A DNA stretch of 64,000 nucleotides from Lachnospiraceae bacterium (GTDB lineage: Bacteria; Bacillota; Clostridia; Lachnospirales; Lachnospiraceae), in assembly GCA_017427775.1 (NCBI GenBank), contig JAFRSD010000005.1:62001-126000 (forward strand), read 5' to 3'. Below the pieces are notes generated by a model. That model had not been told where the DNA came from, did not search any database, and saw nothing but the letters and a program-made list of their open reading frames with translations. The position numbers and the translations under genes are program-made. Shown here in pieces: positions 1-64,000 of this stretch (positions within the stretch are counted from its first letter, which is position 1; each line of letters opens with the position of its first letter).

Positions 1-500
1 TTCTGAGCAAGCAGTTCGAGGATGCGGTATTCCTGCCTCGTAAGCGCCGGCGTCTCCGTCCCGTCGATGGTGACCATATGATGCTCTCGGTCCAGTACCA
101 AAGACCGGTACGTAAGATGCGATGCGTTCCGGGAATCGCCTGCTTTCCGAAGCTGCACGCGGATCCGGGCAACGACTTCTTTGATCTCAAACGGTTTCGT
201 AACGTAATCGTCCGCGCCTATACTCAGAACATCCACCTTGGAATCAAGATCGTCACGGGCACTGACAACAATAACGGGTGTCGTGATTCCTTTACCACGC
301 AACGCCTGGAGCACATCCTCGCCGCTCTGACCGGGCAGCGTAAGGTCAAGAAGGATCAGTTGATACTGCTCGAGCGACAGTCTGAGCATGCATTCCGTTC
401 CGGAAAATGCCTGCCCGCACGCAAATCCCTCGCGCTCCAGCGCCTCCTTCAGCAATACGGAAATCTTATTGTCATCTTCTACGATCAATATGTGTTCCAT
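1..500 (-). CDS. OmpR/PhoB-family response regulator, C-terminus beyond window
   Basis: The reverse strand reads from ATG at 500 to the window edge without a stop, giving about 166 residues. A receiver domain fills residues 1-115, with the acidic pair D9/D10, phospho-acceptor D52 in LILLDLTLPG, and K102 in VTKPF. The start of a winged-helix output domain follows (LTRQEYRILELLA). It should act as a phosphorylated cytoplasmic transcription factor, with its sensor kinase probably beyond the left edge. The start follows a GGAGAC-type ribosome site. A promoter at 533-561 reads leftward into the gene. The target genes cannot be read from this window. Confidence 0.9.
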   Translation of the reverse strand, partial: MEHILIVEDDNKISVLLKEALEREGFACGQAFSGTECMLRLSLEQYQLILLDLTLPGQSGEDVLQALRGKGITTPVIVVSARDDLDSKVDVLSIGADDYVTKPFEIKEVVARIRVQLRKAGDSRNASHLTYRSLVLDREHHMVTIDGTETPALTRQEYRILELLAQ

Positions 501-532
501 GGTCTCCTCCGTCCCGGTTTCATTCGGATTTT

Positions 533-561
533 ATTATGACACCGAAACTATGTTTTGACAA
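533..561 (-). promoter_or_regulatory. Promoter of the response regulator
   Basis: On the reverse strand, TTGTCA (556-561) and CATAAT (533-538) are separated by exactly 17 bases and point into the response regulator gene. This is a sequence match to the housekeeping sigma consensus only. Confidence 0.55.
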
Positions 562-612
562 CATTTTCCCAACATAATAGCAATATTTGAAAGGAATAGC
601 GCAATAAATAGA

Positions 613-641
613 TTGTCTTCCGGCCTAAACTACATTAATCT
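613..641 (+). promoter_or_regulatory. Promoter of the GH43 gene
   Basis: TTGTCT (613-618) and TAATCT (636-641) are 17 bases apart. The leader after it contains the 10-base palindrome TGGTGCACCA (652-661) and a weak hairpin (about 662-705) before the GGAGG ribosome site. The palindrome could bind a regulator, but nothing in the sequence shows this. Confidence 0.45.
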
Positions 642-721
642 ATTCTTAAGGTGGTGCACCAGGATGCTTAAAAAGCAATTTTTGTGCATCTCCCAACTTA
701 CTCTGTGGAGGAAATACCTTT

Positions 722-1723
722 ATGAAGAAGATTAAGTTATCACGTCCGAACGAGAGAACTCCTCTTGTTAAGGAGATTTATACCGCGGATCCTTCCGCAC
801 ATGTTTTTGATGGCAAGATTTACATCTATCCGTCCCATGACTTTGCCCATGACTGTCCCGACGATGACAACGGCGACCAGTACATCATGAAAGATTATCA
901 TGTTCTGTCCATGGACAGCCTGGATTCCGAATGTGTTGACAACGGTCTTGCGCTTTCCGAAGACGATATCCCGTGGGTGAAAAACCAGATGTGGGCTCCG
1001 GACTGTGTTAAGAAGAACGGTAAGTACTATCTGGTATTTCCGGCCAAGGACTATAACGGTCAGTTCCATATCGGCGTAGCCGTTTCCGATTCCCCGGTCG
1101 GCCCGTTCAAGCCGCAGGACAATTACATCAAAGGTAGCTACAGCATCGACCCTGCTGTTCTGATCGACGATGACGGACGTACCTACTGCTATTACGGCGG
1201 TCTCTGGGGCGGTCAGCTTGAGATGTGGCAGTCCGGTTCCTTTGACGAGAAAGCACATCGTCCGGAAGGCGATGAGCCCGCTTTGGGACCGATGTTCGCC
1301 GAGTTCAACGACGAGATGGATGCATTTATCACCGAGCCGAAGCACCTTCAGATCCTTGACGAGAACGGAGAGCCTTTGAAGGCAGGCGATGAGGACCGCC
1401 GCTATTTCGAAGGTCCCTGGATGCATAAGTTTAACGGCAAATACTATCTTTCTTACTCCACCGGTACGACACACTATCTCTGCTATGCGGAAGGTGAGAA
1501 GCCGGACGGCCCGTTCACCTATAAGGGCCGCATCATGGAGCCGGTACTCGGCTGGACCACACATCACTCCATCGTTCAGATCGGTAATGACTGGTACCTC
1601 TTCTATCATGACTGTGAGCTTTCGGGCGGCGTAACGCACGAGCGCTGCGTAAAGTACACGAAGCTCAACATCCATGAGGACGGCACGATCGATACGATCA
1701 TCCCTTACGAGTTCGAGCGCTGA
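722..1723 (+). CDS. Glycoside hydrolase family 43 protein
   Basis: This 333-aa protein has the GH43 five-bladed propeller signature. The probable general base is D23 in TADPSAHVFDG, the pKa-modulating Asp is D153 (SIDPAVLIDD), and the catalytic acid is E240 in FEGPWMHKFNG. Family members are beta-xylosidases, alpha-arabinofuranosidases or mixed enzymes acting on xylan and arabinan side chains. No signal peptide is visible and the protein begins directly before the catalytic core, so it probably acts in the cytoplasm on imported oligosaccharides. The start follows GGAGG. It is a single-gene unit with its own promoter and terminator. The exact substrate cannot be assigned from sequence. Confidence 0.9.
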   Translation: MKKIKLSRPNERTPLVKEIYTADPSAHVFDGKIYIYPSHDFAHDCPDDDNGDQYIMKDYHVLSMDSLDSECVDNGLALSEDDIPWVKNQMWAPDCVKKNGKYYLVFPAKDYNGQFHIGVAVSDSPVGPFKPQDNYIKGSYSIDPAVLIDDDGRTYCYYGGLWGGQLEMWQSGSFDEKAHRPEGDEPALGPMFAEFNDEMDAFITEPKHLQILDENGEPLKAGDEDRRYFEGPWMHKFNGKYYLSYSTGTTHYLCYAEGEKPDGPFTYKGRIMEPVLGWTTHHSIVQIGNDWYLFYHDCELSGGVTHERCVKYTKLNIHEDGTIDTIIPYEFER

Positions 1724-1742
1724 TCATTTCACGGTATAAGGA

Positions 1743-1772
1743 AGTCCCCGGAGCAATCCGGGGACTCTTTTT
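1743..1772 (+). terminator. Rho-independent terminator after GH43
   Basis: A 9-bp stem (AGTCCCCGG 1743-1751 with CCGGGGACT 1758-1766) and a 6-base loop are followed by CTTTTT. It is placed just after the GH43 stop and before the convergent gene ending at 1776. Confidence 0.85.
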
Positions 1773-1775
1773 ATG

Positions 1776-2834
1776 TCATCCTTCTTTCTTTAATTCGTAA
1801 TCGATCAGGGTCATCTTATCGTTTATGATCTTCTCTTCTCCGACGCGGACAAATCCGCATTTTTCGTACAGGTGACAGTTTCTCGGCTCCTGCAGGATCG
1901 TATCCAGTTTCCAGGTCGTCACTTCCGGGAACATCTCAAAAGCCTTCTCTATTGCCACATACCCGAGTCCCTGATTCTGGTATTTCGGAAGGATGAAGAT
2001 CGGGCTGATGAAAGACACCTTCTTCTCATTCGGATCATTGTGTCCGAGATTGATCACGCCGACCCGGGCTCCATCTTTCACGATGAAGAAGTATTGCCGG
2101 TTCGGTGCGGCCGCGCGTCTCTGTATCCGCTCAAACGGCTCGATTGCCGGCGAACCCTCGTCATGATAAATCTCGTAAAGCGGCATAAAACTCTCAACCT
2201 GCATCTGATGGACCAACGTAAGCTCGTCCTCTCTTACCGGCTCCAGTTTCACCCTGTTGAACAGTTCGATACCCGTTGCGTCCGGCAGATGAAAATGTTC
2301 TTTGATCATCTTTGCCACAACGTCGGGCTCCAGATTCGTATTGTCTATCTTCATATAATTTGCAAACGGGATCTCCCCTTCCCGGCTCACAAGACGGTAC
2401 TTGGTCTCCTCACGGATCATACGGTCGTCGGAGATGTTCAGGTCACGCTTGGACGCCTTGTTTAAAAGCCGGTTCTCGGTATGGTTCCGTTTTAGGCGGA
2501 CAGCCTGATCCGCAACCAGTTCCACATAGTATACGGTTCCGCCGTTTTCCTCAAAGCGCTTCGCGATCTTAGCCGCATAATCCCAGTCGGACGGCAGGTC
2601 AAATGCCCACATGAACGTGAAGATCATCCCTTTGTAATTCGTCTTTAAAAAAGCGTCAAATACGTCGTCCCGAAGCCGTTCCACAAGCGCTCCGTCCCGA
2701 TACCCGAAGACCTCTAACACCGGCTCAAACAGCATATGATTGTGAAACAGCCGGAAATCCGTGATCTTTCGAAGCTCCTGGCCGACCGTCATCTTGCCGA
2801 CGGCGCCGCTCCCGATTAACATTACCAGATCCAT
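1776..2834 (-). CDS. P-loop kinase-like domain fused to GNAT acetyltransferase
   Basis: This 352-aa protein has two parts. Residues 1-180 are a P-loop nucleotide-binding domain with Walker A GSGAVGKMT (8-16), resembling small nucleotide or shikimate-type kinases. Residues 185-350 are a GNAT N-acetyltransferase, with an acetyl-CoA loop in LPKYQNQGLGYVAIEKAF and the C-terminal LYEKCGFVRVGEEKI. No frameshift or stop lies between them, so this is a true fusion. Neither substrate is known; modification of antibiotics or metabolites is the usual guess for both families. It lies 4 bases after the 136-aa gene and is probably cotranscribed with it. Confidence 0.75.
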   Translation of the reverse strand: MDLVMLIGSGAVGKMTVGQELRKITDFRLFHNHMLFEPVLEVFGYRDGALVERLRDDVFDAFLKTNYKGMIFTFMWAFDLPSDWDYAAKIAKRFEENGGTVYYVELVADQAVRLKRNHTENRLLNKASKRDLNISDDRMIREETKYRLVSREGEIPFANYMKIDNTNLEPDVVAKMIKEHFHLPDATGIELFNRVKLEPVREDELTLVHQMQVESFMPLYEIYHDEGSPAIEPFERIQRRAAAPNRQYFFIVKDGARVGVINLGHNDPNEKKVSFISPIFILPKYQNQGLGYVAIEKAFEMFPEVTTWKLDTILQEPRNCHLYEKCGFVRVGEEKIINDKMTLIDYELKKEG

Positions 2835-2838
2835 AATA

Positions 2839-3249
2839 TCATCCTCCGCATTCTTTCGTTGTTGTCCGGCCGTCCTCGGCCGGATTGATCACCGCCACCT
2901 GAAAAGCATCCTCGTAAATCACTTCCCCCGGAAGTTCCGTACGTTCCGAGATATACAGCTTCAGGCCGTATTTTTCTGCCATTTTCCGGTAGAAAGTCAT
3001 CTTCTCCCAGATTCGGTTCCCCTCCGGCGTATCCTTGAACCAGGTAACCGCGCCCTGCGTATTGCCGGCTTCATAGAAGGGCGGCACCGGCAGAACCTCC
3101 TCGAAATACTTCCGGTTCTCCCAGTATTCCTTTGTTTCCTCTTCGTTCGTGGTTTTCTCTTCAACCAGCTTCCAGATTGCCGTGAAGATTCCTCTCGGCT
3201 GCTTGGTCAAATAAGCAATGTCAGCCGTGTGTACTCTAAAGTATCGCAT
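2839..3249 (-). CDS. Conserved hypothetical protein, 136 aa
   Basis: I do not recognise this family. The protein is soluble and charged, with many aromatic residues (YFRVHTADIAYLTKQPRGIF at the start), no signal peptide and no membrane segment. A tail rich in Glu and Lys and a C-terminal CGG complete it. The start has a GGAGAAAGGG ribosome site. The gene lies directly downstream of a hairpin terminator that follows a 29-aa ORF, so its expression may depend on read-through. It is followed at 4 bases by the kinase-GNAT fusion. Confidence 0.6.
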   Translation of the reverse strand: MRYFRVHTADIAYLTKQPRGIFTAIWKLVEEKTTNEEETKEYWENRKYFEEVLPVPPFYEAGNTQGAVTWFKDTPEGNRIWEKMTFYRKMAEKYGLKLYISERTELPGEVIYEDAFQVAVINPAEDGRTTTKECGG

Positions 3250-3280
3250 TCCCTTTCTCCTTTTCCCCCGAAATAAAAAT

Positions 3281-3307
3281 ACCGCCTGTCCAGAAAAGAC
3301 AGGCGGT
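3281..3307 (-). terminator. Hairpin terminator or attenuator after the 29-aa ORF
   Basis: ACCGCCTGTC (3281-3290) pairs perfectly with GACAGGCGGT (3298-3307), with a 7-base loop. On the reverse strand it is followed by ATTTTTATTT. It sits between the stop of the 29-aa ORF (3355) and the ribosome site of the 136-aa gene, so it could end a short transcript or act as an attenuator. Confidence 0.8.
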
Positions 3308-3354
3308 CAGATTACACGGGATTCTTGTTTCTTTCCGATGATTCTTCTCTGTGA

Positions 3355-3444
3355 TCAAATAACGCGTACGCCGAATAAACCATACATATAAATATGAATG
3401 GCATATTCATGAGCGTGACGGTTTTCAATCACAAAACGCTTCAT
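3355..3444 (-). CDS. Small ORF of 29 aa with its own promoter and ribosome site
   Basis: ATG at 3444 opens 29 codons ending in TGA at 3355. The peptide starts MKRFVIENRHAHEYAIHI and ends in an aromatic, hydrophobic stretch (YMYGLFGVRVI). A GAGGAG site lies at good spacing upstream. A consensus promoter (3474-3502) and a strong hairpin (3281-3307) frame it. It could be a leader peptide controlling the 136-aa gene or a stand-alone small protein. No homologue is known to me. Confidence 0.5.
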   Translation of the reverse strand: MKRFVIENRHAHEYAIHIYMYGLFGVRVI

Positions 3445-3473
3445 AAAAAGAACTCCTCGAAAATATTGTGTTA

Positions 3474-3502
3474 AGAATACTCCGATTCCGCGGTTCTGTC
3501 AA
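3474..3502 (-). promoter_or_regulatory. Strong promoter of the 29-aa ORF
   Basis: On the reverse strand a perfect TTGACA (3497-3502) is followed after 17 bases by TATTCT (3474-3479). The predicted start of transcription is about 20 bases before the ORF. Confidence 0.7.
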
Positions 3503-3513
3503 CCTGAAATATG

Positions 3514-4344
3514 TCAATCGTTACCGGTCGCAGGGGAATCGTTTCTTTCTGCGGGTTCCGCGGCATCCTCCTTCTGAAGTTTGCGCCGCTCAAACCATTC
3601 AAGCGGAACGGTGATCAGAAGCATATACGGCACCAGGATCAGGATGCACGGAATCAGATACAGGAACGGGAACGGCAGGATCTTATGGAACAGGTCCAAA
3701 AGCGGATTGCCCTCAGTCTCCACGGAGAAGAAATAGTTCGCGTCCTTATAAACTCCGGTGACACGAAGGAGCATATTGATGCAGAATACGGCAAATGCGA
3801 TCAAAAGTGCCGTTACAGCCGCCTTCGGAAGGTCCTTAAGCTTCGGGCGAAACAGTCCGAACGTGACGATCGCCCAGCCCTCGATGATGACCATAAAATG
3901 CGTCCCGTAATACCCGATCATACGCGGCAGCAGAAGCGAATAGCCGTCAAATCCCGTCCCCGGCATAAACAGTGCCATCATCGCGCCGAGAGGTCCCAAA
4001 AAGAAGCAGAAGCACATCATGGGACGGTTCTTCTTAAGGACCGCGATCGGGATCAGGATCATGTTGATATTGCAGAGCTGAAGCGGGAATTCGCCCCACC
4101 AGTTAAAACCGCCGGTATCGGCCGTCAGGACGTCGAACTCGCTGTCGATAGACAGAAAATACTTATATACGACAAATCCGACAAGCGTCACGATACAGGT
4201 CGTGATCAGCACCGTTTTCTTCGTCTTCTCCGGCTTGCCCTTCAGCAGAAGGCTTACCACAACAAGCAGCGCAATGAATGCGGCAAATGTCACGAAGAAT
4301 ACCCCGTTAAAAGGTGTGATGACAAAGGATCCGAAAGATAACAT
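3514..4344 (-). CDS. YwaF/TP0381-family integral membrane protein
   Basis: This protein of about 276 aa has roughly seven membrane segments and the family signature WGEFPLQLCNINMILIPI, plus a charged cytoplasmic tail (WFERRKLQKEDAAEP). The family (TIGR02206-like) has no firmly known function. An ATG 66 bases further upstream is open, but the start at 4344 is preferred because a GGGAGG site lies 7 bases before it. It follows the APH-like gene on the same strand. Confidence 0.75.
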   Translation of the reverse strand: MLSFGSFVITPFNGVFFVTFAAFIALLVVVSLLLKGKPEKTKKTVLITTCIVTLVGFVVYKYFLSIDSEFDVLTADTGGFNWWGEFPLQLCNINMILIPIAVLKKNRPMMCFCFFLGPLGAMMALFMPGTGFDGYSLLLPRMIGYYGTHFMVIIEGWAIVTFGLFRPKLKDLPKAAVTALLIAFAVFCINMLLRVTGVYKDANYFFSVETEGNPLLDLFHKILPFPFLYLIPCILILVPYMLLITVPLEWFERRKLQKEDAAEPAERNDSPATGND

Positions 4345-4418
4345 GTCATGTCCTCCCAAATGTGTATTGCTGTCTGTAAATTCGTATGCCGGTGCGGCGC
4401 TTCCGGTCAATGATGCTT

Positions 4419-5330
4419 CTATTCATCTGTACGATTTCCGGCTTTATACCACTTCGGAACGATCCGCCGGAATCCGTCGAAATCTTCAAACGCGGCCTCC
4501 GCTCTTCGAACCATTCCGTCAATATCCTTCTGCCCGAACGGCTCTGCCCATTTGATGGAGAAGAGGGATGCCTGGGCGACATATACCGCATTGGCCTTCC
4601 AGAAACCCTCGGGAACATCGTCGTCGAAATAGGCGTCTATCTGTCCGATGCAGTACGGAATGCTGATTTCCGTTCCGAAACTCTCAAGTTTATAAAATTC
4701 CTCGTACGGGTCGCCGATCTCCCACCGGTTGAAATCGATCACGCCGATGGAACCGTCCGCCATATAAATCAGATTGCCCGGTTGAAAATCACCGTGCATG
4801 TATACCGCCGGCTGCTGCCAGATCTGATCGATATTGTCTTTCACATACTGTAACGCAGTCTCATCCCCGGGAATCCGAAGATCGGAGTTCTCATATCGGG
4901 ACAGCTGCGTCAGTTTCTTCTCTTTCTTCGTCTGTTTCGGCACATCTTCCGGCTCTAACGGAACGGAATGAATCTTTCGAAGGATCTCCCCCGCTTTTCT
5001 TCCGAGCCGGTACTGTTCCTCTTCGGAAAGCTTCGGAAGCATTTCCTCAAGATCGCATCCATATACCCAGGAAAGAAGCATGTAGACGCTCTTTCCGTCA
5101 TTGCAGACGCCAAATGCGACCGGCATCGACATCGGAAAGCCAAGTCTTGCGTATTTTTCAATCACCCGATACTCCCGCAGCTTGGCATCATATTGCGCAA
5201 TATCCGAAATGCGAAGAAGCTGTGTCCTGCCGTCTGCCATTCTGACCTTGTATTTTCGGTCGCTCGACCATCCCTTTTCGACCGGTTCCACATTCTCCCA
5301 GTCTTTGCTGATTGCAATATCCGAAAACAT
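4419..5330 (-). CDS. Aminoglycoside phosphotransferase-family kinase
   Basis: This 303-aa protein has a choline/aminoglycoside kinase fold. The Brenner motif HGDFQPGN lies at residues 179-186, with catalytic D181, and the metal-binding Asp is D199 in VIDFNRWEIGDP. All key residues are present, so it is probably active in transferring phosphate from ATP to a hydroxyl of a small molecule. The substrate is unknown; most chromosomal members are not true resistance enzymes. It is part of the minus-strand run of modifying enzymes, 23 bases after the 82-aa gene. Confidence 0.8.
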   Translation of the reverse strand: MFSDIAISKDWENVEPVEKGWSSDRKYKVRMADGRTQLLRISDIAQYDAKLREYRVIEKYARLGFPMSMPVAFGVCNDGKSVYMLLSWVYGCDLEEMLPKLSEEEQYRLGRKAGEILRKIHSVPLEPEDVPKQTKKEKKLTQLSRYENSDLRIPGDETALQYVKDNIDQIWQQPAVYMHGDFQPGNLIYMADGSIGVIDFNRWEIGDPYEEFYKLESFGTEISIPYCIGQIDAYFDDDVPEGFWKANAVYVAQASLFSIKWAEPFGQKDIDGMVRRAEAAFEDFDGFRRIVPKWYKAGNRTDE

Positions 5331-5353
5331 TCTTTTCTCCCTCCCCGAAAAAA

Positions 5354-5602
5354 TCAGTACTCCGTTTTAACCTCATCCAGTTCAAAAATCTTCTTGAAAC
5401 GTGCCTCATCCTCGGATGTACGGACAACCATTACCTCCGTGAACTGCCCGTTCTTCCGGTTCTTAAACCCTGCGACCTTCTCGCCGGTGCAGATGGAGCT
5501 GCGGATCACGGCATACTGCGTTTCGGGATCATATGCAATCTTCTCGCGCAGATTCTTCTCATAATTCGAAACTCTCTTGGAATTCTTCTTCCGGAAACAC
5601 AT
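5354..5602 (-). CDS. Small conserved Lachnospiraceae protein, 82 aa
   Basis: This is a basic protein with the core YDPETQYAVIRSSICTGEKV followed by AGFKNRKNGQFTEVMVVR. I recall short Lachnospiraceae proteins with this core that are sometimes labelled aspartate dehydrogenase. No dehydrogenase nucleotide-binding motif is visible and the length is far too short, so that label is not supported. The chosen ATG at 5602 has a GAGG site 8 bases upstream; a longer reading to 5674 lacks one. Function is unknown. Confidence 0.65.
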   Translation of the reverse strand: MCFRKKNSKRVSNYEKNLREKIAYDPETQYAVIRSSICTGEKVAGFKNRKNGQFTEVMVVRTSEDEARFKKIFELDEVKTEY

Positions 5603-5713
5603 ATGTAATACCTCACGTGCAAAAACAATCCTTATCCACTGAAGTGTACCGGTTCGTTCCCATTTTCCGTTCAAAAGAATCTTTGAGCATGTTACTCATC
5701 CGGTCCGCTTTCG

Positions 5714-6364
5714 TTATCTTTGAAACTGCTTTCCGAAATTGTTGAGATAGTATGCATACTCTTCGTTTCTGACAAAGACAAATGCGAAGTGGGCATTTTT
5801 CTTCTCTCGCCGAAGAAATCGCAGGTGCTCCGCGACGCATACCATTCTGAACTTATGATTCTCAAAAACGATGATCAGCGGGACATCCGGGGACCCGACG
5901 GAATCCGGCTCCGGACAATCGTCTCCAACGTCTTCAATCAGCCGTAGCGGAATCTTCACCAGTTCGGACAGAAAGAAGGCGTTTTCGTCCGGACAATCCG
6001 CACCCGCCGAGGCAAGATAGATCCTGACCCATTCCTCTCCGAAACCGGCATCGGAATACTGCTCCGCCGAATGTACCGACGGAGAGTATTCCGGAAGTTT
6101 CATCCTCTTACCGTACACAATCTTTTTAATGGATTCAGGCGAAAGAAAGAACTCCTCAGCAAGTTCGAAAACGGACGCCCCGGCGGAATACCGGCTGCAG
6201 ATCAATGCGTTCCGTTTTTTGATCCTGCTGCGGTAACCGGAAGCTTCTCCCCATCCCTTTGCCCCGCTGCGTTTCGGGATGTAGATTGCCTTTCCTTCCG
6301 CGTACTTCTGCACTTCCGAAAGAAGACTTGCGGGGAGAATATCTTTTGCATTTTCATACTTCAT
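5714..6364 (-). CDS. CD3324-family HTH protein with C-terminal extension
   Basis: Residues 1-90 match the CD3324 family: MKYENAKDILPASLLSEVQ, a GWGEASGYR motif, then a helix-turn-helix (AGASVFELAEEFFLSPESIKKIVYGK). Residues 100-216 are an added domain that I do not recognise, with a hydrophobic strand (VPLIIVFENHKFRMVCVAEH). It may be a DNA-binding regulator with a sensing or partner domain. It begins 3 bases after the stop of the kinase-like gene at 6368, so the two are probably translated together. Confidence 0.65.
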   Translation of the reverse strand: MKYENAKDILPASLLSEVQKYAEGKAIYIPKRSGAKGWGEASGYRSRIKKRNALICSRYSAGASVFELAEEFFLSPESIKKIVYGKRMKLPEYSPSVHSAEQYSDAGFGEEWVRIYLASAGADCPDENAFFLSELVKIPLRLIEDVGDDCPEPDSVGSPDVPLIIVFENHKFRMVCVAEHLRFLRREKKNAHFAFVFVRNEEYAYYLNNFGKQFQR

Positions 6365-6367
6365 TCT

Positions 6368-7078
6368 TTAATCCGCCAGTTTGTTCATTCGTGCTTCCAG
6401 TTCGTTGATCGATCTCGTGATGGATTCACAGGATTCCAGGTCATCGATTGAAGCATGCCACATCAATGTGTGAATCCCCTTGAAATACGCCATGCATAAG
6501 AAACGCTCACGGAAGTTCTTAATCTCGATATTCTTCCTCTTCGCGTATTCATACAATTTCTCCGGAACAAGAAGATACGGCTTGTTCAGATCAAGAATCG
6601 CAAAGTCCATTAGGAAATCCATGATTCCCGCGCGGCCCCAGTCAGCACAGTAGGTCTTTCCGGAAGCATCTACGATCATGTTGCAGAAGAATGTATTGTT
6701 GTTGGCCAGGTATCTCTGTCCTTCGCAGTAATCCGCATAATACATGGCCTTTGCGTAAATTTCCTCGAAATAGTCCTTTTTAAGGAATGTCGTTCCGAAC
6801 ATCTGGGTCCAGTTGTGCCAGTACCCTTCCTGCTCCTCGTTAAAGGTCTCGCGGATAAATTCTTTTACAGTTCCGAACGGAGCCTTGTTGTTCTCGTCGA
6901 ATTCACCGTAACCGCTCAGACCGGAAATGTCTGTAGCCGCTATTTCGAAGATCATATCGAAGAAATTCTCATAGCATTTTTCGAACTCTTCCACCGACAG
7001 TTCGTCGGCGTTTCTGCCCTTGGGGCTCATCTCAATCTTATCCCCGGCCAGGTTTCTGATAAAAATATCTCTGTTCAT
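6368..7078 (-). CDS. APH/choline-kinase-like protein with altered catalytic motif
   Basis: This protein of about 236 aa resembles the C-terminal lobe of aminoglycoside phosphotransferases. The second Asp motif is intact (CADWGRAGIMDFLMDFAIL, D146). The Brenner motif HGDxxxxN appears as NNNTFFCN (126-133), so the catalytic His and Asp are both Asn. The N-terminal ATP lobe is short and not clearly recognisable. It may be a pseudokinase or use another chemistry. The start at 7078 follows AAAGGA; another ATG lies 9 bases upstream. It is translationally close to the CD3324-like gene. Confidence 0.6.
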   Translation of the reverse strand: MNRDIFIRNLAGDKIEMSPKGRNADELSVEEFEKCYENFFDMIFEIAATDISGLSGYGEFDENNKAPFGTVKEFIRETFNEEQEGYWHNWTQMFGTTFLKKDYFEEIYAKAMYYADYCEGQRYLANNNTFFCNMIVDASGKTYCADWGRAGIMDFLMDFAILDLNKPYLLVPEKLYEYAKRKNIEIKNFRERFLCMAYFKGIHTLMWHASIDDLESCESITRSINELEARMNKLAD

Positions 7079-7230
7079 GGCAATCATCCTTTCAAACTTT
7101 TGTAATCTGTATCGGCGCCTTACAACCATACTGTAACAGACCGAACAGCCAAAGCATATAGAAAGAACTTTTATAACGGTATTCTACTCAGTCGCAAACC
7201 AATACCGCTTCGTGGCCGGCAGTTTACAAA

Positions 7231-7268
7231 AACCCCGGTCATCTGATTATACCAGATAACCGGGGGTT
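7231..7268 (-). terminator. Terminator of the AraC-family gene
   Basis: AACCCCGGTCATCTG pairs with CAGATAACCGGGGGTT, and TTTTTGTAAA follows on the reverse strand. It lies 22 bases past the stop of the AraC-family gene. The rest of 7079-7290 shows no further gene. Confidence 0.85.
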
Positions 7269-7290
7269 CACGCTACTGTTTATCGTTTAT

Positions 7291-8124
7291 TTATTCCGTT
7301 TTCTTAAGCGGCACCCAGATAAAGGTTCTCACCTCGCTCGAACCGGGTTCCGGAGCGAGATAAACTTCGATGTCATATTCATCCACGAGTTCATAGCCCT
7401 TAAGCGCCGGAAGCCACTCGGACCAGATCTTCGTATTGGTGTCTTGAAGCGTCTTTAACGTGCACGGAAACTGTGCCCAAAGGCTTGCCGGAATCACGCG
7501 GGTCTCGCACCCCTCCGGAACCTCTTCCCACGGAAAATACAAATCCGCAATCCAGTAATCGAAATCCTTTCCGTCCATGTCAAGGCACAAACCGAAGGTC
7601 CCCATGATCGGGCGTTTGTCACCCTGTGCCAGCCACTCATCCCAGAACTTCGGAACCTCCTGATAACTTGTGTCGGAATTAAAGCGTCTCTTCACGCCGA
7701 CGATTGTAAACTGATCTTTTTCTACGATTTGGTAATCCATCATTGATCCACCCTCCATTGTTATCTTGATATGCATCGGGGCAAATGAGCGAAGCAGCGC
7801 TCCCGTTTCCCTGGCCTGGGACGGTGTGATCCCGTGAAACTTCTGAAAGGCCTTCGCAAAACTGTCCGGCGAATCGTAGCCGTAACGGACGGCGACGTCA
7901 ATTACCTTTATGTCCTTTCGGTTCAGTTCCTGGGCTGCCAGCGTCATTCTGCGCGCACGGATATATTCGCCGACAGTCATACCGCACAGTGCACCGAAGA
8001 TGCGCTGGTAATAAAACGGCGACAAGGCCGCTTTGCCGGCAATAACCTCTATGTCCAGATTCTCTGTCAGATTGGCCTCAATGAAATCAATTGATTCCTG
8101 AACGCCTTCAATCCAGCCTTTCAT
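7291..8124 (-). CDS. AraC-family regulator with GyrI-like effector domain
   Basis: This protein of about 277 aa has two AraC helix-turn-helix units at residues 8-105 (LDIEVIAGKAALSPFYYQRI and VIDVAVRYGYDSPDSFAKAF). A GyrI/BmrR-type effector-binding domain follows (about 125-277: DYQIVEKDQFTIVGVKRRF, IWSEWLPALKGYEL). Such proteins usually sense hydrophobic drugs or metabolites and activate neighbouring genes. ATG at 8124 is preferred over an upstream ATG because GGAGC lies 8 bases before it. It probably forms a single-gene unit. The upstream 131 bases hold an AT-rich promoter-like segment and no gene. Confidence 0.85.
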   Translation of the reverse strand: MKGWIEGVQESIDFIEANLTENLDIEVIAGKAALSPFYYQRIFGALCGMTVGEYIRARRMTLAAQELNRKDIKVIDVAVRYGYDSPDSFAKAFQKFHGITPSQARETGALLRSFAPMHIKITMEGGSMMDYQIVEKDQFTIVGVKRRFNSDTSYQEVPKFWDEWLAQGDKRPIMGTFGLCLDMDGKDFDYWIADLYFPWEEVPEGCETRVIPASLWAQFPCTLKTLQDTNTKIWSEWLPALKGYELVDEYDIEVYLAPEPGSSEVRTFIWVPLKKTE

Positions 8125-8255
8125 CCCGGTTGCTCCTTTCTTCTTTGCTCTCTGCAATATCAATATAACGTTCTTTCGGATATAACGCCCGACATTCCGT
8201 GCTCACTTGGTCGGGGTGTGGAATGCCCGTCATTTCCGCAGTTTTTCAGTCCGGT

Positions 8256-9017
8256 TCAGTGTGTCCTTTCTTCCCCCGACACCTCATATGCCGTATATTC
8301 ATGATCAAGTTCATATCCGAGTTTCTCCGCGAGACGAACGGAATTCCTGTTCTGGGCATCCCAGCTCGGATACAAACCTTCCTCCAAACATCGAAGGATC
8401 AATGCAGCGCACACGATTGTCGCAAGCCCTTTTCTGCGCTCTTCTTCTACCGTATCAACCTCGATCTCGATGCCTTCCCGGTACCTCGTATAGGAGGACG
8501 CTCCGGCTACGATCCTTCCCGATTTCAGAATGACCATGCCTCTGCCGATTCTAAGATACTGCTCCTTACTTTCGAAGGAGGAAACGAAATCCGCCGTTAC
8601 CGGATTTGAAAGACACATATCATAGATGCTCTCATCAATCGCCTTTAGCTTATATCCGTCCGGTAGTCTGCTGACCATGTTTCGTAAAGCTTCTTTATCA
8701 AACCGGGTGTCCTTTTTGATGGCGTACCTGGTGACTTTCTTCGCCTCCGGAAAGCACGTTTCAATGCAGGCTTCCCACGCCTTATTCTGTGGCGTCATGA
8801 TCACAAACCCGTCCGGCTTGTTTCTGACAAGTTCCGGATCCGGTTCTCCTGCGTAAAATGCAAAGCATCCCACATAAGCCATCGCAGATTTGGGCGATTC
8901 CGGATTGGTAACATAAATCTTTCCCATGACTTTCTGCAGGCAGGAATAAATTAGCGTTTCCTCCCAGCCTTCAAAAAGACGGGTGACTTTAGATGTGTCT
9001 GTTAATTCGTAGATCAT
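8256..9017 (-). CDS. GNAT-family N-acetyltransferase
   Basis: This protein of about 253 aa resembles the PF12746-type GNAT family. The acetyl-CoA site is IEVDTVEEERRKGLATIVCA and the C-terminal motif is WDAQNRNSVRLAEKLGYEL. The N-terminal half is a long, less conserved domain. The substrate is unknown. The start is uncertain: MIYELTD at 9017 has the family-like beginning, while an ATG 39 bases further up overlaps the end of the YcaQ-like gene. The two genes overlap or nearly so and are probably cotranslated. Confidence 0.75.
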   Translation of the reverse strand: MIYELTDTSKVTRLFEGWEETLIYSCLQKVMGKIYVTNPESPKSAMAYVGCFAFYAGEPDPELVRNKPDGFVIMTPQNKAWEACIETCFPEAKKVTRYAIKKDTRFDKEALRNMVSRLPDGYKLKAIDESIYDMCLSNPVTADFVSSFESKEQYLRIGRGMVILKSGRIVAGASSYTRYREGIEIEVDTVEEERRKGLATIVCAALILRCLEEGLYPSWDAQNRNSVRLAEKLGYELDHEYTAYEVSGEERTH

Positions 9018-9027
9018 TTTATTTCCG

Positions 9028-10224
9028 TCATCTCCGTATAACTTCCCTGCAGTCATTAAACTCCGCGAATCTCTTCAGTTTCCGGTCGAGAGCATCCTCC
9101 AGCTTCTTGGTCTGACGTACGCCCGCCTCCCACCAGATACCACTCACATTCAGAATTCCGTTCTTTCTGTCCGGTATGGCCTCAATCCGCCCGACGAACC
9201 TGTCCCCGTAAAGGATCGGAAGCGTATAGTAACCGTACTTTCGCTTATCTTTGGGAGTATAAATCTCCCATGAATACGTAAAATCCCACAGCGACCGTAT
9301 CAATGCTTTATCCCACATAAGCGGATCTAACGGTGCGAGAAATACCATACGCGGCTTCAGATCGGCGCTTCCGTCAAGAACCGACCTTAACAGATTCTCA
9401 TCCGATGAAAGGCAATAGAACAGGGGTTTCAACCCTTCCACGATAACAGGAATGATTCTTCCTGAGACGGTTAATTCTTCAAGAACGTTTTTTCTTTTCT
9501 CCGCTTTGAGGTCAATGCCGAGATATGCGGTGCTGCTTTTATCCCAAAGAAGCCCCACTGCGCCGATTCTTCGAAGCACGCGCCAGGAGATAAACTCCTC
9601 CTCATTCTTGCAGGGATTCTCGGCATCCAATATGGATTTCGGGATATGCCTCTTGGCAAGATCGTAATATTTTCTGCTTCCCTTTTTGTGATGGATAACC
9701 AGTTCCCCATCCGTATATAACTGCTCCAGAACAGATCTTGCCGCCTGGGATTTCTTATTCCAGTTTCCGCTCCAATGCATGGAAGAATGCCAGAATATCT
9801 CTCCTTCTATCGGGAGTTCGTCGCTGCACACCGGACCGTTCTCCCGAATGTACGACTTTGCTTTTTCTTTCAGTTCCTCAATCCCGTCGAAAGAAGCCCC
9901 CAGTGCAAGACTTCTGTCCCTGTAAAAAGAGAAATACGGCCAGTCTTCCACCGGCCATATGGAAAGCTCCTTATCCGCATAATCCACCAGCTTCCGATCT
10001 GCATAAAGAAGCTCCTCAAGCATGCATTTCCGGAATCCCTTCACTCTGGATTGCAGGGTCAGTTCCGCGTTCTTTCCGCAGACATCCACGGGATCATACT
10101 GTATACATCCTGCCTGACGAATATAACGATACGCCCCGTCCTTTCCGGTAAAGCGATATGTCCCTATAAGTCCCTGCTTCGCCAGAATGAATTGTCTTGC
10201 CTGCTCTATCGAAAGTGTCAGCAT
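9028..10224 (-). CDS. YcaQ-like winged-helix protein (putative DNA glycosylase family)
   Basis: This 398-aa protein belongs to the YcaQ/HTH_42 family of winged-helix proteins, known from E. coli YcaQ to unhook DNA interstrand crosslinks. Recognisable parts are RQAGCIQYDPVDVCGKNAEL near residue 40, the FWHSSMHW segment, and FLAPLDPLMWDKALIRSLW near residue 300. The catalytic QxQ-like site of YcaQ is only loosely matched here (CIQYDP), so glycosylase activity is inferred by family. The start at 10224 has an AAGGAG site and overlaps the upstream gene by 7 bases. Confidence 0.75.
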   Translation of the reverse strand: MLTLSIEQARQFILAKQGLIGTYRFTGKDGAYRYIRQAGCIQYDPVDVCGKNAELTLQSRVKGFRKCMLEELLYADRKLVDYADKELSIWPVEDWPYFSFYRDRSLALGASFDGIEELKEKAKSYIRENGPVCSDELPIEGEIFWHSSMHWSGNWNKKSQAARSVLEQLYTDGELVIHHKKGSRKYYDLAKRHIPKSILDAENPCKNEEEFISWRVLRRIGAVGLLWDKSSTAYLGIDLKAEKRKNVLEELTVSGRIIPVIVEGLKPLFYCLSSDENLLRSVLDGSADLKPRMVFLAPLDPLMWDKALIRSLWDFTYSWEIYTPKDKRKYGYYTLPILYGDRFVGRIEAIPDRKNGILNVSGIWWEAGVRQTKKLEDALDRKLKRFAEFNDCREVIRR

Positions 10225-10580
10225 TCGTCAGGCTCCTTCCAGAATCCGCCTTTGTGAAAATTCTCATTGCCGAGAGGCTTCGCGCTCAGGCGGAACATGA
10301 CACACCCGTCCGGGCAGACAATGGTCTTAGTGTACCTGTCGTCACCGCCCAGGTTAGTAAGATCTCCGCCGCTCCGCACGGCTTCCATCAGCGGATAAAG
10401 CATTATCATAGTTTTCGAACAGATTCCGTACCCGTCCCGATTCACGGGACAACCGTATGTACATGTGTATGTGTCGCCGATTTCCTCACCGTTTCTGCAA
10501 TAGTGCTCCGTATGATCCCCGCGCAGGAATCCGACAACCTCTACCGTAAATTCATATTCTTCATCATACCATTTTTTCAT
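10218..10580 (-). CDS. TIGR04076-family protein
   Basis: This 120-aa protein has conserved cysteines (YTCTYGCPVNRDGYGICSK and IVCPDGCVMFRLSA) and matches the TIGR04076 family, whose role is unknown. Four or five Cys residues in short spacings suggest metal binding or disulfides. The start overlaps the stop of the DinB/DUF3795-like gene in an ATGA arrangement (10577-10580), and its end overlaps the YcaQ-like gene, so all three are probably one operon. Confidence 0.75.
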   Translation of the reverse strand: MKKWYDEEYEFTVEVVGFLRGDHTEHYCRNGEEIGDTYTCTYGCPVNRDGYGICSKTMIMLYPLMEAVRSGGDLTNLGGDDRYTKTIVCPDGCVMFRLSAKPLGNENFHKGGFWKEPDEC

Positions 10581-11635
10581 CGGTTCTCCTCCAATATCCG
10601 CAGGGCTTCTTTGTAGTCTTGTCCCAAGATTTCCTGAACCTTCTGAAACTCAAATTTCTCGTGTAATCTCGTCTGGATTTTCAGAAATTCCTTCTTTCCG
10701 TACTTTCGGATATAAAGGCTCTGTGCCTTTGCAGCGTTTGCTCCGTCATTGGACGGCACAAAGAACCCCTTTTCACAGGTTTCGAGTTCGCCGCATTCGT
10801 AGCAGGCGTCTATGTTCTTTTCCTTGCAACACTTTACGTTGGGGCAAATTCTCCCTGCGGAGTATATTGCACAAGAGCAGGTATTGTAAGCGGTTCTGCA
10901 GCCTCCGCACCATGCGCCTAAAAAGCAATGGCTGCAGGACAGTCCGCAGATTGCAACAGGGTCCGTGCCTTTTCTCGCCAACTTGCAAAGCCGATCCTTG
11001 ATTCGCAACATCGCTTCGATATGCATGATCCAGTGGCGGGAAAATGGCATCTGCATCAATCCTTTGACATCCTTCCCGCACCAGTAATCAATCAGCCAGT
11101 ATGCATTTTCATCTTCGCTGACGCATTTGCTTTCAACCAGTTTCTGCTTTGTCTCGTCCGTAAACTTTTTCTTTAGGTCCTTGTATTGCAAATGGGACAG
11201 AATCTGATCTGTTGATTCCTTAACAGCCTTTGCGTAGAGATACAGTTCCTTGACATTTAGCTTCTCGGAAAATGCAGCAATCTCCTCGCCTTTCAGTTCA
11301 TTTCCGGTCGTGATGATAGGAGAGGCGGTCTTCTCAAGGAATCCTTCCCGAAACAGTATCTGCTCGTCCCCGGCGATCATTTCGTGAGCTACGATATCTT
11401 CTATCCTGTATATGTGCCATATGGAATAAGCAAGCGTTTTGCTGTGATATCCCTTTGCACCAGCAAAAGGCATCTGATAAAAGGCCTCATCCGGATAGGC
11501 TTCGACAATCCAGGTGATTTGCTGAAACAATTCTCCCCTGAATTCCAGGAGTTTCTTTATTGCCTCTTTGAATGTCGCTTCTTTTGCCAGCAACGCCTGT
11601 ATTTCTTTATTCTTGTCTGCCCAACTCTTATCCAT
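10577..11635 (-). CDS. DinB-like domain fused to Cys-rich DUF3795-like domain
   Basis: This protein is about 352 aa. Residues 1-235 are a helical DinB/YfiT-type domain with His residues in its helices (IWHIYRIEDIVAHEM, FSRHWIMHIEAMLRI). Residues 240-310 are a cysteine-rich domain with the pattern ICGLSCSHCFLGAWCGGC and further pairs (VKCCKEKNIDACYEC), like DUF3795 proteins, probably binding metal. DinB-fold proteins are often thiol-dependent transferases. The start at 11635 follows AAGGAGAG; upstream codons in frame lack a site. The 3' end is coupled to the TIGR04076 gene. Confidence 0.75.
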   Translation of the reverse strand: MDKSWADKNKEIQALLAKEATFKEAIKKLLEFRGELFQQITWIVEAYPDEAFYQMPFAGAKGYHSKTLAYSIWHIYRIEDIVAHEMIAGDEQILFREGFLEKTASPIITTGNELKGEEIAAFSEKLNVKELYLYAKAVKESTDQILSHLQYKDLKKKFTDETKQKLVESKCVSEDENAYWLIDYWCGKDVKGLMQMPFSRHWIMHIEAMLRIKDRLCKLARKGTDPVAICGLSCSHCFLGAWCGGCRTAYNTCSCAIYSAGRICPNVKCCKEKNIDACYECGELETCEKGFFVPSNDGANAAKAQSLYIRKYGKKEFLKIQTRLHEKFEFQKVQEILGQDYKEALRILEENR

Positions 11636-11705
11636 AAATACTCTCCTTCTCCTCTTACCATCGGCAGATATCAACGCAAATGCGGACCGGTAGCATTCTG
11701 TTCGG

Positions 11706-12701
11706 TCATTCCTGTCCGATCCCGGCAAATGGGATGTCGTTGATCAGGCATTCCGCTGCGTCTTCGATATCTTCGTAATCAAGTTCTTCGCCTTCGCGAG
11801 CAGCGCATTCGAATTCATCCACGATATTTTCAATCAGCACCATGTCGATGAAAAGCGGCAGCTTTTCAAGCATCTCTTCCGGGATATCCGTTTCACTTCT
11901 GTAGCCTTGCAATTGACAGTCGAAGCACTGTTGCATCAGCGCAAGGCGCTTGTTCGGGTCTGGTTCCTGCCTTGTCCAGCCTTCGTTGTGTGTCCACAGA
12001 TTGGCCAGGTCAAACATATACCAGCAGTTCATGCAGTTGTCAAAGTCGAACACAGTAATCGCGCCCGTAGCCATGTCAATATGATAGTTGCCGTCGCTGT
12101 AATCAAAATGAACCAATCCATAGCAGTCATTGTCTTTCGGAAGCGTGCGAAATGCCTCAAGACGACCCGCAATGGCCGCTTTCAGTCCGCCGTATTCGTC
12201 CGGGATCAGACTGCTAATGTACTCCGTGTTGTATTTGTCAAAGTAGTCCTGACGTGGATGAACAGGCGTATATGCCTTTGATAGTCTGTGGATTGCACCA
12301 AGAGCCTTGCCTGTGTAATAAAAGTATTCACTTAAAGGCGCACCCTCCCGGTAACGGTAATCGTTATCCGCAAGGAGCATTCCTTTGGCGTAGGCAAACA
12401 GGCTGACATAGACAGTTTCGCCTTCCGCCTCCAAGCACTCTACAAGCCTGCCATGAACGGACGGAATCACGTCCGCTACAGGTGCACCATGCTCCGCCAA
12501 AAAGCGGACAAACTCTGTCTCCGCGAGATAATCGGTCTCACTTCGATCCCCAAGCGCGGAAATCCGAAGGACATACTGTTTCTCCCCGCCGCGGCTGACA
12601 ATCACAATCGTATTCCGTCCGCCTTCGTGGCCGGAAACCTCTGTGAAGGTGCAGTCCTTCAGGGGATATACAGCTTTTACTTGTTCAAGAATTCTATTCA
12701 A
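11706..12701 (-). CDS. Phosphotransferase of the APH/homoserine-kinase-II type
   Basis: This 331-aa protein has an intact kinase core: the catalytic loop HFDYSDGN (198-205, D200) and metal-binding Asp in VFDFDNC (219-221). The N-terminal lobe has YVLRIS with the likely ATP-binding strand and an Asp-rich acceptor helix region. It should phosphorylate a small molecule, substrate unknown. The start is TTG at 12701 with AGAGG 7 bases before it; no better ATG exists. It lies 11 bases after the HD-domain gene in the same direction. Confidence 0.8.
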   Translation of the reverse strand: MNRILEQVKAVYPLKDCTFTEVSGHEGGRNTIVIVSRGGEKQYVLRISALGDRSETDYLAETEFVRFLAEHGAPVADVIPSVHGRLVECLEAEGETVYVSLFAYAKGMLLADNDYRYREGAPLSEYFYYTGKALGAIHRLSKAYTPVHPRQDYFDKYNTEYISSLIPDEYGGLKAAIAGRLEAFRTLPKDNDCYGLVHFDYSDGNYHIDMATGAITVFDFDNCMNCWYMFDLANLWTHNEGWTRQEPDPNKRLALMQQCFDCQLQGYRSETDIPEEMLEKLPLFIDMVLIENIVDEFECAAREGEELDYEDIEDAAECLINDIPFAGIGQE

Positions 12702-12712
12702 TCACATACCTC

Positions 12713-13348
12713 TCATTTTCCGTCAAAGATTTCGTATTCTCTTTGCGTCTTTTGTGTCATACAGGACGGCCTGAACGTATCTTTTTCAACTACTTCATAA
12801 AGATCCTTGCCCATCTTATTCTCGTAGTATTCCTTTAAGGCAAGGTTGGTATCCCATTTACTCTGCTCATAATCGCCGTAACGGGCTTTCACGTCGCTCA
12901 TCCTGTCGATTATATCCATAACCCCTTCAGCACCGGATATGGCGTCGCAGAGTTGGATCAGCTTATCGTAATCATCGCATTTGACTTCTTTTAGCTTGGT
13001 TTTGATCAGGGCAGTTTCTTCGTCCGTAGTATCAAAATTTCCAACATAACCATCAATTTTCATCTCGTTAAAAGAATGTGTGAGGCAAATCCGAGCGCAA
13101 TCGTCATACCCTAACGACATCATATAGGAATAACCATCGGAAACGTGTCCCAGATGTCTTTTCCCGAATTTTCTTCCTATGTCATGCAAAAGCCCAAGCA
13201 CATATGCTTTATCCGGATTAAGTCCGGAATACATGGCAATTTTCTCGGCACAGTGTGCCGCTGTTCTGCTATGGTTTCCCCACGGTCCGGGATTACAATC
13301 TTCCGCTTCTTTCAGTATCTCTTCTGCTTTTTCTCTTGTAGGGTACAT
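12713..13348 (-). CDS. HD-domain phosphohydrolase-like protein
   Basis: This protein of about 211 aa has the HD signature: H26 (NHSRTAAHCAEKIA), H55-D56 in VLGLLHDIGRKFG, and a further conserved Asp near QLCDAISGAEG. It is probably a metal-dependent phosphohydrolase acting on nucleotides or similar compounds. The family-like start is MYPTREKAEE at 13348. An upstream ATG at 13363 overlaps the stop of the preceding kinase gene (ATGA), so translation of the two is coupled whichever start is used. Confidence 0.75.
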   Translation of the reverse strand: MYPTREKAEEILKEAEDCNPGPWGNHSRTAAHCAEKIAMYSGLNPDKAYVLGLLHDIGRKFGKRHLGHVSDGYSYMMSLGYDDCARICLTHSFNEMKIDGYVGNFDTTDEETALIKTKLKEVKCDDYDKLIQLCDAISGAEGVMDIIDRMSDVKARYGDYEQSKWDTNLALKEYYENKMGKDLYEVVEKDTFRPSCMTQKTQREYEIFDGK

Positions 13349-13359
13349 AATTCTTTCTC

Positions 13360-13845
13360 TCATTTTTCAATTTGCTTCTTCATTTCCCGGACAATCTCCC
13401 GGACGCTCTTGTTGTCCGTGTCGACCACAATATCACCCGGGCAGGGCGGAAGGTGAAGCCAGTAGTAATTCGTTTCGCCTTTATCGCCCCGCTTGTCGTG
13501 GCGCTTCTTAAGCGTCTCCTCCGAGCAGGTGAGTGTGAAAGCGATGGTTTCGTAATCCCTGGCCGTAATCCCCTTAAGGATTCCTTCCCGGATCTGCGGG
13601 TCCGTCAGCACGACCGAGGTGAAAAATACATATTCAAAGTCCGAATCCAGATAGTTGGAAAGCGTGAAGGACATGCTCTTATCCCCGTTACGGAGTCGGC
13701 TGTCCGTGACGGAAAATGGATGCACGCACCAGCACCAGTCGCCGTCCAGATACGCACTGTTGTCATAACTCTCAAAAAGCTTCTCTCCCACGGCCGTTTT
13801 TCCAACGCAGGGAGACCCGCTGATGAGGATGAGTTTCTTGCGCAT
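13360..13845 (-). CDS. P-loop nucleotide kinase-like protein
   Basis: This 161-aa protein starts with strand plus Walker A (LILISGSPCVGKTAVGEKL, residues 5-23). A lid-like Arg/Lys segment (KKRHDKRGDKGETNYY) and a terminal strand DIVVDTD complete an adenylate/shikimate-kinase-like fold. It probably phosphorylates a small molecule. It is related in kind to the N-terminal half of the 1776-2834 fusion. It precedes the HD-domain gene with a 4-base overlap. Confidence 0.7.
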   Translation of the reverse strand: MRKKLILISGSPCVGKTAVGEKLFESYDNSAYLDGDWCWCVHPFSVTDSRLRNGDKSMSFTLSNYLDSDFEYVFFTSVVLTDPQIREGILKGITARDYETIAFTLTCSEETLKKRHDKRGDKGETNYYWLHLPPCPGDIVVDTDNKSVREIVREMKKQIEK

Positions 13846-13857
13846 GGCATCTTCCTC

Positions 13858-14373
13858 CTATTTCTGCTTCTTCACTTCATCCATTTCCGCAATGAGTTCT
13901 TCAAGCGGGCGGTATTCGCCGCCCCACCATTCAAACACGTGCATTCCTTCGTCCTCAAGTACGGACTCCGTAAGCGTCATTTGGATACCCAACTGCTTGA
14001 GAAGCCCTTCGCGGTCCACCGCCTGATAATCAAAGGGAAGAAGTTTGCAGAACTCTTTGTAGGACACGCCGCATACAATCTGATGCACGCCAAGGGACGC
14101 AATGGCCGTAAGGCACCGTTCGCAGGGAGCACAGCTGGTATATACGACCGCGTTCTCCAGAATATCATCCGTGTACTTGTTGGCACATTTATGGACTAGA
14201 TTGAACTCTGCATGTCCAAAGATTTTGTGGGCAAAGTCTGCCGTATTTTCGGCTTCCTCTAAGATCTTCCCGTCATGCACCAGGACAGCACCGAAGGTAT
14301 CATGCCCCTTTTTACCGGCGCTGATGGCAAGCTCGTAGCATCTTTTCATAAAGTTCTTATTAATTTCTGACAT
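13858..14373 (-). CDS. CMP/dCMP-type deaminase (zinc nucleoside or base deaminase)
   Basis: This 171-aa protein has both zinc motifs of the cytidine/deoxycytidylate deaminase superfamily: H54-A-E56 and CAPCERC (C84 and C87 as ligands), with E56 as proton shuttle. The C-terminus ending in VFEWWGGEYRPLEELI differs from tRNA deaminases. Guanine- or cytosine-type base deamination is most likely. It lies 5 bases from the GNAT gene and 12 from the kinase gene, suggesting one operon. Confidence 0.8.
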   Translation of the reverse strand: MSEINKNFMKRCYELAISAGKKGHDTFGAVLVHDGKILEEAENTADFAHKIFGHAEFNLVHKCANKYTDDILENAVVYTSCAPCERCLTAIASLGVHQIVCGVSYKEFCKLLPFDYQAVDREGLLKQLGIQMTLTESVLEDEGMHVFEWWGGEYRPLEELIAEMDEVKKQK

Positions 14374-14378
14374 ATCGA

Positions 14379-14867
14379 TTATTCCTTTGCCGTAAATCGA
14401 AACAGCGGATCACCGTTATCTTCCGTGCCGTACTGAACCATGCCGCCCTTTTCCATGGCACGGGCGGAAGCGATGTTTTCTTTGTCACAGCCGCCGTGAA
14501 CGCCGGAAAGCGCAAAGTCCTCCGCCGCAATCCGCAGCAGTTCCTTTACGCACTCCGTTCCGTATCCCTTGTTCCGGTATTCTTCCTCCATGAGGATGAA
14601 GATTTCCGGCTCCGAGTGGTTCCTCGTACCGTCCAGCCCGCACCAGCCCATAATCGTTTCGGGATGCTCCTTCCCGCACACTGCAAGGCAAAGGTGATAG
14701 ATGCAGCCTTTCGTATTTCTTTCGTAGTTCCCGCGCATATAGGCGATGGCTTCCCGCGCCTCCGCATCCGAGAGCGGATGATGATCGGCGGGCCATTTCC
14801 CGGCAACCTCTGCCAGATCGTCCTCTGTGACGAAATGAAGGATCAGTTTTTCTGTTTGATAATCCAT
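14379..14867 (-). CDS. RimJ/RimL-like GNAT acetyltransferase
   Basis: This 162-aa protein starts MDYQTEKLILHFVTEDDLAE and has the acetyl-CoA loop EEEYRNKGYGTECVKELLRIA. The C-terminal motif KENIASARAMEKGGM follows. It should acetylate an amine of a protein or small molecule, target unknown. The start has GGAGA 5 bases upstream. It heads a probable operon with the deaminase, kinase, HD and APH-like genes. Confidence 0.8.
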   Translation of the reverse strand: MDYQTEKLILHFVTEDDLAEVAGKWPADHHPLSDAEAREAIAYMRGNYERNTKGCIYHLCLAVCGKEHPETIMGWCGLDGTRNHSEPEIFILMEEEYRNKGYGTECVKELLRIAAEDFALSGVHGGCDKENIASARAMEKGGMVQYGTEDNGDPLFRFTAKE

Positions 14868-14962
14868 CCGATTCTCCTTACTCTTTCTGCTGCCAATTTA
14901 ATTCTATACGAAACTGTCAAAGAAGTCCCGTCATTTTGTGTTCTGTTGTGTCGGGTTGCCAA

Positions 14963-16453
14963 TCACAAAGAGGTAAGCTCTTCCACGCCGGAATCTGCCT
15001 GATCCACTCCGGGATCCTTGTTCGTCATCACGACGGAAACCTCCCCGGTCGCGACATTGATCTTCAACATGCACTGTCCGTTCTCTCCCCAGCCCTGCGA
15101 CACAAGCGTGTCATCGCCGCGCCGGAATATACCAAGGCCCACCCACGAAAAATTCTCCGCAGGCTTGATCATCTCCCGTGCTGAAGCACTGCTTAGGATT
15201 GAGCTTCTGCCGTTTACCGCCTCGATAAATGCTTCGGCGATCGCCATCAATTCCCCCGGCGTGCTCCACAAGCCCGAAGCCGCAAGGTCCGGGATCTGAG
15301 GGTATTTTCCGGGGATCAGTGTGCCTTCACTGTCGTATCCTGATGCCATGGTTTGGCTCTGTTCCCGAAGCTCAAGATTCCGGAGTGAACCGAAGAAAGT
15401 CTTCTGCAAACGAAGCGGCTCAAAAACATTTTCCGCGACAACTTCTTCGAAGCTGCGGCCCGTAATCTCCTGAATCAACAATTGCAGCACGCAGTAACCT
15501 GCGTCACTGTATTCGAACTCCGTTCCGGGCTGTACTTCCGCCGTTGCCCGCCGGTTGTTATATGCGGTTCTGCCTTCGAGAACATCCAACAGACCGACCT
15601 CGGGATCATTGCGTCTCAGTCCGTAAAATGAATCCTCCCCGTCGACGATCCCTGCGGTGTGACTGAGGAGCGATCGTATCGTCGCATCGCTCTCCGTTCC
15701 GTCCGCCGCAAGCAGCTTCCACGGCGAAAGATAGTTGTTGACCGGTTCGTCGATACGGATCAGTCCCTTCTCCTCCAGTTTCATCACGGTTATAGCGGTG
15801 ATAAACTTCGAAATCGAACAGGCCGGAAAGGCGGTATCCCCGTCCACAGGTATGGTATGCTCCGCATCGGCCAATCCGTCATATTTCAAAACCTCTCTTC
15901 CGGCGGCGTCCCTGTAGGCGCAGCTCACCCCCGGAAAGCGTTCATAGATCTGCCGCTCGGGACTGTCGGGAGCAAGATTCATATACTCCTTAAGTGCCAT
16001 GTACTCGCGCTGATAGGAGCCTCTTTTCTCTTCGCTTACATCGGCATAGGACTCATGTTTTGCGAACAGCTCAATCGCATCCTGCAGCGGGATCCACTCC
16101 GGTTGTACTCCGCGACGCTTTTCTGCATCGGTCAGTTTCATCTGCCCTCTTCCGGTCACTTCGCAGATGAAGAAAAAGCCCGAATAGCGGTATTCTTCGT
16201 AATACTCACACATGAACAGGAACCGTCTTACCGGACGGACAATGTACCCCGTTTCTTCTTCGACTTCCCGGACCACGCAGTCCTCCGGAGTCTCTCCTTC
16301 TTCCATTCCGCCTCCCGGCATAAGCCACCAGCCGGAGTTTAATTCATGCGTGAGAAGGATCTTCCCGTCCTGCACAATGACAGCCCGACAGCCTTCCCGC
16401 GTCTTCGTATAGGTCTCAAACCGGTTTGCGCCCAGTATTTCTACAGTCTTCAT
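14963..16453 (-). CDS. Nudix hydrolase fused to class C-like serine beta-lactamase domain
   Basis: This 496-aa protein has a complete Nudix box at residues 47-70 (GGGMEEGETPED to REVEEETGY). From about residue 165 on is a beta-lactamase-fold serine hydrolase with SISK (213-216), HTAG near 265, and YSD (315-317) where YxN is usual. The last motif is WGENGQ rather than KTG. Nudix domains cleave nucleoside-diphosphate-linked compounds; the second domain could be an esterase or peptidase. No signal peptide is present, so it is cytoplasmic and unlikely to give beta-lactam resistance. ATG 16453 follows GAAGGGAAG. Confidence 0.8.
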   Translation of the reverse strand: MKTVEILGANRFETYTKTREGCRAVIVQDGKILLTHELNSGWWLMPGGGMEEGETPEDCVVREVEEETGYIVRPVRRFLFMCEYYEEYRYSGFFFICEVTGRGQMKLTDAEKRRGVQPEWIPLQDAIELFAKHESYADVSEEKRGSYQREYMALKEYMNLAPDSPERQIYERFPGVSCAYRDAAGREVLKYDGLADAEHTIPVDGDTAFPACSISKFITAITVMKLEEKGLIRIDEPVNNYLSPWKLLAADGTESDATIRSLLSHTAGIVDGEDSFYGLRRNDPEVGLLDVLEGRTAYNNRRATAEVQPGTEFEYSDAGYCVLQLLIQEITGRSFEEVVAENVFEPLRLQKTFFGSLRNLELREQSQTMASGYDSEGTLIPGKYPQIPDLAASGLWSTPGELMAIAEAFIEAVNGRSSILSSASAREMIKPAENFSWVGLGIFRRGDDTLVSQGWGENGQCMLKINVATGEVSVVMTNKDPGVDQADSGVEELTSL

Positions 16454-16551
16454 AATCTTCCCTTCTGAAAAGATATTTATCCTTTTTTCCTTCCACGTTG
16501 CACACATGGGTGTCTTTTCATATCGGATTCCTCCAGTAGCTGAGTAATACT

Positions 16552-16580
16552 ATTATACCATTTATCACCATCTTTATAAA
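16552..16580 (-). promoter_or_regulatory. Promoter upstream of the Nudix fusion gene
   Basis: On the reverse strand a perfect TATAAT (16552-16557) lies 17 bases from a weak -35 TTTATA (16575-16580). It lies in the short AT-rich gap that also marks the border of the XRE/KilA-N cassette. Confidence 0.4.
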
Positions 16581-16611
16581 CACAAAGTAAAACAAAAAAT
16601 CTTAACGAGTT

Positions 16612-17325
16612 TCAACAGAATCGCTCATCTGCAAATCCCCATTCCTTTGAAACGGTATCTATCCATATAAATCTTTGATCACCGATAGGCATTCCGTCTC
16701 TGTAGGTGGAGAAATTATCAATCGTCAGCAATCCGTTCCAATAATCCGTCTTTCTCACCGGAGTGTGCCCGACTACTTGCATCATTCCTTTTGGATACAA
16801 CATTGCCCGTCCATCCTGCGGTCTCGCCCATATAGGAGAATCATCGCACCACATCTCATTCATCCCGGAAGAATTAATCTGCCTAAGCAAATCATCCAGT
16901 CCACCTTGATGATTTGGGAAAAAACAAGATACAAATACTTCCAATAAACCAGCATGGCTGAACAGTACATTGTCTATTCTATGGATGAATCCGATTGCGT
17001 CCTCAGGAAGAGACTCCTTAAGCATAGATATTCCGCCTAAAACCACACTCCTGGCCTCTTCAGAGTATCCCGACTCGTGAGCCTCCCAGACATAACTGAT
17101 ATCATGATTTCCATAACAAAACAGCATATCCGTATGCTTCTCTGTAAAACGAACGGCTCTTTCAAAAGTTTCTCTATAAAGACCAATGTTCATCTCCTGG
17201 TTCCAATCGTCCACTAAATCTCCCAGACACACGACTCGGTCGTATTCCCCTTGGGAAAGAATATCCTCTGCCCTGTCAAATATCCATGGTTTGAGATGAA
17301 TATCAGGTATAACAAATACTTTCAT
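16612..17325 (-). CDS. Calcineurin-like (PPP-type) metallophosphoesterase
   Basis: This 237-aa protein has the full metal site of the family: D8 and H10 (IPDIH), G35-D36 (GDLVDD), G72-N-H-D75, H124 (FSHAG) and VGHTP (H187). It resembles bacterial serine/threonine-type or diadenosine-tetraphosphate phosphatases. It begins one base after the KilA-N stop, and its ribosome site GAGGAGG lies inside the last codons of that gene, so the two are coupled. The DNA is more AT-rich than its neighbours. A role in signalling or in the cassette's biology is inferred from context only. Confidence 0.8.
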   Translation of the reverse strand: MKVFVIPDIHLKPWIFDRAEDILSQGEYDRVVCLGDLVDDWNQEMNIGLYRETFERAVRFTEKHTDMLFCYGNHDISYVWEAHESGYSEEARSVVLGGISMLKESLPEDAIGFIHRIDNVLFSHAGLLEVFVSCFFPNHQGGLDDLLRQINSSGMNEMWCDDSPIWARPQDGRAMLYPKGMMQVVGHTPVRKTDYWNGLLTIDNFSTYRDGMPIGDQRFIWIDTVSKEWGFADERFC

Positions 17326-18036
17326 TTACAATCCTCCTCGGGAAGTTGCTTGGTAACCATCTTGTTCGCCAGCCTTTATTTGCTTGCTTATATTCTCTGC
17401 TTCGCTTAGAATTCTAATCTGATATTCTGCTATTTCCTTTAATACCTCGTAGCGTTCTGCTTTCCCCTTTCCTTCACGAATCATCTGTGCATTATGGCTT
17501 TCGAGATTTGAAAGAACAGTGAGTTCATTAATAGATGCATAATCCCGAACATTACTATTCTTTGCAAGTCCCGGATTTGCATCCCTCTCAATTTTCTTTA
17601 AATCATTCTCCTGGGTTTTCAGACGTTGGAATTCTCTAATCAGATATAGTTTAAAGACCGGATTAATTGCTGATGCAAACTCAAAGGCGATATCTTTATG
17701 AGCAAAGGTTCCCCCGTATCTGCCTATTTTAACAAACAATCCTATTGCATCCGTTTTTTCAACCCATTCAGAAACACTTGGCGTAAATGTTACTAATCCC
17801 ACATCTTTTTTAAAGTGTTCAGATTCGAACACTTTAAACCTCAGATTATACATTTCCTCCCATGTAGATAAGAATTCCAATGTGGATCGATTTCGCAGCC
17901 AATTTCGTATAACGTCAGCTGCTCTTGAATTATCTGATTTTGCTGCGGCCATATCAGTTATGCAAATAAAATCTTCCTCATCTGACAGTGATACAGTTAT
18001 TGGAATGTCCTGTACAGTTATTATTCTATTCTTCAT
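17326..18036 (-). CDS. KilA-N domain protein
   Basis: This protein of about 236 aa has a KilA-N-type DNA-binding core (ICITDMAAAKSDNSRAADVI, then RNWLRNRSTLEFLSTWE) and the later GRYGGTFAHKDIAFEFA and FKLYLIREFQRLK. The C-terminal part is helical and charged. KilA-N proteins occur in phages and mobile or defence-related islands. The start at 18036 lies 9 bases after GGAGG; two upstream ATGs are less well spaced. It is transcribed from the promoter inside the double operator, divergent from the XRE gene, and coupled to the phosphatase gene. Confidence 0.8.
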   Translation of the reverse strand: MKNRIITVQDIPITVSLSDEEDFICITDMAAAKSDNSRAADVIRNWLRNRSTLEFLSTWEEMYNLRFKVFESEHFKKDVGLVTFTPSVSEWVEKTDAIGLFVKIGRYGGTFAHKDIAFEFASAINPVFKLYLIREFQRLKTQENDLKKIERDANPGLAKNSNVRDYASINELTVLSNLESHNAQMIREGKGKAERYEVLKEIAEYQIRILSEAENISKQIKAGEQDGYQATSRGGL

Positions 18037-18050
18037 TGACATATCCCTCC

Positions 18051-18079
18051 TTGACATGATAAGTAATTACTGGTATATT
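18051..18079 (+). promoter_or_regulatory. Promoter of the XRE repressor
   Basis: TTGACA (18051-18056) and TATATT (18074-18079) are 17 bases apart. The -10 directly abuts the left operator arm at 18080, so a bound protein would block the start of transcription. Confidence 0.7.
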
Positions 18080-18117
18080 ATTACCAATGGTAACATTATA
18101 TCGTTACCATTGGTAAT
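18080..18117. promoter_or_regulatory. Double operator between XRE and KilA-N genes
   Basis: ATTACCAATGGTAAC (18080-18094) is repeated as its exact inverted complement GTTACCATTGGTAAT (18103-18117), with an 8-base spacer. Each 15-base arm is itself nearly palindromic (TTACC/GGTAA), so two repressor dimers could bind. The arms cover the spacer of the leftward promoter and the start region of both divergent promoters. The XRE protein beside it is the obvious ligand. Confidence 0.8.
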
Positions 18118-18123
18118 CGTCAA
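18095..18123 (-). promoter_or_regulatory. Promoter of the KilA-N/phosphatase operon
   Basis: On the reverse strand TTGACG (18118-18123) and TATAAT (18095-18100) are 17 bases apart. The -10 occupies the space between the two operator arms, and one arm fills the -35/-10 spacer. Confidence 0.7.
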
Positions 18124-18134
18124 GGAGGTGCTCT

Positions 18135-18485
18135 ATGAATTCTTCTTCCCAAACACTTATTCCCGAAAGACTGCTTTCCGCGCGAGAGCAGCTCCATCTT
18201 TCGAAAGCAGAAGCTGCAAGGCGAATCGGGCTGACATCAGCATCCTATGTCAGATACGAAGCAGGCGACCGCTGTCCCTCTCCGCAAGTCGTTACGACAA
18301 TCGCGGAGAAACTGGGAACATCAGTCGCCTTTCTTTTGGGTGAATCGGATGATTTTTCTCCTGATATAATAAGAATTTCCAAAAAAGATGAACCGCTCTT
18401 ATTTGAGCTTATTAACGATGTGCGGAATGCAAATGACGCAACCCTGCAACGATTGCTCAGTTATTTTCATCGGCTAAAAAAATAA
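18135..18485 (+). CDS. XRE-family transcriptional repressor
   Basis: This 116-aa protein has a lambda Cro/CI-type helix-turn-helix at residues 14-68 (LHLSKAEAARRIGLTSASYVR, EAGDRCPSPQVV) followed by VAFLLGE and a helical C-terminal part. It has a strong AAGGAGG site. It is transcribed away from the KilA-N operon, with the double operator between them, which implies self-repression and repression of the operon. It is the only plus-strand gene in a long minus-strand run. Confidence 0.85.
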   Translation: MNSSSQTLIPERLLSAREQLHLSKAEAARRIGLTSASYVRYEAGDRCPSPQVVTTIAEKLGTSVAFLLGESDDFSPDIIRISKKDEPLLFELINDVRNANDATLQRLLSYFHRLKK

Positions 18486-18503
18486 TCTCCGGGAGTATGC
18501 AAG

Positions 18504-19007
18504 TCAATGAACGGTTGAATTGTTATTCCCTGTCCTGATCAGGTGCCCTTCCTGTATCGCCGCGAATGTCGCCACCATACTGACTATCATTCCGCTGATT
18601 TTCAAATCGATAAATGTTAACGTCAGCGGAAGCACAAAAAGCATTACGCCCGTCACCTTATTCATTACCGTATGTAGCACAACAATATCTTTTCGCATTA
18701 CATACCCGGAAACCAGATTGATTGCCTTGATCACGGCAATCACAATGATCCAGATGATAAGCGGAGTCGGTATATGAAGGACCGGAATCAGTTTATAAAG
18801 ACACACAGCGACCAATACGAAATCAGCCACTGTGTCGAACTTTGATCCGAACTCGCTGACACGTCCCATTTTCCGCGCAATCGGGCCGTCTGCCATATCG
18901 CTGAGCCCCGCAGTGATATACAAGGCATAGAATGCCGGCGAAAACACGGGGCAGAACAGCAAAACTATACTGCAAATGATTCTGATACAGGTTATGAGAT
19001 TTGCCAT
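18504..19007 (-). CDS. CDP-alcohol phosphatidyltransferase family protein
   Basis: This protein of about 167 aa has several membrane helices and the full family motif D-x2-D-G-x2-A-R-x8-G-x3-D-x3-D (DMADGPIARKMG, then FGSKFDTVAD, residues about 38-63). It should transfer a phosphatidyl group from CDP-diacylglycerol to an alcohol acceptor in the membrane; which lipid it makes cannot be told. The start at 19007 uses AAGGAATA, which lies inside the last codons of a GNAT remnant. It is short but within family range. Confidence 0.8.
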   Translation of the reverse strand: MANLITCIRIICSIVLLFCPVFSPAFYALYITAGLSDMADGPIARKMGRVSEFGSKFDTVADFVLVAVCLYKLIPVLHIPTPLIIWIIVIAVIKAINLVSGYVMRKDIVVLHTVMNKVTGVMLFVLPLTLTFIDLKISGMIVSMVATFAAIQEGHLIRTGNNNSTVH

Positions 19008-19093
19008 TATTCCTTCCACACCGCATGCACATAGTCATCATAATCCGTTTCCTCAAACGGCCTTAAAACCAGTCTTTTCGTTTCGATTATCAT
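19007..19093 (-). pseudogene. N-terminal remnant of a RimJ/RimL-like GNAT
   Basis: A 28-codon frame reads MIIETKRLVLRPFEETDYDD, the typical beginning of a RimJ/RimL acetyltransferase, then stops (TAA at 19007). The acetyl-CoA-binding part is missing. The stop overlaps the start codon of the CDP-alcohol phosphatidyltransferase, as if a deletion had joined the two genes. Confidence 0.6.
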
Positions 19094-19460
19094 CGCTGAT
19101 TTCCCCTTTTGCAAACAGATTGTCTTTACCCATTCCGCAAACATAGGGATTACTGTCATACATGTGACAGAACTCAAGAAATTGCTTTCTTTGCTCGGGG
19201 TCATTTACGATCTTAACCAGTATCTCATTTGGAATCGTTCTGGCAAAAGCGCCGGGACCGGCCAGCTCTACATTCTTTACGCCGTTTCTTTCAAGAATTC
19301 CTTTCAATTCATCCGGCGTAAAATGATATGAGATACTCCAGGGTGCCTCTCCTCTGTCATAGGCTTTCTTACTTTCTTCAACATCCCCGAAGAGCCCCGT
19401 TTCATAGGTCTTCATGATCGAATCTTTTGAACGTGTTTTCACGCTCTGCTTCAAGTTCAC
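19053..19460 (-). pseudogene. C-terminal fragment of a SAM-dependent methyltransferase
   Basis: The frame contains GLFGDVEESKKAYDRGEAPW, then SYHFTPDELKGILERNG and FARTIPNEILVKIVNDPEQR, which I recognise as the C-terminal part of a class I methyltransferase. The SAM-binding Rossmann half with its glycine motif is absent, and the upstream sequence changes to AT-rich DNA. This is a 5'-truncated gene. It may still be translated from ATG at 19415 (120 aa) but cannot be a working methyltransferase. Confidence 0.6.
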
Positions 19461-19927
19461 CCTTATCAGGCTGATTCCACATCCTTTCGGATATTTTGGT
19501 ACTGTAGTCCATAATCTATTTCCTTTTCTTTGTATCCTTAATCAAATAATTATCCTGCTAAAAATTCCATTATTCGTATTGACCTTTTTCCTTTACCATA
19601 GTATTATCCTTGTAAAAGAAATGGTTTTTTTGTCGTGTACAGCCTTACGGCTCAATCGGGTTGCTCGTTTCTTTTTTTATGTCTAAAATATCATACAAGT
19701 ATAATTTTTTATCTTCGGAATGTCTTACAATCAACGATGTATGAAACACATTATATCTTTCTATCTCTCCGGTTTCATTGTATACGGGCAATGCAAATCG
19801 TGAATCATATCGATACCAACCATACCACATTTCAAGCAATTCGCAATGCGTGGATTATATTCTGTTATTATTCCTCGCCTATAATTCTGTTATAGTCATC
19901 CACATTTATGCCGATCTGAATATAATA
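19461..19927. other. AT-rich gap with a mobile-element remnant and an orphan promoter
   Basis: No intact gene is visible in this 467-base stretch. On the plus strand TTGACC (19579-19584) and TATTAT (19602-19607) are 17 bases apart, but no gene follows. On the minus strand a 64-codon fragment (19645-19839) is listed separately. The base composition is much richer in AT than the flanks, and the stretch separates truncated genes from the RlmD fusion gene. Confidence 0.5.
19645..19839 (-). pseudogene. C-terminal fragment of a phage/ICE large protein
   Basis: The frame reads RYDSRFALPVYNETGEIERY, then VRHSEDKKLYLYDILDIKKE and TSNPIEP before its stop. I recall this ending from very large polyvalent proteins of conjugative elements and phages in Clostridia. 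No convincing start or upstream domain is present. It is probably a scar of a lost mobile element. Confidence 0.45.
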
Positions 19928-21961
19928 CTATGAGTTTCTGACGCGCTCAAGGAGACAACAGGTTTCGACGTGCTCAGTCCACGGGAACATATCGACCGCC
20001 TGAATGCGTTCCGCTGCCCAGCCCTTTGCCTTAAACAGACCGAGATCTCTGGCCAACGTGTCGGGATCGCAGGATATGTACACCACGCGTTTCGGAGCAA
20101 GCGTATTCACTGCTTTGATGAATTCCGGCGTGCTTCCGCTTCTCGGCGGATCCATGAACACAACATCCGCTTGCTCACCGCTTTCCGCAAGCTTCACCAT
20201 ATATTCGCCGGCGTCTCCGCACAGGAAACGGATGTTACGCACATCATTTCTTTTCGCATTGCTGACGGCATCCTTTACCGCATCCGGATTCAACTCGATT
20301 CCGGTTACCTGCGCTGCTTTTCCTGCCGCACACAAGCCGATCGTTCCGATACCGCAATAGGCATCGATCACCTTTTCCTTCCCTGTCAATGCGGCAAATT
20401 CCATAGCGGTACTGTATAATACTTCCGTCTGCCGCGGATTGACCTGATAGAAGGACGACGGCGAGATCCGGAAACGCAGACCGCATAGGATATCTTCTAT
20501 GTATCCTTTTCCGTAAAGGACGATATTACGTTCTCCGAGCACCATACTCGTGTGCTTATCATTGATATTGAGGACGACCGTGGTAATCTCCGGATGAATG
20601 CGGCACAGTTCCTTTACAAAATTGTTCTTCGAAGGTAGGATGGGGTCGGAAAGCACCAGTACGACCATTACTTCTCCTGTCTTCTTTCCGATACGGATCA
20701 GTGCATGTCTTAAGAGTCCGTTTCCATAATCCTCATCGTAAACCGTATACTTAAAAGATTGTGCGAGTCGCGCCAGAGTCTTAAGAATTTCCGTTCCGAC
20801 CGTGTTCTCAATCCGGCAGTCCGTTACCGGTACAACCTTATGGGTTCCTTCCTCATAAATTCCGGTATAGATTCCCCTCTTCTTATCCCGGCCGAATATT
20901 CCGTGAACTTTATTCCGGTAATGCATCGGATCGGCCGCGCCGAGGATCGGAAGCGGCTTTTTATACTTATCGAGCAGCTTCGAAACGCGTCTCTGCTTCT
21001 TCTTGAGCTGTTCTTCATAAGGGATTCCCTGATAGTCGCAGCCGCCGCATTTCTTTGCAAACGGGCAGGGCGTGTCCGGGATAGGCGTACTCAATCCGAG
21101 AAGGTTCCACTCCACGCTTTCCGTAACCTCGTTGCCTCCTTCCGGCATGTCCGAAAGGTATGTGATCACAAGACCGCGGTTCTTCAGTACGAAACAGCGC
21201 TGGTTGCATTTGCCGGTGATACGGAAGCCGTCGCGGTACAGCTGTGTAAAAAGACCGTAGCCGCCTTCCCGGTTCGTCTGATGTACCGAAGTCATAAGCG
21301 CGATATACTCGGACGAAATGATCCGCTTACCGTCATACACGCCGTCATTCATAAGCATGAGACCGATACGGCTCAGTTCGTGAACCGTAAGCTGCATACC
21401 GGACGCCCCGTAAAACCACCCCTCCGGGCAGCGTGTATAAGGCGCTCCGTAAATGTGAAGCGGGTTCAGCAGATTCTCCTCTAAAAATGCCCACACGTCG
21501 CCACCGATGGCCTGCGAGAGTGCCACGCCGACAAGATATGCGGGAATATTGCTGTAATCAAAAGAACGCTCTCCCGGATTTTTAATCTTACAGGAAAGCG
21601 AATAACGAAGATAGCTCTCTTTCTCCTCTTCGGCAACACGGAAAGGAAATCCGATCACCGACATACACATGAACCGCTCTACGCTAAGTGTCCGAAAGAC
21701 TTCCGCCTGTTCAGGCGCAAGTTCGGCAACATAGCGGGCCGGCAAATACGACGCGATCGGCGCATCAAGGTCGATCAGGCCGCGGTCCCACGCGATTCCC
21801 ACGCCGAGGGAAAGCATTGTTTTTGTACAGGAATAAATCGGATACCGTGTCTTCTTGGTATCGCCGAAACGGTGCTTCAGCACACCGTTCTCGTATACCT
21901 CCGCACCGAATATTTTCCACCTGTTCTGTTCAATATCCTTCTGAAACGCCTCGAAATTCAT
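19928..21961 (-). CDS. rlmD: Serine hydrolase (beta-lactamase fold) fused to 23S rRNA uracil methyltransferase RlmD
   Basis: This 677-aa protein has two full domains. Residues 1-290 are a beta-lactamase/penicillin-binding-like serine hydrolase with SCTK (44-47), YSN (136-138) and ITGK (248-251). From about 295 to 677 is an RlmD/RumA-type enzyme that methylates uridine C5 in 23S rRNA: Fe-S ligands C299, C305, C308 and C382, the site FYQVNPRQTEVLY, the SAM motif DAYCGIGTIGL, DPPRSG, and catalytic C631 in SCDPDTLARDL. No stop or frameshift separates them. No signal peptide is seen. It overlaps the upstream gene by ATGA. Confidence 0.9.
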   Translation of the reverse strand: MNFEAFQKDIEQNRWKIFGAEVYENGVLKHRFGDTKKTRYPIYSCTKTMLSLGVGIAWDRGLIDLDAPIASYLPARYVAELAPEQAEVFRTLSVERFMCMSVIGFPFRVAEEEKESYLRYSLSCKIKNPGERSFDYSNIPAYLVGVALSQAIGGDVWAFLEENLLNPLHIYGAPYTRCPEGWFYGASGMQLTVHELSRIGLMLMNDGVYDGKRIISSEYIALMTSVHQTNREGGYGLFTQLYRDGFRITGKCNQRCFVLKNRGLVITYLSDMPEGGNEVTESVEWNLLGLSTPIPDTPCPFAKKCGGCDYQGIPYEEQLKKKQRRVSKLLDKYKKPLPILGAADPMHYRNKVHGIFGRDKKRGIYTGIYEEGTHKVVPVTDCRIENTVGTEILKTLARLAQSFKYTVYDEDYGNGLLRHALIRIGKKTGEVMVVLVLSDPILPSKNNFVKELCRIHPEITTVVLNINDKHTSMVLGERNIVLYGKGYIEDILCGLRFRISPSSFYQVNPRQTEVLYSTAMEFAALTGKEKVIDAYCGIGTIGLCAAGKAAQVTGIELNPDAVKDAVSNAKRNDVRNIRFLCGDAGEYMVKLAESGEQADVVFMDPPRSGSTPEFIKAVNTLAPKRVVYISCDPDTLARDLGLFKAKGWAAERIQAVDMFPWTEHVETCCLLERVRNS

Positions 21962-22593
21962 TCTTCCTCCCCCGTTCCGCTTTCAAGCTGTGGCCCGCTC
22001 GCATGTTCTAACAGCCAGTCAACCGTCAGTTCTCTCCGCATCTGCTCCCGCAACTGATTCTCATCATAAGTCGTCAGGAACTGTTCACGATCCGTGTAGC
22101 CTACGGAATCCATATAATCTGCTAACAGCTTCTCAAACTGATATGCCGTTACGGTGATATTCTCCCGTTCCGCGATTGCATCGAGGACTGCCTCTTCCTT
22201 CGCGACCTGAAGCGCCGAAGCCTTTACGTCCTTCCGGAGTTTCTCCTCGGTTGTTCCGAAGAAAGTATCAATGTATTGGGCAAGCGAGATCTTATTATAC
22301 TCGGCTTCCTCCTGATACACCTTCATGGTAGCCTCATACATCTTCTCGGCTTCTTTTTTAATCAGGCCTCCGAAGCGGGTACGGCTTACCACGAGATCCG
22401 TTACCTCGGTTCCTGCTTTGTCTCTGTCACTCGTATTGTAAGTCAGGGAAGAATAGTCTCCTAAACGGATAATGGACTTCTCACTAACGATATTATCCCA
22501 TATCGCATAGGTAAGAAGTCCAAAAAATACAAGACTGAATACGATTACAGAGACGATCAATAATCTATTGTGATTCTTCTTGTCTCTGTTCAC
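21958..22593 (-). CDS. Membrane-anchored helical protein resembling trigger factor/SurA-type foldases
   Basis: This 211-aa protein has an N-terminal membrane anchor (LLIVSVIVFSLVFFGLLTY, residues 11-29) and an outward helical domain. The helices (VAKEEAVLDAIAERENITVT, DREQFLTTYDENQLREQMRR) resemble the chaperone region of trigger factor or SurA-type proteins. It could help fold exported proteins. The start is GTG at 22593 with only a weak ribosome site, so it is uncertain. Its stop overlaps the start of the RlmD fusion gene. It resembles in layout the protein at 24508-25425. Confidence 0.6.
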   Translation of the reverse strand: MNRDKKNHNRLLIVSVIVFSLVFFGLLTYAIWDNIVSEKSIIRLGDYSSLTYNTSDRDKAGTEVTDLVVSRTRFGGLIKKEAEKMYEATMKVYQEEAEYNKISLAQYIDTFFGTTEEKLRKDVKASALQVAKEEAVLDAIAERENITVTAYQFEKLLADYMDSVGYTDREQFLTTYDENQLREQMRRELTVDWLLEHASGPQLESGTGEEE

Positions 22594-22614
22594 TTGTTTC
22601 TACCGCTTTCTGCG

Positions 22615-23541
22615 TTACTGTCTCAACAGGCTGATAATAACTTCCTTGCTCGGAGGCTTCGTTCCGACCGTCGTACATGCGCCGGAAGATACCGCGATCG
22701 CATAACGGATCACATCATGGAAGTGCATGTTCGAATCAAGACAGTATGCAATTGCCGCTGTCATGGCGTCACCTGCGCCGACAGGCGAAAGCACGTCAAC
22801 CTTCTTCGCGGGCGCGTAAATCGTTTCAATACCGTCGGTAAATACGCCGCCGTTCGCGCCGAGAGATACGGAAACCATACGCGGACCTTTCGACAGGAGC
22901 TCAACCGCTCTCTGCTTTGTCCAGGCTACCATCGCCTCATTGCTCTCAAACTCGTCATGATAATCGAACAGGCCTCTGAGCTCGTTCAGATTGGGCTTAA
23001 TGTATTCCGGCTGTGCTTCCAGGCCAAGGCGAAGAGCCTCGCCGCTCGCATCGAGGAATACCTTACAGCCGCACTCATGCAACATCTCCGTAATGGTCTT
23101 ATAAATGTCAACCGGAACACCTTCCGGCAGACTGCCGCTCAGTACGAACATCGTTCCGGGCTTTGCATGTCTCTTAAGTTTATCAAGAAGAAGCTGCAGT
23201 TCCTCCTGCGTAACCTTCGGACCGGGCTCATCAAACTCGGTCATGCCGAAGATGGACTTCACTTTCAGATTACAGCGGGTCTCGCCGCCGGCAACCGATA
23301 CGAAGTCGGACATGATCATCATCTTCTGCATGGCAACACGAATCATATCGCCGTTGGTTCCGCCGATAAAACCGCATGCCATATTGGGCTTATTCAGTAC
23401 GCGAAGAGTCTTGGAAACATTAATTCCCTTTCCTCCTGCGTCAACCGTAATATTCTTCAATTTATTGACGCCGCCGAGTACGAACTCATCCAGTTCGGCC
23501 GTCTTATCCACCGCGGGATTCATTGTTACCGTAATAATCAT
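22615..23541 (-). CDS. fruK: 1-phosphofructokinase (PfkB family)
   Basis: This 308-aa protein starts MIITVTMNPAVDKTAEL and has the first PfkB signature AGGKGINVSKTL and the second, SPVGAGDAMTAAIAYCL, with its catalytic Asp. This pattern fits FruK/LacC, which phosphorylate fructose-1-phosphate or tagatose-6-phosphate with ATP. No fructose PTS genes or FruR regulator are nearby, so the exact sugar is uncertain. The start has GAGGAG. It lies 21 bases before the foldase-like gene. Confidence 0.85.
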   Translation of the reverse strand: MIITVTMNPAVDKTAELDEFVLGGVNKLKNITVDAGGKGINVSKTLRVLNKPNMACGFIGGTNGDMIRVAMQKMMIMSDFVSVAGGETRCNLKVKSIFGMTEFDEPGPKVTQEELQLLLDKLKRHAKPGTMFVLSGSLPEGVPVDIYKTITEMLHECGCKVFLDASGEALRLGLEAQPEYIKPNLNELRGLFDYHDEFESNEAMVAWTKQRAVELLSKGPRMVSVSLGANGGVFTDGIETIYAPAKKVDVLSPVGAGDAMTAAIAYCLDSNMHFHDVIRYAIAVSSGACTTVGTKPPSKEVIISLLRQ

Positions 23542-23698
23542 TCTACCATCTCCTCACATCCGTGCCGAAACCCCTGACACTTTCTATTCTGATTACCAAA
23601 GCAAACACTTACAATAAATCCGGTTTTGCTGCTCCGTCATTCCGGAAAATGCAGAGTGCACTTTCCCAATTTCAGTGTAAATCGGAAACAGCCTTTCG

Positions 23699-24502
23699 TC
23701 AAGGCTCATTTTTCCCATCCATTCGTAATGCAATAAAATCAGGCAAAATATCGTCGAAAAACAGATATTTTCCAAGTCCCTCTATTGCCTCTGCAGACCG
23801 GTGCGCGGACAGCTGTACAAGATACCGAAGCTGCGGCATCTGTTCGAAACATGCCTCGCTGGCCTCGCCCGTCATGATCATGCTCGGGATCTTCTCGCCG
23901 AAGCCGGCAAATGCCATCACCTCGCCCGCCGCTTTCCGGTAAAGCTTACTGCTGCTGCGGGAAAATGTGAACGCCGCCTTCATCGCTACAAGACAGGCAA
24001 GCACCTGCTCTTCGCTGACGCCGAGATAGAAAGGCGCGATCACGGAAGCCGCCTCGCGGGTGCAGGAAATATGCGCCGCAACCGGATAGGTCACCGGATC
24101 ATAACCGTCCTCGGTCATCAGATAACGGTCCAGCTCCGCTTCCATCTTGCCGTGTGAAACGCCGGCCTCTTTATAAAGATCCGGAAGCACCTCATGAATC
24201 ATATTATCCGAAAAGAGATGGCACAGATAACCGTACAGATATACAAGCTGACGGTCATCCTCGGAACTGCGGATCACGTTTCTCGCATTCTCATAAAAAT
24301 GGGAGAATGCTTCATGATGAAGGCTGTGTCCGAAATCGGCCGCTTCCGCCTTCTTCACTGCCGGCTGATAAAACAGAATATCCGGCCCGTGCAGCCCGAT
24401 CAGAAAGAACGGCAGATGTTTCCTTACCAGTTTCCGCGTATCTCCGGAAAGAAGGTGATACACGAGGGCACCTACTTTTTTATGTGTATAGCAAGCAGGC
24501 AT
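23699..24502 (-). CDS. Zinc-dependent phospholipase C-like protein
   Basis: This protein of about 267 aa has the His/Asp-rich helical pattern of bacterial zinc phospholipase C relatives: MPACYTHKKVGALVYHLL, GLHGPDILFYQP, GHSLHHEAFSHFYENA and GYLCHLFSDNMIHEVL. These supply His and Asp ligands for a metal cluster. There is no signal peptide, unlike secreted toxins, so a cytoplasmic role is likely. The start at 24502 follows GGAATAAG; a longer upstream reading overlaps the preceding gene and is rejected. The spacing to the upstream gene is 5 bases. Confidence 0.75.
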   Translation of the reverse strand: MPACYTHKKVGALVYHLLSGDTRKLVRKHLPFFLIGLHGPDILFYQPAVKKAEAADFGHSLHHEAFSHFYENARNVIRSSEDDRQLVYLYGYLCHLFSDNMIHEVLPDLYKEAGVSHGKMEAELDRYLMTEDGYDPVTYPVAAHISCTREAASVIAPFYLGVSEEQVLACLVAMKAAFTFSRSSSKLYRKAAGEVMAFAGFGEKIPSMIMTGEASEACFEQMPQLRYLVQLSAHRSAEAIEGLGKYLFFDDILPDFIALRMDGKNEP

Positions 24503-24507
24503 CTGAC

Positions 24508-25425
24508 TTATTCCTCCGCTGTTTCTGCTCCGAACAATTTCTCGGAGACTGCGTTCTGTGCGGTCTCCGCACGGTACTGTACAATCAACCATGCCTTGCC
24601 GTTTGCTTTGCAGGCATCGTCCCAAAGCGTCTGCTTCTCCTCGTCCGTAGCGTCTTCCTTGCTGTTGTTCTTCGCGTACCAGGTAATATAATCGCTTTCC
24701 GTTGCCGTCAGTCCGAGATCATCATAAGCCTTTAGCCAGATCAGAAGTTTTCTCGTAAACTCTTCCGCCTCTTCAGTGATAGCCTCTTCAAACGCCTCAT
24801 CACTTTCGTACTGGCTGCGGGAATCCGCGTAGTCATGCCGCATAAGCTTCTTAAGGTTCTTCATGAACTTGGCCGGGTACTCTTTCACCTGCACCTTCTC
24901 AGAAAGCTTGCTCGGCATATTATACTGGGCAACAAGCTTGTTATAGGACTCAAGAAGGCCGCGAATATATTTCTCATATCCGGCAGTCGTATGGTCATAA
25001 TCTTCTCCGAGCGTGCTCGCAACATGCTCTTCCACCCACTCATCCGTGAACATCGCATAATACTCGTCGTCGGTCTTCGTGTCCGTTGTATCCTCCGTCG
25101 TGGATTCACCTTCAGCGCTCTTAATCCGGCTGATGATCTCTTTCTTTACGTCATCGTCCGTTACTGCCGTAATATCAACCTGAAACGTATTCAGATCCGG
25201 GTAATCAAGGAAGTAATCCGCTGCGGCACGGCCTTCAATCTTACCGTCCTCAGACAGATACTTGCTGTAATCCAGTTTCTTAATCTGTTTGACAATCAGT
25301 ATGGTTGCCACGATAACCAGCACAAGCACAGGAATAAAAAGGATAGTTGCCGCCTTCTTCGTCGTAGCTCTTCTTCTTGCTTTTCTGGCACGCTCTTTCG
25401 CGGCAAGTCTTCTTTCGACACTCAT
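24508..25425 (-). CDS. Membrane-anchored helical protein, foldase-like
   Basis: This 305-aa protein has a very basic N-terminus (RRLAAKERARKARRRATTKK), a membrane segment (about 26-46) and a long acidic, helical outer part. It ends in a domain recalling the chaperone region of trigger factor or SurA (LTATESDYITWYAKNNSKED, LIVQYRAETAQNAVSEKLFG). A low-complexity Asp/Thr stretch lies at 108-122. It probably acts outside the membrane on exported proteins. The start follows GGAGGAG. It is cotranscribed with the phospholipase-like gene. Confidence 0.6.
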   Translation of the reverse strand: MSVERRLAAKERARKARRRATTKKAATILFIPVLVLVIVATILIVKQIKKLDYSKYLSEDGKIEGRAAADYFLDYPDLNTFQVDITAVTDDDVKKEIISRIKSAEGESTTEDTTDTKTDDEYYAMFTDEWVEEHVASTLGEDYDHTTAGYEKYIRGLLESYNKLVAQYNMPSKLSEKVQVKEYPAKFMKNLKKLMRHDYADSRSQYESDEAFEEAITEEAEEFTRKLLIWLKAYDDLGLTATESDYITWYAKNNSKEDATDEEKQTLWDDACKANGKAWLIVQYRAETAQNAVSEKLFGAETAEE

Positions 25426-25501
25426 TGTAATTTACTCCTCCGTAGGAATACAAAATCCGGTTATTCGCCCGTCTGCGCAGGCGTATTAGTATTTTAACAT
25501 G

Positions 25502-25537
25502 AAAAAGCGGAAAATGAAAGACCGTTTTCCGCTTTTT
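25502..25537. terminator. Bidirectional terminator after the radical SAM gene
   Basis: AAAAAGCGGAAAA (25502-25514) pairs perfectly with TTTTCCGCTTTTT (25525-25537), giving U-runs on both strands. On the minus strand it follows the stop of the radical SAM gene by about 40 bases. Confidence 0.9.
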
Positions 25538-25579
25538 CTGTGAACACTTTTATCCACAATCCGATATTTCGCCGGCAGT

Positions 25580-26497
25580 TCAGACGCCCTCGCAGTCAAA
25601 TGCCGGAATAAAGCTCTCCTTTGCCGTTCCGCCCTCCTGGATATAGGCATTCTCCATCCCGAGCGAAAGCGCGAAATCGACCACCTTTTTATATTCATAC
25701 GAGGTCAGTTTCCGGTTCAGTTCCGGGTATGGAAGCTTCTCCGCGGGCGGCGTGTACTGGTTCATGATACTGACCCAGATCCGGTCCTTGTAACGCTCAT
25801 ACAGATATTGAATGATCTCTTTCGATTCCTCAACATGTCCGGGCAGCACCAGATGGCGGACGATCACGCCTTTTTTCACATATCCGTCATCCGAGAAAGA
25901 CAGTTCTCCCGCCTGCTCAACCATAAGATCAAGCGCCCTTTTCGCGGTTTCAGGATAATCCGGCGCATGCGAGAACTTCCGCGCCGTTTCACGATCCGCG
26001 TATTTCAAGTCCGGAAGCCATACATCCGTAACCCGGGCGAGCAGTTTTACCGTTTCAAAGCTTTCGTATCCGCCCGTATTGCAGATGACCGGAAGCGTAA
26101 GCCCCGCCTTCTTCGCGGCCGTAACCGCCTCTGTGACCTGCGGTGCGTAATGCCCCGGTGTCACGAGATTGATATTGGCCGCACCCTTTTCCTGCAGCTC
26201 CGGAAATATTGCGGCCAGTCTTTCCGTCGTGATCACTTTGCCGGCCTTTCCGTCCGAAATGGCCCGGTTCTGACAGAACATACAGTGCAGAGGGCATCCC
26301 GAGAAGAATACGGTTCCGGAGCCGCGTGTTCCGCTGATGCACGGTTCCTCCCACATATGAAGCGCCGCGCGGGCAACCTTCAATTCCGCGCCGCAGCCGC
26401 ATACGCCGGTCCGTGTCTCACGGTCCGCTCCGCACCGCCTCGGACACAAAGTGCATCCGGCCGGTTTCTCAATTGTATATGTCTTCTCTGTCGGCAT
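25580..26497 (-). CDS. Radical SAM protein, PflA-like
   Basis: This 305-aa protein has the radical SAM cluster motif CPLHCMFC (C68, C72, C75) and an extra Cys set near the N-terminus (CTLCPRRCGADRETRTGVCG) that probably binds a zinc or a second Fe-S cluster. It resembles pyruvate formate-lyase activase relatives of the AmmeMemoRadiSam type, whose substrate is unknown. It contains NLVTPGHYAPQV and LPGHVEESKEIIQY. The start has GGAGAGG. It stands 51 bases after the carboxypeptidase gene and shares its orientation. Confidence 0.85.
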   Translation of the reverse strand: MPTEKTYTIEKPAGCTLCPRRCGADRETRTGVCGCGAELKVARAALHMWEEPCISGTRGSGTVFFSGCPLHCMFCQNRAISDGKAGKVITTERLAAIFPELQEKGAANINLVTPGHYAPQVTEAVTAAKKAGLTLPVICNTGGYESFETVKLLARVTDVWLPDLKYADRETARKFSHAPDYPETAKRALDLMVEQAGELSFSDDGYVKKGVIVRHLVLPGHVEESKEIIQYLYERYKDRIWVSIMNQYTPPAEKLPYPELNRKLTSYEYKKVVDFALSLGMENAYIQEGGTAKESFIPAFDCEGV

Positions 26498-26548
26498 TGG
26501 CCTCTCCCGCGCGAAACCGAGATCTCCGAATTTCGCGCTCTGTGCTTC

Positions 26549-27592
26549 TTACTCGAACCGGTATTTAATCACGAAACTGTTTCCTTCGCCGCGCACGTCA
26601 CAGCAAGCTCCGCAAACGATCGGCATAGCCGGAGGCAAATGCCCGAAATCCAGTCCGAACGCCACCGGCACTCCGAATTCCCGAACTGCTCCGATCACCG
26701 CGTCAGCCTGGCTCTGTCCGAACTCGACCTTATCGTCGAACATCGGGCGTCCGATCAGGAATCCTTTCACATAGCGGAACCACCCTGACTGCTTCATTGA
26801 CCATAGTGTTCTGCGGACTGCCATCGGTCCGAGCTCGCAGCTCTCCAAAAACCAGATAAACCCGTCCTCTTTGTATTTCTCGCAAAAATCCGGAACGCGG
26901 TCGTATTTGGTCCCGCGCAGATTCGAAAGGACATCTAAGCAGCCGCCGATCAGTCTGCCGGACATCGAAACGGAACCGGTTACTTTCCCGGAACCGTCAT
27001 AAAAAACCGGTGCAAACGGATGCTGCACATTGATCGGCGCAAGCGGGTTTTCGGGACTGTCGAGTCCTTCGTCGATCCGCTCATATCCGTCATAGTTGGA
27101 AACCTCACGGATTTCTCCGCGAAGTACTCCATACAGATCGTTCAGGGCAGGATGTAACGGCTCCATGCCGAATGACGGGGCGTTCGGCGCATACAGCGAG
27201 GCCGTATCGAGAAGTGTCGTCAGCAAAAACGTAAAGTTCGTATTGTCGGAATACCCGGCGAACCACTTCGGAGGTGCCTGCCGGATACGATCCCAATCCA
27301 CGCAGTCAATCGTTTCGTTCATGAGCTCTCCGCCGCCGCAGGAAAGGACGACGTCGTTATCGCGGCTGCAGTACACATCGGTCAGCTCCCTGCCGCACAG
27401 TTCGGGTTTGTTGGAGATGCCGATACCCTCGCCGAGATAACAGTTCGGACCGAGCATAACGGGGTGTCCCCACTCCTTTAAACGCCGTACCGCATTGTCG
27501 AGACGGCTCTTATAAGGTTCGATGTTGCATCCGAAGCTCGGCGCGGCCAATCCGATCGCTCCGAGTTTTGACAGGTTCTTAGGGTATTTCAT
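26549..27592 (-). CDS. LD-carboxypeptidase family (S66) peptidase
   Basis: This 347-aa protein matches LdcA/MccF serine peptidases: the nucleophile S115 in AGYSDNTNF, LSCGGGELM before it, FLESCELGP with the Glu, and FGLDFGHLPPAMPI with the His. LdcA removes D-Ala from murein tetrapeptides during cell-wall recycling, while MccF hydrolyses microcin C-type compounds; the sequence does not decide between them. No signal peptide is present, so it is cytoplasmic. The start follows AAGGAGG. Confidence 0.85.
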   Translation of the reverse strand: MKYPKNLSKLGAIGLAAPSFGCNIEPYKSRLDNAVRRLKEWGHPVMLGPNCYLGEGIGISNKPELCGRELTDVYCSRDNDVVLSCGGGELMNETIDCVDWDRIRQAPPKWFAGYSDNTNFTFLLTTLLDTASLYAPNAPSFGMEPLHPALNDLYGVLRGEIREVSNYDGYERIDEGLDSPENPLAPINVQHPFAPVFYDGSGKVTGSVSMSGRLIGGCLDVLSNLRGTKYDRVPDFCEKYKEDGFIWFLESCELGPMAVRRTLWSMKQSGWFRYVKGFLIGRPMFDDKVEFGQSQADAVIGAVREFGVPVAFGLDFGHLPPAMPIVCGACCDVRGEGNSFVIKYRFE

Positions 27593-28037
27593 AATGCACC
27601 TCCTTTATGTTTTGCATTGCGCCGTATTATTTCCGGAAAGAAGAACTGCGATCCATTTCTGAATCGCAGTTTGTGTGGGGGGAGAAATTACTTCAGAGAA
27701 GTAATGAACCAGCTATGTAATTGTGAAACAGCCTGTATTTCATCTGTTCTGACTTAATAATATCACAGATAATTGAGTTTGTCATTATTTTACTGTAATA
27801 TTTTTACTTTTTGTTTCGGAAAACAAAATGCAATAATCCAAGTCAAATTTACTCTACATCTCAATCTTACTCCCCAAATCAGGCTTTGTCAACGAACAAA
27901 AATTACGAAAATCGTTCTGAATACATTGCATTTTCGGTCATTCTACCAAAATACGCCATTGTAAATCATTTTCGTTTCATATATAATTAATCCATCATGT
28001 CCGCCTGTTTTACAGGCTATTTCGATAGGAGGCATTT
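27593..28037. other. 445-base intergenic region before cellobiose phosphorylase
   Basis: No gene is visible. It holds a 9-bp hairpin (AACTGCGAT 27644-27652 with ATCGCAGTT 27663-27671), then about 250 bases of AT-rich DNA, then the promoter of the GH94 gene. A small stem (GCCTGT 28003-28008 with ACAGGC 28012-28017) lies just before its AGGAGG ribosome site. The AT-rich part may carry regulator sites that I cannot identify. Confidence 0.5.
27959..27987 (+). promoter_or_regulatory. Promoter of cellobiose phosphorylase
   Basis: TTGTAA (27959-27964) and TATAAT (27982-27987) are 17 bases apart, 50 bases before the start codon. Confidence 0.65.
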
Positions 28038-30518
28038 ATGAAATTCGGCTATTTCGATGACGCAAAGCGCGAATACGTCATCACATCCCCCAGAACGCCT
28101 TATCCGTGGATCAACTACCTCGGAACGCAGGGATTCTTTTCTCTGATCTCCAACACCGCGGGCGGTTATTCTTTCTATAAGGATGCCCGTTTGCGCCGCA
28201 TTACCCGTTATCGCTACAATAACGTACCGATCGATATGGGCGGGCGCTATTTCTACATTAAAGACGGCGATACCGTATGGAACCCCGGCTGGTCTCCGGT
28301 GAAGACCGAGCTTGACAGCTATGAGTGCCGTCATGGTATGGGTTACACGATCATCACCGGTAAGAAGAACGGTCTCAAGGCAGAGGCCACTTTCTTCGTA
28401 CCGCAGAATTACGACGGAGAGGTTCAGCAGCTTGTTCTGACCAACGAGAGCGCTGCTGCCAAGACCTTCAGTCTCTTCTCATTTGCCGAGTGGTGTCTGT
28501 GGGACGCGCAGGACGACAGCAACAACTTCCAGCGTAACTTCTCCACCGGCCGTGTTGAGGTAGTCGGCTCCACGATCTACCATAAGACCGAATACCGCGA
28601 CCGTCGCGACCACTTTGCTTTTTACACGGTTAACACCGACATCGACGGCTACGACACCGACCGTGATTCCTTCATCGGACTTTACAACGGTTTCGGCGAT
28701 CCCCAGGCCGTGCTTGCCGGAGAGGCAACCAACTCATTTGCCGACGGATGGGCACCGATCGCTTCCCATTACAAGAAGATCACCCTCGCTCCCGGCGAGA
28801 CGAAGACTCTCGTCTTCATCCTCGGCTATGTTGAGATGCCCGCCGATCAGAAGTTTGAGGCTGACGGCAAGACCATCAACAAGGTGAAAGCCCTCGCCAT
28901 GATGGATAAGTACAACACCCCCGAAAAGGTTGCCGCAGGCATGGCGGAACTCCGCGCCGCATGGGACAAGCTTCTCGGCATTCTGAATGTTACCACTCCC
29001 GACGATAAGGTCGACCGCATGGTTAACATCTGGAACCAGTATCAGTGTATGGTTACGTTTAACCTGTCCCGTTCCGCTTCCTACTTTGAGTCGGGAATCG
29101 GCCGCGGCATGGGCTTCCGTGATTCCAACCAGGATATTCTCGGTTTCGTACACCAGATTCCGGACCGTGCAAAGGAGCGTATCATCGACATTGCTTCCAC
29201 ACAGTTCCCGGACGGCGGATGCTACCATCAGTATCAGCCGCTTACCAAGAAGGGCAACGCCGACATCGGCGGTGACTTCTCCGACGATCCGCTTTGGCTG
29301 ATCCTTTCCGTTTCCGCTTACATTAAGGAAACCGGCGACTGGTCGATCCTTGACGAGATGGTTCCTTACGACAACGATATGAGCAAGGCGCAGACGATGC
29401 TCGAGCATTTGAAGGTTTCCTTCTACCACATCGTCAACAACCTCGGACCGCACAAGCTTCCGCTCGCGATGCGTGCCGACTGGAACGACTGCATCAACCT
29501 TTCCTGCTATTCCGATACGCCCGGCGAAAGCTTCCAAACCTATACGAACCCGAAGTTCAAAGCAGAGGGCGGTTACTCCAAGGTTGCCGAATCCGTTATG
29601 GTTGCGACGCTCTTCACCTACACCGGCCCGAACTATGTTGCCATTCTGAAGCACCTCGGCAAGGATGATGAGGCAAAGGCAGCTCAGGACGCTATCGATG
29701 CAATGAAGAAGGCCATTATGGATTCCGCATGGGACGGCGACTGGTTCCTTCGCGCATACGACGCTAACGGCGAGAAGATGGGTTCTAAGGAGTGCGAGGA
29801 AGGCCAGATCTTCATCGAGCCGCAGGGCTTCGCAATCATGTCCGACGTCGGCAAGGAACAGGGTACTGACCTTAAGACGCTTGCAGCGATCGACGAGAGA
29901 CTCAATACGAAGTTCGGTCTTGTACTGAACAATCCCGCATATTCCAAGTATTACATCCAGTACGGTGAGATTTCCACCTATCCGGGCGGCTACAAGGAAA
30001 ATGCCGGAATCTTCACCCATAACAACGCATGGATCATCTGTGCGGCTGCTTACGCGGGACAGGGCGACCTCGCATTCAAGTACTATTCCGAGATTGCTCC
30101 CGCATTTACCGAAGATACCAGTGATATCCACAAGACCGAGCCTTACGTTTACGGTCAGATGATCGGCGGCAAGGATGCCGGTTCCGATATCGGACGTCCC
30201 GGCAAGAACTTCGGTCAGGGCAAGAACTCCTGGCTGACCGGTACCGCTGCCTGGAATATGGTTGCCATCTCCCAGTACATTCTCGGCATCATGCCTGACT
30301 TCGACGGTTTGAAGGTTGATCCTTCCATCCCGGCTGAGTGGGACGGTTTCACCGCAACGAGACAGTTCCGCGGTGCGACCTACAACATCACCGTCAAAAA
30401 CCCGAACCACGTATGCAAGGGCGTTAAGTCCCTTACGGTTGACGGCAAAGCCGTAGCCGGCAACGTTGTTCCGGTACTCGGTGCAGGCGTTCACGACGTA
30501 GTTGTAACGCTTGGCTAA
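28038..30518 (+). CDS. Cellobiose phosphorylase (GH94)
   Basis: This 826-aa protein matches GH94 cellobiose phosphorylases along its length. It begins [20 protein letters not shown] and contains [20 protein letters not shown] and [11 protein letters not shown]-type motifs. The catalytic Asp motif is [10 protein letters not shown] (about 479-488), followed by [18 protein letters not shown]. The enzyme splits cellobiose with phosphate into glucose 1-phosphate and glucose in the cytoplasm, saving ATP during cellulose use. The high GC at third positions suggests strong expression. The gene stands alone between its own promoter and a triple-hairpin terminator region; no transporter is adjacent. 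Confidence 0.93.
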
Positions 30519-30538
30519 ATAATTCCAATGAATAAAAA

Positions 30539-30625
30539 GAGCTTCGCATCATGATGGTGCGAAGCTCTCAGACTTTGTCTTCAGTCTGACCCGCCGGTCA
30601 CATCCGTAACCGGCGGGTATCTTTT
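30539..30625 (+). terminator. Three hairpins ending the cellobiose phosphorylase transcript
   Basis: Three stems follow each other: GAGCTTCGCA (30539-30548) with TGCGAAGCTC (30558-30567), TCAGACT (30568-30574) with AGTCTGA (30583-30589), and ACCCGCCGGT (30589-30598) with ACCGGCGGGT (30609-30618). The last is followed by ATCTTTTT. It is an efficient end for a highly expressed gene facing a convergent neighbour. Confidence 0.8.
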
Positions 30626-30633
30626 TGACTTTG

Positions 30634-31863
30634 TTAATTGATCTTCTTGAAATACGAAACGCTGGCGATATATTCATCCGGATAGTAGAAGTACTGCATC
30701 AGTCTGCCGTCCGCCATCATAGTCAGGAAATAATATGCACCGTGATGTTCCTTATCCTCAGCGCAGAAGCACCACGGATAATCCGTCTTCATGATCGGAT
30801 AATACGGGTGGAAATCCATCCGGTACATTTCCACGGATTGGTTCGGCGCCACCTTCGTAAGCTCAGCTTCGCCGTTCGGTTCAACGATCCAGTATGACTC
30901 GTTCACACCGTCCTCGGCCTGCCATTCCCAGCCTTCGACCTCACCGCTTTCGAGTTTCCATTTGCCGACGATCACTTCCCTGATATCATCCGGGATTCCA
31001 TACTCGAACGGCATTCCGGCGAACATTGCCACATAACTGTCAAACAACGCGGTATAGCTTGTTTCAACCGGATATCCATCGGCGCCGATCATGGTAAGAC
31101 CTTCGCCATAGTCAATCTTCTTGAAATTCGGAGATTCGCTGTTCATCCATGCGGAAACTCTGCTCTCATAATCCGCTTCCAGGCAAGGCTGATCATCAAT
31201 CATACAATTCACAACCGTTCCGTCCGGGGTATCATACTGATTCCTCTGGAAGGTAAATGTGTGGATCATCTTATCCCAGTCCAACCGGTCTACGGAAACG
31301 ACCTCCGCGCCCATTCCGGCATAATTCGAAACAAGGAGATTCAGACGTTCATAATAATAGCAGGTTGCGAACTCACCATACGTTCCAAGGTCAACCACCT
31401 TATCTAACGGAGCATAAAGGGCAATGTTGACACCTTCCGCGTGGCTTCCGCCTTCTGCCCACCATAACTCGGGAATCTGATCGCCATTCAGGAAGAAAAG
31501 GCCGAAACGAAGGTCAACCTGATTCCCGGCGTAAGAAGCATATTTCTCGTCTAAAAACTTTGCAAAGGCAAGCAGGGCCCTGTTCTCGGGACCGCTGACG
31601 CCTGCGTAGGAAATATCAATGGATGTCGGAATCTGTTCCGGCAACGGGAACGGCGTCAGGGTCGGCTCGGCTGTGAGCTGCGGGGTCGGTGTTTCGGTCG
31701 GAGTTCCAGTCGGCTCTTCGGTCGGCTGTTCCGTCGGCTCTACGGTCGGCGTATTCTTTCCGCCGTTTCTCGTCTTCCCCTTCTTAACATCGTCTCCGCC
31801 TTCGCAGGCTGCAAGCAGGGAAACAAGCAATACAAGAATCAGGATCAATGATATTTTCTTCAT
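30634..31863 (-). CDS. Lipoprotein of unknown function with Pro/Thr-rich linker
   Basis: This protein of about 409 aa has a lipoprotein signal (ILILVLLVSLLAACEGG, lipid-modified C20). A Pro/Thr/Glu linker follows (about 40-75). A folded extracellular part then contains two Cys and many aromatic residues and ends in WCFCAEDKEHHGAYYF. I do not recognise the domain; the tail recalls lipocalin-like or copper-amine-oxidase-type stress domains only weakly. The start at 31863 precedes MKKISL. It lies 29 bases after the DUF4015-type gene and is probably cotranscribed. Confidence 0.7.
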   Translation of the reverse strand: MKKISLILILVLLVSLLAACEGGDDVKKGKTRNGGKNTPTVEPTEQPTEEPTGTPTETPTPQLTAEPTLTPFPLPEQIPTSIDISYAGVSGPENRALLAFAKFLDEKYASYAGNQVDLRFGLFFLNGDQIPELWWAEGGSHAEGVNIALYAPLDKVVDLGTYGEFATCYYYERLNLLVSNYAGMGAEVVSVDRLDWDKMIHTFTFQRNQYDTPDGTVVNCMIDDQPCLEADYESRVSAWMNSESPNFKKIDYGEGLTMIGADGYPVETSYTALFDSYVAMFAGMPFEYGIPDDIREVIVGKWKLESGEVEGWEWQAEDGVNESYWIVEPNGEAELTKVAPNQSVEMYRMDFHPYYPIMKTDYPWCFCAEDKEHHGAYYFLTMMADGRLMQYFYYPDEYIASVSYFKKIN

Positions 31864-31892
31864 GATATACTCTCCCTTCAGCATACATCCGT

Positions 31893-33206
31893 TTATTGTT
31901 CTTCCAAACCGTCTTTACTGTACTTGCCGGAAGCGTTCCAAAGCTGCCATCCGGCTTCGTAACCGGCTTCATAAGTGGCATCGATCTGCGCCCTTACTTC
32001 CACGCCGCCGTAAGTGATATGCCCGGATACCCAAGTTGCCGTAAATGCCTGCAGCCAGGGACGTACCTGAGCGCAACGCCCTTTCGCCACATTTACCGCC
32101 AGAACCCTCTTCGAATCGACCATAGCGTTATAGATCAGCTTATAAGGATCCGCATCAGGAATCGGAATATTGTAATACCCTCTGCCGTAGTGCGAGGGAT
32201 ATACCATCGGACAGATGTAATCGAGATAACTCGACATATCCGCATAGTTCTGACCTACTGCCGCGGCATCCACGGTACTGCTCATTACAACGCCGAATAC
32301 GTCAACCGAGACAAATACGCCGAGCGGTTTCAGGTTCTCACAGGCATATTTGACAAATCCGGTAATAGCCTCTTCTTTATTCTCGGTCGTCAGTTCCTGA
32401 CCGAAATCCGCATCCTTAACCTTTGCATCGGTCGAGAAACGGCAGTAGTCGAAATTGACCTCGTCAAATCCGAGCTTAGCGCAAACTCTTCCGACCTCGG
32501 TCAGGTATTCCCATACTTCTTTATTGAAAGGATTCATCCAGGTGAAGGTGTTGCTGTCCTTCATCAGAGAGCCGTCCTTCATATGGACGCCGTAGCTTTC
32601 ATTGCTTCGGACGCTTCGGATATCACGGAAACATACGACACGCGCGATCAGATAAACGCCATGCTCCTTGAACTTCTTCATCTTGTCTTCGAAGTTATTG
32701 ATCAGAAGTCTCTGGTTCGTCATGCCGTTCAAAAGCACGGAGTCATTCTTCACGACGATGAATCCGTCATCGTTTTTGATATCGATGACAACTGCGTTCA
32801 GCTCGGTCGTATCAAGCAGGTCCAAAAGAAAGTCCATCTTTCCGTTCAGCACCTCAGGCGTTACATAAATACCCTTCACCTGCTGCCGCTCCCGGTTATC
32901 CTCGAACTCTTCCATCCACATGTCGTCTTCGGAAAGACCTTCTTTGTATTTGTCCAGATAAAGACCGTACGGTCCGATATCCGAGCTCGAGATGATCTGC
33001 ACCGGCGAATCGGACGGCGTCGGTGTGTTCTCGCGGGCCGCATATTCCGTCACCTTGGTACCGACGGACTTATGGTAGATGCCGAATCCGATCGTCGTGC
33101 ACAGAACAAGCGCAACCAGCGTGAAAAACAGCTGCTTGCGGCGGATCGCGCGTTTCGTTCCGGAACGATACCGCACATTGGCCTTGTTTCCGTATCTTGA
33201 TGCCAT
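31893..33206 (-). CDS. Putative glycoside hydrolase (DUF4015/GHL-type), membrane-anchored
   Basis: This 437-aa protein has a basic N-terminus, one membrane segment (about 26-45), a short linker and a TIM-barrel domain of the DUF4015 family of putative glycoside hydrolases. Recognisable parts are VKGIYVTPEVLNGKM, NAVVIDIKNDDGFIVV, VNFDYCRFSTDAK and DYICPMVYPSHYGRGYYN. It faces the outside of the cell and may act on cell-surface or environmental glycans. The start has AAGGAGC. It is followed by the lipoprotein gene. Confidence 0.75.
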   Translation of the reverse strand: MASRYGNKANVRYRSGTKRAIRRKQLFFTLVALVLCTTIGFGIYHKSVGTKVTEYAARENTPTPSDSPVQIISSSDIGPYGLYLDKYKEGLSEDDMWMEEFEDNRERQQVKGIYVTPEVLNGKMDFLLDLLDTTELNAVVIDIKNDDGFIVVKNDSVLLNGMTNQRLLINNFEDKMKKFKEHGVYLIARVVCFRDIRSVRSNESYGVHMKDGSLMKDSNTFTWMNPFNKEVWEYLTEVGRVCAKLGFDEVNFDYCRFSTDAKVKDADFGQELTTENKEEAITGFVKYACENLKPLGVFVSVDVFGVVMSSTVDAAAVGQNYADMSSYLDYICPMVYPSHYGRGYYNIPIPDADPYKLIYNAMVDSKRVLAVNVAKGRCAQVRPWLQAFTATWVSGHITYGGVEVRAQIDATYEAGYEAGWQLWNASGKYSKDGLEEQ

Positions 33207-33234
33207 ACCTGCTCCTTAAAAACTTCGTAAATCC

Positions 33235-33759
33235 TTACTTTGCGCTCTGGTCCTTCTTAAGACAGCAGTTCTTGTACTTCTTGCCGCTTCCGCACGGGCA
33301 CGGATCGTTACGGCCGATCTTCGCCTGCGTGTTCACAACGGTATGCGACTTTCTCTGCTGCAGGAAGAGTTCCTTTCTGCGGTCTTCGGGAATGATCGCA
33401 TCCCACTGCGGAAGGTTGTAAAGCCAGTCGGCCTTCGCCTCGCACATATTGTAGTAAAGCTTCTCGGGGTCAAATGCAAGGCTGACCTCGGTATCCTCGG
33501 TCATTTCCTCGATCGGGTTGGGCGTCTTCAGGCTGTCATTGATCCCATCCAGGAATCCCGCGAACTTCTTAAGCGTCATATTGTAACGCTCCGCCAGTTC
33601 CTTAACCGTTCCCTTTACCTCAACCTCGGGGTTTGCGAGCAGCTGCTCGTAAACATCCTTCTCCGATGCAAAATAAGCCGCCCAGAAGAACTGATCCTGT
33701 TTCGGATTCCGTTTGGTCTGATAGGCCTCTTCGTACCAGGTTTCCAATAATGTGCTCAT
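33235..33759 (-). CDS. SEC-C metal-binding domain protein
   Basis: This 174-aa protein has a C-terminal SEC-C zinc motif [17 protein letters not shown] (150-166; C154, C156, C165, C166). The N-terminal 140 residues are helical ([20 protein letters not shown]) and lack SecA features. SEC-C domains bind zinc and contact proteins or the ribosome. Its partner is unknown. It lies 6 bases from the two-helix membrane protein gene, in the rarA operon. Confidence 0.75.
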
Positions 33760-33765
33760 GTTTGA

Positions 33766-34041
33766 TTACTCCTTATCCTCTGTTTGATCCGCTTCCCCGG
33801 GATTCTTCGCGCCGGCAAGCATATCGTCGACCTCGTACTCATCCTTATGAACGCGGTTATATACTGCTATTAAAATCCATCCGAATACCGGGAATCCGAC
33901 GAACGAGAATACACCCGTCATCAGAAGGCTCTTGCCGGTCTCGCCGCCCATAAACGCTCCGACAAATGACAGAACGATGGACGCCAGCACCAGCACGATC
34001 GTCAGGATTGCAACAACCTGTGTAAATTTAGTTCTCAGCAT
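33766..34041 (-). CDS. Small membrane protein with two transmembrane helices
   Basis: This 91-aa protein has helices at about 9-30 and 41-61 and a charged, acidic tail (HKDEYEVDDMLAGAKNPGEA). No family is recognised. A GGAGGAG site lies within the end of rarA, and the two genes overlap by 14 bases, so they are translated together. Confidence 0.65.
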   Translation of the reverse strand: MLRTKFTQVVAILTIVLVLASIVLSFVGAFMGGETGKSLLMTGVFSFVGFPVFGWILIAVYNRVHKDEYEVDDMLAGAKNPGEADQTEDKE

Positions 34042-35368
34042 GGTTCTCCTCCCCGCTTCTTAAAAATGCGAGCCATTCCTTGATCTTCTTCTCGTACCCG
34101 AGATCGCCGGGCTCGTAAAACGTTGTTCCGACATATTCATCCGGCAGATACTGCTGCCTGCTGAAATGATTCGGATAGAGGTGCGCGTATTCGTACCCGA
34201 TCCCTCTTCCGAGCTTTCCGGCACCGCCGTAATGGGCATCCTGCAGATGCGGCGGAACCGCGGGCGTTCTCTCATTCTTCACCGCATCCATCGCTTTGCC
34301 GATCGCCTCTACCGCGGCGTTACTCTTCGGCGCACACGCCACATAGGCTGCCGCCTGGGAAAGAATGATCTGTGACTCGGGCATTCCGATCCGCTCCGCC
34401 GCGAGCGCTGCCGCAACAGCTACCTGTAAGGCTTGCGGGTCGGCGTTTCCAACATCCTCGGCCGCGCAGATCATAATTCTTCTCGCGACAAATGTGACTT
34501 CCTCGCCGGCATAAAGCATACGGGCGAGATAATAGATCGCGGCATCCGGATCAGAGCCTCTCATGCTCTTGATGAACGCCGAGATCGTATCATAATGATT
34601 ATCACCGGTCTTATCATACCGGATGGCACGCTTCTGGATACATTCCTGCGCAACTTCGATCGTGATCCGTGTCACGCCGTCCGCATCGGGTGTCGTCGTC
34701 AAGACGCCGAGTTCCAATGCGTTTAACGCCTTACGCGCATCTCCGTTCGCGACGTCGGCGATGAAATCGAGCGCCTCATCGGTTATCTCGGCGTTATAAA
34801 GTCCCATTCCCTTCTCAGTGTCCGTCATGGCACGTTTCAGAAGAGCGATGATATCGTCTTTCGTAAGCGGCTGCAGTTCAAAGATGATCGAACGAGAGAT
34901 CAAAGCGCCGTTTACCTCAAAATACGGGTTCTCGGTCGTTGCGCCGACCAGGATCACCGTGCCGTCCTCCACATAAGGAAGCAGATAATCCTGCTGCCCC
35001 TTATTGAAGCGGTGGATCTCGTCAATGAACAGTACCGTGCGCCGTCCGTCCGTGGCTAACAGCCGTTTCGCGTCGGCAACCGCATCCTCCATGTCTTTCT
35101 TGCCTGCGGAGGTTGCGTTGATCTGGCGGAACGCGCCCTTGGTCGTATTGGCTATCACCTTCGCGAGCGTCGTCTTTCCGGTTCCGGGCGGTCCGTAGAA
35201 AATGACGGAACGCAGCTGGTCTGCGGCAATGGCGCGGTACAGGAGCTTATCCTTACCGATGATATGCGATTGTCCCACCACTTCGTCCAGGGTGGCCGGC
35301 CGCATCCGGGATGCTAACGGAGCCTGCTTGGCTGCCGCGTTCTCCTGCATGAAATCAAATAAATCCAT
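34028..35368 (-). CDS. rarA: Replication-associated recombination protein A (MgsA/RarA)
   Basis: This 446-aa AAA+ ATPase has Walker A GPPGTGKTT (59-67), Walker B LFIDEIHRFNKGQQD, the sensor VGATTENPYFEVN, and the C-terminal tetramerisation part with GSDPDAAIYYLARML and LPDEYVGTTFYEPGDLG. RarA acts at stalled replication forks and on single-stranded DNA. The length is normal for the family. It starts an operon with the small membrane protein and SEC-C genes, divergent from the DUF4250-like gene. Confidence 0.92.
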   Translation of the reverse strand: MDLFDFMQENAAAKQAPLASRMRPATLDEVVGQSHIIGKDKLLYRAIAADQLRSVIFYGPPGTGKTTLAKVIANTTKGAFRQINATSAGKKDMEDAVADAKRLLATDGRRTVLFIDEIHRFNKGQQDYLLPYVEDGTVILVGATTENPYFEVNGALISRSIIFELQPLTKDDIIALLKRAMTDTEKGMGLYNAEITDEALDFIADVANGDARKALNALELGVLTTTPDADGVTRITIEVAQECIQKRAIRYDKTGDNHYDTISAFIKSMRGSDPDAAIYYLARMLYAGEEVTFVARRIMICAAEDVGNADPQALQVAVAAALAAERIGMPESQIILSQAAAYVACAPKSNAAVEAIGKAMDAVKNERTPAVPPHLQDAHYGGAGKLGRGIGYEYAHLYPNHFSRQQYLPDEYVGTTFYEPGDLGYEKKIKEWLAFLRSGEENHAEN

Positions 35369-35464
35369 CCGACCCGTTCCTCGCTGCGCGCATTGTCTTT
35401 TTCGGGAAAATGTGCTATAGTTTTCTCGGCGGAATCCCGCCCAAACCCTTTCAGGAGCATTGAT

Positions 35465-35647
35465 ATGTACCTTCCGGAAGACCCGGACATTCTGGTGTCC
35501 GTTATCAATACACGCTTACGGGATTATTACGACAGTCTCGAAGATCTCTGCCTTTCCGAGGATATCGATCCGGCCTGGCTCACATCCAAGCTGGCCGACT
35601 CCGGTTATTCCTACGATGAAGCGGCTAACTGCTTCCGCGGACACTGA
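35465..35647 (+). CDS. DUF4250-like small protein
   Basis: This 60-aa protein reads PEDPDILVSVINTRLRDYYD and SGYSYDEAANCF, matching DUF4250 proteins common in Clostridia. It is acidic, helical and cytoplasmic with no known role. The ATG at 35465 has an AGGAG site; longer upstream readings do not. It is transcribed divergently from rarA and precedes yigZ. Confidence 0.75.
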   Translation: MYLPEDPDILVSVINTRLRDYYDSLEDLCLSEDIDPAWLTSKLADSGYSYDEAANCFRGH

Positions 35648-35732
35648 TTTCGGCAGAAACCCACACAGAGTTATTATACCACTATATCGGGCAGATGACA
35701 ACCATGGCATTTGCCGGAAAGGAATGTGCGAA

Positions 35733-36383
35733 TTGAGCGAACCCGTACGGTATCTGAAAGAAGGCGGCCAGGGCGAGATCGTCGAGAAGAAATCCCGCTT
35801 TATCGCGACGCTGGTGCCTGTCACAACCGAAGAGGAAGCCCGCGAGTTCATTGAGCGAACCAAGAAACGCTACTGGGACGCGCGGCATAACTGCTCGGCA
35901 TTTGTCCTCGGAGACGATGCGGAGCTGACGCGGGCCAATGATGACGGCGAACCGCCGCACACCGCCGGCCGGCCGATGCTTGACGCCCTCCTGTCCTCGG
36001 GTGTCCGTAACGTCTGCGTCGTTGTTACCCGCTATTTCGGCGGTATCCTTCTCGGGACCGGCGGACTGGCGCGTGCCTACCGCGACGCTGTTTTGGAAGG
36101 CCTTAAGAATTGTACGGTCGCAGAGAAGCGGACCGGCATTCCGATCGACATTATTACCGACTATAACGGAATCGGAAAGCTCCTCTTTCTGGCCGGCGCC
36201 GGATCGTATCCGGTTCTGTCGACCGAATATACGGATACGGTTTCGGTAACCGTTCTGCTTCCGCCCGAGGATACGGACCGTTTCCTGTCCGACCTGAGCG
36301 ACGCTACGGCGGGCAAGGCGCAGTGCACGGTAAAGGATCCCGTTTCCTATTCCCTCTCAAACGGCATATGTGAATTGCTTTAA
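35733..36383 (+). CDS. YigZ/IMPACT-family protein
   Basis: This 216-aa protein matches YigZ: EIVEKKSRFIATL, ARHNCSAFVLG, NDDGEPPHTAGRPMLDALL and VVTRYFGGILLGTGGLARAY. The family is related to the eukaryotic translation regulator IMPACT and its bacterial role is unclear. The start is probably TTG at 35733, which gives the family-like beginning MSEPVRYLKEGG and lies 9 bases from AAAGGA. An ATG 9 bases upstream touches that site and is unlikely. Confidence 0.85.
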   Translation: MSEPVRYLKEGGQGEIVEKKSRFIATLVPVTTEEEAREFIERTKKRYWDARHNCSAFVLGDDAELTRANDDGEPPHTAGRPMLDALLSSGVRNVCVVVTRYFGGILLGTGGLARAYRDAVLEGLKNCTVAEKRTGIPIDIITDYNGIGKLLFLAGAGSYPVLSTEYTDTVSVTVLLPPEDTDRFLSDLSDATAGKAQCTVKDPVSYSLSNGICELL

Positions 36384-36442
36384 GATTTATAATGTGATAT
36401 AATTTTCTGAGTACGTAATATTCGGGGTAAAGGGGTAGAAAC

Positions 36443-37654
36443 ATGCTGGAACAGGTAATACAATTTCTCGAGTACTGCCACTGGCGCAGGAATGACGAAC
36501 TTTCGGCGGAATTTCCGGTCTACATTCTGACGGAAGGCAAGTCCAAGCACGGAATTCTCCTGATCGACGGGGACAAGGCTCATGATCTGACCAAGGAACG
36601 CTATCACGAACTGATGGATGGCATCGCACAGGAGATTCCCGTTTCCGGACCGGACGACATTCCGGTCATGGCATTTTTCGTTACTTCCGAATTCGCGAAG
36701 TATGCGCTTTTAGCCGACGGAACCCGGTTCTGGATCATCACGCCGAACGGCCGTATTATCGTCCGCACCGGTCAGCCGGAGGACTACTGCGGCATGCGCG
36801 AAGAACTTCATAAATCAATCGCAGGCGAAGCGGAAGCCAACACCCGAACCATTATGAAGGATCCCGAGGGAAAGGATATCATCCGGTACCAGACGCTTCA
36901 TTCCTATCAGGATACCGGCTTCCTCTCGGATTGTGCCGACAGTTTCATCACCTGTTATTTTACGCTTATCTTTTTTGCGATCAATGTTCTCGTCTTTGTG
37001 ATCCCGTATTCCATGAACGGTGATTCGGGGATCAGAACACTCAGCGACGCTTTCGGTTCCAGCTGGGATAAAACGATTTCCGAAGGGCAGATCTGGCGTG
37101 CTTTCACCTGTATGTTCGTCCATTTAAACACGACGCACCTGGTATCCAATATGTCCGCGCTGCTGATCATCGGATACTTTATCGAGCGTCGTATAAGCCG
37201 CAAGATGTTCATTTCCGTTTATCTCGGCGGCGGTCTGATCGGAAGCTTTGTATCGCTTCTTTATCATTATGCCATCTATGATCCGAGTGCTCCTTCCATG
37301 TTCCATGACAGCAGTTTATACGGATATCTGACGCGAGTTTATTCGAAGTCCATCATCTGTGCAGGTGCATCCGGCGCGATCATGGCGCTTGCCGGCGCGT
37401 GCGCGTTCCGTCTGACGATCGGAAGAGTCATGGACGGCTATTGGAAGGCTGATCCGCATCCTTACATGGATTACCTCGTTATCTTATCCTGTATCTCCAA
37501 CCTCGGAACGGCGTTCTTCGTTGATTCCGACAGCCAGCAGGGCATTGACGTTTCCGCGCATATCGGCGGTGCGATCGGCGGTTTCCTGGTAATGGGTCTG
37601 TTCCTCTTCCTCATGTATTTGAGGGAGCAGCGGCAGTCTTACAATCTGAATTAA
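36443..37654 (+). CDS. Rhomboid-family intramembrane serine protease
   Basis: This 403-aa protein has a soluble N-terminal domain of about 165 residues and then a six-helix rhomboid core. The catalytic Ser is S310 in GASGAI and the His is H373 in VSAHIGGAIGG; FVHLNTTHLVSNM is the usual loop/TM2 segment. Rhomboids cut membrane proteins inside the bilayer. The N-terminal domain resembles that of GluP/YqgP-type rhomboids only in position. It precedes the PBP gene, separated by a terminator. Confidence 0.87.
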   Translation: MLEQVIQFLEYCHWRRNDELSAEFPVYILTEGKSKHGILLIDGDKAHDLTKERYHELMDGIAQEIPVSGPDDIPVMAFFVTSEFAKYALLADGTRFWIITPNGRIIVRTGQPEDYCGMREELHKSIAGEAEANTRTIMKDPEGKDIIRYQTLHSYQDTGFLSDCADSFITCYFTLIFFAINVLVFVIPYSMNGDSGIRTLSDAFGSSWDKTISEGQIWRAFTCMFVHLNTTHLVSNMSALLIIGYFIERRISRKMFISVYLGGGLIGSFVSLLYHYAIYDPSAPSMFHDSSLYGYLTRVYSKSIICAGASGAIMALAGACAFRLTIGRVMDGYWKADPHPYMDYLVILSCISNLGTAFFVDSDSQQGIDVSAHIGGAIGGFLVMGLFLFLMYLREQRQSYNLN

Positions 37655-37688
37655 CAGTTTTTTCGGAAAGAATTCACACTTAAACTTC

Positions 37689-37726
37689 GGGACGGATTTG
37701 CCAAATCCGTCCCTTTGTGTTATAAT
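37689..37726 (+). promoter_or_regulatory. Terminator of the rhomboid gene overlapping the PBP promoter
   Basis: GGGACGGATT (37689-37698) pairs with AATCCGTCCC (37704-37713), followed by a weak TTTGTGTT run. The same bases supply a promoter: TTGCCA (37698-37703), 17 bases, TATAAT (37721-37726). The termination hairpin therefore contains the -35 element of the next gene. Confidence 0.65.
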
Positions 37727-37810
37727 TTCAGAATGCAATAACAGGCACATCGGGCACAGCCGGGGGGCTTTCGCCCGATAACACTTGATCAAAGTGAGGA
37801 AATGCATAAC

Positions 37811-40516
37811 ATGATGGATTTCAGTCGTCATAATCTCGGCAAGCTGCAGAAAGAGGCGCGTTCGTTCCCGTCCAAGATCCGGTCGCTCGCATTTGTCTTC
37901 TTCCTGCGTCTTTTCGTCGTATTTGTCGCCATGTGCGTGATCATCGGATCGTATTCCGCATACGGAGCGGTCCTCGGAATCATCTCCCAGTCACCTGACG
38001 TTGATACGATCTTCGAGACCAATAAGGAATTTGAGAAATACTCCACATTCCTCTTCTACGCGGATGGCGAGAAGATGGACCGTGAGCTTTCCTCCGCCGG
38101 AGCGAACCGTGTCCGTGTCGATATCGAGACACTTCCGCTGGCTGTCCGCAACTGTTTCGTTGCCATGGAGGATGAGCGTTTCTACGAACATAACGGTATT
38201 GACGTGCGAGGCATATTCCGTGCCGCCTATTCCGTTCTGAAAGAGCGCAGCCTTGATTACGGTGCCAGCACCATTACCCAGCAGCTCTTAAAGAACCAGG
38301 TGTTCCAGGGCGGTAAGGAAAAGTCCCCGATCGACAAGATTCTCCGTAAAGTTCAGGAGCAGTATCTTGCGGTACAGCTTGAATACCGGCTCGACAAGGA
38401 TACGATCCTCGAGTATTATCTGAACACAATTAACCTCGGTAACGGCGCATACGGTATTGAAAAGGCTGCTCAGGTTTATTTCGGTAAATCCGCCGCCGAG
38501 CTGACCATTTCCGAGGCAGCTGTTCTCGCTCCAATCGCATGGTCCCCGACGCTTGCCAATCCTTTAAAGGACCAGGACAAGAACGCAAGGCGTCGTCTGG
38601 ATTGTCTGAAGAACCTTTATGACAACAATTTCTGCACGCCCGAGCAATATCAGGAAGCGCTTGACGATTCCGAAGACGTATACATCCGTATCCAGATGCA
38701 GAACCAGATCAAGATCGATTCGGGTACGGAATACAACTCCTATTTCGTCGACGAACTGATCACGCAGGTTTTGAAAGACCTCCGTGCCGCCGGCTATTCC
38801 GCCGTAGAAGCCAACACCCTTCTTTACAGCGGCGGACTGCAGATCTATACGACGCAGGACCGCGCCGCACAGTCCATTATGGACGGCTACTTCACGGACG
38901 AGTCGAATTTCCCTGCTGTCGGAAAAGCCGGCTCCTACTATCAGCTCTCCACGCAGTACGCGCTTTCCATCGTCGGAAAGTCCGGCATTGCGCAGCATTA
39001 TCATCTGAAGGATTTTGTAGAGTATAACAACGCACATAAAGATTCTAACAAACTGAACTACCATACAAGCAGTACCACGAAAGCCGTTCTCGGTATTTAT
39101 ACAACCGACAGGGATTATCTGGAACTGAAGCTGGACGAATTTGTCGAAGCCAAGAAGAAGGATTTCCGTTCGGCCCATCCCGACGAAGAGATCGCGTCCG
39201 TTCAGGAGAACCGTGCCATCTCTCTCGGACCGCAGTGCGCAATGGTTATCATGAAGCCCGATACCGGCGAAGTTATCGCCCAGTACGGCGGCCGCGGCGA
39301 GAAGGTCGGCAACCGTGTTTTGAACCGTGCCAGCGGAACATTCCGTCAGGCAGGCTCCACCTTTAAAGTTCTGGCATCCTTCATGCCCGGCATTGATGCG
39401 GCGGGAATGACGCTTGCCACCACATTTGACGATTCCTACTATACCTATCCGGGAAGCGGAAAGGCCGTAATCAACTGGTACGACCAGGGAAGCGGCAACG
39501 AGAATTACCGCGGTCTGCAGTCGATCCGAATCGGTGTTTACGATTCCCTGAACATCGTAGCCGTGCGCTGTATTGAGAAAGTCGGCGTGCGTACTTCCGT
39601 TGAATACCTGCAGCGTCTCGGTATCAAGAACATCGATACCGACCCGAGCGACGGTGTTTCCGACTACAACTACGCGATCGCGCTCGGCGGTCTTTCAGTC
39701 GGTTGTTCCGTTCTCGAGATGACTGCCGCTTATGCGGCGATTGCTAACAAAGGCGTCTATATTGAGCCCCGTTACTACACCGTGATTCTTGATCATGACG
39801 GCAATGTACTGCTGAATAACGATATCCATTATACGGAAGTTATGAAGAAGACGACCGCATGGCTGCTTACGGATGCCATGGTCGATACAACGACCAAGGG
39901 TACCGCCACCGCCTGCCGTTTTGATAAGAACCTCGGCATTACGGTTGCCGGTAAGACCGGAACCGCGCATGACTATGTCGACCTGTGGTTCGTAGGCTTC
40001 ACGCCTTACTACTGTGCGGCAATCTGGAGCGGTTTCGATGACAACCTTCCGCAGAACGGTACCGGAAAATACTATTTCCGTACCCTTTGGAAGAACGTCA
40101 TGCAGGATATCCATAAACTGAAGGGCTGCAAGAGCGCCGGTTTTGAAAGGGCCGCCAATATCACCAGCGCGGACGTATGTACGAAATGCGGCAAGCTCGC
40201 CGTAAAGGGTCTCTGCGACAAAGCCGAGGGCGGCAGCTGTATCACTACCGAGAAATTCGCGGTGGGCACGGTTCCGAAGGAATCCTGTACCTGTCACGAA
40301 GCGGTTGTGATCTGTAACGAATCCGGTTGCAGGGCGACCGAGTTCTGTCCGAACACCACCGAGAAGATATACCTGATCAAAGAGGAGTCCGAGCAGGCGC
40401 TTGAGCACGGCGGAACCAAAGATACGAAGAACATCCTTCCGAAGGAGAATGACGTGCCGTGTTCCGTTCACACCCATTACGTTGCTCCTCCGCCGGATGA
40501 CACTCCCGGGAACTGA
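37811..40516 (+). CDS. Class A penicillin-binding protein (transglycosylase/transpeptidase)
   Basis: This protein of about 901 aa has a short cytoplasmic part, one membrane anchor (about 30-55) and a GT51 transglycosylase domain with catalytic Glu near 120 (AMEDERFYEHNG, STITQQLLKN). The transpeptidase has STFK (S516), SLN, and KTGT (715-718). A C-terminal tail of about 90 residues holds roughly nine Cys (VCTKCGKLAVKGLC, CTCHEAVVICNESGC). It builds peptidoglycan outside the membrane. An ATG 9 bases upstream touches the GAGGA site, so 37811 is preferred. Confidence 0.9.
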   Translation: MMDFSRHNLGKLQKEARSFPSKIRSLAFVFFLRLFVVFVAMCVIIGSYSAYGAVLGIISQSPDVDTIFETNKEFEKYSTFLFYADGEKMDRELSSAGANRVRVDIETLPLAVRNCFVAMEDERFYEHNGIDVRGIFRAAYSVLKERSLDYGASTITQQLLKNQVFQGGKEKSPIDKILRKVQEQYLAVQLEYRLDKDTILEYYLNTINLGNGAYGIEKAAQVYFGKSAAELTISEAAVLAPIAWSPTLANPLKDQDKNARRRLDCLKNLYDNNFCTPEQYQEALDDSEDVYIRIQMQNQIKIDSGTEYNSYFVDELITQVLKDLRAAGYSAVEANTLLYSGGLQIYTTQDRAAQSIMDGYFTDESNFPAVGKAGSYYQLSTQYALSIVGKSGIAQHYHLKDFVEYNNAHKDSNKLNYHTSSTTKAVLGIYTTDRDYLELKLDEFVEAKKKDFRSAHPDEEIASVQENRAISLGPQCAMVIMKPDTGEVIAQYGGRGEKVGNRVLNRASGTFRQAGSTFKVLASFMPGIDAAGMTLATTFDDSYYTYPGSGKAVINWYDQGSGNENYRGLQSIRIGVYDSLNIVAVRCIEKVGVRTSVEYLQRLGIKNIDTDPSDGVSDYNYAIALGGLSVGCSVLEMTAAYAAIANKGVYIEPRYYTVILDHDGNVLLNNDIHYTEVMKKTTAWLLTDAMVDTTTKGTATACRFDKNLGITVAGKTGTAHDYVDLWFVGFTPYYCAAIWSGFDDNLPQNGTGKYYFRTLWKNVMQDIHKLKGCKSAGFERAANITSADVCTKCGKLAVKGLCDKAEGGSCITTEKFAVGTVPKESCTCHEAVVICNESGCRATEFCPNTTEKIYLIKEESEQALEHGGTKDTKNILPKENDVPCSVHTHYVAPPPDDTPGN

Positions 40517-40728
40517 TGAAAGGAGCCGTTTCGGTTCAGCCTATGACGAACATACCTTCCAACTGTGAATACTGCATCAATTACGAGTATGACGAGGATT
40601 ATGACTGCTACGTCTGCACGAAGGATCTTGACGAAGATGAGATGGCTCATTTCCTCGCCGGACACCATTTTGAGTGTCCTTACTTCCAGTACGGCAACGA
40701 ATATACCATCGTAAAGAAGCAGATGTAG
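40516..40728 (+). CDS. DUF6472-like small Cys-containing protein
   Basis: This 70-aa acidic protein has the pattern NCEYCINYEYDEDYDCYVC and FECPYFQYGNEYTIVKKQM, which I recall as DUF6472. Five Cys suggest metal binding. The start at 40516 overlaps the stop of the PBP gene (TGATG), which favours coupled translation. An internal ATG at 40543 would give a more family-like start (MTNIPSNCEYC) but is 16 bases from the AAAGGAG site. Function is unknown. Confidence 0.7.
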   Translation: MKGAVSVQPMTNIPSNCEYCINYEYDEDYDCYVCTKDLDEDEMAHFLAGHHFECPYFQYGNEYTIVKKQM

Positions 40729-40811
40729 TGTCAAAAATCAACGTTCTTTCACATTCTGAAACCGTGTTTGAACGACAAATGACATTTTTTTGATAAAATA
40801 CAACATTTTAT

Positions 40812-40840
40812 TTGCATTTTACTCGCCTATGTGCTATGCT
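40812..40840 (+). promoter_or_regulatory. Promoter of the structured intergenic RNA
   Basis: TTGCAT (40812-40817) and TATGCT (40835-40840) are 17 bases apart and would start transcription near 40847. Confidence 0.45.
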
Positions 40841-40846
40841 TTGTGC

Positions 40847-41021
40847 AAATAGGCGATACATCGGAGGTACAGCCTCCGTTCCGGAGCGGTTTTACACCGG
40901 TTCCGGTCATGAATTTGCAGGTTTTCTATCCTCTTTATATTACGCGCGGGGAGTAGCCATCAAAGAGTTTCTGTTAAGGAATTCTTTGGTGGCTGCTTCC
41001 CTTATACGGAACTTTTTTCCT
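40847..41021 (+). ncRNA. Probable stand-alone structured RNA, about 175 nt
   Basis: The region before the MFS gene is noncoding but highly structured. It has a CGGAGG/CCTCCG hairpin at 40862-40878 and a CCGGAGCGG to CCGGTTCCGG segment. A long stem of about 19 pairs with G-U wobbles follows (GGGGAGTAGCCATCAAAGA with TCTTTGGTGGCTGCTTCCC, about 40948-41002), and then a CTTTTTTCC run. A promoter precedes it. This fits a short RNA with its own terminator. I cannot assign an RNA family. The MFS gene begins about 85 bases later. Confidence 0.4.
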
Positions 41022-41105
41022 TCCCGGTAATAAGAAAAACTCATCCCCTTTCGACTGATTTCGGTTATACTTGATATATTCGAGAAATATCACCCGGAGG
41101 TTCTT

Positions 41106-42404
41106 ATGAAACTGCGTACCAAACGGACTATTCTGATCGGTTTTGCATTTCTTTCCATCTCTGCTTTCTGGCAGATGTATGACAGTATCACTCCCTTAAT
41201 CCTGAAATACACATTCGGACTTAAGGATACCCCCGTCGGTGCCGTTATGGCGATTGACAACGTGCTCGCGTTATTCCTTCTTCCCGTATTCGGCGTATGG
41301 TCAGACCGTTGCCGCACGCGCATCGGAAAGCGTGCACCGTTCATCTATGTAGGCACGATCCTTTCCGCCGGGCTGCTGCTTCTGCTTCACGTTGTAAACA
41401 AGCCGGGCAATCTGCCCGTCTTCATGATCGTTTTATTCCTCCTGCTGCTTTCGATGAGCTTCTACCGCTCTCCCGCGGTTGCTCTCATGCCCGACCTTAC
41501 ACCGCCGCCGCTTCGCAGCAAAGGTAACGCAGTCATCAATCTCATGGGTGCCGTCGGTTTTATCTACGCGCTCGTAATGATCAAGGTGTTCGGCGGAAAC
41601 GCGGAGGAGAATCCGAGTTATCTCCTGCTGTTCGTTTCGATTTCGGCACTTATGCTTTTAAGTATTATCATCCTTGCCGCATTCATCAACGAGAACAAGC
41701 TTGCGAAGGCTGTCCGTGAGGAATGCGCCGAAGCCGGCATTTCCATGGATCCCGTCGAAGAGAAGACCGACAAAGGCAAATCGTCCGGACGGCTTCCCGC
41801 CCCGGTACAACGAAGCCTCCTGTTCCTGCTCTTCTCCGTTGCGTTCTGGTATATCGCCTATAACGCCGTTACGACCGCTTTCTCGCGTTATGCAACCGAG
41901 ATGTGGAGTATCGGCAGCGATTACGCGGATTGCCTTCTGATCGCGTCTGTAGCAGCTGTTATCAGCTATCTCCCGATCGGTATCATCTCCGGAAAGCTCG
42001 GCCGCAAGAAAGTCATCCTTGCCGGCGTAGTAACAATGGCTGTCAGCTATGCGGCTCTGTTCTTCTATACGTCCTACCACATTACCGCGATCCTGTTCTT
42101 CCTGCTGATCGGCATCGGCTGGGCCGCGATCAACGTAAACTCGCTTCCGATGGTTGTGGATATGTGCGAAGCGGGCGACATCGGCCGTTTCACAGGGTAC
42201 TACTACACCTTCTCCATGGCGGCGCAGGTCATCACGCCGATCGCCTCCGGCGCACTCTTACAGTATGTCTCCTACCGGACACTGTTCCCGTATTCGGTAT
42301 TCTTTATGATCATGGCGTTCATCACGATGTCATGTGTTATGCACGGCGATACGAAACCGCTTGCCAAAGGATCTCTTCTGGAGCATTTTGATGCGGGTGA
42401 CTGA
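41106..42404 (+). CDS. MFS transporter, SLC45/GPH-like
   Basis: This 432-aa protein has about 12 membrane helices and the MFS loop 2-3 motif GVWSDRCRTRIGKRAPFI. The segment FYRSPAVALMPDLTPPPLRSKGNA resembles SLC45-type sugar transporters. A cytoplasmic middle loop of about 40 residues is charged. A sugar-proton symport role is likely, substrate unknown. It has a GGAGG site. No sugar-degrading gene is directly beside it. Confidence 0.8.
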   Translation: MKLRTKRTILIGFAFLSISAFWQMYDSITPLILKYTFGLKDTPVGAVMAIDNVLALFLLPVFGVWSDRCRTRIGKRAPFIYVGTILSAGLLLLLHVVNKPGNLPVFMIVLFLLLLSMSFYRSPAVALMPDLTPPPLRSKGNAVINLMGAVGFIYALVMIKVFGGNAEENPSYLLLFVSISALMLLSIIILAAFINENKLAKAVREECAEAGISMDPVEEKTDKGKSSGRLPAPVQRSLLFLLFSVAFWYIAYNAVTTAFSRYATEMWSIGSDYADCLLIASVAAVISYLPIGIISGKLGRKKVILAGVVTMAVSYAALFFYTSYHITAILFFLLIGIGWAAINVNSLPMVVDMCEAGDIGRFTGYYYTFSMAAQVITPIASGALLQYVSYRTLFPYSVFFMIMAFITMSCVMHGDTKPLAKGSLLEHFDAGD

Positions 42405-42414
42405 TTATTTTCTG

Positions 42415-42443
42415 TTGTAAAATCATTCCCGGAGTATTAGAAT
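42415..42443 (+). promoter_or_regulatory. Promoter of tRNA-Val
   Basis: TTGTAA (42415-42420) and TAGAAT (42438-42443) are 17 bases apart, placing the start a few bases before the tRNA. Confidence 0.55.
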
Positions 42444-42454
42444 ACTAATGTATC

Positions 42455-42528
42455 GGAAGCATAGCTCAGCCGGGATGAGCGTTCGCCTCACACGCGAAAG
42501 GTCAGGGGTTCGAGCCCCCTTGCTTCCA
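42455..42528 (+). tRNA. tRNA-Val (anticodon CAC)
   Basis: The 74-nt sequence folds into a full cloverleaf. The acceptor stem is GGAAGCA/TGCTTCC with discriminator A, the D-stem GCTC/GAGC, and the anticodon stem TTCGC/GCGAA around CTCACAC. The T-stem AGGGG/CCCCT carries the loop TTCGAGC. The anticodon CAC reads GUG valine codons. CCA is not encoded. It is a single tRNA with its own promoter and terminator. Confidence 0.95.
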
Positions 42529-42538
42529 AACATGCAAA

Positions 42539-42576
42539 AAGCCCGGAGGCCTCCGTTTCGGAGTTCTCCGGGCTTT
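42539..42576. terminator. Bidirectional terminator between tRNA-Val and nifU
   Basis: AAGCCCGGAG (42539-42548) pairs with CTCCGGGCTT (42566-42575), enclosing a CTCCG/CGGAG stem. On the minus strand the stem is followed by TTTTTG, serving nifU; on the plus strand by a shorter run, serving the tRNA. Confidence 0.8.
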
Positions 42577-42654
42577 CGTATGTTTTCATTCAGACGATTC
42601 TTCCTGTCGGCCTTTACCGGTGCCACGGCTGTTCACGGCCGGTCTTACAAAGTC

Positions 42655-43044
42655 TCAGGCATTCTCATTCTGCTCTTTCTTCTTGTAGTAGTCGTCGATA
42701 GCGTTCCGGATTGCCTCCTCGGCAAGCACGGAACAGTGCATCTTGTAATCCGGCAAACCGTCAAGCGCCTCTGCCACTGCCTTATTCGTAAGCTGCATTG
42801 CTTCGGAAAGCGGCTTTCCTTTGATCATCTCGGTCGCCATGGAACTCGACGCGATCGCGCTGCCGCAACCGAACGTTTCAAACTTTACGTCTTCCACAAT
42901 ATCATTTTCTATCTTCAGATACATCTTCATGATGTCGCCGCATTTGGCGTTTCCGACCTCACCAATCCCGTTCGCGTCCCCGATCACGCCGACATTTCTC
43001 GGGTTACGAAAATGATCCATTACCTTTTCACTGTATAAAGCCAT
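42655..43044 (-). CDS. nifU: Fe-S cluster scaffold protein (NifU N-terminal/IscU type)
   Basis: This 129-aa protein has the three cluster-binding Cys C35, C60 and C104 and D37 (GNAKCGDIMK, FETFGCGSAIASSS, YKMHCSVLAEEA). It receives sulfur from NifS and assembles iron-sulfur clusters. It is 21 bases downstream of nifS in the same operon. Confidence 0.92.
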   Translation of the reverse strand: MALYSEKVMDHFRNPRNVGVIGDANGIGEVGNAKCGDIMKMYLKIENDIVEDVKFETFGCGSAIASSSMATEMIKGKPLSEAMQLTNKAVAEALDGLPDYKMHCSVLAEEAIRNAIDDYYKKKEQNENA

Positions 43045-43065
43045 CTTGATTCCTCCGATCTCATT

Positions 43066-44250
43066 CTATAAAATGTGCTTTGCTTTTCCTTCGGTCAGAT
43101 CGCGCCATACCGGCGAAAATCCGCGCAGATAGGAAACCACTTCTTTTACTGCGGTAATTATGCTCTCAATGTCCGCGTCGCTTGTCTCTTCATTGATTGT
43201 CAGGCGAAGCGAGCCGTGTGCCACATCGTGCACTCTTCCGATAGCTAAGAGCACATGGCTCGGATCCAGCGAGCCCGAGGTGCAGGCGCTTCCGGAAGAT
43301 GCCATGATTCCTTTGTCATCGAGCAACAGCAGAAGAGATTCACCTTCGATTCCCTCAAAGCAGAAGCTTACGTTTCCGGGAAGTCTTCTGTCGGGATCAC
43401 CGTTCAGTGCTGCGTGCGGGATCTCGGAAAGACCTGCGATCAGACGGTCTCTTCTTGCCTTCGTTACCGCTGAAGCCTTCTCCATGGACGCTGCGCTTTC
43501 CTTCAGCGCTGCTGCCATCGCGGCGATACCCGGCACATTTTCCGTACCGGCACGCTTGCTGCGTTCCTGGGCACCGCCTTCGATCAGACTGCTCAAACGG
43601 ACGCCTTTCCGGGCATACAGGAAGCCGACGCCTTTCGGGCCGTGGAACTTGTGTCCGGAAGCGGAAAGAAGGTCGATATTATCCTCCGTGACATTGATCG
43701 GGAGATGTCCCACCGCCTGTACGGCGTCCGTGTGGAACAGAACGCCCTTGCTGCGGCAGATGCTTCCGATTTCGCGAATCGGCTGAATCGTTCCGATCTC
43801 GTTATTCGCGAACATGATCGTGACAAGGCAGGTGTCCTCCCGGATTGCCTCTTCCACTTCTTTCGGAACGACAATGCCGTTCTCATGCACCGGCAGGAGC
43901 GTAACCTCAAAGCCTTCCCCGGCAAGTTTATTCAACGTATGAAGTACCGCATGATGTTCGAATGCGGACGAAATAATATGCTTCTTTCCCTTTGCCGCCC
44001 CGAGCAATGCCGCCGAACGGATTGCCTGGTTGTCCGCCTCGCTTCCGCCGGAAGTGAAAGTAATCTCCTTTGCCTCGGCGCCGATCACGGACGCCACATC
44101 GGCGCGGGCCTGCTCCAGCACTTCTTTCGCACGCTGTCCGATACTGTATAAACTGGAAGGATTCCCGTAGGTTTCCTCCATCACCGAAACCATCACTCTG
44201 ACAGCCTCGTTGCTCATCTTGGTTGTTGCTGCGTTATCTGCGTAAATCAC
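43066..44250 (-). CDS. nifS: Cysteine desulfurase (NifS/IscS type)
   Basis: This 394-aa PLP enzyme has the fold type I pattern: MIYADNAATTKMS, FTSGGSEADNQAI, the PLP lysine in SASGHKFHGPKG, and the active Cys in ASSGSACTSGSLDPSHVL. It removes sulfur from cysteine for cluster assembly on NifU. The start is GTG at 44250 with a GGGAGA site. The promoter lies at 44281-44309. No iscR-type regulator is adjacent. Confidence 0.93.
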   Translation of the reverse strand: MIYADNAATTKMSNEAVRVMVSVMEETYGNPSSLYSIGQRAKEVLEQARADVASVIGAEAKEITFTSGGSEADNQAIRSAALLGAAKGKKHIISSAFEHHAVLHTLNKLAGEGFEVTLLPVHENGIVVPKEVEEAIREDTCLVTIMFANNEIGTIQPIREIGSICRSKGVLFHTDAVQAVGHLPINVTEDNIDLLSASGHKFHGPKGVGFLYARKGVRLSSLIEGGAQERSKRAGTENVPGIAAMAAALKESAASMEKASAVTKARRDRLIAGLSEIPHAALNGDPDRRLPGNVSFCFEGIEGESLLLLLDDKGIMASSGSACTSGSLDPSHVLLAIGRVHDVAHGSLRLTINEETSDADIESIITAVKEVVSYLRGFSPVWRDLTEGKAKHIL

Positions 44251-44280
44251 GATTATTCTCCCTTCGCGTCATTCATCGTG

Positions 44281-44309
44281 ATTATATACCCTTTTACCTA
44301 CTGTGTCAA
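44281..44309 (-). promoter_or_regulatory. Strong promoter of nifS-nifU
   Basis: On the reverse strand, perfect TTGACA (44304-44309) and TATAAT (44281-44286) are separated by 17 bases, about 30 bases before the GTG start. Confidence 0.85.
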
Positions 44310-44327
44310 TAGGTTTATAAGACAAAT

Positions 44328-44367
44328 GAAACGCCCTCCTGCAGAATCTCCCTGCGTCGGGCGTTTC
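44328..44367 (-). terminator. Hairpin after the 321-aa gene
   Basis: GAAACGCCC (44328-44336) pairs with GGGCGTTTC (44359-44367) and encloses GCAG/CTGC. On the reverse strand it is followed by ATTTGTC. It closes the operon that runs from valS. Confidence 0.65.
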
Positions 44368-44379
44368 TCATTTGCGTTA

Positions 44380-45345
44380 TCAGTTTTCACCGGTCGTTTC
44401 CTGACTGCTGAAAATGATCGAAGCGACCTTCCATTCACCGTCGATCTTTACAAACCAGAGCGGATGGCCGACTTCGGAATCAAACTGCTGTCCCGTCCAG
44501 GAAGCCACGAAGCTCTGATGCATCGTCAGATCCATATAAATGATGGAGTCACCGTAACCGATATAGTCCCGGACCGTCTTATTCGTATAAGTCGGCGGCT
44601 TATTGTGCCCGTTGAACCAGGAGTTATCAAGCGATGCGATCACTGTATAATATTTCGAGTTCTTCGGAAAATACGACTTCATCTCCGATGCCTGCTTATC
44701 CCGTGAAACGAACAGGCAGAACTTCGTAAGGAAGTCAAATCCCTTCTCCGTCATCTCTTCATATGCGGAAAGATTATTGTAATACGGACAGGTCAGCTGG
44801 CGGATCCTTCTCATCTGTCCTTCCGCCTCGATCTCCGTTGTTGATTCCTTAGCGGTCAGGAACGTTCCGTCACGGTCAAGGAAAGCAATTCCCTTGCCCT
44901 TTTCAATTGTTACGACCGTGCTCTCGCGCTGCGGAATCAGACCGTCCAGAACGCCTTCATACTCGGAATACTGCGCCGTAACGGCCAGAAGACCGGCAAA
45001 TGTCTCCTTGTCCTCTTCCGCCTCCCAGTTCCCGTCCGTATATTCCACGCCGTCGATGTAGCACTTCATATCGACCGGCTTCACCAGTTTCACCGTCTCC
45101 AGAATGATCGGCTCGGGTGTCGGTGTAGGGCTCGGCGTAGGCGTAGGCGTCTGCTGTCTCCGTTCCTCCGCGGCCTTTGCGATCTTGGCGCGCTGTTCGC
45201 GTTCCTTCTTCTCCTCGGTTATCTCATACCGTTCGAGTTTGGTCCAGAGGAGGTCGTCCACTACGAGCATGGCAAGCAGAAGCACGCCGACATAGATCAG
45301 TACGCCGATCCAGAACCGGCTTATGGTTTTTCTTCTTCGTCTCAT
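44380..45345 (-). CDS. Membrane-anchored extracellular protein of unknown function
   Basis: This 321-aa protein has a basic N-terminus, one membrane helix (about 12-32), a charged helix and a Thr/Pro linker (TPTPTPSPTPTPEP). An extracellular part follows, whose end (HPLWFVKIDGEWKVASIIF) recalls NTF2-like domains. I do not recognise the family. It lies 3 bases after the phosphodiester glycosidase gene and is cotranscribed, suggesting a shared surface role. Confidence 0.65.
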   Translation of the reverse strand: MRRRRKTISRFWIGVLIYVGVLLLAMLVVDDLLWTKLERYEITEEKKEREQRAKIAKAAEERRQQTPTPTPSPTPTPEPIILETVKLVKPVDMKCYIDGVEYTDGNWEAEEDKETFAGLLAVTAQYSEYEGVLDGLIPQRESTVVTIEKGKGIAFLDRDGTFLTAKESTTEIEAEGQMRRIRQLTCPYYNNLSAYEEMTEKGFDFLTKFCLFVSRDKQASEMKSYFPKNSKYYTVIASLDNSWFNGHNKPPTYTNKTVRDYIGYGDSIIYMDLTMHQSFVASWTGQQFDSEVGHPLWFVKIDGEWKVASIIFSSQETTGEN

Positions 45346-45348
45346 AGC

Positions 45349-46449
45349 CTACCTCACCAGAATCGTTGTCGGAAGATATCGGTCACTGATCAGGTTGGAA
45401 CGGCTCGAAACGTCCTTGCCCTTATACATCATCAATGCGGAACTGCCGCCGTCCAGATTGGCAGCGTTCACCGCTTCAAAATCAAGGAAAATCTCAATCA
45501 GGTCGGCATAGGTCGCGCCAAGCGAATTGGCCTGCCGTCCGTCAACGCACAGAAGCAGAACCGCGCCGTCCGCTCTCTGCCCGATCGCCGTACGCGGGTT
45601 CAGTCCGCCGCCGGTACCGGAAATCTTCGCCGGCTGCCCGTTTACGATCAAAGCCGGACGGAAAGTAACCGCGTCTCGGATACCGAGCTGGTCGGCCTTG
45701 GCCGTCGACATTTCCCCGACTACCAAAACATTATTCTTATCAAATCCGATCAGAAGATCGGCACCGCCGCTATACACGCGCTTTCCCTCAGAATAGACAA
45801 ATCCGAGCGGGATCGTTCCGGAGCCCTGGCCGTTCGGGTCATCAAAGCCTCCGGCATTGGTTGCCGCTATGGCACCGTACCGCTCCATGATCTGCGAAAC
45901 CTTCTGGCCGCCCGCATTGGGATTTCCGATATTCTTGCAGACACCGACAAATACGCGGGACGGATCCAGCACGATCATCATATGGCCGCGGTATGTGGAT
46001 CCGAATACCTCACAGATAATGATTCCGTCTTCATCGGAGACCAGATGGTCATACACATGCCCGTCGCTGGCCTTGGTCACGACGTGTTCTTCGCCGTTTT
46101 CGAGATACTCGATGATCTTAACCGGCTCGGGCGGCGTTGTAGGTCCTTCCGGGGCCTGCGTCGGAATATGGATCAGGTTCGGATCGGTGATCTCCTCGAT
46201 GTCTTCGATCGTATTCTCCTTAAGGATCTGCTCCAGCTCCTGATCGGTTGTAAACCAGTTCGCCAGGAATCCGATCGCACTCGTCTCGCGCACCGATTTA
46301 ACGAACAGTTTATGCGCACGCTGGCTCGGTCCGTAATTGACGATCAACAGAACCGAGAATAAAGCGATGACGAGAAAAAGCACCGTAATTCCGATTACGA
46401 TGCCGATTCTTGCTGCAATTGTCTTATAGGAGCAATGCTTCTTTCTCAT
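45349..46449 (-). CDS. Phosphodiester glycosidase family (NAGPA) protein
   Basis: This 366-aa protein has one N-terminal membrane helix (about 14-36), a Pro-rich linker and the NAGPA domain. The domain contains IAATNAGGFDDPNGQGSG, NPRTAIGQRADGAVLLLCVD, SLGATYADLIEIF and the final NLDGGSSALMMY. The human relative removes N-acetylglucosamine from a phosphodiester; bacterial members act on surface or spore glycans. It is anchored with its domain outside. It sits in an operon between the TPR protein and the 321-aa protein. Confidence 0.85.
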   Translation of the reverse strand: MRKKHCSYKTIAARIGIVIGITVLFLVIALFSVLLIVNYGPSQRAHKLFVKSVRETSAIGFLANWFTTDQELEQILKENTIEDIEEITDPNLIHIPTQAPEGPTTPPEPVKIIEYLENGEEHVVTKASDGHVYDHLVSDEDGIIICEVFGSTYRGHMMIVLDPSRVFVGVCKNIGNPNAGGQKVSQIMERYGAIAATNAGGFDDPNGQGSGTIPLGFVYSEGKRVYSGGADLLIGFDKNNVLVVGEMSTAKADQLGIRDAVTFRPALIVNGQPAKISGTGGGLNPRTAIGQRADGAVLLLCVDGRQANSLGATYADLIEIFLDFEAVNAANLDGGSSALMMYKGKDVSSRSNLISDRYLPTTILVR

Positions 46450-46459
46450 ACTTTCCCCA

Positions 46460-47911
46460 CTACTGAAGTTTTCTCAGCTGGTCCTCCACGGTGTAATAAT
46501 ATACGCCGTCCGGGAACCTCTCTTTATACTCATTGAAGTATTTCTTCGCATTGGCGTTATCGCCTGTCAGCTGATAGCTTCTTGCCATATAAAACAGATT
46601 CTTCTCGTTGTCCGGAGACTTCTCATAAGCACACACGAAGAACTCCAACGCATCACCGAAACGCTCGCTTGAGAAGAGCGTTACGCCCTCCGCATGAAGC
46701 TCCGCGCTCGTCATGGTAACGTTATAGACATCCGGATAACTCTTCTCCACCATGGCTACGATGGACTTAACGCTCGCATTAGACATCTCCTGCTGCGAGA
46801 TCTTACGAAGTCTGGTCTGAAGAATATAGAGATTCATACGCGAGGAATCACCGGAATTACGCATCTTCAGATAGTAATCCACCATATTGAATACGTTTGC
46901 GCCGCCTGCTCTGCCCGCAGCACTCTCCAGCTCGTCCTCTTTCGCTTCGAGTTCGAGTTCCTGCATCTCGAGTCTGGACTGCAGGGATTCATTATTCTTT
47001 TCAAGCGCGTCAATCTCCGCCAGATAGCTCGACTGCTGCTCTGCCAGGGAGATCTGCTTCTGCTTGAACTCTTCCTGCATGCCGGTCTTTACACTCGGGA
47101 TGACAAGGAAAAATACGAACAGAATGCCGGCGAAAAGACCGACGCAAAGGCATATGAATGACCGGTAATCGGGCTTATCCTCCGCATACCGGAAACTCGG
47201 CATAACGGAAACATTGGCCTCGCCCTTCATTTCTTCGCTGTCGGGCGTGACTTCTGCATTGTCAGTTACGGAAATCTGGATCTGACGGCCCATACGCTTG
47301 ATCTTACGGATCTCCTTCAGATAACCGATGGACGTCGTGTTAGCTATATCAATGGAAAGGGTCCTCTTCAGGCACCTTCTCGCGCGGTCGTTATCGCCGT
47401 TGCGCATATAAAGAAGTGCCAGCAGCTGCCATGCCCGGACATATTTCGGGTTCAGCTGTACGGCCTTCTTCAGCTGGATCAGCGCCAGGTCGTCTCCGCC
47501 CTGTTTCGCAAGTTCCACCGCTGCATTGTATTTGCGGATCGCAATACTGTAATTCTCAACCTTGGTCGTGTTATTCTGCAGCATCTGCAGATAACGGGTC
47601 GCCGGATTGTTCTCCTCCAGGAAGCTCTTGCTGATGATCCATTCACGGATCGCAAGTGCTACCTCTCCCATCTCAAAGTAGATCAGACCGAGAAGGTTTC
47701 TCGCATCAACGTTCTTCTTGCTGACTTTGAGCGCACGGTTCAGCATATCCACCGCACCGGAAAGGTCGCGGACCTGAGCCTTGGAAAGCCCCTGGTTGTA
47801 GTAATAGCAGGAGTATTTACGGGTCTTCTGGTTGACTTCAATATCATAACCGCATTTGGCGCAGACGCCTTTCTTAAGCGTCATATTCGCGCCGCATTTC
47901 GGACAAATCAT
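46460..47911 (-). CDS. Zinc-ribbon/TPR membrane protein
   Basis: This 483-aa protein starts with a zinc ribbon (CPKCGANMTLKKGVCAKCG, Cys pairs at 3/6 and 17/20). TPR repeats follow at about 30-200, then a membrane helix near 255-275 and a coiled coil (about 280-335, LESRLEMQ-like heptads). Another TPR set lies outside, near 400-475. The TPRs on both sides of the membrane suggest a scaffold. It has a GGGGAG site and lies 12 bases after the 46-aa gene. Confidence 0.75.
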   Translation of the reverse strand: MICPKCGANMTLKKGVCAKCGYDIEVNQKTRKYSCYYYNQGLSKAQVRDLSGAVDMLNRALKVSKKNVDARNLLGLIYFEMGEVALAIREWIISKSFLEENNPATRYLQMLQNNTTKVENYSIAIRKYNAAVELAKQGGDDLALIQLKKAVQLNPKYVRAWQLLALLYMRNGDNDRARRCLKRTLSIDIANTTSIGYLKEIRKIKRMGRQIQISVTDNAEVTPDSEEMKGEANVSVMPSFRYAEDKPDYRSFICLCVGLFAGILFVFFLVIPSVKTGMQEEFKQKQISLAEQQSSYLAEIDALEKNNESLQSRLEMQELELEAKEDELESAAGRAGGANVFNMVDYYLKMRNSGDSSRMNLYILQTRLRKISQQEMSNASVKSIVAMVEKSYPDVYNVTMTSAELHAEGVTLFSSERFGDALEFFVCAYEKSPDNEKNLFYMARSYQLTGDNANAKKYFNEYKERFPDGVYYYTVEDQLRKLQ

Positions 47912-47923
47912 ACCGTTCTCCCC

Positions 47924-48064
47924 TTATGCGTCTTTCTTATCCTGCAAAATCTTCTCAATAATATCGGCCACATCAATAATCTCGCGGCTCAGAACCGCCT
48001 CTTCCGCCTGGCTGATTTCCAGACTCGGACCGTATTTTGCAATTTCTTCATCAAAATTAATCAT
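47924..48064 (-). CDS. Small acidic protein, 46 aa
   Basis: The peptide reads MINFDEEIAKYGPSLEISQA, then EEAVLSREIIDVADIIEKI and LQDKKDA. It is helical and acidic with no membrane part. The ATG at 48064 has GGAGG 7 bases upstream. Similar small proteins occur beside TPR proteins in Lachnospiraceae as I recall, but no function is known. It lies between valS and the TPR gene. Confidence 0.65.
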   Translation of the reverse strand: MINFDEEIAKYGPSLEISQAEEAVLSREIIDVADIIEKILQDKKDA

Positions 48065-48100
48065 TGTTTCAGCCTCCCTGCAAGCCGTCTTACAGACAAA

Positions 48101-48169
48101 TGGCAGAACCGGTGTCATACGCGGTTCTCCCAAAAAGGGTATACCGCATATATGATACCAATTCTGCCA
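48101..48169 (-). repeat. Large nested hairpin between valS and the 46-aa gene
   Basis: TGGCAGAA (48101-48108) pairs with TTCTGCCA (48162-48169). GGTGTCATA (48111-48119) pairs with TATGATACC (48151-48159) with one wobble. Inside, GCGGT (48121-48125) pairs with ACCGC (48143-48147) and CCC with GGG around AAAAA. There is no U-run, so it is not a normal terminator. It may be an RNA-processing site or a small repeated element. Confidence 0.65.
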
Positions 48170-48212
48170 CTAAAAATCAAGCATTACCTATGCTTCAAGG
48201 CACAGGGCCGGT

Positions 48213-50882
48213 TTACTGTTTCCCGAGATGTGCAAGCTGTTCCTCAACCTGCTTCATCATCGCGGTGTATTTCTCAAGCTTCGCGCGTTCCTCGGCAATC
48301 TTCGCCTCGGGGGCTTTGGATACGAAGCGCTCGTTGCTGAGCATGCCGTTTACACGGGCGAGCTCGCCGGTCAGACGCTCCTTTTCCTTCTGCAGGCGCT
48401 CAATCTCCTTAGCGATGTCTACAAGATCCGAAAGCGGCATATAGATGGTCGCGCCGGCGATCACTACGGAAACCGCATCGGGCTCAATGCCCGTCTTATC
48501 ACTCTGAACCGTTACCTCGCTTGCGCTTGCAAGAGCCGCGAAGAAGTTTCTGCTGCCCTCGAAAATGCTGCGGATATGCTCCGAATCGGATACAACGAAT
48601 ACCTTAGCCTTGCGGGACGGCGGAACGTTCATTTCGCTTCTGCGTGCACGCATTGCGGTTACAGCCGCCTTAATGAGCTCAACCGCTTCCTCTTCCTTCG
48701 GGAAGTCAAGCGCGGCGTCAAACTGCGGCCAAGCGGAGATCATAATGGACGTATCGTCGGTCAGAACGCCTTCGGCATCCTTCAGAGTACGGTAAATCTC
48801 CTCGGTAACGAACGGCATGTACGGGTGCAGAAGTTTCAAAGATTCGGTCAGAACGGTGCGGAGCGTCCAGATCGCAGCCTTCTTCGACTCCGTGTCCTCG
48901 CCGTACAGACGGGGTTTCACCATCTCGATATACCAGTCGCAGAACTCTTCCCAGATGAAATCATAGATCTTTCCAACCGCAATACCGAGATCGAAGTTCT
49001 CCATGTTCTCGGTAACTTCCTTCGTAAGGCCGTTGGCCTTCGAAAGGATCCAGCGGTCGGCATCGGTCAGAGAAGCGGGATCAACGCTCGTCACCTTGCC
49101 GTCCTCACCCATCTGCTCCATATTCATCATGATGAAACGGCTGGCGTTCCATACTTTATTCGCAAAGTTACGGCTTGCCTCCACACGTTCCCAATAGAAA
49201 CGCATGTCATTGCCGGGCGCGTTGCCGGTTACAAGCGTGAAACGGAGTGCGTCGGCACCGTATTTGTCGATCACTTCGAGCGGATCGATACCGTTGCCGA
49301 GCGACTTGCTCATCTTACGGCCCTGCGAGTCTCTTACGAGGCCGTGGATCAGAACCGTCCTGAACGGAACCTCGCCCATATGCTCGAGACCGGAGAACAT
49401 CATACGGATTACCCAGAAGAAGATGATGTCATAGCCGGTTACAAGCGTGCTCGTCGGATAGAAGTACTCGAGTTCCTTCGTCTTCTCGGGCCAGCCGAGC
49501 GTTGAGAACGGCCACAGTGCGGAGCTGAACCAGGTATCAAGCGTATCGGGATCCTGACGCATCGGCTTTCCACATTTCGGGCAGATCGCGCTGTCTTCCT
49601 TCGTAACTACCATCTCACCGCAGTCGTCACAGTAGAAAGCGGGAATCCGGTGGCCCCACCAGAGCTGACGGCTGATACACCAGTCGCGGATGCCCTCAAG
49701 CCAGTGGTAATAAGTCTTGTCAAAGTGTTCGGGAACGAACTTCGTCCTGCCCTGCTTTACCGCTTCGATCGCGGGACCTGCAAGAGGTTCCATCTTTACA
49801 TACCACTGCATCGAAACGCGGGGCTCGATCGTGGTGTTACAGCGGGAACACGTTCCTACGTTGTGGCTGTAGTCTTCAATCTTTGTAAGGGCGCCGCAGG
49901 CCTGAAGGTCCTTAACAATGGCCTCACGCGCTTCGTAACGGTCCATTCCGGCGTATTTCGGATAATCGTCAACGATCTTAGCGTCGGGCGTCAAAACGTT
50001 CACTACGTCGAGATTATGACGTAATCCTACCTCATAGTCGTTCGGATCGTGTGCGGGCGTGATCTTAACTACGCCGGTACCGAATTCCATGTCAACGTAA
50101 TCGTCGGCGATAACCGGAATCTGACGTCCTACGAGCGGAAGCGTGATCATCTTGCCTACGCAGTCCTTATAACGCTCATCGTTCGGATTTACCGCAACGG
50201 CGGTATCGCCGAGCATCGTCTCGGGACGGGTCGTTGCCATCTCGATATAACCGCTGCCGTCCGTATAAGGATAACGCAAATGCCAGAAATGGCCTGCCTG
50301 ATCCTCATAGTTAACCTCGGCGTCGGAAATCGCCGTAAGGCAGTGCGGGCACCAGTTACCGATGCGGTTGCCGCGGTAGATCAGTCCCTTATTGTAAAGG
50401 TTAACAAATACTTCCTTAACTGCCTTGTTGCAGCCCTCGTCCATCGTGAAACGCTCACGGTCCCAGTCACAGGATGAACCCATCTTCTTAAGCTGCGAAA
50501 CGATACGGCCGCCGTACTGGCGCTTCCACTCCCAGGCTCTCTCGAGGAATTTCTCACGGCCGATATCCTCTTTTTTTATGCCTTCCTGTGCCATTGCAGC
50601 AACGATCTTCGCCTCGGTCGCGATCGACGCGTGGTCGGTTCCGGGAAGCCACAGCGTCTCATAGCCCTGCATGCGCTTAAAGCGGATCAGAATATCCTGC
50701 AGCGTGTTGTCAAGGGCATGACCCATATGCAGCTGGCCGGTAATGTTCGGCGGCGGGATCACGATCGTGTAAGGCTTCTTGTCCGGACGAACTTCGGCAT
50801 GGAAATACTTCTTGTCCTGCCAGAACTGATACAGTCTGTCTTCAATCCCTTTGGGATCATAGGTTTTTGCAAGCTCTTTCAT
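48213..50882 (-). CDS. valS: Valyl-tRNA synthetase
   Basis: This 889-aa class I synthetase has the HIGH motif as PPNITGQLHMGHALD, the KMSKS motif as GRKMSKSLGNG, a zinc-binding part with CPKCGKPM, and a C-terminal coiled-coil arm (EIERLQKEKERLTGELARVN). It joins valine to tRNA-Val. The reading frame extends upstream through the leader, but ATG 50882 with GGAG 7 bases before it is the true start. A T-box riboswitch controls it. Confidence 0.97.
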   Translation of the reverse strand: MKELAKTYDPKGIEDRLYQFWQDKKYFHAEVRPDKKPYTIVIPPPNITGQLHMGHALDNTLQDILIRFKRMQGYETLWLPGTDHASIATEAKIVAAMAQEGIKKEDIGREKFLERAWEWKRQYGGRIVSQLKKMGSSCDWDRERFTMDEGCNKAVKEVFVNLYNKGLIYRGNRIGNWCPHCLTAISDAEVNYEDQAGHFWHLRYPYTDGSGYIEMATTRPETMLGDTAVAVNPNDERYKDCVGKMITLPLVGRQIPVIADDYVDMEFGTGVVKITPAHDPNDYEVGLRHNLDVVNVLTPDAKIVDDYPKYAGMDRYEAREAIVKDLQACGALTKIEDYSHNVGTCSRCNTTIEPRVSMQWYVKMEPLAGPAIEAVKQGRTKFVPEHFDKTYYHWLEGIRDWCISRQLWWGHRIPAFYCDDCGEMVVTKEDSAICPKCGKPMRQDPDTLDTWFSSALWPFSTLGWPEKTKELEYFYPTSTLVTGYDIIFFWVIRMMFSGLEHMGEVPFRTVLIHGLVRDSQGRKMSKSLGNGIDPLEVIDKYGADALRFTLVTGNAPGNDMRFYWERVEASRNFANKVWNASRFIMMNMEQMGEDGKVTSVDPASLTDADRWILSKANGLTKEVTENMENFDLGIAVGKIYDFIWEEFCDWYIEMVKPRLYGEDTESKKAAIWTLRTVLTESLKLLHPYMPFVTEEIYRTLKDAEGVLTDDTSIMISAWPQFDAALDFPKEEEAVELIKAAVTAMRARRSEMNVPPSRKAKVFVVSDSEHIRSIFEGSRNFFAALASASEVTVQSDKTGIEPDAVSVVIAGATIYMPLSDLVDIAKEIERLQKEKERLTGELARVNGMLSNERFVSKAPEAKIAEERAKLEKYTAMMKQVEEQLAHLGKQ

Positions 50883-50897
50883 GTTAAACTCCTTTCT

Positions 50898-51087
50898 CTG
50901 TGGGTGCGCGCCCTTTGAGCCCCTCGCGAACTGCGTTCGCTCGGTGTACGTGCGCTCGGAACCTGCCGCAGACTTCGTCTGCTCCTGTACGGATGCGTTA
51001 CGCTCACCGGAAACTTCGTTTCCGTGAGGCGTATCGTATCCGCACACCGGCATCCGCCGGGCAGGTTCTCTCGCTTAGCGCGCACAG
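50898..51087 (-). repeat. Palindrome-rich 190-nt element in the valS leader
   Basis: The segment between the T-box terminator and the valS start is closed by CTGTG-GCGCGC (50898-50911) and GCGCGCACAG (51078-51087). Inside, GAACCTGCC (50959-50967) pairs with GGCAGGTTC (51060-51068). Short perfect hairpins with 3-base loops lie at 50926-50940, 50968-50982 and 51009-51023. CTCAC/GTGAG (51003-51007, 51024-51028) extends the last. It is not part of a normal T-box and looks like an inserted repetitive element or a structured RNA. Confidence 0.7.
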
Positions 51088-51091
51088 AAAT

Positions 51092-51354
51092 GCCCCTCGT
51101 CGTATAAGGACGAGGGGCTGTCGTGGTACCACCTTATTTCGCAGCAGATGCTGCCTCTTTACGCCGCTCATATAAGCAGCTCATCGTTAACGGGATTACC
51201 CGGAGACCTCTACTTCACTGGGGTTCGAAATCTCAGCTCCGAAGCTACTTCCGTTCCTCCGTTTCCGAACCGGTCTTTCAGCCTTGAACCGGTCTCTCTG
51301 GCGGTCGGTTGAAACATACTCCTCTTCATCTCAGCCTTTGTGTAAATCAATTAT
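51092..51354 (-). promoter_or_regulatory. T-box riboswitch of valS
   Basis: The conserved T-box AAGGTGGTACCACG lies at 51122-51135 on the reverse strand. The terminator GCCCCTCGTC (51092-51101) with GACGAGGGGC (51109-51118) follows it. Stem I carries AGAGAG and the loop GAAGTAGCTTCGGAG, giving GUA (51246-51248) as the likely specifier, a valine codon. Uncharged tRNA-Val should stabilise the antiterminator and turn valS on. A TTGACA promoter lies just upstream. Confidence 0.88.
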
Positions 51355-51360
51355 GGACAT

Positions 51361-51390
51361 ACTTTACCCCATCGGTATGGGATTTGTCAA
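51361..51390 (-). promoter_or_regulatory. Promoter of valS
   Basis: On the reverse strand TTGACA (51385-51390) is followed after 18 bases by TAAAGT (51361-51366), just before the T-box leader. Confidence 0.65.
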
Positions 51391-51431
51391 GTATTTGTTT
51401 CCGTAGGCTGCCGCCCCGGGAGTCTCATTTT

Positions 51432-52883
51432 CTAAACCTCCCGCACCAAGTTCTGCACCCAGACGCCTTTCTTTACGAGAATAAACCCGATCAGGCACTT
51501 TAAAAGGTCAACCAGTTGTACGAACAGATAAAGTTCAATCACCGGAAGATCCGTATAGGAACACAGGACAAGCGCGAACGGCACGCTGATACACCACAGG
51601 AACACGCTGTCGAACAGGAATGTAACGAATGTCTTTCCTCCCGTACGAAGCGTAAAATACGTCGCGTGCATAAACGCAAAGATCGGCATGCAGACGGCCC
51701 CGATCTGAATAAAACCTGACGCCAGCGTGCGCACATTATCCGTCGTGTTGTAAAGCATCGGGAACAGCGGCGCAAGCAGGAACAGAATTCCTCCGAGAAG
51801 CGCGCTCGAAGCAACGGAAAATGCGATCAGCTTCGTGTCGGTATCCTTTGCCTCCTCCGTCTTGCCTGCTCCGAGAAGCTGCCCGACCATGATCGCCACG
51901 GCGCTTCCCATCGCGATAAATACGACGTTGAAAAGGTTTGTGATCGTACTCGAGATATTGAGCCCGGCCACAGCATCAAGTCCGCGCCTCGAGTAGCACT
52001 GGTTGAGAACCGCCATACCGCATGACCAGAGAATCTCATTAAACATGAGCGGCATGCCCTTTGCGGTGATCTGCCCCGCGAGCTTGCCGGGAATCAAAGG
52101 AGGCTCGCACATAACGGCATCGCTGTCGTCCTGTTTCTTTCGAAAGAGACGCTTTGTGAAACGGGGGATTCGATACAGTCCGGAAGCGAATTTCATCCGC
52201 GCAGTATGCGTATGCGTCCAGATAATGACAACGGCAGCCTGCACGAAACGGCTGATCACCGTTGCATATGCCGCACCGGCCACACCGAGCCTAGGTGCAC
52301 CGAGCTTTCCGAATATAAGCACATAGTTCAGTCCGAGATTGACTACGACTGCCGCAAGACCGGCAACCATCGGGACCCGTGTTTCGCCGCATTCACGAAG
52401 CGTGCTTGCGTATACCTCTTCAATACCGAACGGAATGAGTCCGACCAGCATGATGAACAGATATTCCTTGCCGTATTGCAGCACCAGTTCCGGAGACTGT
52501 ACGGAATCCGCGCTGTCATGCAGATAAAGGCTCATCAGCGAGTGGTTGCCGAAATACAGTACGGCTATGCCGACCGCAACCAGGAACATGCTGATCATCA
52601 TTTTGTACCGGAAGGAATAGCGGACACCCTCGTGGTCTCCTTTGCCGTAGAACTGCGCGGCATAGATTCCCGGCCCCGCCAGCGCACCGAACAGTGCAAG
52701 ATACAGTACGAACATCAGCTGGTTTACGATGGAAACGCCGGACATTGACTCCGTTCCGACGCTTCCGATCATGATATTATCTAACAGACTTACAAAATTG
52801 GAGATGCCGTTCTGGATCATGATCGGCACCGCCACGGTTAAAACTTTCTTATAGAATTTTCTGTCACCTATTAACTTACTCAA
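51432..52883 (-). CDS. MATE-family multidrug efflux transporter
   Basis: This protein of about 483 aa has roughly 12 membrane helices in two MATE halves (VLTVAVPIMIQNGISNFVSL and ITAKGMPLMFNEILWSCGMA). Such exporters expel drugs or metabolites using a sodium or proton gradient. The start is probably TTG at 52883, 8 bases after GAGGG, giving the beginning MSKLIGDRKFYKKV; an upstream in-frame extension has no ribosome site. A GAGGTGGC/GCCACCTC hairpin (52919-52949) separates it from the preceding gene. Confidence 0.87.
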   Translation of the reverse strand: MSKLIGDRKFYKKVLTVAVPIMIQNGISNFVSLLDNIMIGSVGTESMSGVSIVNQLMFVLYLALFGALAGPGIYAAQFYGKGDHEGVRYSFRYKMMISMFLVAVGIAVLYFGNHSLMSLYLHDSADSVQSPELVLQYGKEYLFIMLVGLIPFGIEEVYASTLRECGETRVPMVAGLAAVVVNLGLNYVLIFGKLGAPRLGVAGAAYATVISRFVQAAVVIIWTHTHTARMKFASGLYRIPRFTKRLFRKKQDDSDAVMCEPPLIPGKLAGQITAKGMPLMFNEILWSCGMAVLNQCYSRRGLDAVAGLNISSTITNLFNVVFIAMGSAVAIMVGQLLGAGKTEEAKDTDTKLIAFSVASSALLGGILFLLAPLFPMLYNTTDNVRTLASGFIQIGAVCMPIFAFMHATYFTLRTGGKTFVTFLFDSVFLWCISVPFALVLCSYTDLPVIELYLFVQLVDLLKCLIGFILVKKGVWVQNLVREV

Positions 52884-52918
52884 AACACTACCCTCAATAA
52901 TCCTTATAACAAACTCAT

Positions 52919-52949
52919 GAGGTGGCCGCCCTTTACGGGATGCCACCTC
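52919..52949 (-). terminator. Hairpin after the helical-repeat gene
   Basis: GAGGTGGC (52919-52926) pairs with GCCACCTC (52942-52949), with CCC/GGG inside. No clear U-run follows, so it may be a weak terminator or an mRNA-stability element between this operon and the MATE gene. Confidence 0.45.
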
Positions 52950-52982
52950 GACATTGTATTCTCTCGTTCGGTTCCATGCGCG

Positions 52983-53828
52983 CTACGCGTCTCTGTAATT
53001 CTTCTTGAGCCGGCTGACGGTCTCTTCGAACAGCCACCAGAAGCCGCCGTCTTCGTCGTCTGCGGTCTCTTCGCGGTCCTTCAGTTCCATCAGGCGGAGT
53101 ACGTTGATATACTCGGGCGAGTACTCACGGTTCTCCTCTAAGAAATAGAACTGGTTCTCGAGGATCCGCATGACCTCGGTCTCATCCGAATATTTCATCA
53201 GCGCGGCGTTGAATTCCTGTTCCATTCCGCCGATCTTCAAAGCATACAGGTACTGACACAGGCTTTCCTTCATGGCACCCTTCTGGTACGCGATCAGGAA
53301 ATACTTCGCGGCATTCTTGAACATACCGTTCTTGGCAAGCAGCACCGCCATATTGTGGTATGCCTTTGCCTGGTCCTCATCGGGTACATAGATGAAATCG
53401 CGGTCGTCCAGAAGATTCCGGTATTCAAGCATTGCCTCACGTGTCTTGCCGTAACGGAGGAACGCATCGGCATGCCTCTTCTTACGCTCAATCGGCAGCA
53501 TGTCGAAGTAACTGTCGATCTCCGCGATCAGTTTATTGATCTCCTCTTCCGTGTAGTAGTCGGTACTACAGAAAATGGAAACCACAAGATCCTTGATGCC
53601 CGCATTCCGGTCCATCAGCTGCTGCAGGAAATCCGCGCGCTCGCTCATGCCGAGCTCGTTCCGGATCCAAGGCACAAGCTGCCGCTCCGACAGATCCTCC
53701 TCCAGCGTTTCAATGTTGTGGTAGAGGTAATAGCACAGCTCTTCCATCGTATAGACCTTGGTCCCGGTGGACTGGAAGAAATACGGTTCTTTTGCTTTGT
53801 TTCCGATACAGAAGATCAGTCTTCCCAT
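52983..53828 (-). CDS. Helical-repeat (TPR-like) protein linked to the DUF5716/DUF5717 pair
   Basis: This protein of about 281 aa starts MGRLIFCIGNKAKEPYFFQS. The rest is helical with TPR-like segments (KAYHNMAVLLAKNGMFKNAA, KYFLIAYQKGAMKESLCQYL) and an acidic end. I recall it as a neighbour of DUF5716/5717 genes in Lachnospiraceae. It has no enzyme motif and may be an adaptor for the Hsp70-like protein. The start at 53828 follows AAAGGAGG. Confidence 0.65.
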   Translation of the reverse strand: MGRLIFCIGNKAKEPYFFQSTGTKVYTMEELCYYLYHNIETLEEDLSERQLVPWIRNELGMSERADFLQQLMDRNAGIKDLVVSIFCSTDYYTEEEINKLIAEIDSYFDMLPIERKKRHADAFLRYGKTREAMLEYRNLLDDRDFIYVPDEDQAKAYHNMAVLLAKNGMFKNAAKYFLIAYQKGAMKESLCQYLYALKIGGMEQEFNAALMKYSDETEVMRILENQFYFLEENREYSPEYINVLRLMELKDREETADDEDGGFWWLFEETVSRLKKNYRDA

Positions 53829-53925
53829 AGTCTGTGCCTCCTTTCCCATAAATCTGCGCGCTGTTCCGCGTCATTCCGCGGATTCACCCTTTCCGGCTTA
53901 TGCCGGCAAATGCGACGCCTGCGCG

Positions 53926-55185
53926 TCAGATTTCAACAATCTTCTCCCATACCCGGTATGTGTTCGGGTAGAACTGTCCGAATCCGAGATCCTTCACGGT
54001 AATTACCGCCGTCTCCCGGTCCAGACACCGTATTCCGATGGAAACACGCGTCGTCTTATTCTCGCGTCCGTGCAGGTTCTTCAAACTAACCACAACATGC
54101 TTGGAATCCTTCTTTACGGTGTGGTAGATGGAGAAATAAACCTCCTCGGTATCATCAAGAATACCTACGGTCTTTGCGTTGACCTCGCTCCAGCGCGTGC
54201 CGGCGCGGACCATCGGATAATCCGCGATCTGATTGTCCTTAAACATCCGGATCGCGATGGTCGAACGGATCATATCTTCGGTGAGGAACAGGAAGTCCCT
54301 CATCTCTTCGTCATTCTCATACAGGCCGAAATAAGCGGCTCCTTTGGCGTACAGGTTCATTCCCTTGAACACGCGTCGCCCGGAACAGAGAGCCTTCAAA
54401 ACATCATCGGACCAGTTGCTTTCAAATCCCTTACCCGTGACATATACCGTCGACAGAATCTGGCGGTATAATACCTTGTCCGTAATGGTACGGAAGCAGT
54501 ATGCCAGCTGGTTGTCGGGCATCGTTTCAAGCATATTTTCGTCAAGAAGATTGCTGAGATCCTTGATCTGTGCCGTCACCGTGATGGGGGCAACCTTCTT
54601 GGCTGTCGAAAGCTGCGTATAGAACAGGCCGTTCTCGTTAAAATCGAACAGACCGACATCGTTGACCCAGAGCTCTTTCTTCTGGCGGACGGCATAGAAC
54701 ATAAAACTCTGCAGATGGCTCCGCACGCGGATGCTTTCATGCCGTATGCCCGTTGTTTCCATCGCCGCCTCGACAAGCTGAATCATCTTATCGCTCGGGT
54801 CGCGCATGGAAATGACAACCTTATCGATCGGATCGTTCTGGTACTTCTGCCGAAGCACCGTCATGATCTTGCGGAAGAACCTTTCAAACAGGTTCTGCGG
54901 CGTATATTCCGTATCGTGGATGTATACGCTTTCGTCCGCTTCCGCCTTCTGGATCAGATTGTCAATGAAGAACCCGGCGTTACGGTTCTTGCAGCGTACG
55001 GCCTCTTCACCGAAAAGCCAGTCGCCGCTGTCGTTCCGTACGCACAGCGCCGTCGGGATCAGGTACTGCCCGCCCGCTGAAGAAACACTGACGGACTCCG
55101 GTTCTTCACCATCCCTGCTCACCGCGATCTGCGTTGTCTCCGGGGATAAGTCAAATCCTATGACAATCGGTTTTGTATCCGGCAT
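53926..55185 (-). CDS. DUF5716-like Hsp70/actin-fold ATPase
   Basis: This protein of about 419 aa has an actin/Hsp70-like ATPase fold: a phosphate-1 loop (VIGFDLSPETTQIAV), an Hsp70-like IPTALCVRNDSGDWLFGEEA, and an adenosine-type motif (VYVTGKGFESNWSDDVLKAL, then NLYAKGAAYFGL). A C-terminal beta-type region follows, shorter than in DnaK. It could be a specialised chaperone or polymer-forming ATPase. GGAGGAAGG precedes the ATG at 55185. It lies between the giant DUF5717-like gene and the helical-repeat gene. Confidence 0.75.
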   Translation of the reverse strand: MPDTKPIVIGFDLSPETTQIAVSRDGEEPESVSVSSAGGQYLIPTALCVRNDSGDWLFGEEAVRCKNRNAGFFIDNLIQKAEADESVYIHDTEYTPQNLFERFFRKIMTVLRQKYQNDPIDKVVISMRDPSDKMIQLVEAAMETTGIRHESIRVRSHLQSFMFYAVRQKKELWVNDVGLFDFNENGLFYTQLSTAKKVAPITVTAQIKDLSNLLDENMLETMPDNQLAYCFRTITDKVLYRQILSTVYVTGKGFESNWSDDVLKALCSGRRVFKGMNLYAKGAAYFGLYENDEEMRDFLFLTEDMIRSTIAIRMFKDNQIADYPMVRAGTRWSEVNAKTVGILDDTEEVYFSIYHTVKKDSKHVVVSLKNLHGRENKTTRVSIGIRCLDRETAVITVKDLGFGQFYPNTYRVWEKIVEI

Positions 55186-55266
55186 GATACCTTCCTCCAA
55201 TCCCAAGTACTGTGTATTACCGTCCTCCGGCTGCCGCCTCCGCGAAAGCCTTCAGACTCCCGAAAA

Positions 55267-58200
55267 CTATTCCGTGATCTCACGGAACAGCTGGGAAATT
55301 GCAAATTCATCTTTGATGTAACGGTCAAGCAGCGCTAACGCCTTGTCGCGGTCTCCTTCCTTCTCGGAAGCAATAATGCGGTTGATCTGGGCGAAACGGC
55401 TTGTGGATTCATTGTTCTTGTCAAGCGTTCCGACTAAGGTCGTCTTCTCGGATATCACATTTTCCTCATCGGACTCGTCCGTGATAATGTACTCGATCGT
55501 CTCGCCGTAGAACAGAACCAGTTCCTTCACGAAGATACCATAGCAGATGTCACGCATCGGAACGTCCCTCTGCTGGCGTTTCCCTGCCACGCGGTACGAA
55601 TAATGAAGCGTCACGCGGTGCTTCGGGTTGGTGCGGTATTCGATCAGACGTTTGTCCTCGAGGCTCTCCGGCAGAGCGAAATACTTGCAGAGCCGTAAGA
55701 ATTCCGGAAGGACTTTGCCGCGGCTTTCCATTCTGGTCAGCCAGTACTCCGCGAAATCGCGGTCCTCGGTGGAAAGATCCTCCGCCTCGGCACAGAGCTT
55801 CAGCAAAGCAAGAATACAAATGTCATATTCGTCAAGGTTCGTATCCTTCTTCATGATATTGACCGTTTCCTCGGAAATCGGCGTATCAAAGAGAAGATAC
55901 TTATAGGCCACATACGTCATGTATGCCTTGCACAGCTGACGGTTGCCCATCGGGTTATAGTATTTGCGGAATACGGCGTCACCGTAAGGCAGATAAGCCT
56001 CCGTGAAGAGGATCTGCGCAAGCAGACGCTCATCCATCTTCTCGGTATCGATCTGGCGGTCGGTAGCCTCCTGCCAAAGCGTATAGAGATCTACGGTGCG
56101 TCCCTGATAATTCTCAAGAAGAACCGCAAACAGACGCGGACTGCGGCGTCCCTGACGGAATACGTAATACATCAGGTCGGTCAGGAAGACGATATTGTCC
56201 GCCAGCAGCTCCTGCGGAATCTCCGCGCAGAACCGCTCAAGGTACTTAATATCTATGGTACGGTATCCGTATGTCTGCATCAGCTCAAGCGCCTTCTTGT
56301 GGGCGTTGCGCTGGATCAGCATGCCAATCATCCGGCTTCGCTGCTTATCGGGGACAAATGACCAGTTCAGCGCCTCAAACATCGCTTCCAGTCTCGAGTC
56401 CTCAAGACTCTCGCTGAAGTTCAGAATAAGTGCCCGGTTCAGCTCATCCGAGAAAACGGAGCGGAGTCCCGGAATCCGGGAGGCCTTCTTACGGAGTTCT
56501 ACCGAGTATGCGTCGGTCTTCTTCTCCTTCAAAGCCTTTTCTGCAAGGGCAAGCAGGATGCGGTCGCTTCCGGGGTTCATCTGGAACGCTTCCTGGAAGC
56601 AGTCTTCTGCATTCATCAGCTTGCGGTCTTCGTACGGAATGCCGTGCAGATAACGGTTGTGCTTTTCGTCCATCAGCACGATCACCGCGTGTTCGGTATA
56701 GATATCCACCTGCGCCACACCACCGACGAACGGAACGATAACCTCTTCGTCAAACTCGCGATGCGCAACGCATACGTAACGGATGCCGGGCGCCGAGCAA
56801 CGGATCTCGTGACGGAACGCGATACCCTCGAGTCCGTTCAGAAATTCCTTCCGAAGCTGCTCGTCGTTCATGCACTCGTTGTACAGGATCGTCAAGAACG
56901 GGTCGTTCTTCCGTTCCCGCATCGCCGCAAGCGCATATTCGGAAATCTTATTCTTGTAAATGTCGTAAGCGTCACGGTTGCTTTCCTTATGCATTACGAT
57001 ATTCGCGTAAAGATAGGAAAGACGCTTGTCATGAAGCTTGCTGTTATAAGCGAAATATGTCAGAACAGCCGGCTCAAGCACTTCCTCAAGATCGCTGCTC
57101 TTCGTGTACATGTAGTATTCATACAGTTCCGGAATGCGAAGCTGCTCTTCCACGCCCTTCTGATACCATACGGCGTACATCGGGTCTTTCTTCTTCGCCC
57201 GAATCAGCATCTGGCAAAGTGCGGAAAGCGCTTCCTTCAGCTGGAACTGCTTATAAATCCCGGTCAATACGAGATAATAGAGATCACGGTATTCCTTAAG
57301 CCGTTCCGCAAGATACGAGAACTGCAGCGCAGCCTCTCTCTCGAGGTAGCGGTGTCTTACGGCAAATGCGATCGTCTGCACTTCAAACATACCCGGCTCA
57401 TGAAGCAGTGACGGCTCCTCATTCACAAGCGCCGCCGCGCTCACGAAAAGGAACGGCGAGCGGTTTCCGTCATCATACATGCCGCGCAGTTCGTCGAGCT
57501 TTAAACGGCGGTTCTTCGCGTAGCGCGAATCCAACTCGAGAAGCAGAAGTCCCGGGACGAAACGCGCGTCCTCCTCGCTGCAGAGAATATATAACTGCTC
57601 CATCAGGTCGCCCTTGTTGGCAGACGGCAATTCCGTGCTCAGGTACAGGTACAACGCCTTAACATAGGTTCCGTTGCCCTTCCACTCCGCGTCGGTAATG
57701 GCGCGAAGTCTCGAATTGGCTGCGCTTTCACGGCCGGCAAGACGGTCCAGATGAACGCGGTACAGACGGAGCATGATCTCCGGCTGCGCGCCGGATGCCT
57801 CTAACTGCGCAACGAGGTTCTCGGCCTCGGCAACATAACGGCCCACGGAAATATGATTCATACGGAACGCGAGGAAGTTCTCGCACAGTCTGCTGAATGC
57901 TTCCTTCCGTTCATGACGCCGGATCATCGGTTCCGGATCGGGAATCATCTTATCGCAGGAAACCGTGATGTGGATCTGCTGGTTCTGCGCCTCGATCGCG
58001 ATCGTCGCGGTACTGCTGCCGTACCCGAGTTTCTCGGCGATTATGGAAAATGTGATATCGCACCGGTTATCCCGGAAACTTTCGGTTTTGATCTGTTCGC
58101 GGTCCACAACAAGAAACTCCGCAGAGGAGGTAATTCTTGCGTTGACATATCCCCAGGTGCTCTTCGTAAGTTCAATGCGTCCGGATACGGGCACGCCGGT

Positions 58201-58812
58201 GATCGTGTAATCCATCCGGTCACGGTCAGCCTGTAAAACAACACCCATCTTCTTTCCGGTAGCGACAAGGAATTCTTCCATCGCGCGGTCGCTCGCGTGG
58301 CTCTTACGGAGAAGTTCAAGAAGGAATACGCTCTTTGGTTCATGATACTGCAGGAACGGAAGGAACGCGGGATCATTATATAAGCGGAGTGCCTCATCCC
58401 AATGATAACGGGCAAGAGACACGAACTGGTTCATATCGGAAATGGATCCTTCGGAGGATACGAGGGAGGGCTCGCTGACCGTGATCTTGTACGGAAGCGA
58501 AATCTCTCCGCAATCGGTGATAAACGTGATCTCTCCGTTGATCTCTTCGCAGCTCAGGATATACTCTCCGCGGACAACGTACTCCACGGTGTTGTTTACG
58601 CCGACAAACTGCGGTGTGGTGATCTCCAGGACGCGGTTATCGGAGCACACGATACCCTTCATCGTAACACCGGTACTGTTGGTAATTCCGATCCTGCCCG
58701 TCTGTCTGCGCCACATCTCCGCCGAAAGGACAAGCTTCTCTTTGGACAGAATGATACGCGGAAGTTCGTACTCAATAATGCCGCGTGAAATCTTTCCGAT
58801 TTTCTCTTTCAT
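55267..58812 (-). CDS. DUF5717-like giant solenoid protein, 1181 aa
   Basis: This cytoplasmic protein has no signal peptide or membrane helix. Residues 1-110 form a beta-sandwich-like domain (SRGIIEYELPRIILSKEKLV), a second beta-domain lies at about 200-290 (ITGVPVSGRIELTKSTWGYV), and from 300 to 1080 an alpha-solenoid of TPR-like helices follows. A last domain near 1085-1150 is beta-rich. The family is DUF5717-like by recall. It starts the operon with DUF5716 and the helical-repeat gene, from the promoter at 58881-58909. Function is unknown; a scaffold for the Hsp70-like partner is an inference. Confidence 0.75.
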   Translation of the reverse strand: MKEKIGKISRGIIEYELPRIILSKEKLVLSAEMWRRQTGRIGITNSTGVTMKGIVCSDNRVLEITTPQFVGVNNTVEYVVRGEYILSCEEINGEITFITDCGEISLPYKITVSEPSLVSSEGSISDMNQFVSLARYHWDEALRLYNDPAFLPFLQYHEPKSVFLLELLRKSHASDRAMEEFLVATGKKMGVVLQADRDRMDYTITGVPVSGRIELTKSTWGYVNARITSSAEFLVVDREQIKTESFRDNRCDITFSIIAEKLGYGSSTATIAIEAQNQQIHITVSCDKMIPDPEPMIRRHERKEAFSRLCENFLAFRMNHISVGRYVAEAENLVAQLEASGAQPEIMLRLYRVHLDRLAGRESAANSRLRAITDAEWKGNGTYVKALYLYLSTELPSANKGDLMEQLYILCSEEDARFVPGLLLLELDSRYAKNRRLKLDELRGMYDDGNRSPFLFVSAAALVNEEPSLLHEPGMFEVQTIAFAVRHRYLEREAALQFSYLAERLKEYRDLYYLVLTGIYKQFQLKEALSALCQMLIRAKKKDPMYAVWYQKGVEEQLRIPELYEYYMYTKSSDLEEVLEPAVLTYFAYNSKLHDKRLSYLYANIVMHKESNRDAYDIYKNKISEYALAAMRERKNDPFLTILYNECMNDEQLRKEFLNGLEGIAFRHEIRCSAPGIRYVCVAHREFDEEVIVPFVGGVAQVDIYTEHAVIVLMDEKHNRYLHGIPYEDRKLMNAEDCFQEAFQMNPGSDRILLALAEKALKEKKTDAYSVELRKKASRIPGLRSVFSDELNRALILNFSESLEDSRLEAMFEALNWSFVPDKQRSRMIGMLIQRNAHKKALELMQTYGYRTIDIKYLERFCAEIPQELLADNIVFLTDLMYYVFRQGRRSPRLFAVLLENYQGRTVDLYTLWQEATDRQIDTEKMDERLLAQILFTEAYLPYGDAVFRKYYNPMGNRQLCKAYMTYVAYKYLLFDTPISEETVNIMKKDTNLDEYDICILALLKLCAEAEDLSTEDRDFAEYWLTRMESRGKVLPEFLRLCKYFALPESLEDKRLIEYRTNPKHRVTLHYSYRVAGKRQQRDVPMRDICYGIFVKELVLFYGETIEYIITDESDEENVISEKTTLVGTLDKNNESTSRFAQINRIIASEKEGDRDKALALLDRYIKDEFAISQLFREITE

Positions 58813-58880
58813 GAGAGCTCTCCTTTCCTCAAAAATGCGGTGACAAATCCCATTTCACCCTTTGTTAAACATACAAAGAT

Positions 58881-58909
58881 ATTGTAACACAGCGCTTCGG
58901 ATTTGTCAC
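58881..58909 (-). promoter_or_regulatory. Promoter of the DUF5717/DUF5716 operon
   Basis: On the reverse strand GTGACA (58904-58909) and TACAAT (58881-58886) are 17 bases apart, directly after the rplT terminator. Confidence 0.6.
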
Positions 58910-58910
58910 G

Positions 58911-58951
58911 AAAAAAAGGCAGTTTCCGATTTGCATCAAAAAACTGCCTTT
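58911..58951 (-). terminator. Terminator of the infC-rpmI-rplT operon
   Basis: AAAGGCAGTTT (58915-58925) pairs perfectly with AAACTGCCTTT (58941-58951), and on the reverse strand a run of seven T follows. Confidence 0.9.
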
Positions 58952-58968
58952 CGTCATTCAAATTCAAT

Positions 58969-59325
58969 TTATGCAAGCTTTGCCTTTGCGGTATCGCAGA
59001 GCTTTGCGAAGCCCTGTGCATCGTTGATCGCAAGGTCGGAAAGCATCTTGCGGTTGATGGAAACCTCAGCAAGCTTCAAGCCGTACATGAACTTGCTGTA
59101 GGAAAGTCCGTTCATTCTGCATGCCGCGTTGATACGAGCGATCCAGAGAACACGCATCTCTCTCTTTCTCTGCTTACGTCCTGCAAATGCGGAAGTCAGT
59201 GCGCGCATTACGGACTGCTTAGCAATACGGTACTGCTTGGAACGTGCTCCACGGTAACCCTTTGCCAGTTTCAAAACTCTGTTATGCTTCTTCTTAGCGT
59301 TTAAGCCGCCTTTAATTCTTGCCAT
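58969..59325 (-). CDS. rplT: 50S ribosomal protein L20
   Basis: This 118-aa protein has the L20 sequence (ARIKGGLNAKKKHNRVLKLA, then GYRGARSKQYRIAKQSVMRA). It binds 23S rRNA early in 50S assembly and in many Firmicutes represses its own operon through the leader. It is the last gene of infC-rpmI-rplT. A GGAGG site precedes the ATG. Confidence 0.97.
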   Translation of the reverse strand: MARIKGGLNAKKKHNRVLKLAKGYRGARSKQYRIAKQSVMRALTSAFAGRKQRKREMRVLWIARINAACRMNGLSYSKFMYGLKLAEVSINRKMLSDLAINDAQGFAKLCDTAKAKLA

Positions 59326-59349
59326 AGTATTCGTCCTCCTTCGACACTC

Positions 59350-59547
59350 TTACAGATAGGGTAAGATTTTCTTCATATTTCTTTCCATCGCATGGTCAAC
59401 CGTGGTTGCATGTCTCAGGTTTCTCTTCATCTTGGTAGACTTTTTGGTAAGAATGTGCTGCTTGCCGGCTTTCATTCTCTTAAGCTTACCGGTTCCGGTC
59501 TTCGTAAACCGCTTAGCTGCGGAACTGCTCGTCTTCATCTTAGGCAT
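59350..59547 (-). CDS. rpmI: 50S ribosomal protein L35
   Basis: This 65-aa basic protein has the L35 pattern ([20 protein letters not shown] and [20 protein letters not shown]). It lies between infC and rplT in the conserved order, with an AAGGAGG site. Confidence 0.97.
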
Positions 59548-59576
59548 AATAAAATGTCCTCCTTGTTTAAAAAATC

Positions 59577-60083
59577 TTATTTCTTCTCCGCCAGAATTAC
59601 GACCAGATTACGGCCTTCCATCTTCGGCGGCTTATCGATAGACGCCACGTCCTCAAGCTTCTGGCAGAATTCCATAATGGTCTCCATGCCGCCCTGCTGA
59701 TGTGCCATCTCTCTTCCTCGGAAACGAAGCTCGACTTTAACCTTATTCCCTTTCGCAATGAACTTACGAGCCTGACCTGCTTTCGTGTTCAGGTCATTGT
59801 CGGCAATACCGGGGGTAAGCTGAATCTCTTTCGTTTCGGTAGTTCTCTGTTTCTTCTTGTTCTCTTTCTCTTTCCGTCTCTGTTCATACCGAAACTTGCT
59901 GTAGTCAATGATACGGCATACAGGCGGTTCCGCATTGGGCGCAATCTTAACCAGGTCAAGATTCGCTTCCTGCGCGATTTTGAAAGCATCCTTACTCGGC
60001 ATAATGCCAAGCTGTTCCCCATGCTCGCCGATCAGACGAATCTCCTTGTCTCTGATCTGCTCGTTAATCATGTAATCGCTTAT
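59577..60083 (-). CDS. infC: Translation initiation factor IF-3
   Basis: This protein is about 168 aa and contains [40 protein letters not shown] and [18 protein letters not shown], the two IF-3 domains and linker. It keeps 30S subunits free and checks start codons. The first ATG (60071) is 21 bases from the AGGAGG site, too far. An in-frame AUA at 60083 lies 9 bases from it, so the start is probably AUA (giving [10 protein letters not shown]). A rare start codon is a known self-control device of infC. Confidence 0.93.
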
Positions 60084-60144
60084 AGTTCAACACCTCCTAA
60101 AAGGGAATTGATTACGCTTCTTCCTTGCCGGAGCAAAAGAAAAA

Positions 60145-60164
60145 AGCGGATACCATGACCCGCT
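60145..60164 (-). terminator. Leader attenuator of infC-rpmI-rplT
   Basis: AGCGG (60145-60149) pairs with CCGCT (60160-60164), and on the reverse strand TTTTTTC follows. The 5' leader contains CCGCTCT, which can pair with the AGAGCGG of this hairpin, allowing an antiterminator. This resembles the L20 leader of Firmicutes, in which L20 promotes termination. Confidence 0.7.
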
Positions 60165-60274
60165 CTGCACAATACACTCTCCCTTTCGGGAAAATATGAA
60201 ATTGCACAACCTCTTCGCTGAATCGCTGGAGGTGAGAGCGGATACTCTGCTTCGTTGCTGTTACAACATGAGTG

Positions 60275-60303
60275 AGTGTAACACCATAGCAAGGAAAAGT
60301 CAA
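60275..60303 (-). promoter_or_regulatory. Promoter of infC-rpmI-rplT
   Basis: On the reverse strand TTGACT (60298-60303) and TACACT (60275-60280) are 17 bases apart. The leader to infC is about 180 bases long and carries the attenuator. Confidence 0.7.
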
Positions 60304-60349
60304 GCACTTTTTTTCGAGGAAGCCGCCTTACGTTAGTCAGATACCTTTC

Positions 60350-61195
60350 TTACTTCAACTTTCTTCGCATCTCCTCCACAGGATATACTTCAATCGTGCT
60401 GCTATCGTCTATGCTTTGACTGGATAATAGTATTTTTCCCTCATCATATGCGGGGAAAACAAGTAAACTGGAAAACCTATTTATATCAATAAAACTATGG
60501 GTACCTCGAACTACAGTAAGGATATAATCACGGTCAGTTTTTTGAGAATACCCCAGAATATAAAAAACATCCTCAGAGTAATCCTTGGAATTCAACCCCG
60601 ACAATTGACATGCCTCTGTGCTTGTAAAAAAAGCCTTGGGGGATGACAAAGCCGTCAATCGATACAGTATAATCATCAAAACATTCTTCACATAGAGGTC
60701 ACCATTGCCATCGTCACTCTCAATCGATCCGGTTTTTATCACTTTCTTCTGCAAAAGAGGAAATCGTTTCTTGATTTCTTTATTAGACGAATCACAGACA
60801 TATTCTGTCAATTCCACTTCTTCAAATTCATTGTATATCCTAATAGAATCCTGAATAACAAAGTATACTTCATCTTGGTTTAGGGATCGTATTTCCTCCT
60901 TTTCATAATTACTACGCCAATAATCTTCCAAAAATGATTTTGATACCACTGTTATTTTTTTACCATCATCGCTTATCTCATACATATCCTGGAACTTCTT
61001 TTGCAGTTCCGACTGCGCTGTCGGCGTATCATCATTATTCATTGCCAACACCTTTCCTCTACTATACTCACTGGTACTATACTGCTTTGTATAGCCGTCA
61101 TCATTCGCCACAATGCGCATACCAAGTACAAGAATAATAGCAGAGACTAAGATGAGACCAAATACTTTCCCCCAAAACATATAATACTCTCTCAT
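60350..61195 (-). CDS. Membrane-anchored protein of unknown function beside a two-component system
   Basis: This 281-aa protein has one N-terminal membrane helix (about 10-28) and an extracellular part that I do not recognise (VVSKSFLEDYWRSNYEKEEI, YILGYSQKTDRDYILTVVRG). The DNA is AT-rich like the two genes upstream. It lies 81 bases after the histidine kinase, in the same direction, and could be a sensor accessory or a target of the system. The start follows AGGAGG. Confidence 0.6.
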   Translation of the reverse strand: MREYYMFWGKVFGLILVSAIILVLGMRIVANDDGYTKQYSTSEYSRGKVLAMNNDDTPTAQSELQKKFQDMYEISDDGKKITVVSKSFLEDYWRSNYEKEEIRSLNQDEVYFVIQDSIRIYNEFEEVELTEYVCDSSNKEIKKRFPLLQKKVIKTGSIESDDGNGDLYVKNVLMIILYRLTALSSPKAFFTSTEACQLSGLNSKDYSEDVFYILGYSQKTDRDYILTVVRGTHSFIDINRFSSLLVFPAYDEGKILLSSQSIDDSSTIEVYPVEEMRRKLK

Positions 61196-61276
61196 TACGA
61201 TTCCTCCTGACGAATACCATTTCCTTTATTCGACATCATAATCATACCGCACATATATTAAGAACATATTAACGAA

Positions 61277-62659
61277 TTATCTCTGACCGGTAAAAGTCAT
61301 AATTACCCTTGTTCCCTTCCCTATTTTTGACTCAAAAAGCAACTCCGCCCCATGTGCATTAGCTATCCTTTTACACAGAGCAAGTCCCAACCCATTTCCA
61401 CCTTCCGCTCTGGACCTAGATTTATCCGTTCGGTAGAACGGTTCAGCGATATGAGTCAACTGTTCTTCGGTCATTCCCTTTCCGTTATCTTCAACAATCA
61501 CTCTTGAATCACTGCAGGACAATTGAATCTCCCCTCCTTTAGCACAAGCTTTGATTGCGTTCTCGACAAGATTGTCGAACAATATCGACAAAAGCGTATT
61601 ATTGCCTTGAACAATCATCGGCATGGCGTTGTTTTCAATATCAACTCCTTCTTCATTTGCTTTTATTTCCAACCTTTTCTTAACTTGCGAAAGCAAAGTA
61701 TCAATCCGGACATCTTCCATTTCTACTTTGTTTTCACGTATAAAAGCTCCGTCAAGAAGAATCTCTGAAATCTTCTGCAAACGCTCACCCTCGGATACAA
61801 TGTATCTGGCTGCCGCCATGCGTCGTTCCTCCGATGTATGTGCTTTCTCAATATATTCAGCATAACCAAGAATGCTCGTTAATGGTGTTCTCAACTCGTG
61901 TGCCATATTGTCTACAAGCATCTGTTTGCGCTCTGCCTCTATTTTTCTATGCGCTGCCTCTTTTTCCAATTCTTTAATTTGTTCATTGATCTTTGTAAAC
62001 ATCATATTAAAACTTTTTGCCAAAAGAGAAAACTCGTCATTACCTTCTTCATTTACTCGTGCCGAATAATCACCAGCCTCAATCTGTTCCGTCGTTTTTT
62101 GAAGCGTCACAAGCGGCTTTGACAACTTCCTAAACAAAAAAAACAAGATTACTGCCAGAAATATAGAAATACAGCTTCCGATAATCACATAAGTAATCAT
62201 CAACGAACGCATTTCTGTGTCAAGTGATTCCACATTTTTTGCAATAACAAATTCATATTCTCCATCGCAAATCTCTGTCATTATTATAATATACCTAATT
62301 CCATCAACATATGTGTGAAGAAGTTTATTACTCTCACTGCGAGAAGAAAAAGGCATATTCGAAAAGACTTCTGCACCATTCTTGTAAAATGCTAAGAATA
62401 ATCCTTTTTCTCGGTAATGTGTGCCAAAGGCCTGCATCAACAATGTAGGGCTCGCATTTGCATTCGATTTCGTTAATGTATCATAATCTCTTTCAAAGGA
62501 CATCGCTGCGTAATACTGCTCTGCTTCAACAGCAGTCTCCGTTGCCTTCAAGTTCTTCTGATGCGTATATACTGTAAGCGACAGAATACCCCCATTAAAG
62601 CAAATCAAAAACACAGCAAGAGTTAAAAAATATGATTTCTGCCAAAACCGCATTTTCAT
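61277..62659 (-). CDS. Sensor histidine kinase (HAMP, HisKA, HATPase)
   Basis: This 460-aa protein has two membrane helices (about 11-31 and 154-176) bracketing an extracellular sensor of about 120 residues. A HAMP domain (about 177-230), phospho-acceptor H254 in NMAHELRTPLTSILGYAE, and the ATP-binding boxes NLVENAIKA, VEDNGKGM and GGNGLGLALCKRI follow. It senses an external signal and phosphorylates the partner regulator. Its ATG overlaps the regulator's stop (ATGA). The stimulus is unknown. Confidence 0.92.
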   Translation of the reverse strand: MKMRFWQKSYFLTLAVFLICFNGGILSLTVYTHQKNLKATETAVEAEQYYAAMSFERDYDTLTKSNANASPTLLMQAFGTHYREKGLFLAFYKNGAEVFSNMPFSSRSESNKLLHTYVDGIRYIIIMTEICDGEYEFVIAKNVESLDTEMRSLMITYVIIGSCISIFLAVILFFLFRKLSKPLVTLQKTTEQIEAGDYSARVNEEGNDEFSLLAKSFNMMFTKINEQIKELEKEAAHRKIEAERKQMLVDNMAHELRTPLTSILGYAEYIEKAHTSEERRMAAARYIVSEGERLQKISEILLDGAFIRENKVEMEDVRIDTLLSQVKKRLEIKANEEGVDIENNAMPMIVQGNNTLLSILFDNLVENAIKACAKGGEIQLSCSDSRVIVEDNGKGMTEEQLTHIAEPFYRTDKSRSRAEGGNGLGLALCKRIANAHGAELLFESKIGKGTRVIMTFTGQR

Positions 62660-63303
62660 AATTCAAACCTATACCCCATTTTATAAACTGTGCATATTCG
62701 TTTGGATGCGTCTAACTTCTGTCGAATTCTTTGAATGTGAACATCGACTGTACGTGAATCTCCGGAATAATCATATCCCCATGCTAACCGAAGCAGTTTT
62801 TCTCGGGATAATGCTATATTGCGATTGCTCACTAATACCTCTAATAGGTCAAATTCTTTTGGTTTCAGACTCACTTCCACCCCCGCTTTGAACACACGTC
62901 GCGAACCAAATTCTATACGCACATCATCGAATTCAAACGGTTGCATATCGGTTTTTGTCCTTCGAAGCACAGCTTTCACTCGTTCAATAAACTCCACAAT
63001 ATCAAAAGGTTTTGTGATGTAGTCATCCGCGCCCAATCGCAGACCTTTCACTATATCTTTCTGTGAAGCTTTTGCTGTAACAAAAATCACCGGTGTATCC
63101 TCTATTGATTCCATAATCTCGAACCCCGAAAGACCCGGGAGCATCACATCAAGCACAACTAAATCATATTGTTGCTTTATCGCCTCGCCTAATCCAGTTT
63201 CCCCGTCAAATACCTGAATACAATCGTGTCCTACAAGCTCTAGGTTATATTTTATCAAATCACTAATAGGTTTTTCATCCTCTACAATTAAAATTTTTGC
63301 CAT
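62656..63303 (-). CDS. OmpR/PhoB-family response regulator
   Basis: This 215-aa protein has a receiver domain with D52 (VVLDVMLPGLSG) and K98 (ITKPFD), then a winged helix (LKPKEFDLLEVLVSNRNIAL, VDVHIQRIRQKLD). It starts the AT-rich two-component operon with the kinase, and probably controls the membrane-protein gene downstream. A GGTGG site precedes the ATG. Confidence 0.93.
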   Translation of the reverse strand: MAKILIVEDEKPISDLIKYNLELVGHDCIQVFDGETGLGEAIKQQYDLVVLDVMLPGLSGFEIMESIEDTPVIFVTAKASQKDIVKGLRLGADDYITKPFDIVEFIERVKAVLRRTKTDMQPFEFDDVRIEFGSRRVFKAGVEVSLKPKEFDLLEVLVSNRNIALSREKLLRLAWGYDYSGDSRTVDVHIQRIRQKLDASKRICTVYKMGYRFEL

Positions 63304-63967
63304 AAACTACCACCCTAATTCCAAAAAAGTCTCACTCTCGATATAGTCCATATAGCTTGAATCAATATTTCGATGTCCTGAGTAAGTCGCCATTTTATTT
63401 TTTTCTCTCAAAAATATAAACATACTCACGTGACGCCTGTTCTTTATCATCTTATACTGATTCCAAGATATTTATATCATATAGTTGTTACCAACTTGTT
63501 TCCATAAAACATTCTCATTTTACTTCTGGGGAGAATGAAATCACTCCTCCATGATGATCATCCTAGACATTTATGATTCATCAACCAGTGCATTTCAACT
63601 TGTTATTGCAATCTACAACCACATAATCTAACGTCTTATCGATACTCCATTTTCGTTCTAGAACCTTTCCATAACTTCTCTGTACATTGTAGCATATCCA
63701 AGTGTGGCTTGAACAGTGACTTTATGCTATCAAGAAGGGTCTGTACACTTCTTCTTTGCCATCTCTCTATCACAGTTATCATCATGAACCCATAAACCGC
63801 TTATTTATCGAATACTGCCAATGCTAAACCGATTATACCGATGTACAAACTGAACGACTTGTTCAAAAAGGTACAAACTTATACGGCGAGGACAACATGC
63901 TTTTCCACGATGTCACAGAAGGCATCTATGAAAACGTTGGCGGTTATCCGACCGCCTTTGACCATAA
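63304..63967. other. AT-rich right end without a clear gene
   Basis: No intact gene is seen in the first 520 bases. Near the end, plus-strand codons from about 63824 read through GTNLYGEDNMLFHDVTEGIY and ENVGGYPTAFDHKK without a stop. The segment lacks a start and overlaps a terminator, so it may be a gene remnant or chance. The reverse strand also has an open frame in 63890-63998. Confidence 0.35.
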
Positions 63968-63999
63968 AAAACCGGAGGCCGATGGTTCGGTCTCCGGTT
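63968..63999 (-). terminator. Terminator for a minus-strand gene right of the window
   Basis: The inverted repeat AACCGGAG/CTCCGGTT encloses GCC/GGT pairs; on the reverse strand it is followed by TTTTTTATGG. It should end a transcript that enters from beyond the right edge. Confidence 0.65.
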
Positions 64000-64000
64000 G

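Follow-up and report, generated by a model that had tools for sequence, protein, structure and literature searches.

A near-universal Lachnospiraceae operon encoding probable Hsp70 machinery with a degenerate core

Layout and distribution of the operon

The window analysed here is a stretch of 64,000 nucleotides from a Lachnospiraceae genome (contig JAFRSD010000005.1), to which all positions given without a locus label refer. After rplT, its minus strand carries, in order, a DUF5717 gene (58812-55267; 1181 aa), a DUF5716 gene (55185-53926; 419 aa), a gene for a TPR-repeat adaptor assigned by profile evidence and called G3 (53828-52983; 281 aa), a MATE-family transporter gene directly after G3 (51432-52946; Pfam), a T-box leader (51341-51103; Rfam 110.9 bits) and, directly downstream of the leader, the synteny marker valS (48213-51053, given as the longest frame). 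A T-box before valS is the expected control of an aminoacyl-tRNA synthetase gene. The three-gene system proposed in the initial annotation is real: the genes are consecutive, lie on one strand and have the lengths claimed for them. Most gene starts are taken as the start of the longest frame; for DUF5716 the ATG at 55185 has GGAGG ahead of it and the longest frame begins with TTG at 55206, while for G3 the longest frame begins at 53849. Between rplT and DUF5717 lies a sigma-70-like promoter candidate on the minus strand (58881-58909; GTGACA-N17-TACAAT, with TG ahead of the second hexamer). The hexamers of this promoter, which had been assigned to the operon at the outset, are in place, but the region holds six such sites against 5.8 expected in shuffled sequence, and since they are no commoner than chance the candidate is plausible and no stronger.

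The names DUF5717 and DUF5716 had been proposed at the outset, and both hold. The 1181-aa protein matches DUF5717_N (PF18984; E 9.7e-229, 761.9 bits) and the C-terminal DUF5717 family (PF18983; E 5e-76, 256.2 bits) against a cut-off of 25 bits, and the 419-aa protein matches DUF5716_C (PF18980; E 2.4e-90, 302.9 bits against 34.7), so that the window proteins are clear members of these families. The Pfam descriptions of all three entries give unknown function, and the Pfam model leaves out about 121 residues at the N-terminus of DUF5716, the part in which lobe I of the Hsp70 fold starts. No paper on DUF5716 or DUF5717 was found in the open-licence PMC literature, and neither 'Lachnospir' nor 'Clostridi' occurs in the main text of a paper on DnaK paralogues (PMC11019930).

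Of the 298 genomes in our Lachnospiraceae sample, which span 280 genera, 295 genomes and 277 genera carry DUF5716_C, mostly as one match per genome, with two in G602, G633, G641 and G672. Two of the three genomes without it (G419 and G472) are also without DUF5717; the other (G478) has DUF5717 on contig 67, with 40 bases between its end and the edge of that contig. A search for G3 in 80 family genomes succeeded in 78, the exceptions being G472 and G478. In the phylum sample, DUF5716_C occurs in 5 of 398 genomes, all of them Lachnospiraceae and the window's own among them; in the order sample it occurs in 29 of 57, six from the same family and 23 from other families. DUF5717_N was matched in 57 of 117 in the order sample, 14 of these in the family, and in 14 of 293 in the class sample, comprising 13 from the family and one weak match below the cut-off. 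Outside the order the samples yielded a single weak DUF5717 match, and 14 named control genomes have neither protein, in agreement with the restriction to one lineage that had been suggested.

Gene neighbourhoods were compared in 80 named loci, which are the best 80 of 589 confirmed relatives and not a random draw; many of these 80 are titled Lachnospiraceae or its genera (e.g. Anaerocolumna, Blautia, Butyribacter). Alignments A3, A4 and A5, chosen for full length and spread, hold 79, 55 and 49 of these loci, the truncated L070 being outside A3. DUF5717 is present in 78 loci, G3 in 78 and all three genes in 77, and the order and strand of DUF5717-DUF5716-G3 are identical in 77 of these 77. L070 and L074 are incomplete through contig ends. 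At L069 (3136-4479) DUF5716 has another gene in the place of DUF5717 and the locus is cut before G3, making this the sole case among the 80 in which a missing DUF5717 is unexplained by a contig end. A further set of 35 short loci from the family, L001 (the window) to L035, consists of best matches, and every one of them has all three genes. The genes therefore occur together rather than separately in most genomes, and the proposal that they encode dedicated partners is upheld by this co-occurrence in one order and on one strand, together with DUF5716-G3 fusions in four genomes (described below). Within the fetched DNA, valS lies downstream in 28 of the 80 named loci and infC/rplT are near in 11.

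Proteins encoded beside DUF5716

The AlphaFold model of DUF5717 (pLDDT 87.5, pTM 0.59) predicts PapD/MSP-like beta-sandwiches at about residues 20-124 and 193-288, a helical solenoid spanning 293-665 and 736-1052, a beta insert at 667-731 and a C-terminal beta part at 1054-1127. The long helical solenoid read from the sequence at the outset is retained in this model, but the "two or three" beta-domains become four: a pair at the N-terminus, the insert and the one at the C-terminus. The two N-terminal sandwiches are the well matched part in structure searches; residues 16-291 were well tested in this way, and coverage of the solenoid and of the other two beta parts was slight. Whole-model Foldseek comparisons gave low TM-scores (0.07-0.13) because the protein has many domains. 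The DUF5717 profile found no PDB sequence match at E≤1, and NCBIfam returned nothing for either DUF5717 or DUF5716. A hydropathy scan found no TM-like segment in DUF5717, DUF5716 or G3 of the window; across the alignments, a stretch above threshold occurs in 3 of 56 DUF5717 rows and 7 of 80 DUF5716 rows. An alpha-2-macroglobulin-like identity, considered on account of the beta-domains and helices, was dropped because the window protein is without such a segment; alpha-2-macroglobulin rows do not appear in the structure-match lists, although absence among the top 50 excludes nothing. At one locus (L142:7387-9945, genome G563) DUF5717 has 853 aa and is without the N-terminal beta-sandwich part, and DUF5716 and G3 still follow.

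G3 was described initially as a helical-repeat protein of 281 aa, and profile comparison agrees. The single sequence gives weak TPR matches (best E 0.0079, Pfam) and NCBIfam matches far below the cut-off only, whereas a 50-row profile matches TPR structures, the best being an engineered TPR protein (E 2e-33). The TPR part covers about residues 121-194 of the profile, and the conserved N-terminal region is without a TPR match. DUF5716 and G3 form one continuous open frame in four or more of 80 sampled genomes. The four genomes concerned (G415, G431, G454 and G450) were picked for G3-matching frames of 690-727 aa and carry the fusion at L147:6246-8384 (713 aa), L148:5834-7885 (684 aa), L149:6077-8245 (minus strand; 723 aa) and L150:6818-8944 (minus strand; 709 aa), respectively. 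Fusions of this kind in nature argue well for joint action of the two proteins. At L126, three kindred tandem genes of about 500-530 aa directly follow G3 (from about 12069 onward) and form one sequence cluster from one genome.

A fourth gene is present in 60 of the 80 named loci, directly after G3 in 58, overlapping the end of G3 in L107 and one gene further on in L083; in the window, the MATE gene occupies the slot in which those 58 loci carry it. The gene encodes a protein of about 400 aa with a coiled coil (by eye) and a membrane hairpin, and no Pfam family matches it over its cut-off (examples are L066:12142-13365, L103:12134-13315 and L052:15937-17142). Hydropathy gives two TM-like segments in 61 of 62 of these proteins and three in one, and both this count and the alignment used for searching leave out two unrelated rows (L058 and L065). 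A six-row profile matched 32 of 80 family genomes, always within about 430 nt downstream of G3 (coordinates compared by eye), and an alignment-based profile search did not find the gene in the window's genome. A DnaJ domain was sought in DUF5717, G3 and the fourth gene, and none was found (Pfam, E≤1).

DUF5716 and its probable descent from a larger operon

The AlphaFold model of DUF5716 (pLDDT 93.2, pTM 0.88) predicts a two-domain Hsp70 fold, with the NBD at about residues 5-300 and the SBDbeta at about 305-419. Its best structural matches are DnaK and the non-hydrolysing fungal Hsp70 Ssz1 (Foldseek, VIA), and residues 6..419 of the model align with 2..503 of DnaK (7krv), SBDbeta included (VIA). 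The actin/Hsp70 fold claimed for this protein is thereby predicted; the 50 Foldseek/VIA rows shown are Hsp70-type by title or near to it, which does not in itself exclude actins. The 419-aa model contains no helix of four or more residues past residue 297, so the alpha-lid (SBDalpha) is missing. Single-sequence searches reveal little of this similarity: the window protein has no HSP70 Pfam match and no PDB phmmer match, both at E≤1, and a search of the window's genome with the PF00012 profile picked up DnaK and one partial match, not DUF5716. That partial match (L057, G000:C5:121064-121726; E 1.3e-16) lies in a 343-aa frame.

We then counted residues at the DnaK positions that serve hydrolysis, using an alignment at about 15% identity in which single columns may be misplaced. 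Lysine stands at the Lys70 position in 0 of 80 DUF5716 proteins; a column two positions away has Lys in 28 and Arg in 12, so there is no fully conserved substitute. In phosphate loop 1, Asp8 is Asp in 75 and Glu in 5 of the 80, but Thr11 is found in 2 and Thr12 in 6. The Glu147 position is His in 66 and Pro148 is kept in 1. Phosphate loop 2 (GGGT) is degenerate, with Gly171-173 in 4, 14 and 2 proteins and Thr174 in 4, and its acidic position is Asp in 49 and Glu in 23. In the adenosine loop Gly312 is present in 80 of 80 and Gly313 in none. A connect-2-like Gly-Ala is retained and lobe IIB is shortened, with DnaK residues 199-201 falling in gaps in all 80. Thirteen positions are invariant over the 80 rows, including the adenosine-loop Gly251, Phe254 and Asn277/Lys281-Gly-Ala, and conservation is slightly higher in lobe II (0.515) than in lobe I (0.454) or the SBDbeta (0.452). 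The Hsp70/actin nucleotide motifs noted in the initial annotation are thus partly present, the catalytic-position lysine being absent and the phosphate-2 glycines mostly lost. Given degenerate catalytic and phosphate positions beside a retained adenosine-loop glycine, nucleotide binding by DUF5716 appears possible and Hsp70-type hydrolysis unlikely. The label "ATPase" is probably wrong, as the Lys70 position is without lysine in all 80 DUF5716 proteins and in all 14 orthologues from the larger operon described next, although unusual actin-fold enzymes can use other residues, which counts against reading the pattern as loss of hydrolysis.

In other families of the order, 20 of 23 genomes have two or more DUF5716-like matches, and a larger operon was examined there at 17 loci from 15 genomes. 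The order DUF5717, Hsp70#1, GrpE-domain protein, Hsp70#2, Hsp70#3, Hsp70#4 (with a VWA domain) and G3 is complete on one strand in 11 loci, representing 11 of the 15 genomes, with gaps mostly below 60 nt and at most 974 nt. Often a gene of its own encodes the N-terminal part of DUF5717, and in G730 this part lies on another contig. Elsewhere, 6.9 kb separate Hsp70#3 from Hsp70#4 in L042, a locus truncated by the limits of the fetched stretch; the genes of L047-L050 (two genomes) are scattered over several contigs; and the contig of L051 is short. The fourth gene recurs in L038, L046 and L052, with valS after it. In L045 (5056-19221, minus strand), Pfam finds HSP70 in Hsp70#1 (E 1e-71), a GrpE domain at residues 507-637 of the GrpE protein (E 4e-12), DUF5716_C and HSP70 in Hsp70#2 (E 1e-28 and 5e-18), HSP70 in Hsp70#3 (E 2e-60), HSP70 followed by a VWA domain in Hsp70#4 (E 3e-93 and 6e-10) and many TPRs in G3. 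The HSP70 matches of Hsp70#1-#4 stop at profile positions 493, 413, 477 and 501 of 599, and because they stop before the end the alpha-lid is probably missing from all four; the Hsp70#2 orthologue aligns by sequence into the BiP SBD.

Lysine at the Lys70 position is found in 0 of 14 Hsp70#2 proteins and in 38 of 38 neighbouring Hsp70#1, #3 and #4, so that by alignment the catalytic lysine is already absent in Hsp70#2. The Hsp70#2 of L038 is the sister of DUF5716. At that locus Hsp70#4 is divided between two frames, as is G3 (L038:6343-8384 and 5208-6231, minus strand), reflecting either early decay or an assembly error. The window operon has no counterpart of Hsp70#1, #3 or #4, nor of the GrpE protein. 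A class-wide search for the helical N-terminus of that protein gave one weak match in 293 (E 4.6e-4), in a sample that did not contain the source genomes and so had no positive control. We conclude that DUF5716 is very probably a pseudo-Hsp70 descended from Hsp70#2, and that the larger operon is probably the ancestral form because DUF5716 nests within Hsp70#2 and the gene order is shared.

Interpretation and alternatives

On our assessment the chances are about even that the operon encodes a pseudo-Hsp70 scaffold or holdase, reduced from a four-Hsp70 machine and working like Ssz1. Ssz1 is described as having no lid, binding ATP without hydrolysis and taking a Zuo1 pseudo-substrate (PMC7083937). 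The proposed likeness would lie in a lidless, non-hydrolysing Hsp70, with which the sequence and model of DUF5716 agree. DUF5716 differs in being bacterial, in coming from its own four-Hsp70 operon and in having no Lys70 equivalent; unlike Ssz1 (a component of RAC), which works with a J-protein, it has none encoded beside it and is accompanied by TPR and PapD-like/solenoid proteins. From DnaK it differs in the absence of the alpha-lid, the catalytic lysine and an HSP70 Pfam match (E≤1). A lidless Hsp70 whose hydrolysis residues appear lost and whose two-domain fold is predicted to be kept would probably go through no hydrolysis cycle and bind nucleotide weakly or as a structural element. DUF5716 may accordingly be a permanently assembled scaffold or holdase, its SBDbeta loosely holding a partner peptide or client by analogy with Ssz1. 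Adjacency and the natural fusions point to G3 as a direct partner, and the two may form a fixed pair on DUF5717, whose predicted tandem sandwiches and TPR-like superhelix would suit a large platform for holding peptides or proteins. Where present, the membrane-hairpin protein may tether the assembly to the cytoplasmic membrane. That the assembly as a whole works at the membrane is a tentative suggestion, leaning towards doubtful; it rests on a gene not found in the window's genome and undetected in 48 of 80 family genomes. Any ATP-driven folding would be left to the cell's ordinary DnaK.

Other explanations fit parts of these data. DUF5716 could be a nucleotide or metabolite sensor, a relic Hsp70 whose conformation would switch when a ligand binds, with G3 and DUF5717 passing on the signal; the invariant residues named above and the slightly greater conservation of lobe II are what such a sensor might show, but a protein interface would explain the conserved patch equally well and the operon contains no recognised output domain, making a sensor unlikely. 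A working ATPase, driving a chaperone cycle or a filament, in which a partner or some other arrangement provides the catalytic residues, would agree with the confidently predicted Hsp70/actin fold, the acidic residue of phosphate loop 1, the universal adenosine-loop glycine and the lysine found two columns from the Lys70 position in some proteins. We consider it distinctly unlikely in view of the empty Lys70 position, the replacement of Glu147 by His, the near-complete loss of Pro148 and of the phosphate-2 Gly and Thr residues, and the absence of the lysine from every Hsp70#2 while it is kept in every neighbouring Hsp70.

The larger operon also resembles a published class of biological-conflict systems. 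GTPase-centred (GAP1-N2) systems combine HSP70, GrpE, a second HSP70 without a peptide-binding domain and FNIII-TPR/DnaJ proteins (PMC7159879), and they are the nearest printed relatives by gene grammar, sharing HSP70 paralogues, GrpE and beta-sandwich/TPR proteins with the larger operon. An anti-invader role for the present system is nevertheless very unlikely: the published systems are centred on a GTPase, whereas this operon is near-universal in a family, mostly with one match per genome, unlike patchy defence systems, and it is often near housekeeping genes such as valS and infC/rplT. PADLOC gave no match (E≤0.01) for the three window proteins. Elsewhere it matched Hsp70#3/#4 (PDC-M61B), which looks like generic Hsp70 similarity, and the long G3 (PDC-M71B, PrimPol), which looks like TPR similarity.

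Returning to the scaffold/holdase, a broader evolutionary reading is that one Clostridia order evolved a four-Hsp70 relay, with a GrpE-domain protein, a VWA-tailed Hsp70, a TPR adaptor and a PapD-like/TPR-superhelix platform, which was pared in Lachnospiraceae to its sole non-hydrolysing Hsp70 as a bacterial counterpart of RAC in the core genome. We offer this as speculation, with the odds somewhat against it. We regard the system as Hsp70 machinery whose core is degenerate. Among gut bacteria, Lachnospiraceae form a major family, and a near-universal, mostly single-copy chaperone-like operon behind 'unknown function' labels represents a sizeable annotation gap. Set beside the larger operon, it forms a series found in nature, in which the Hsp70 with the degenerate catalytic site is the one that was kept, and this series makes the role of non-hydrolysing Hsp70s directly testable in bacteria.
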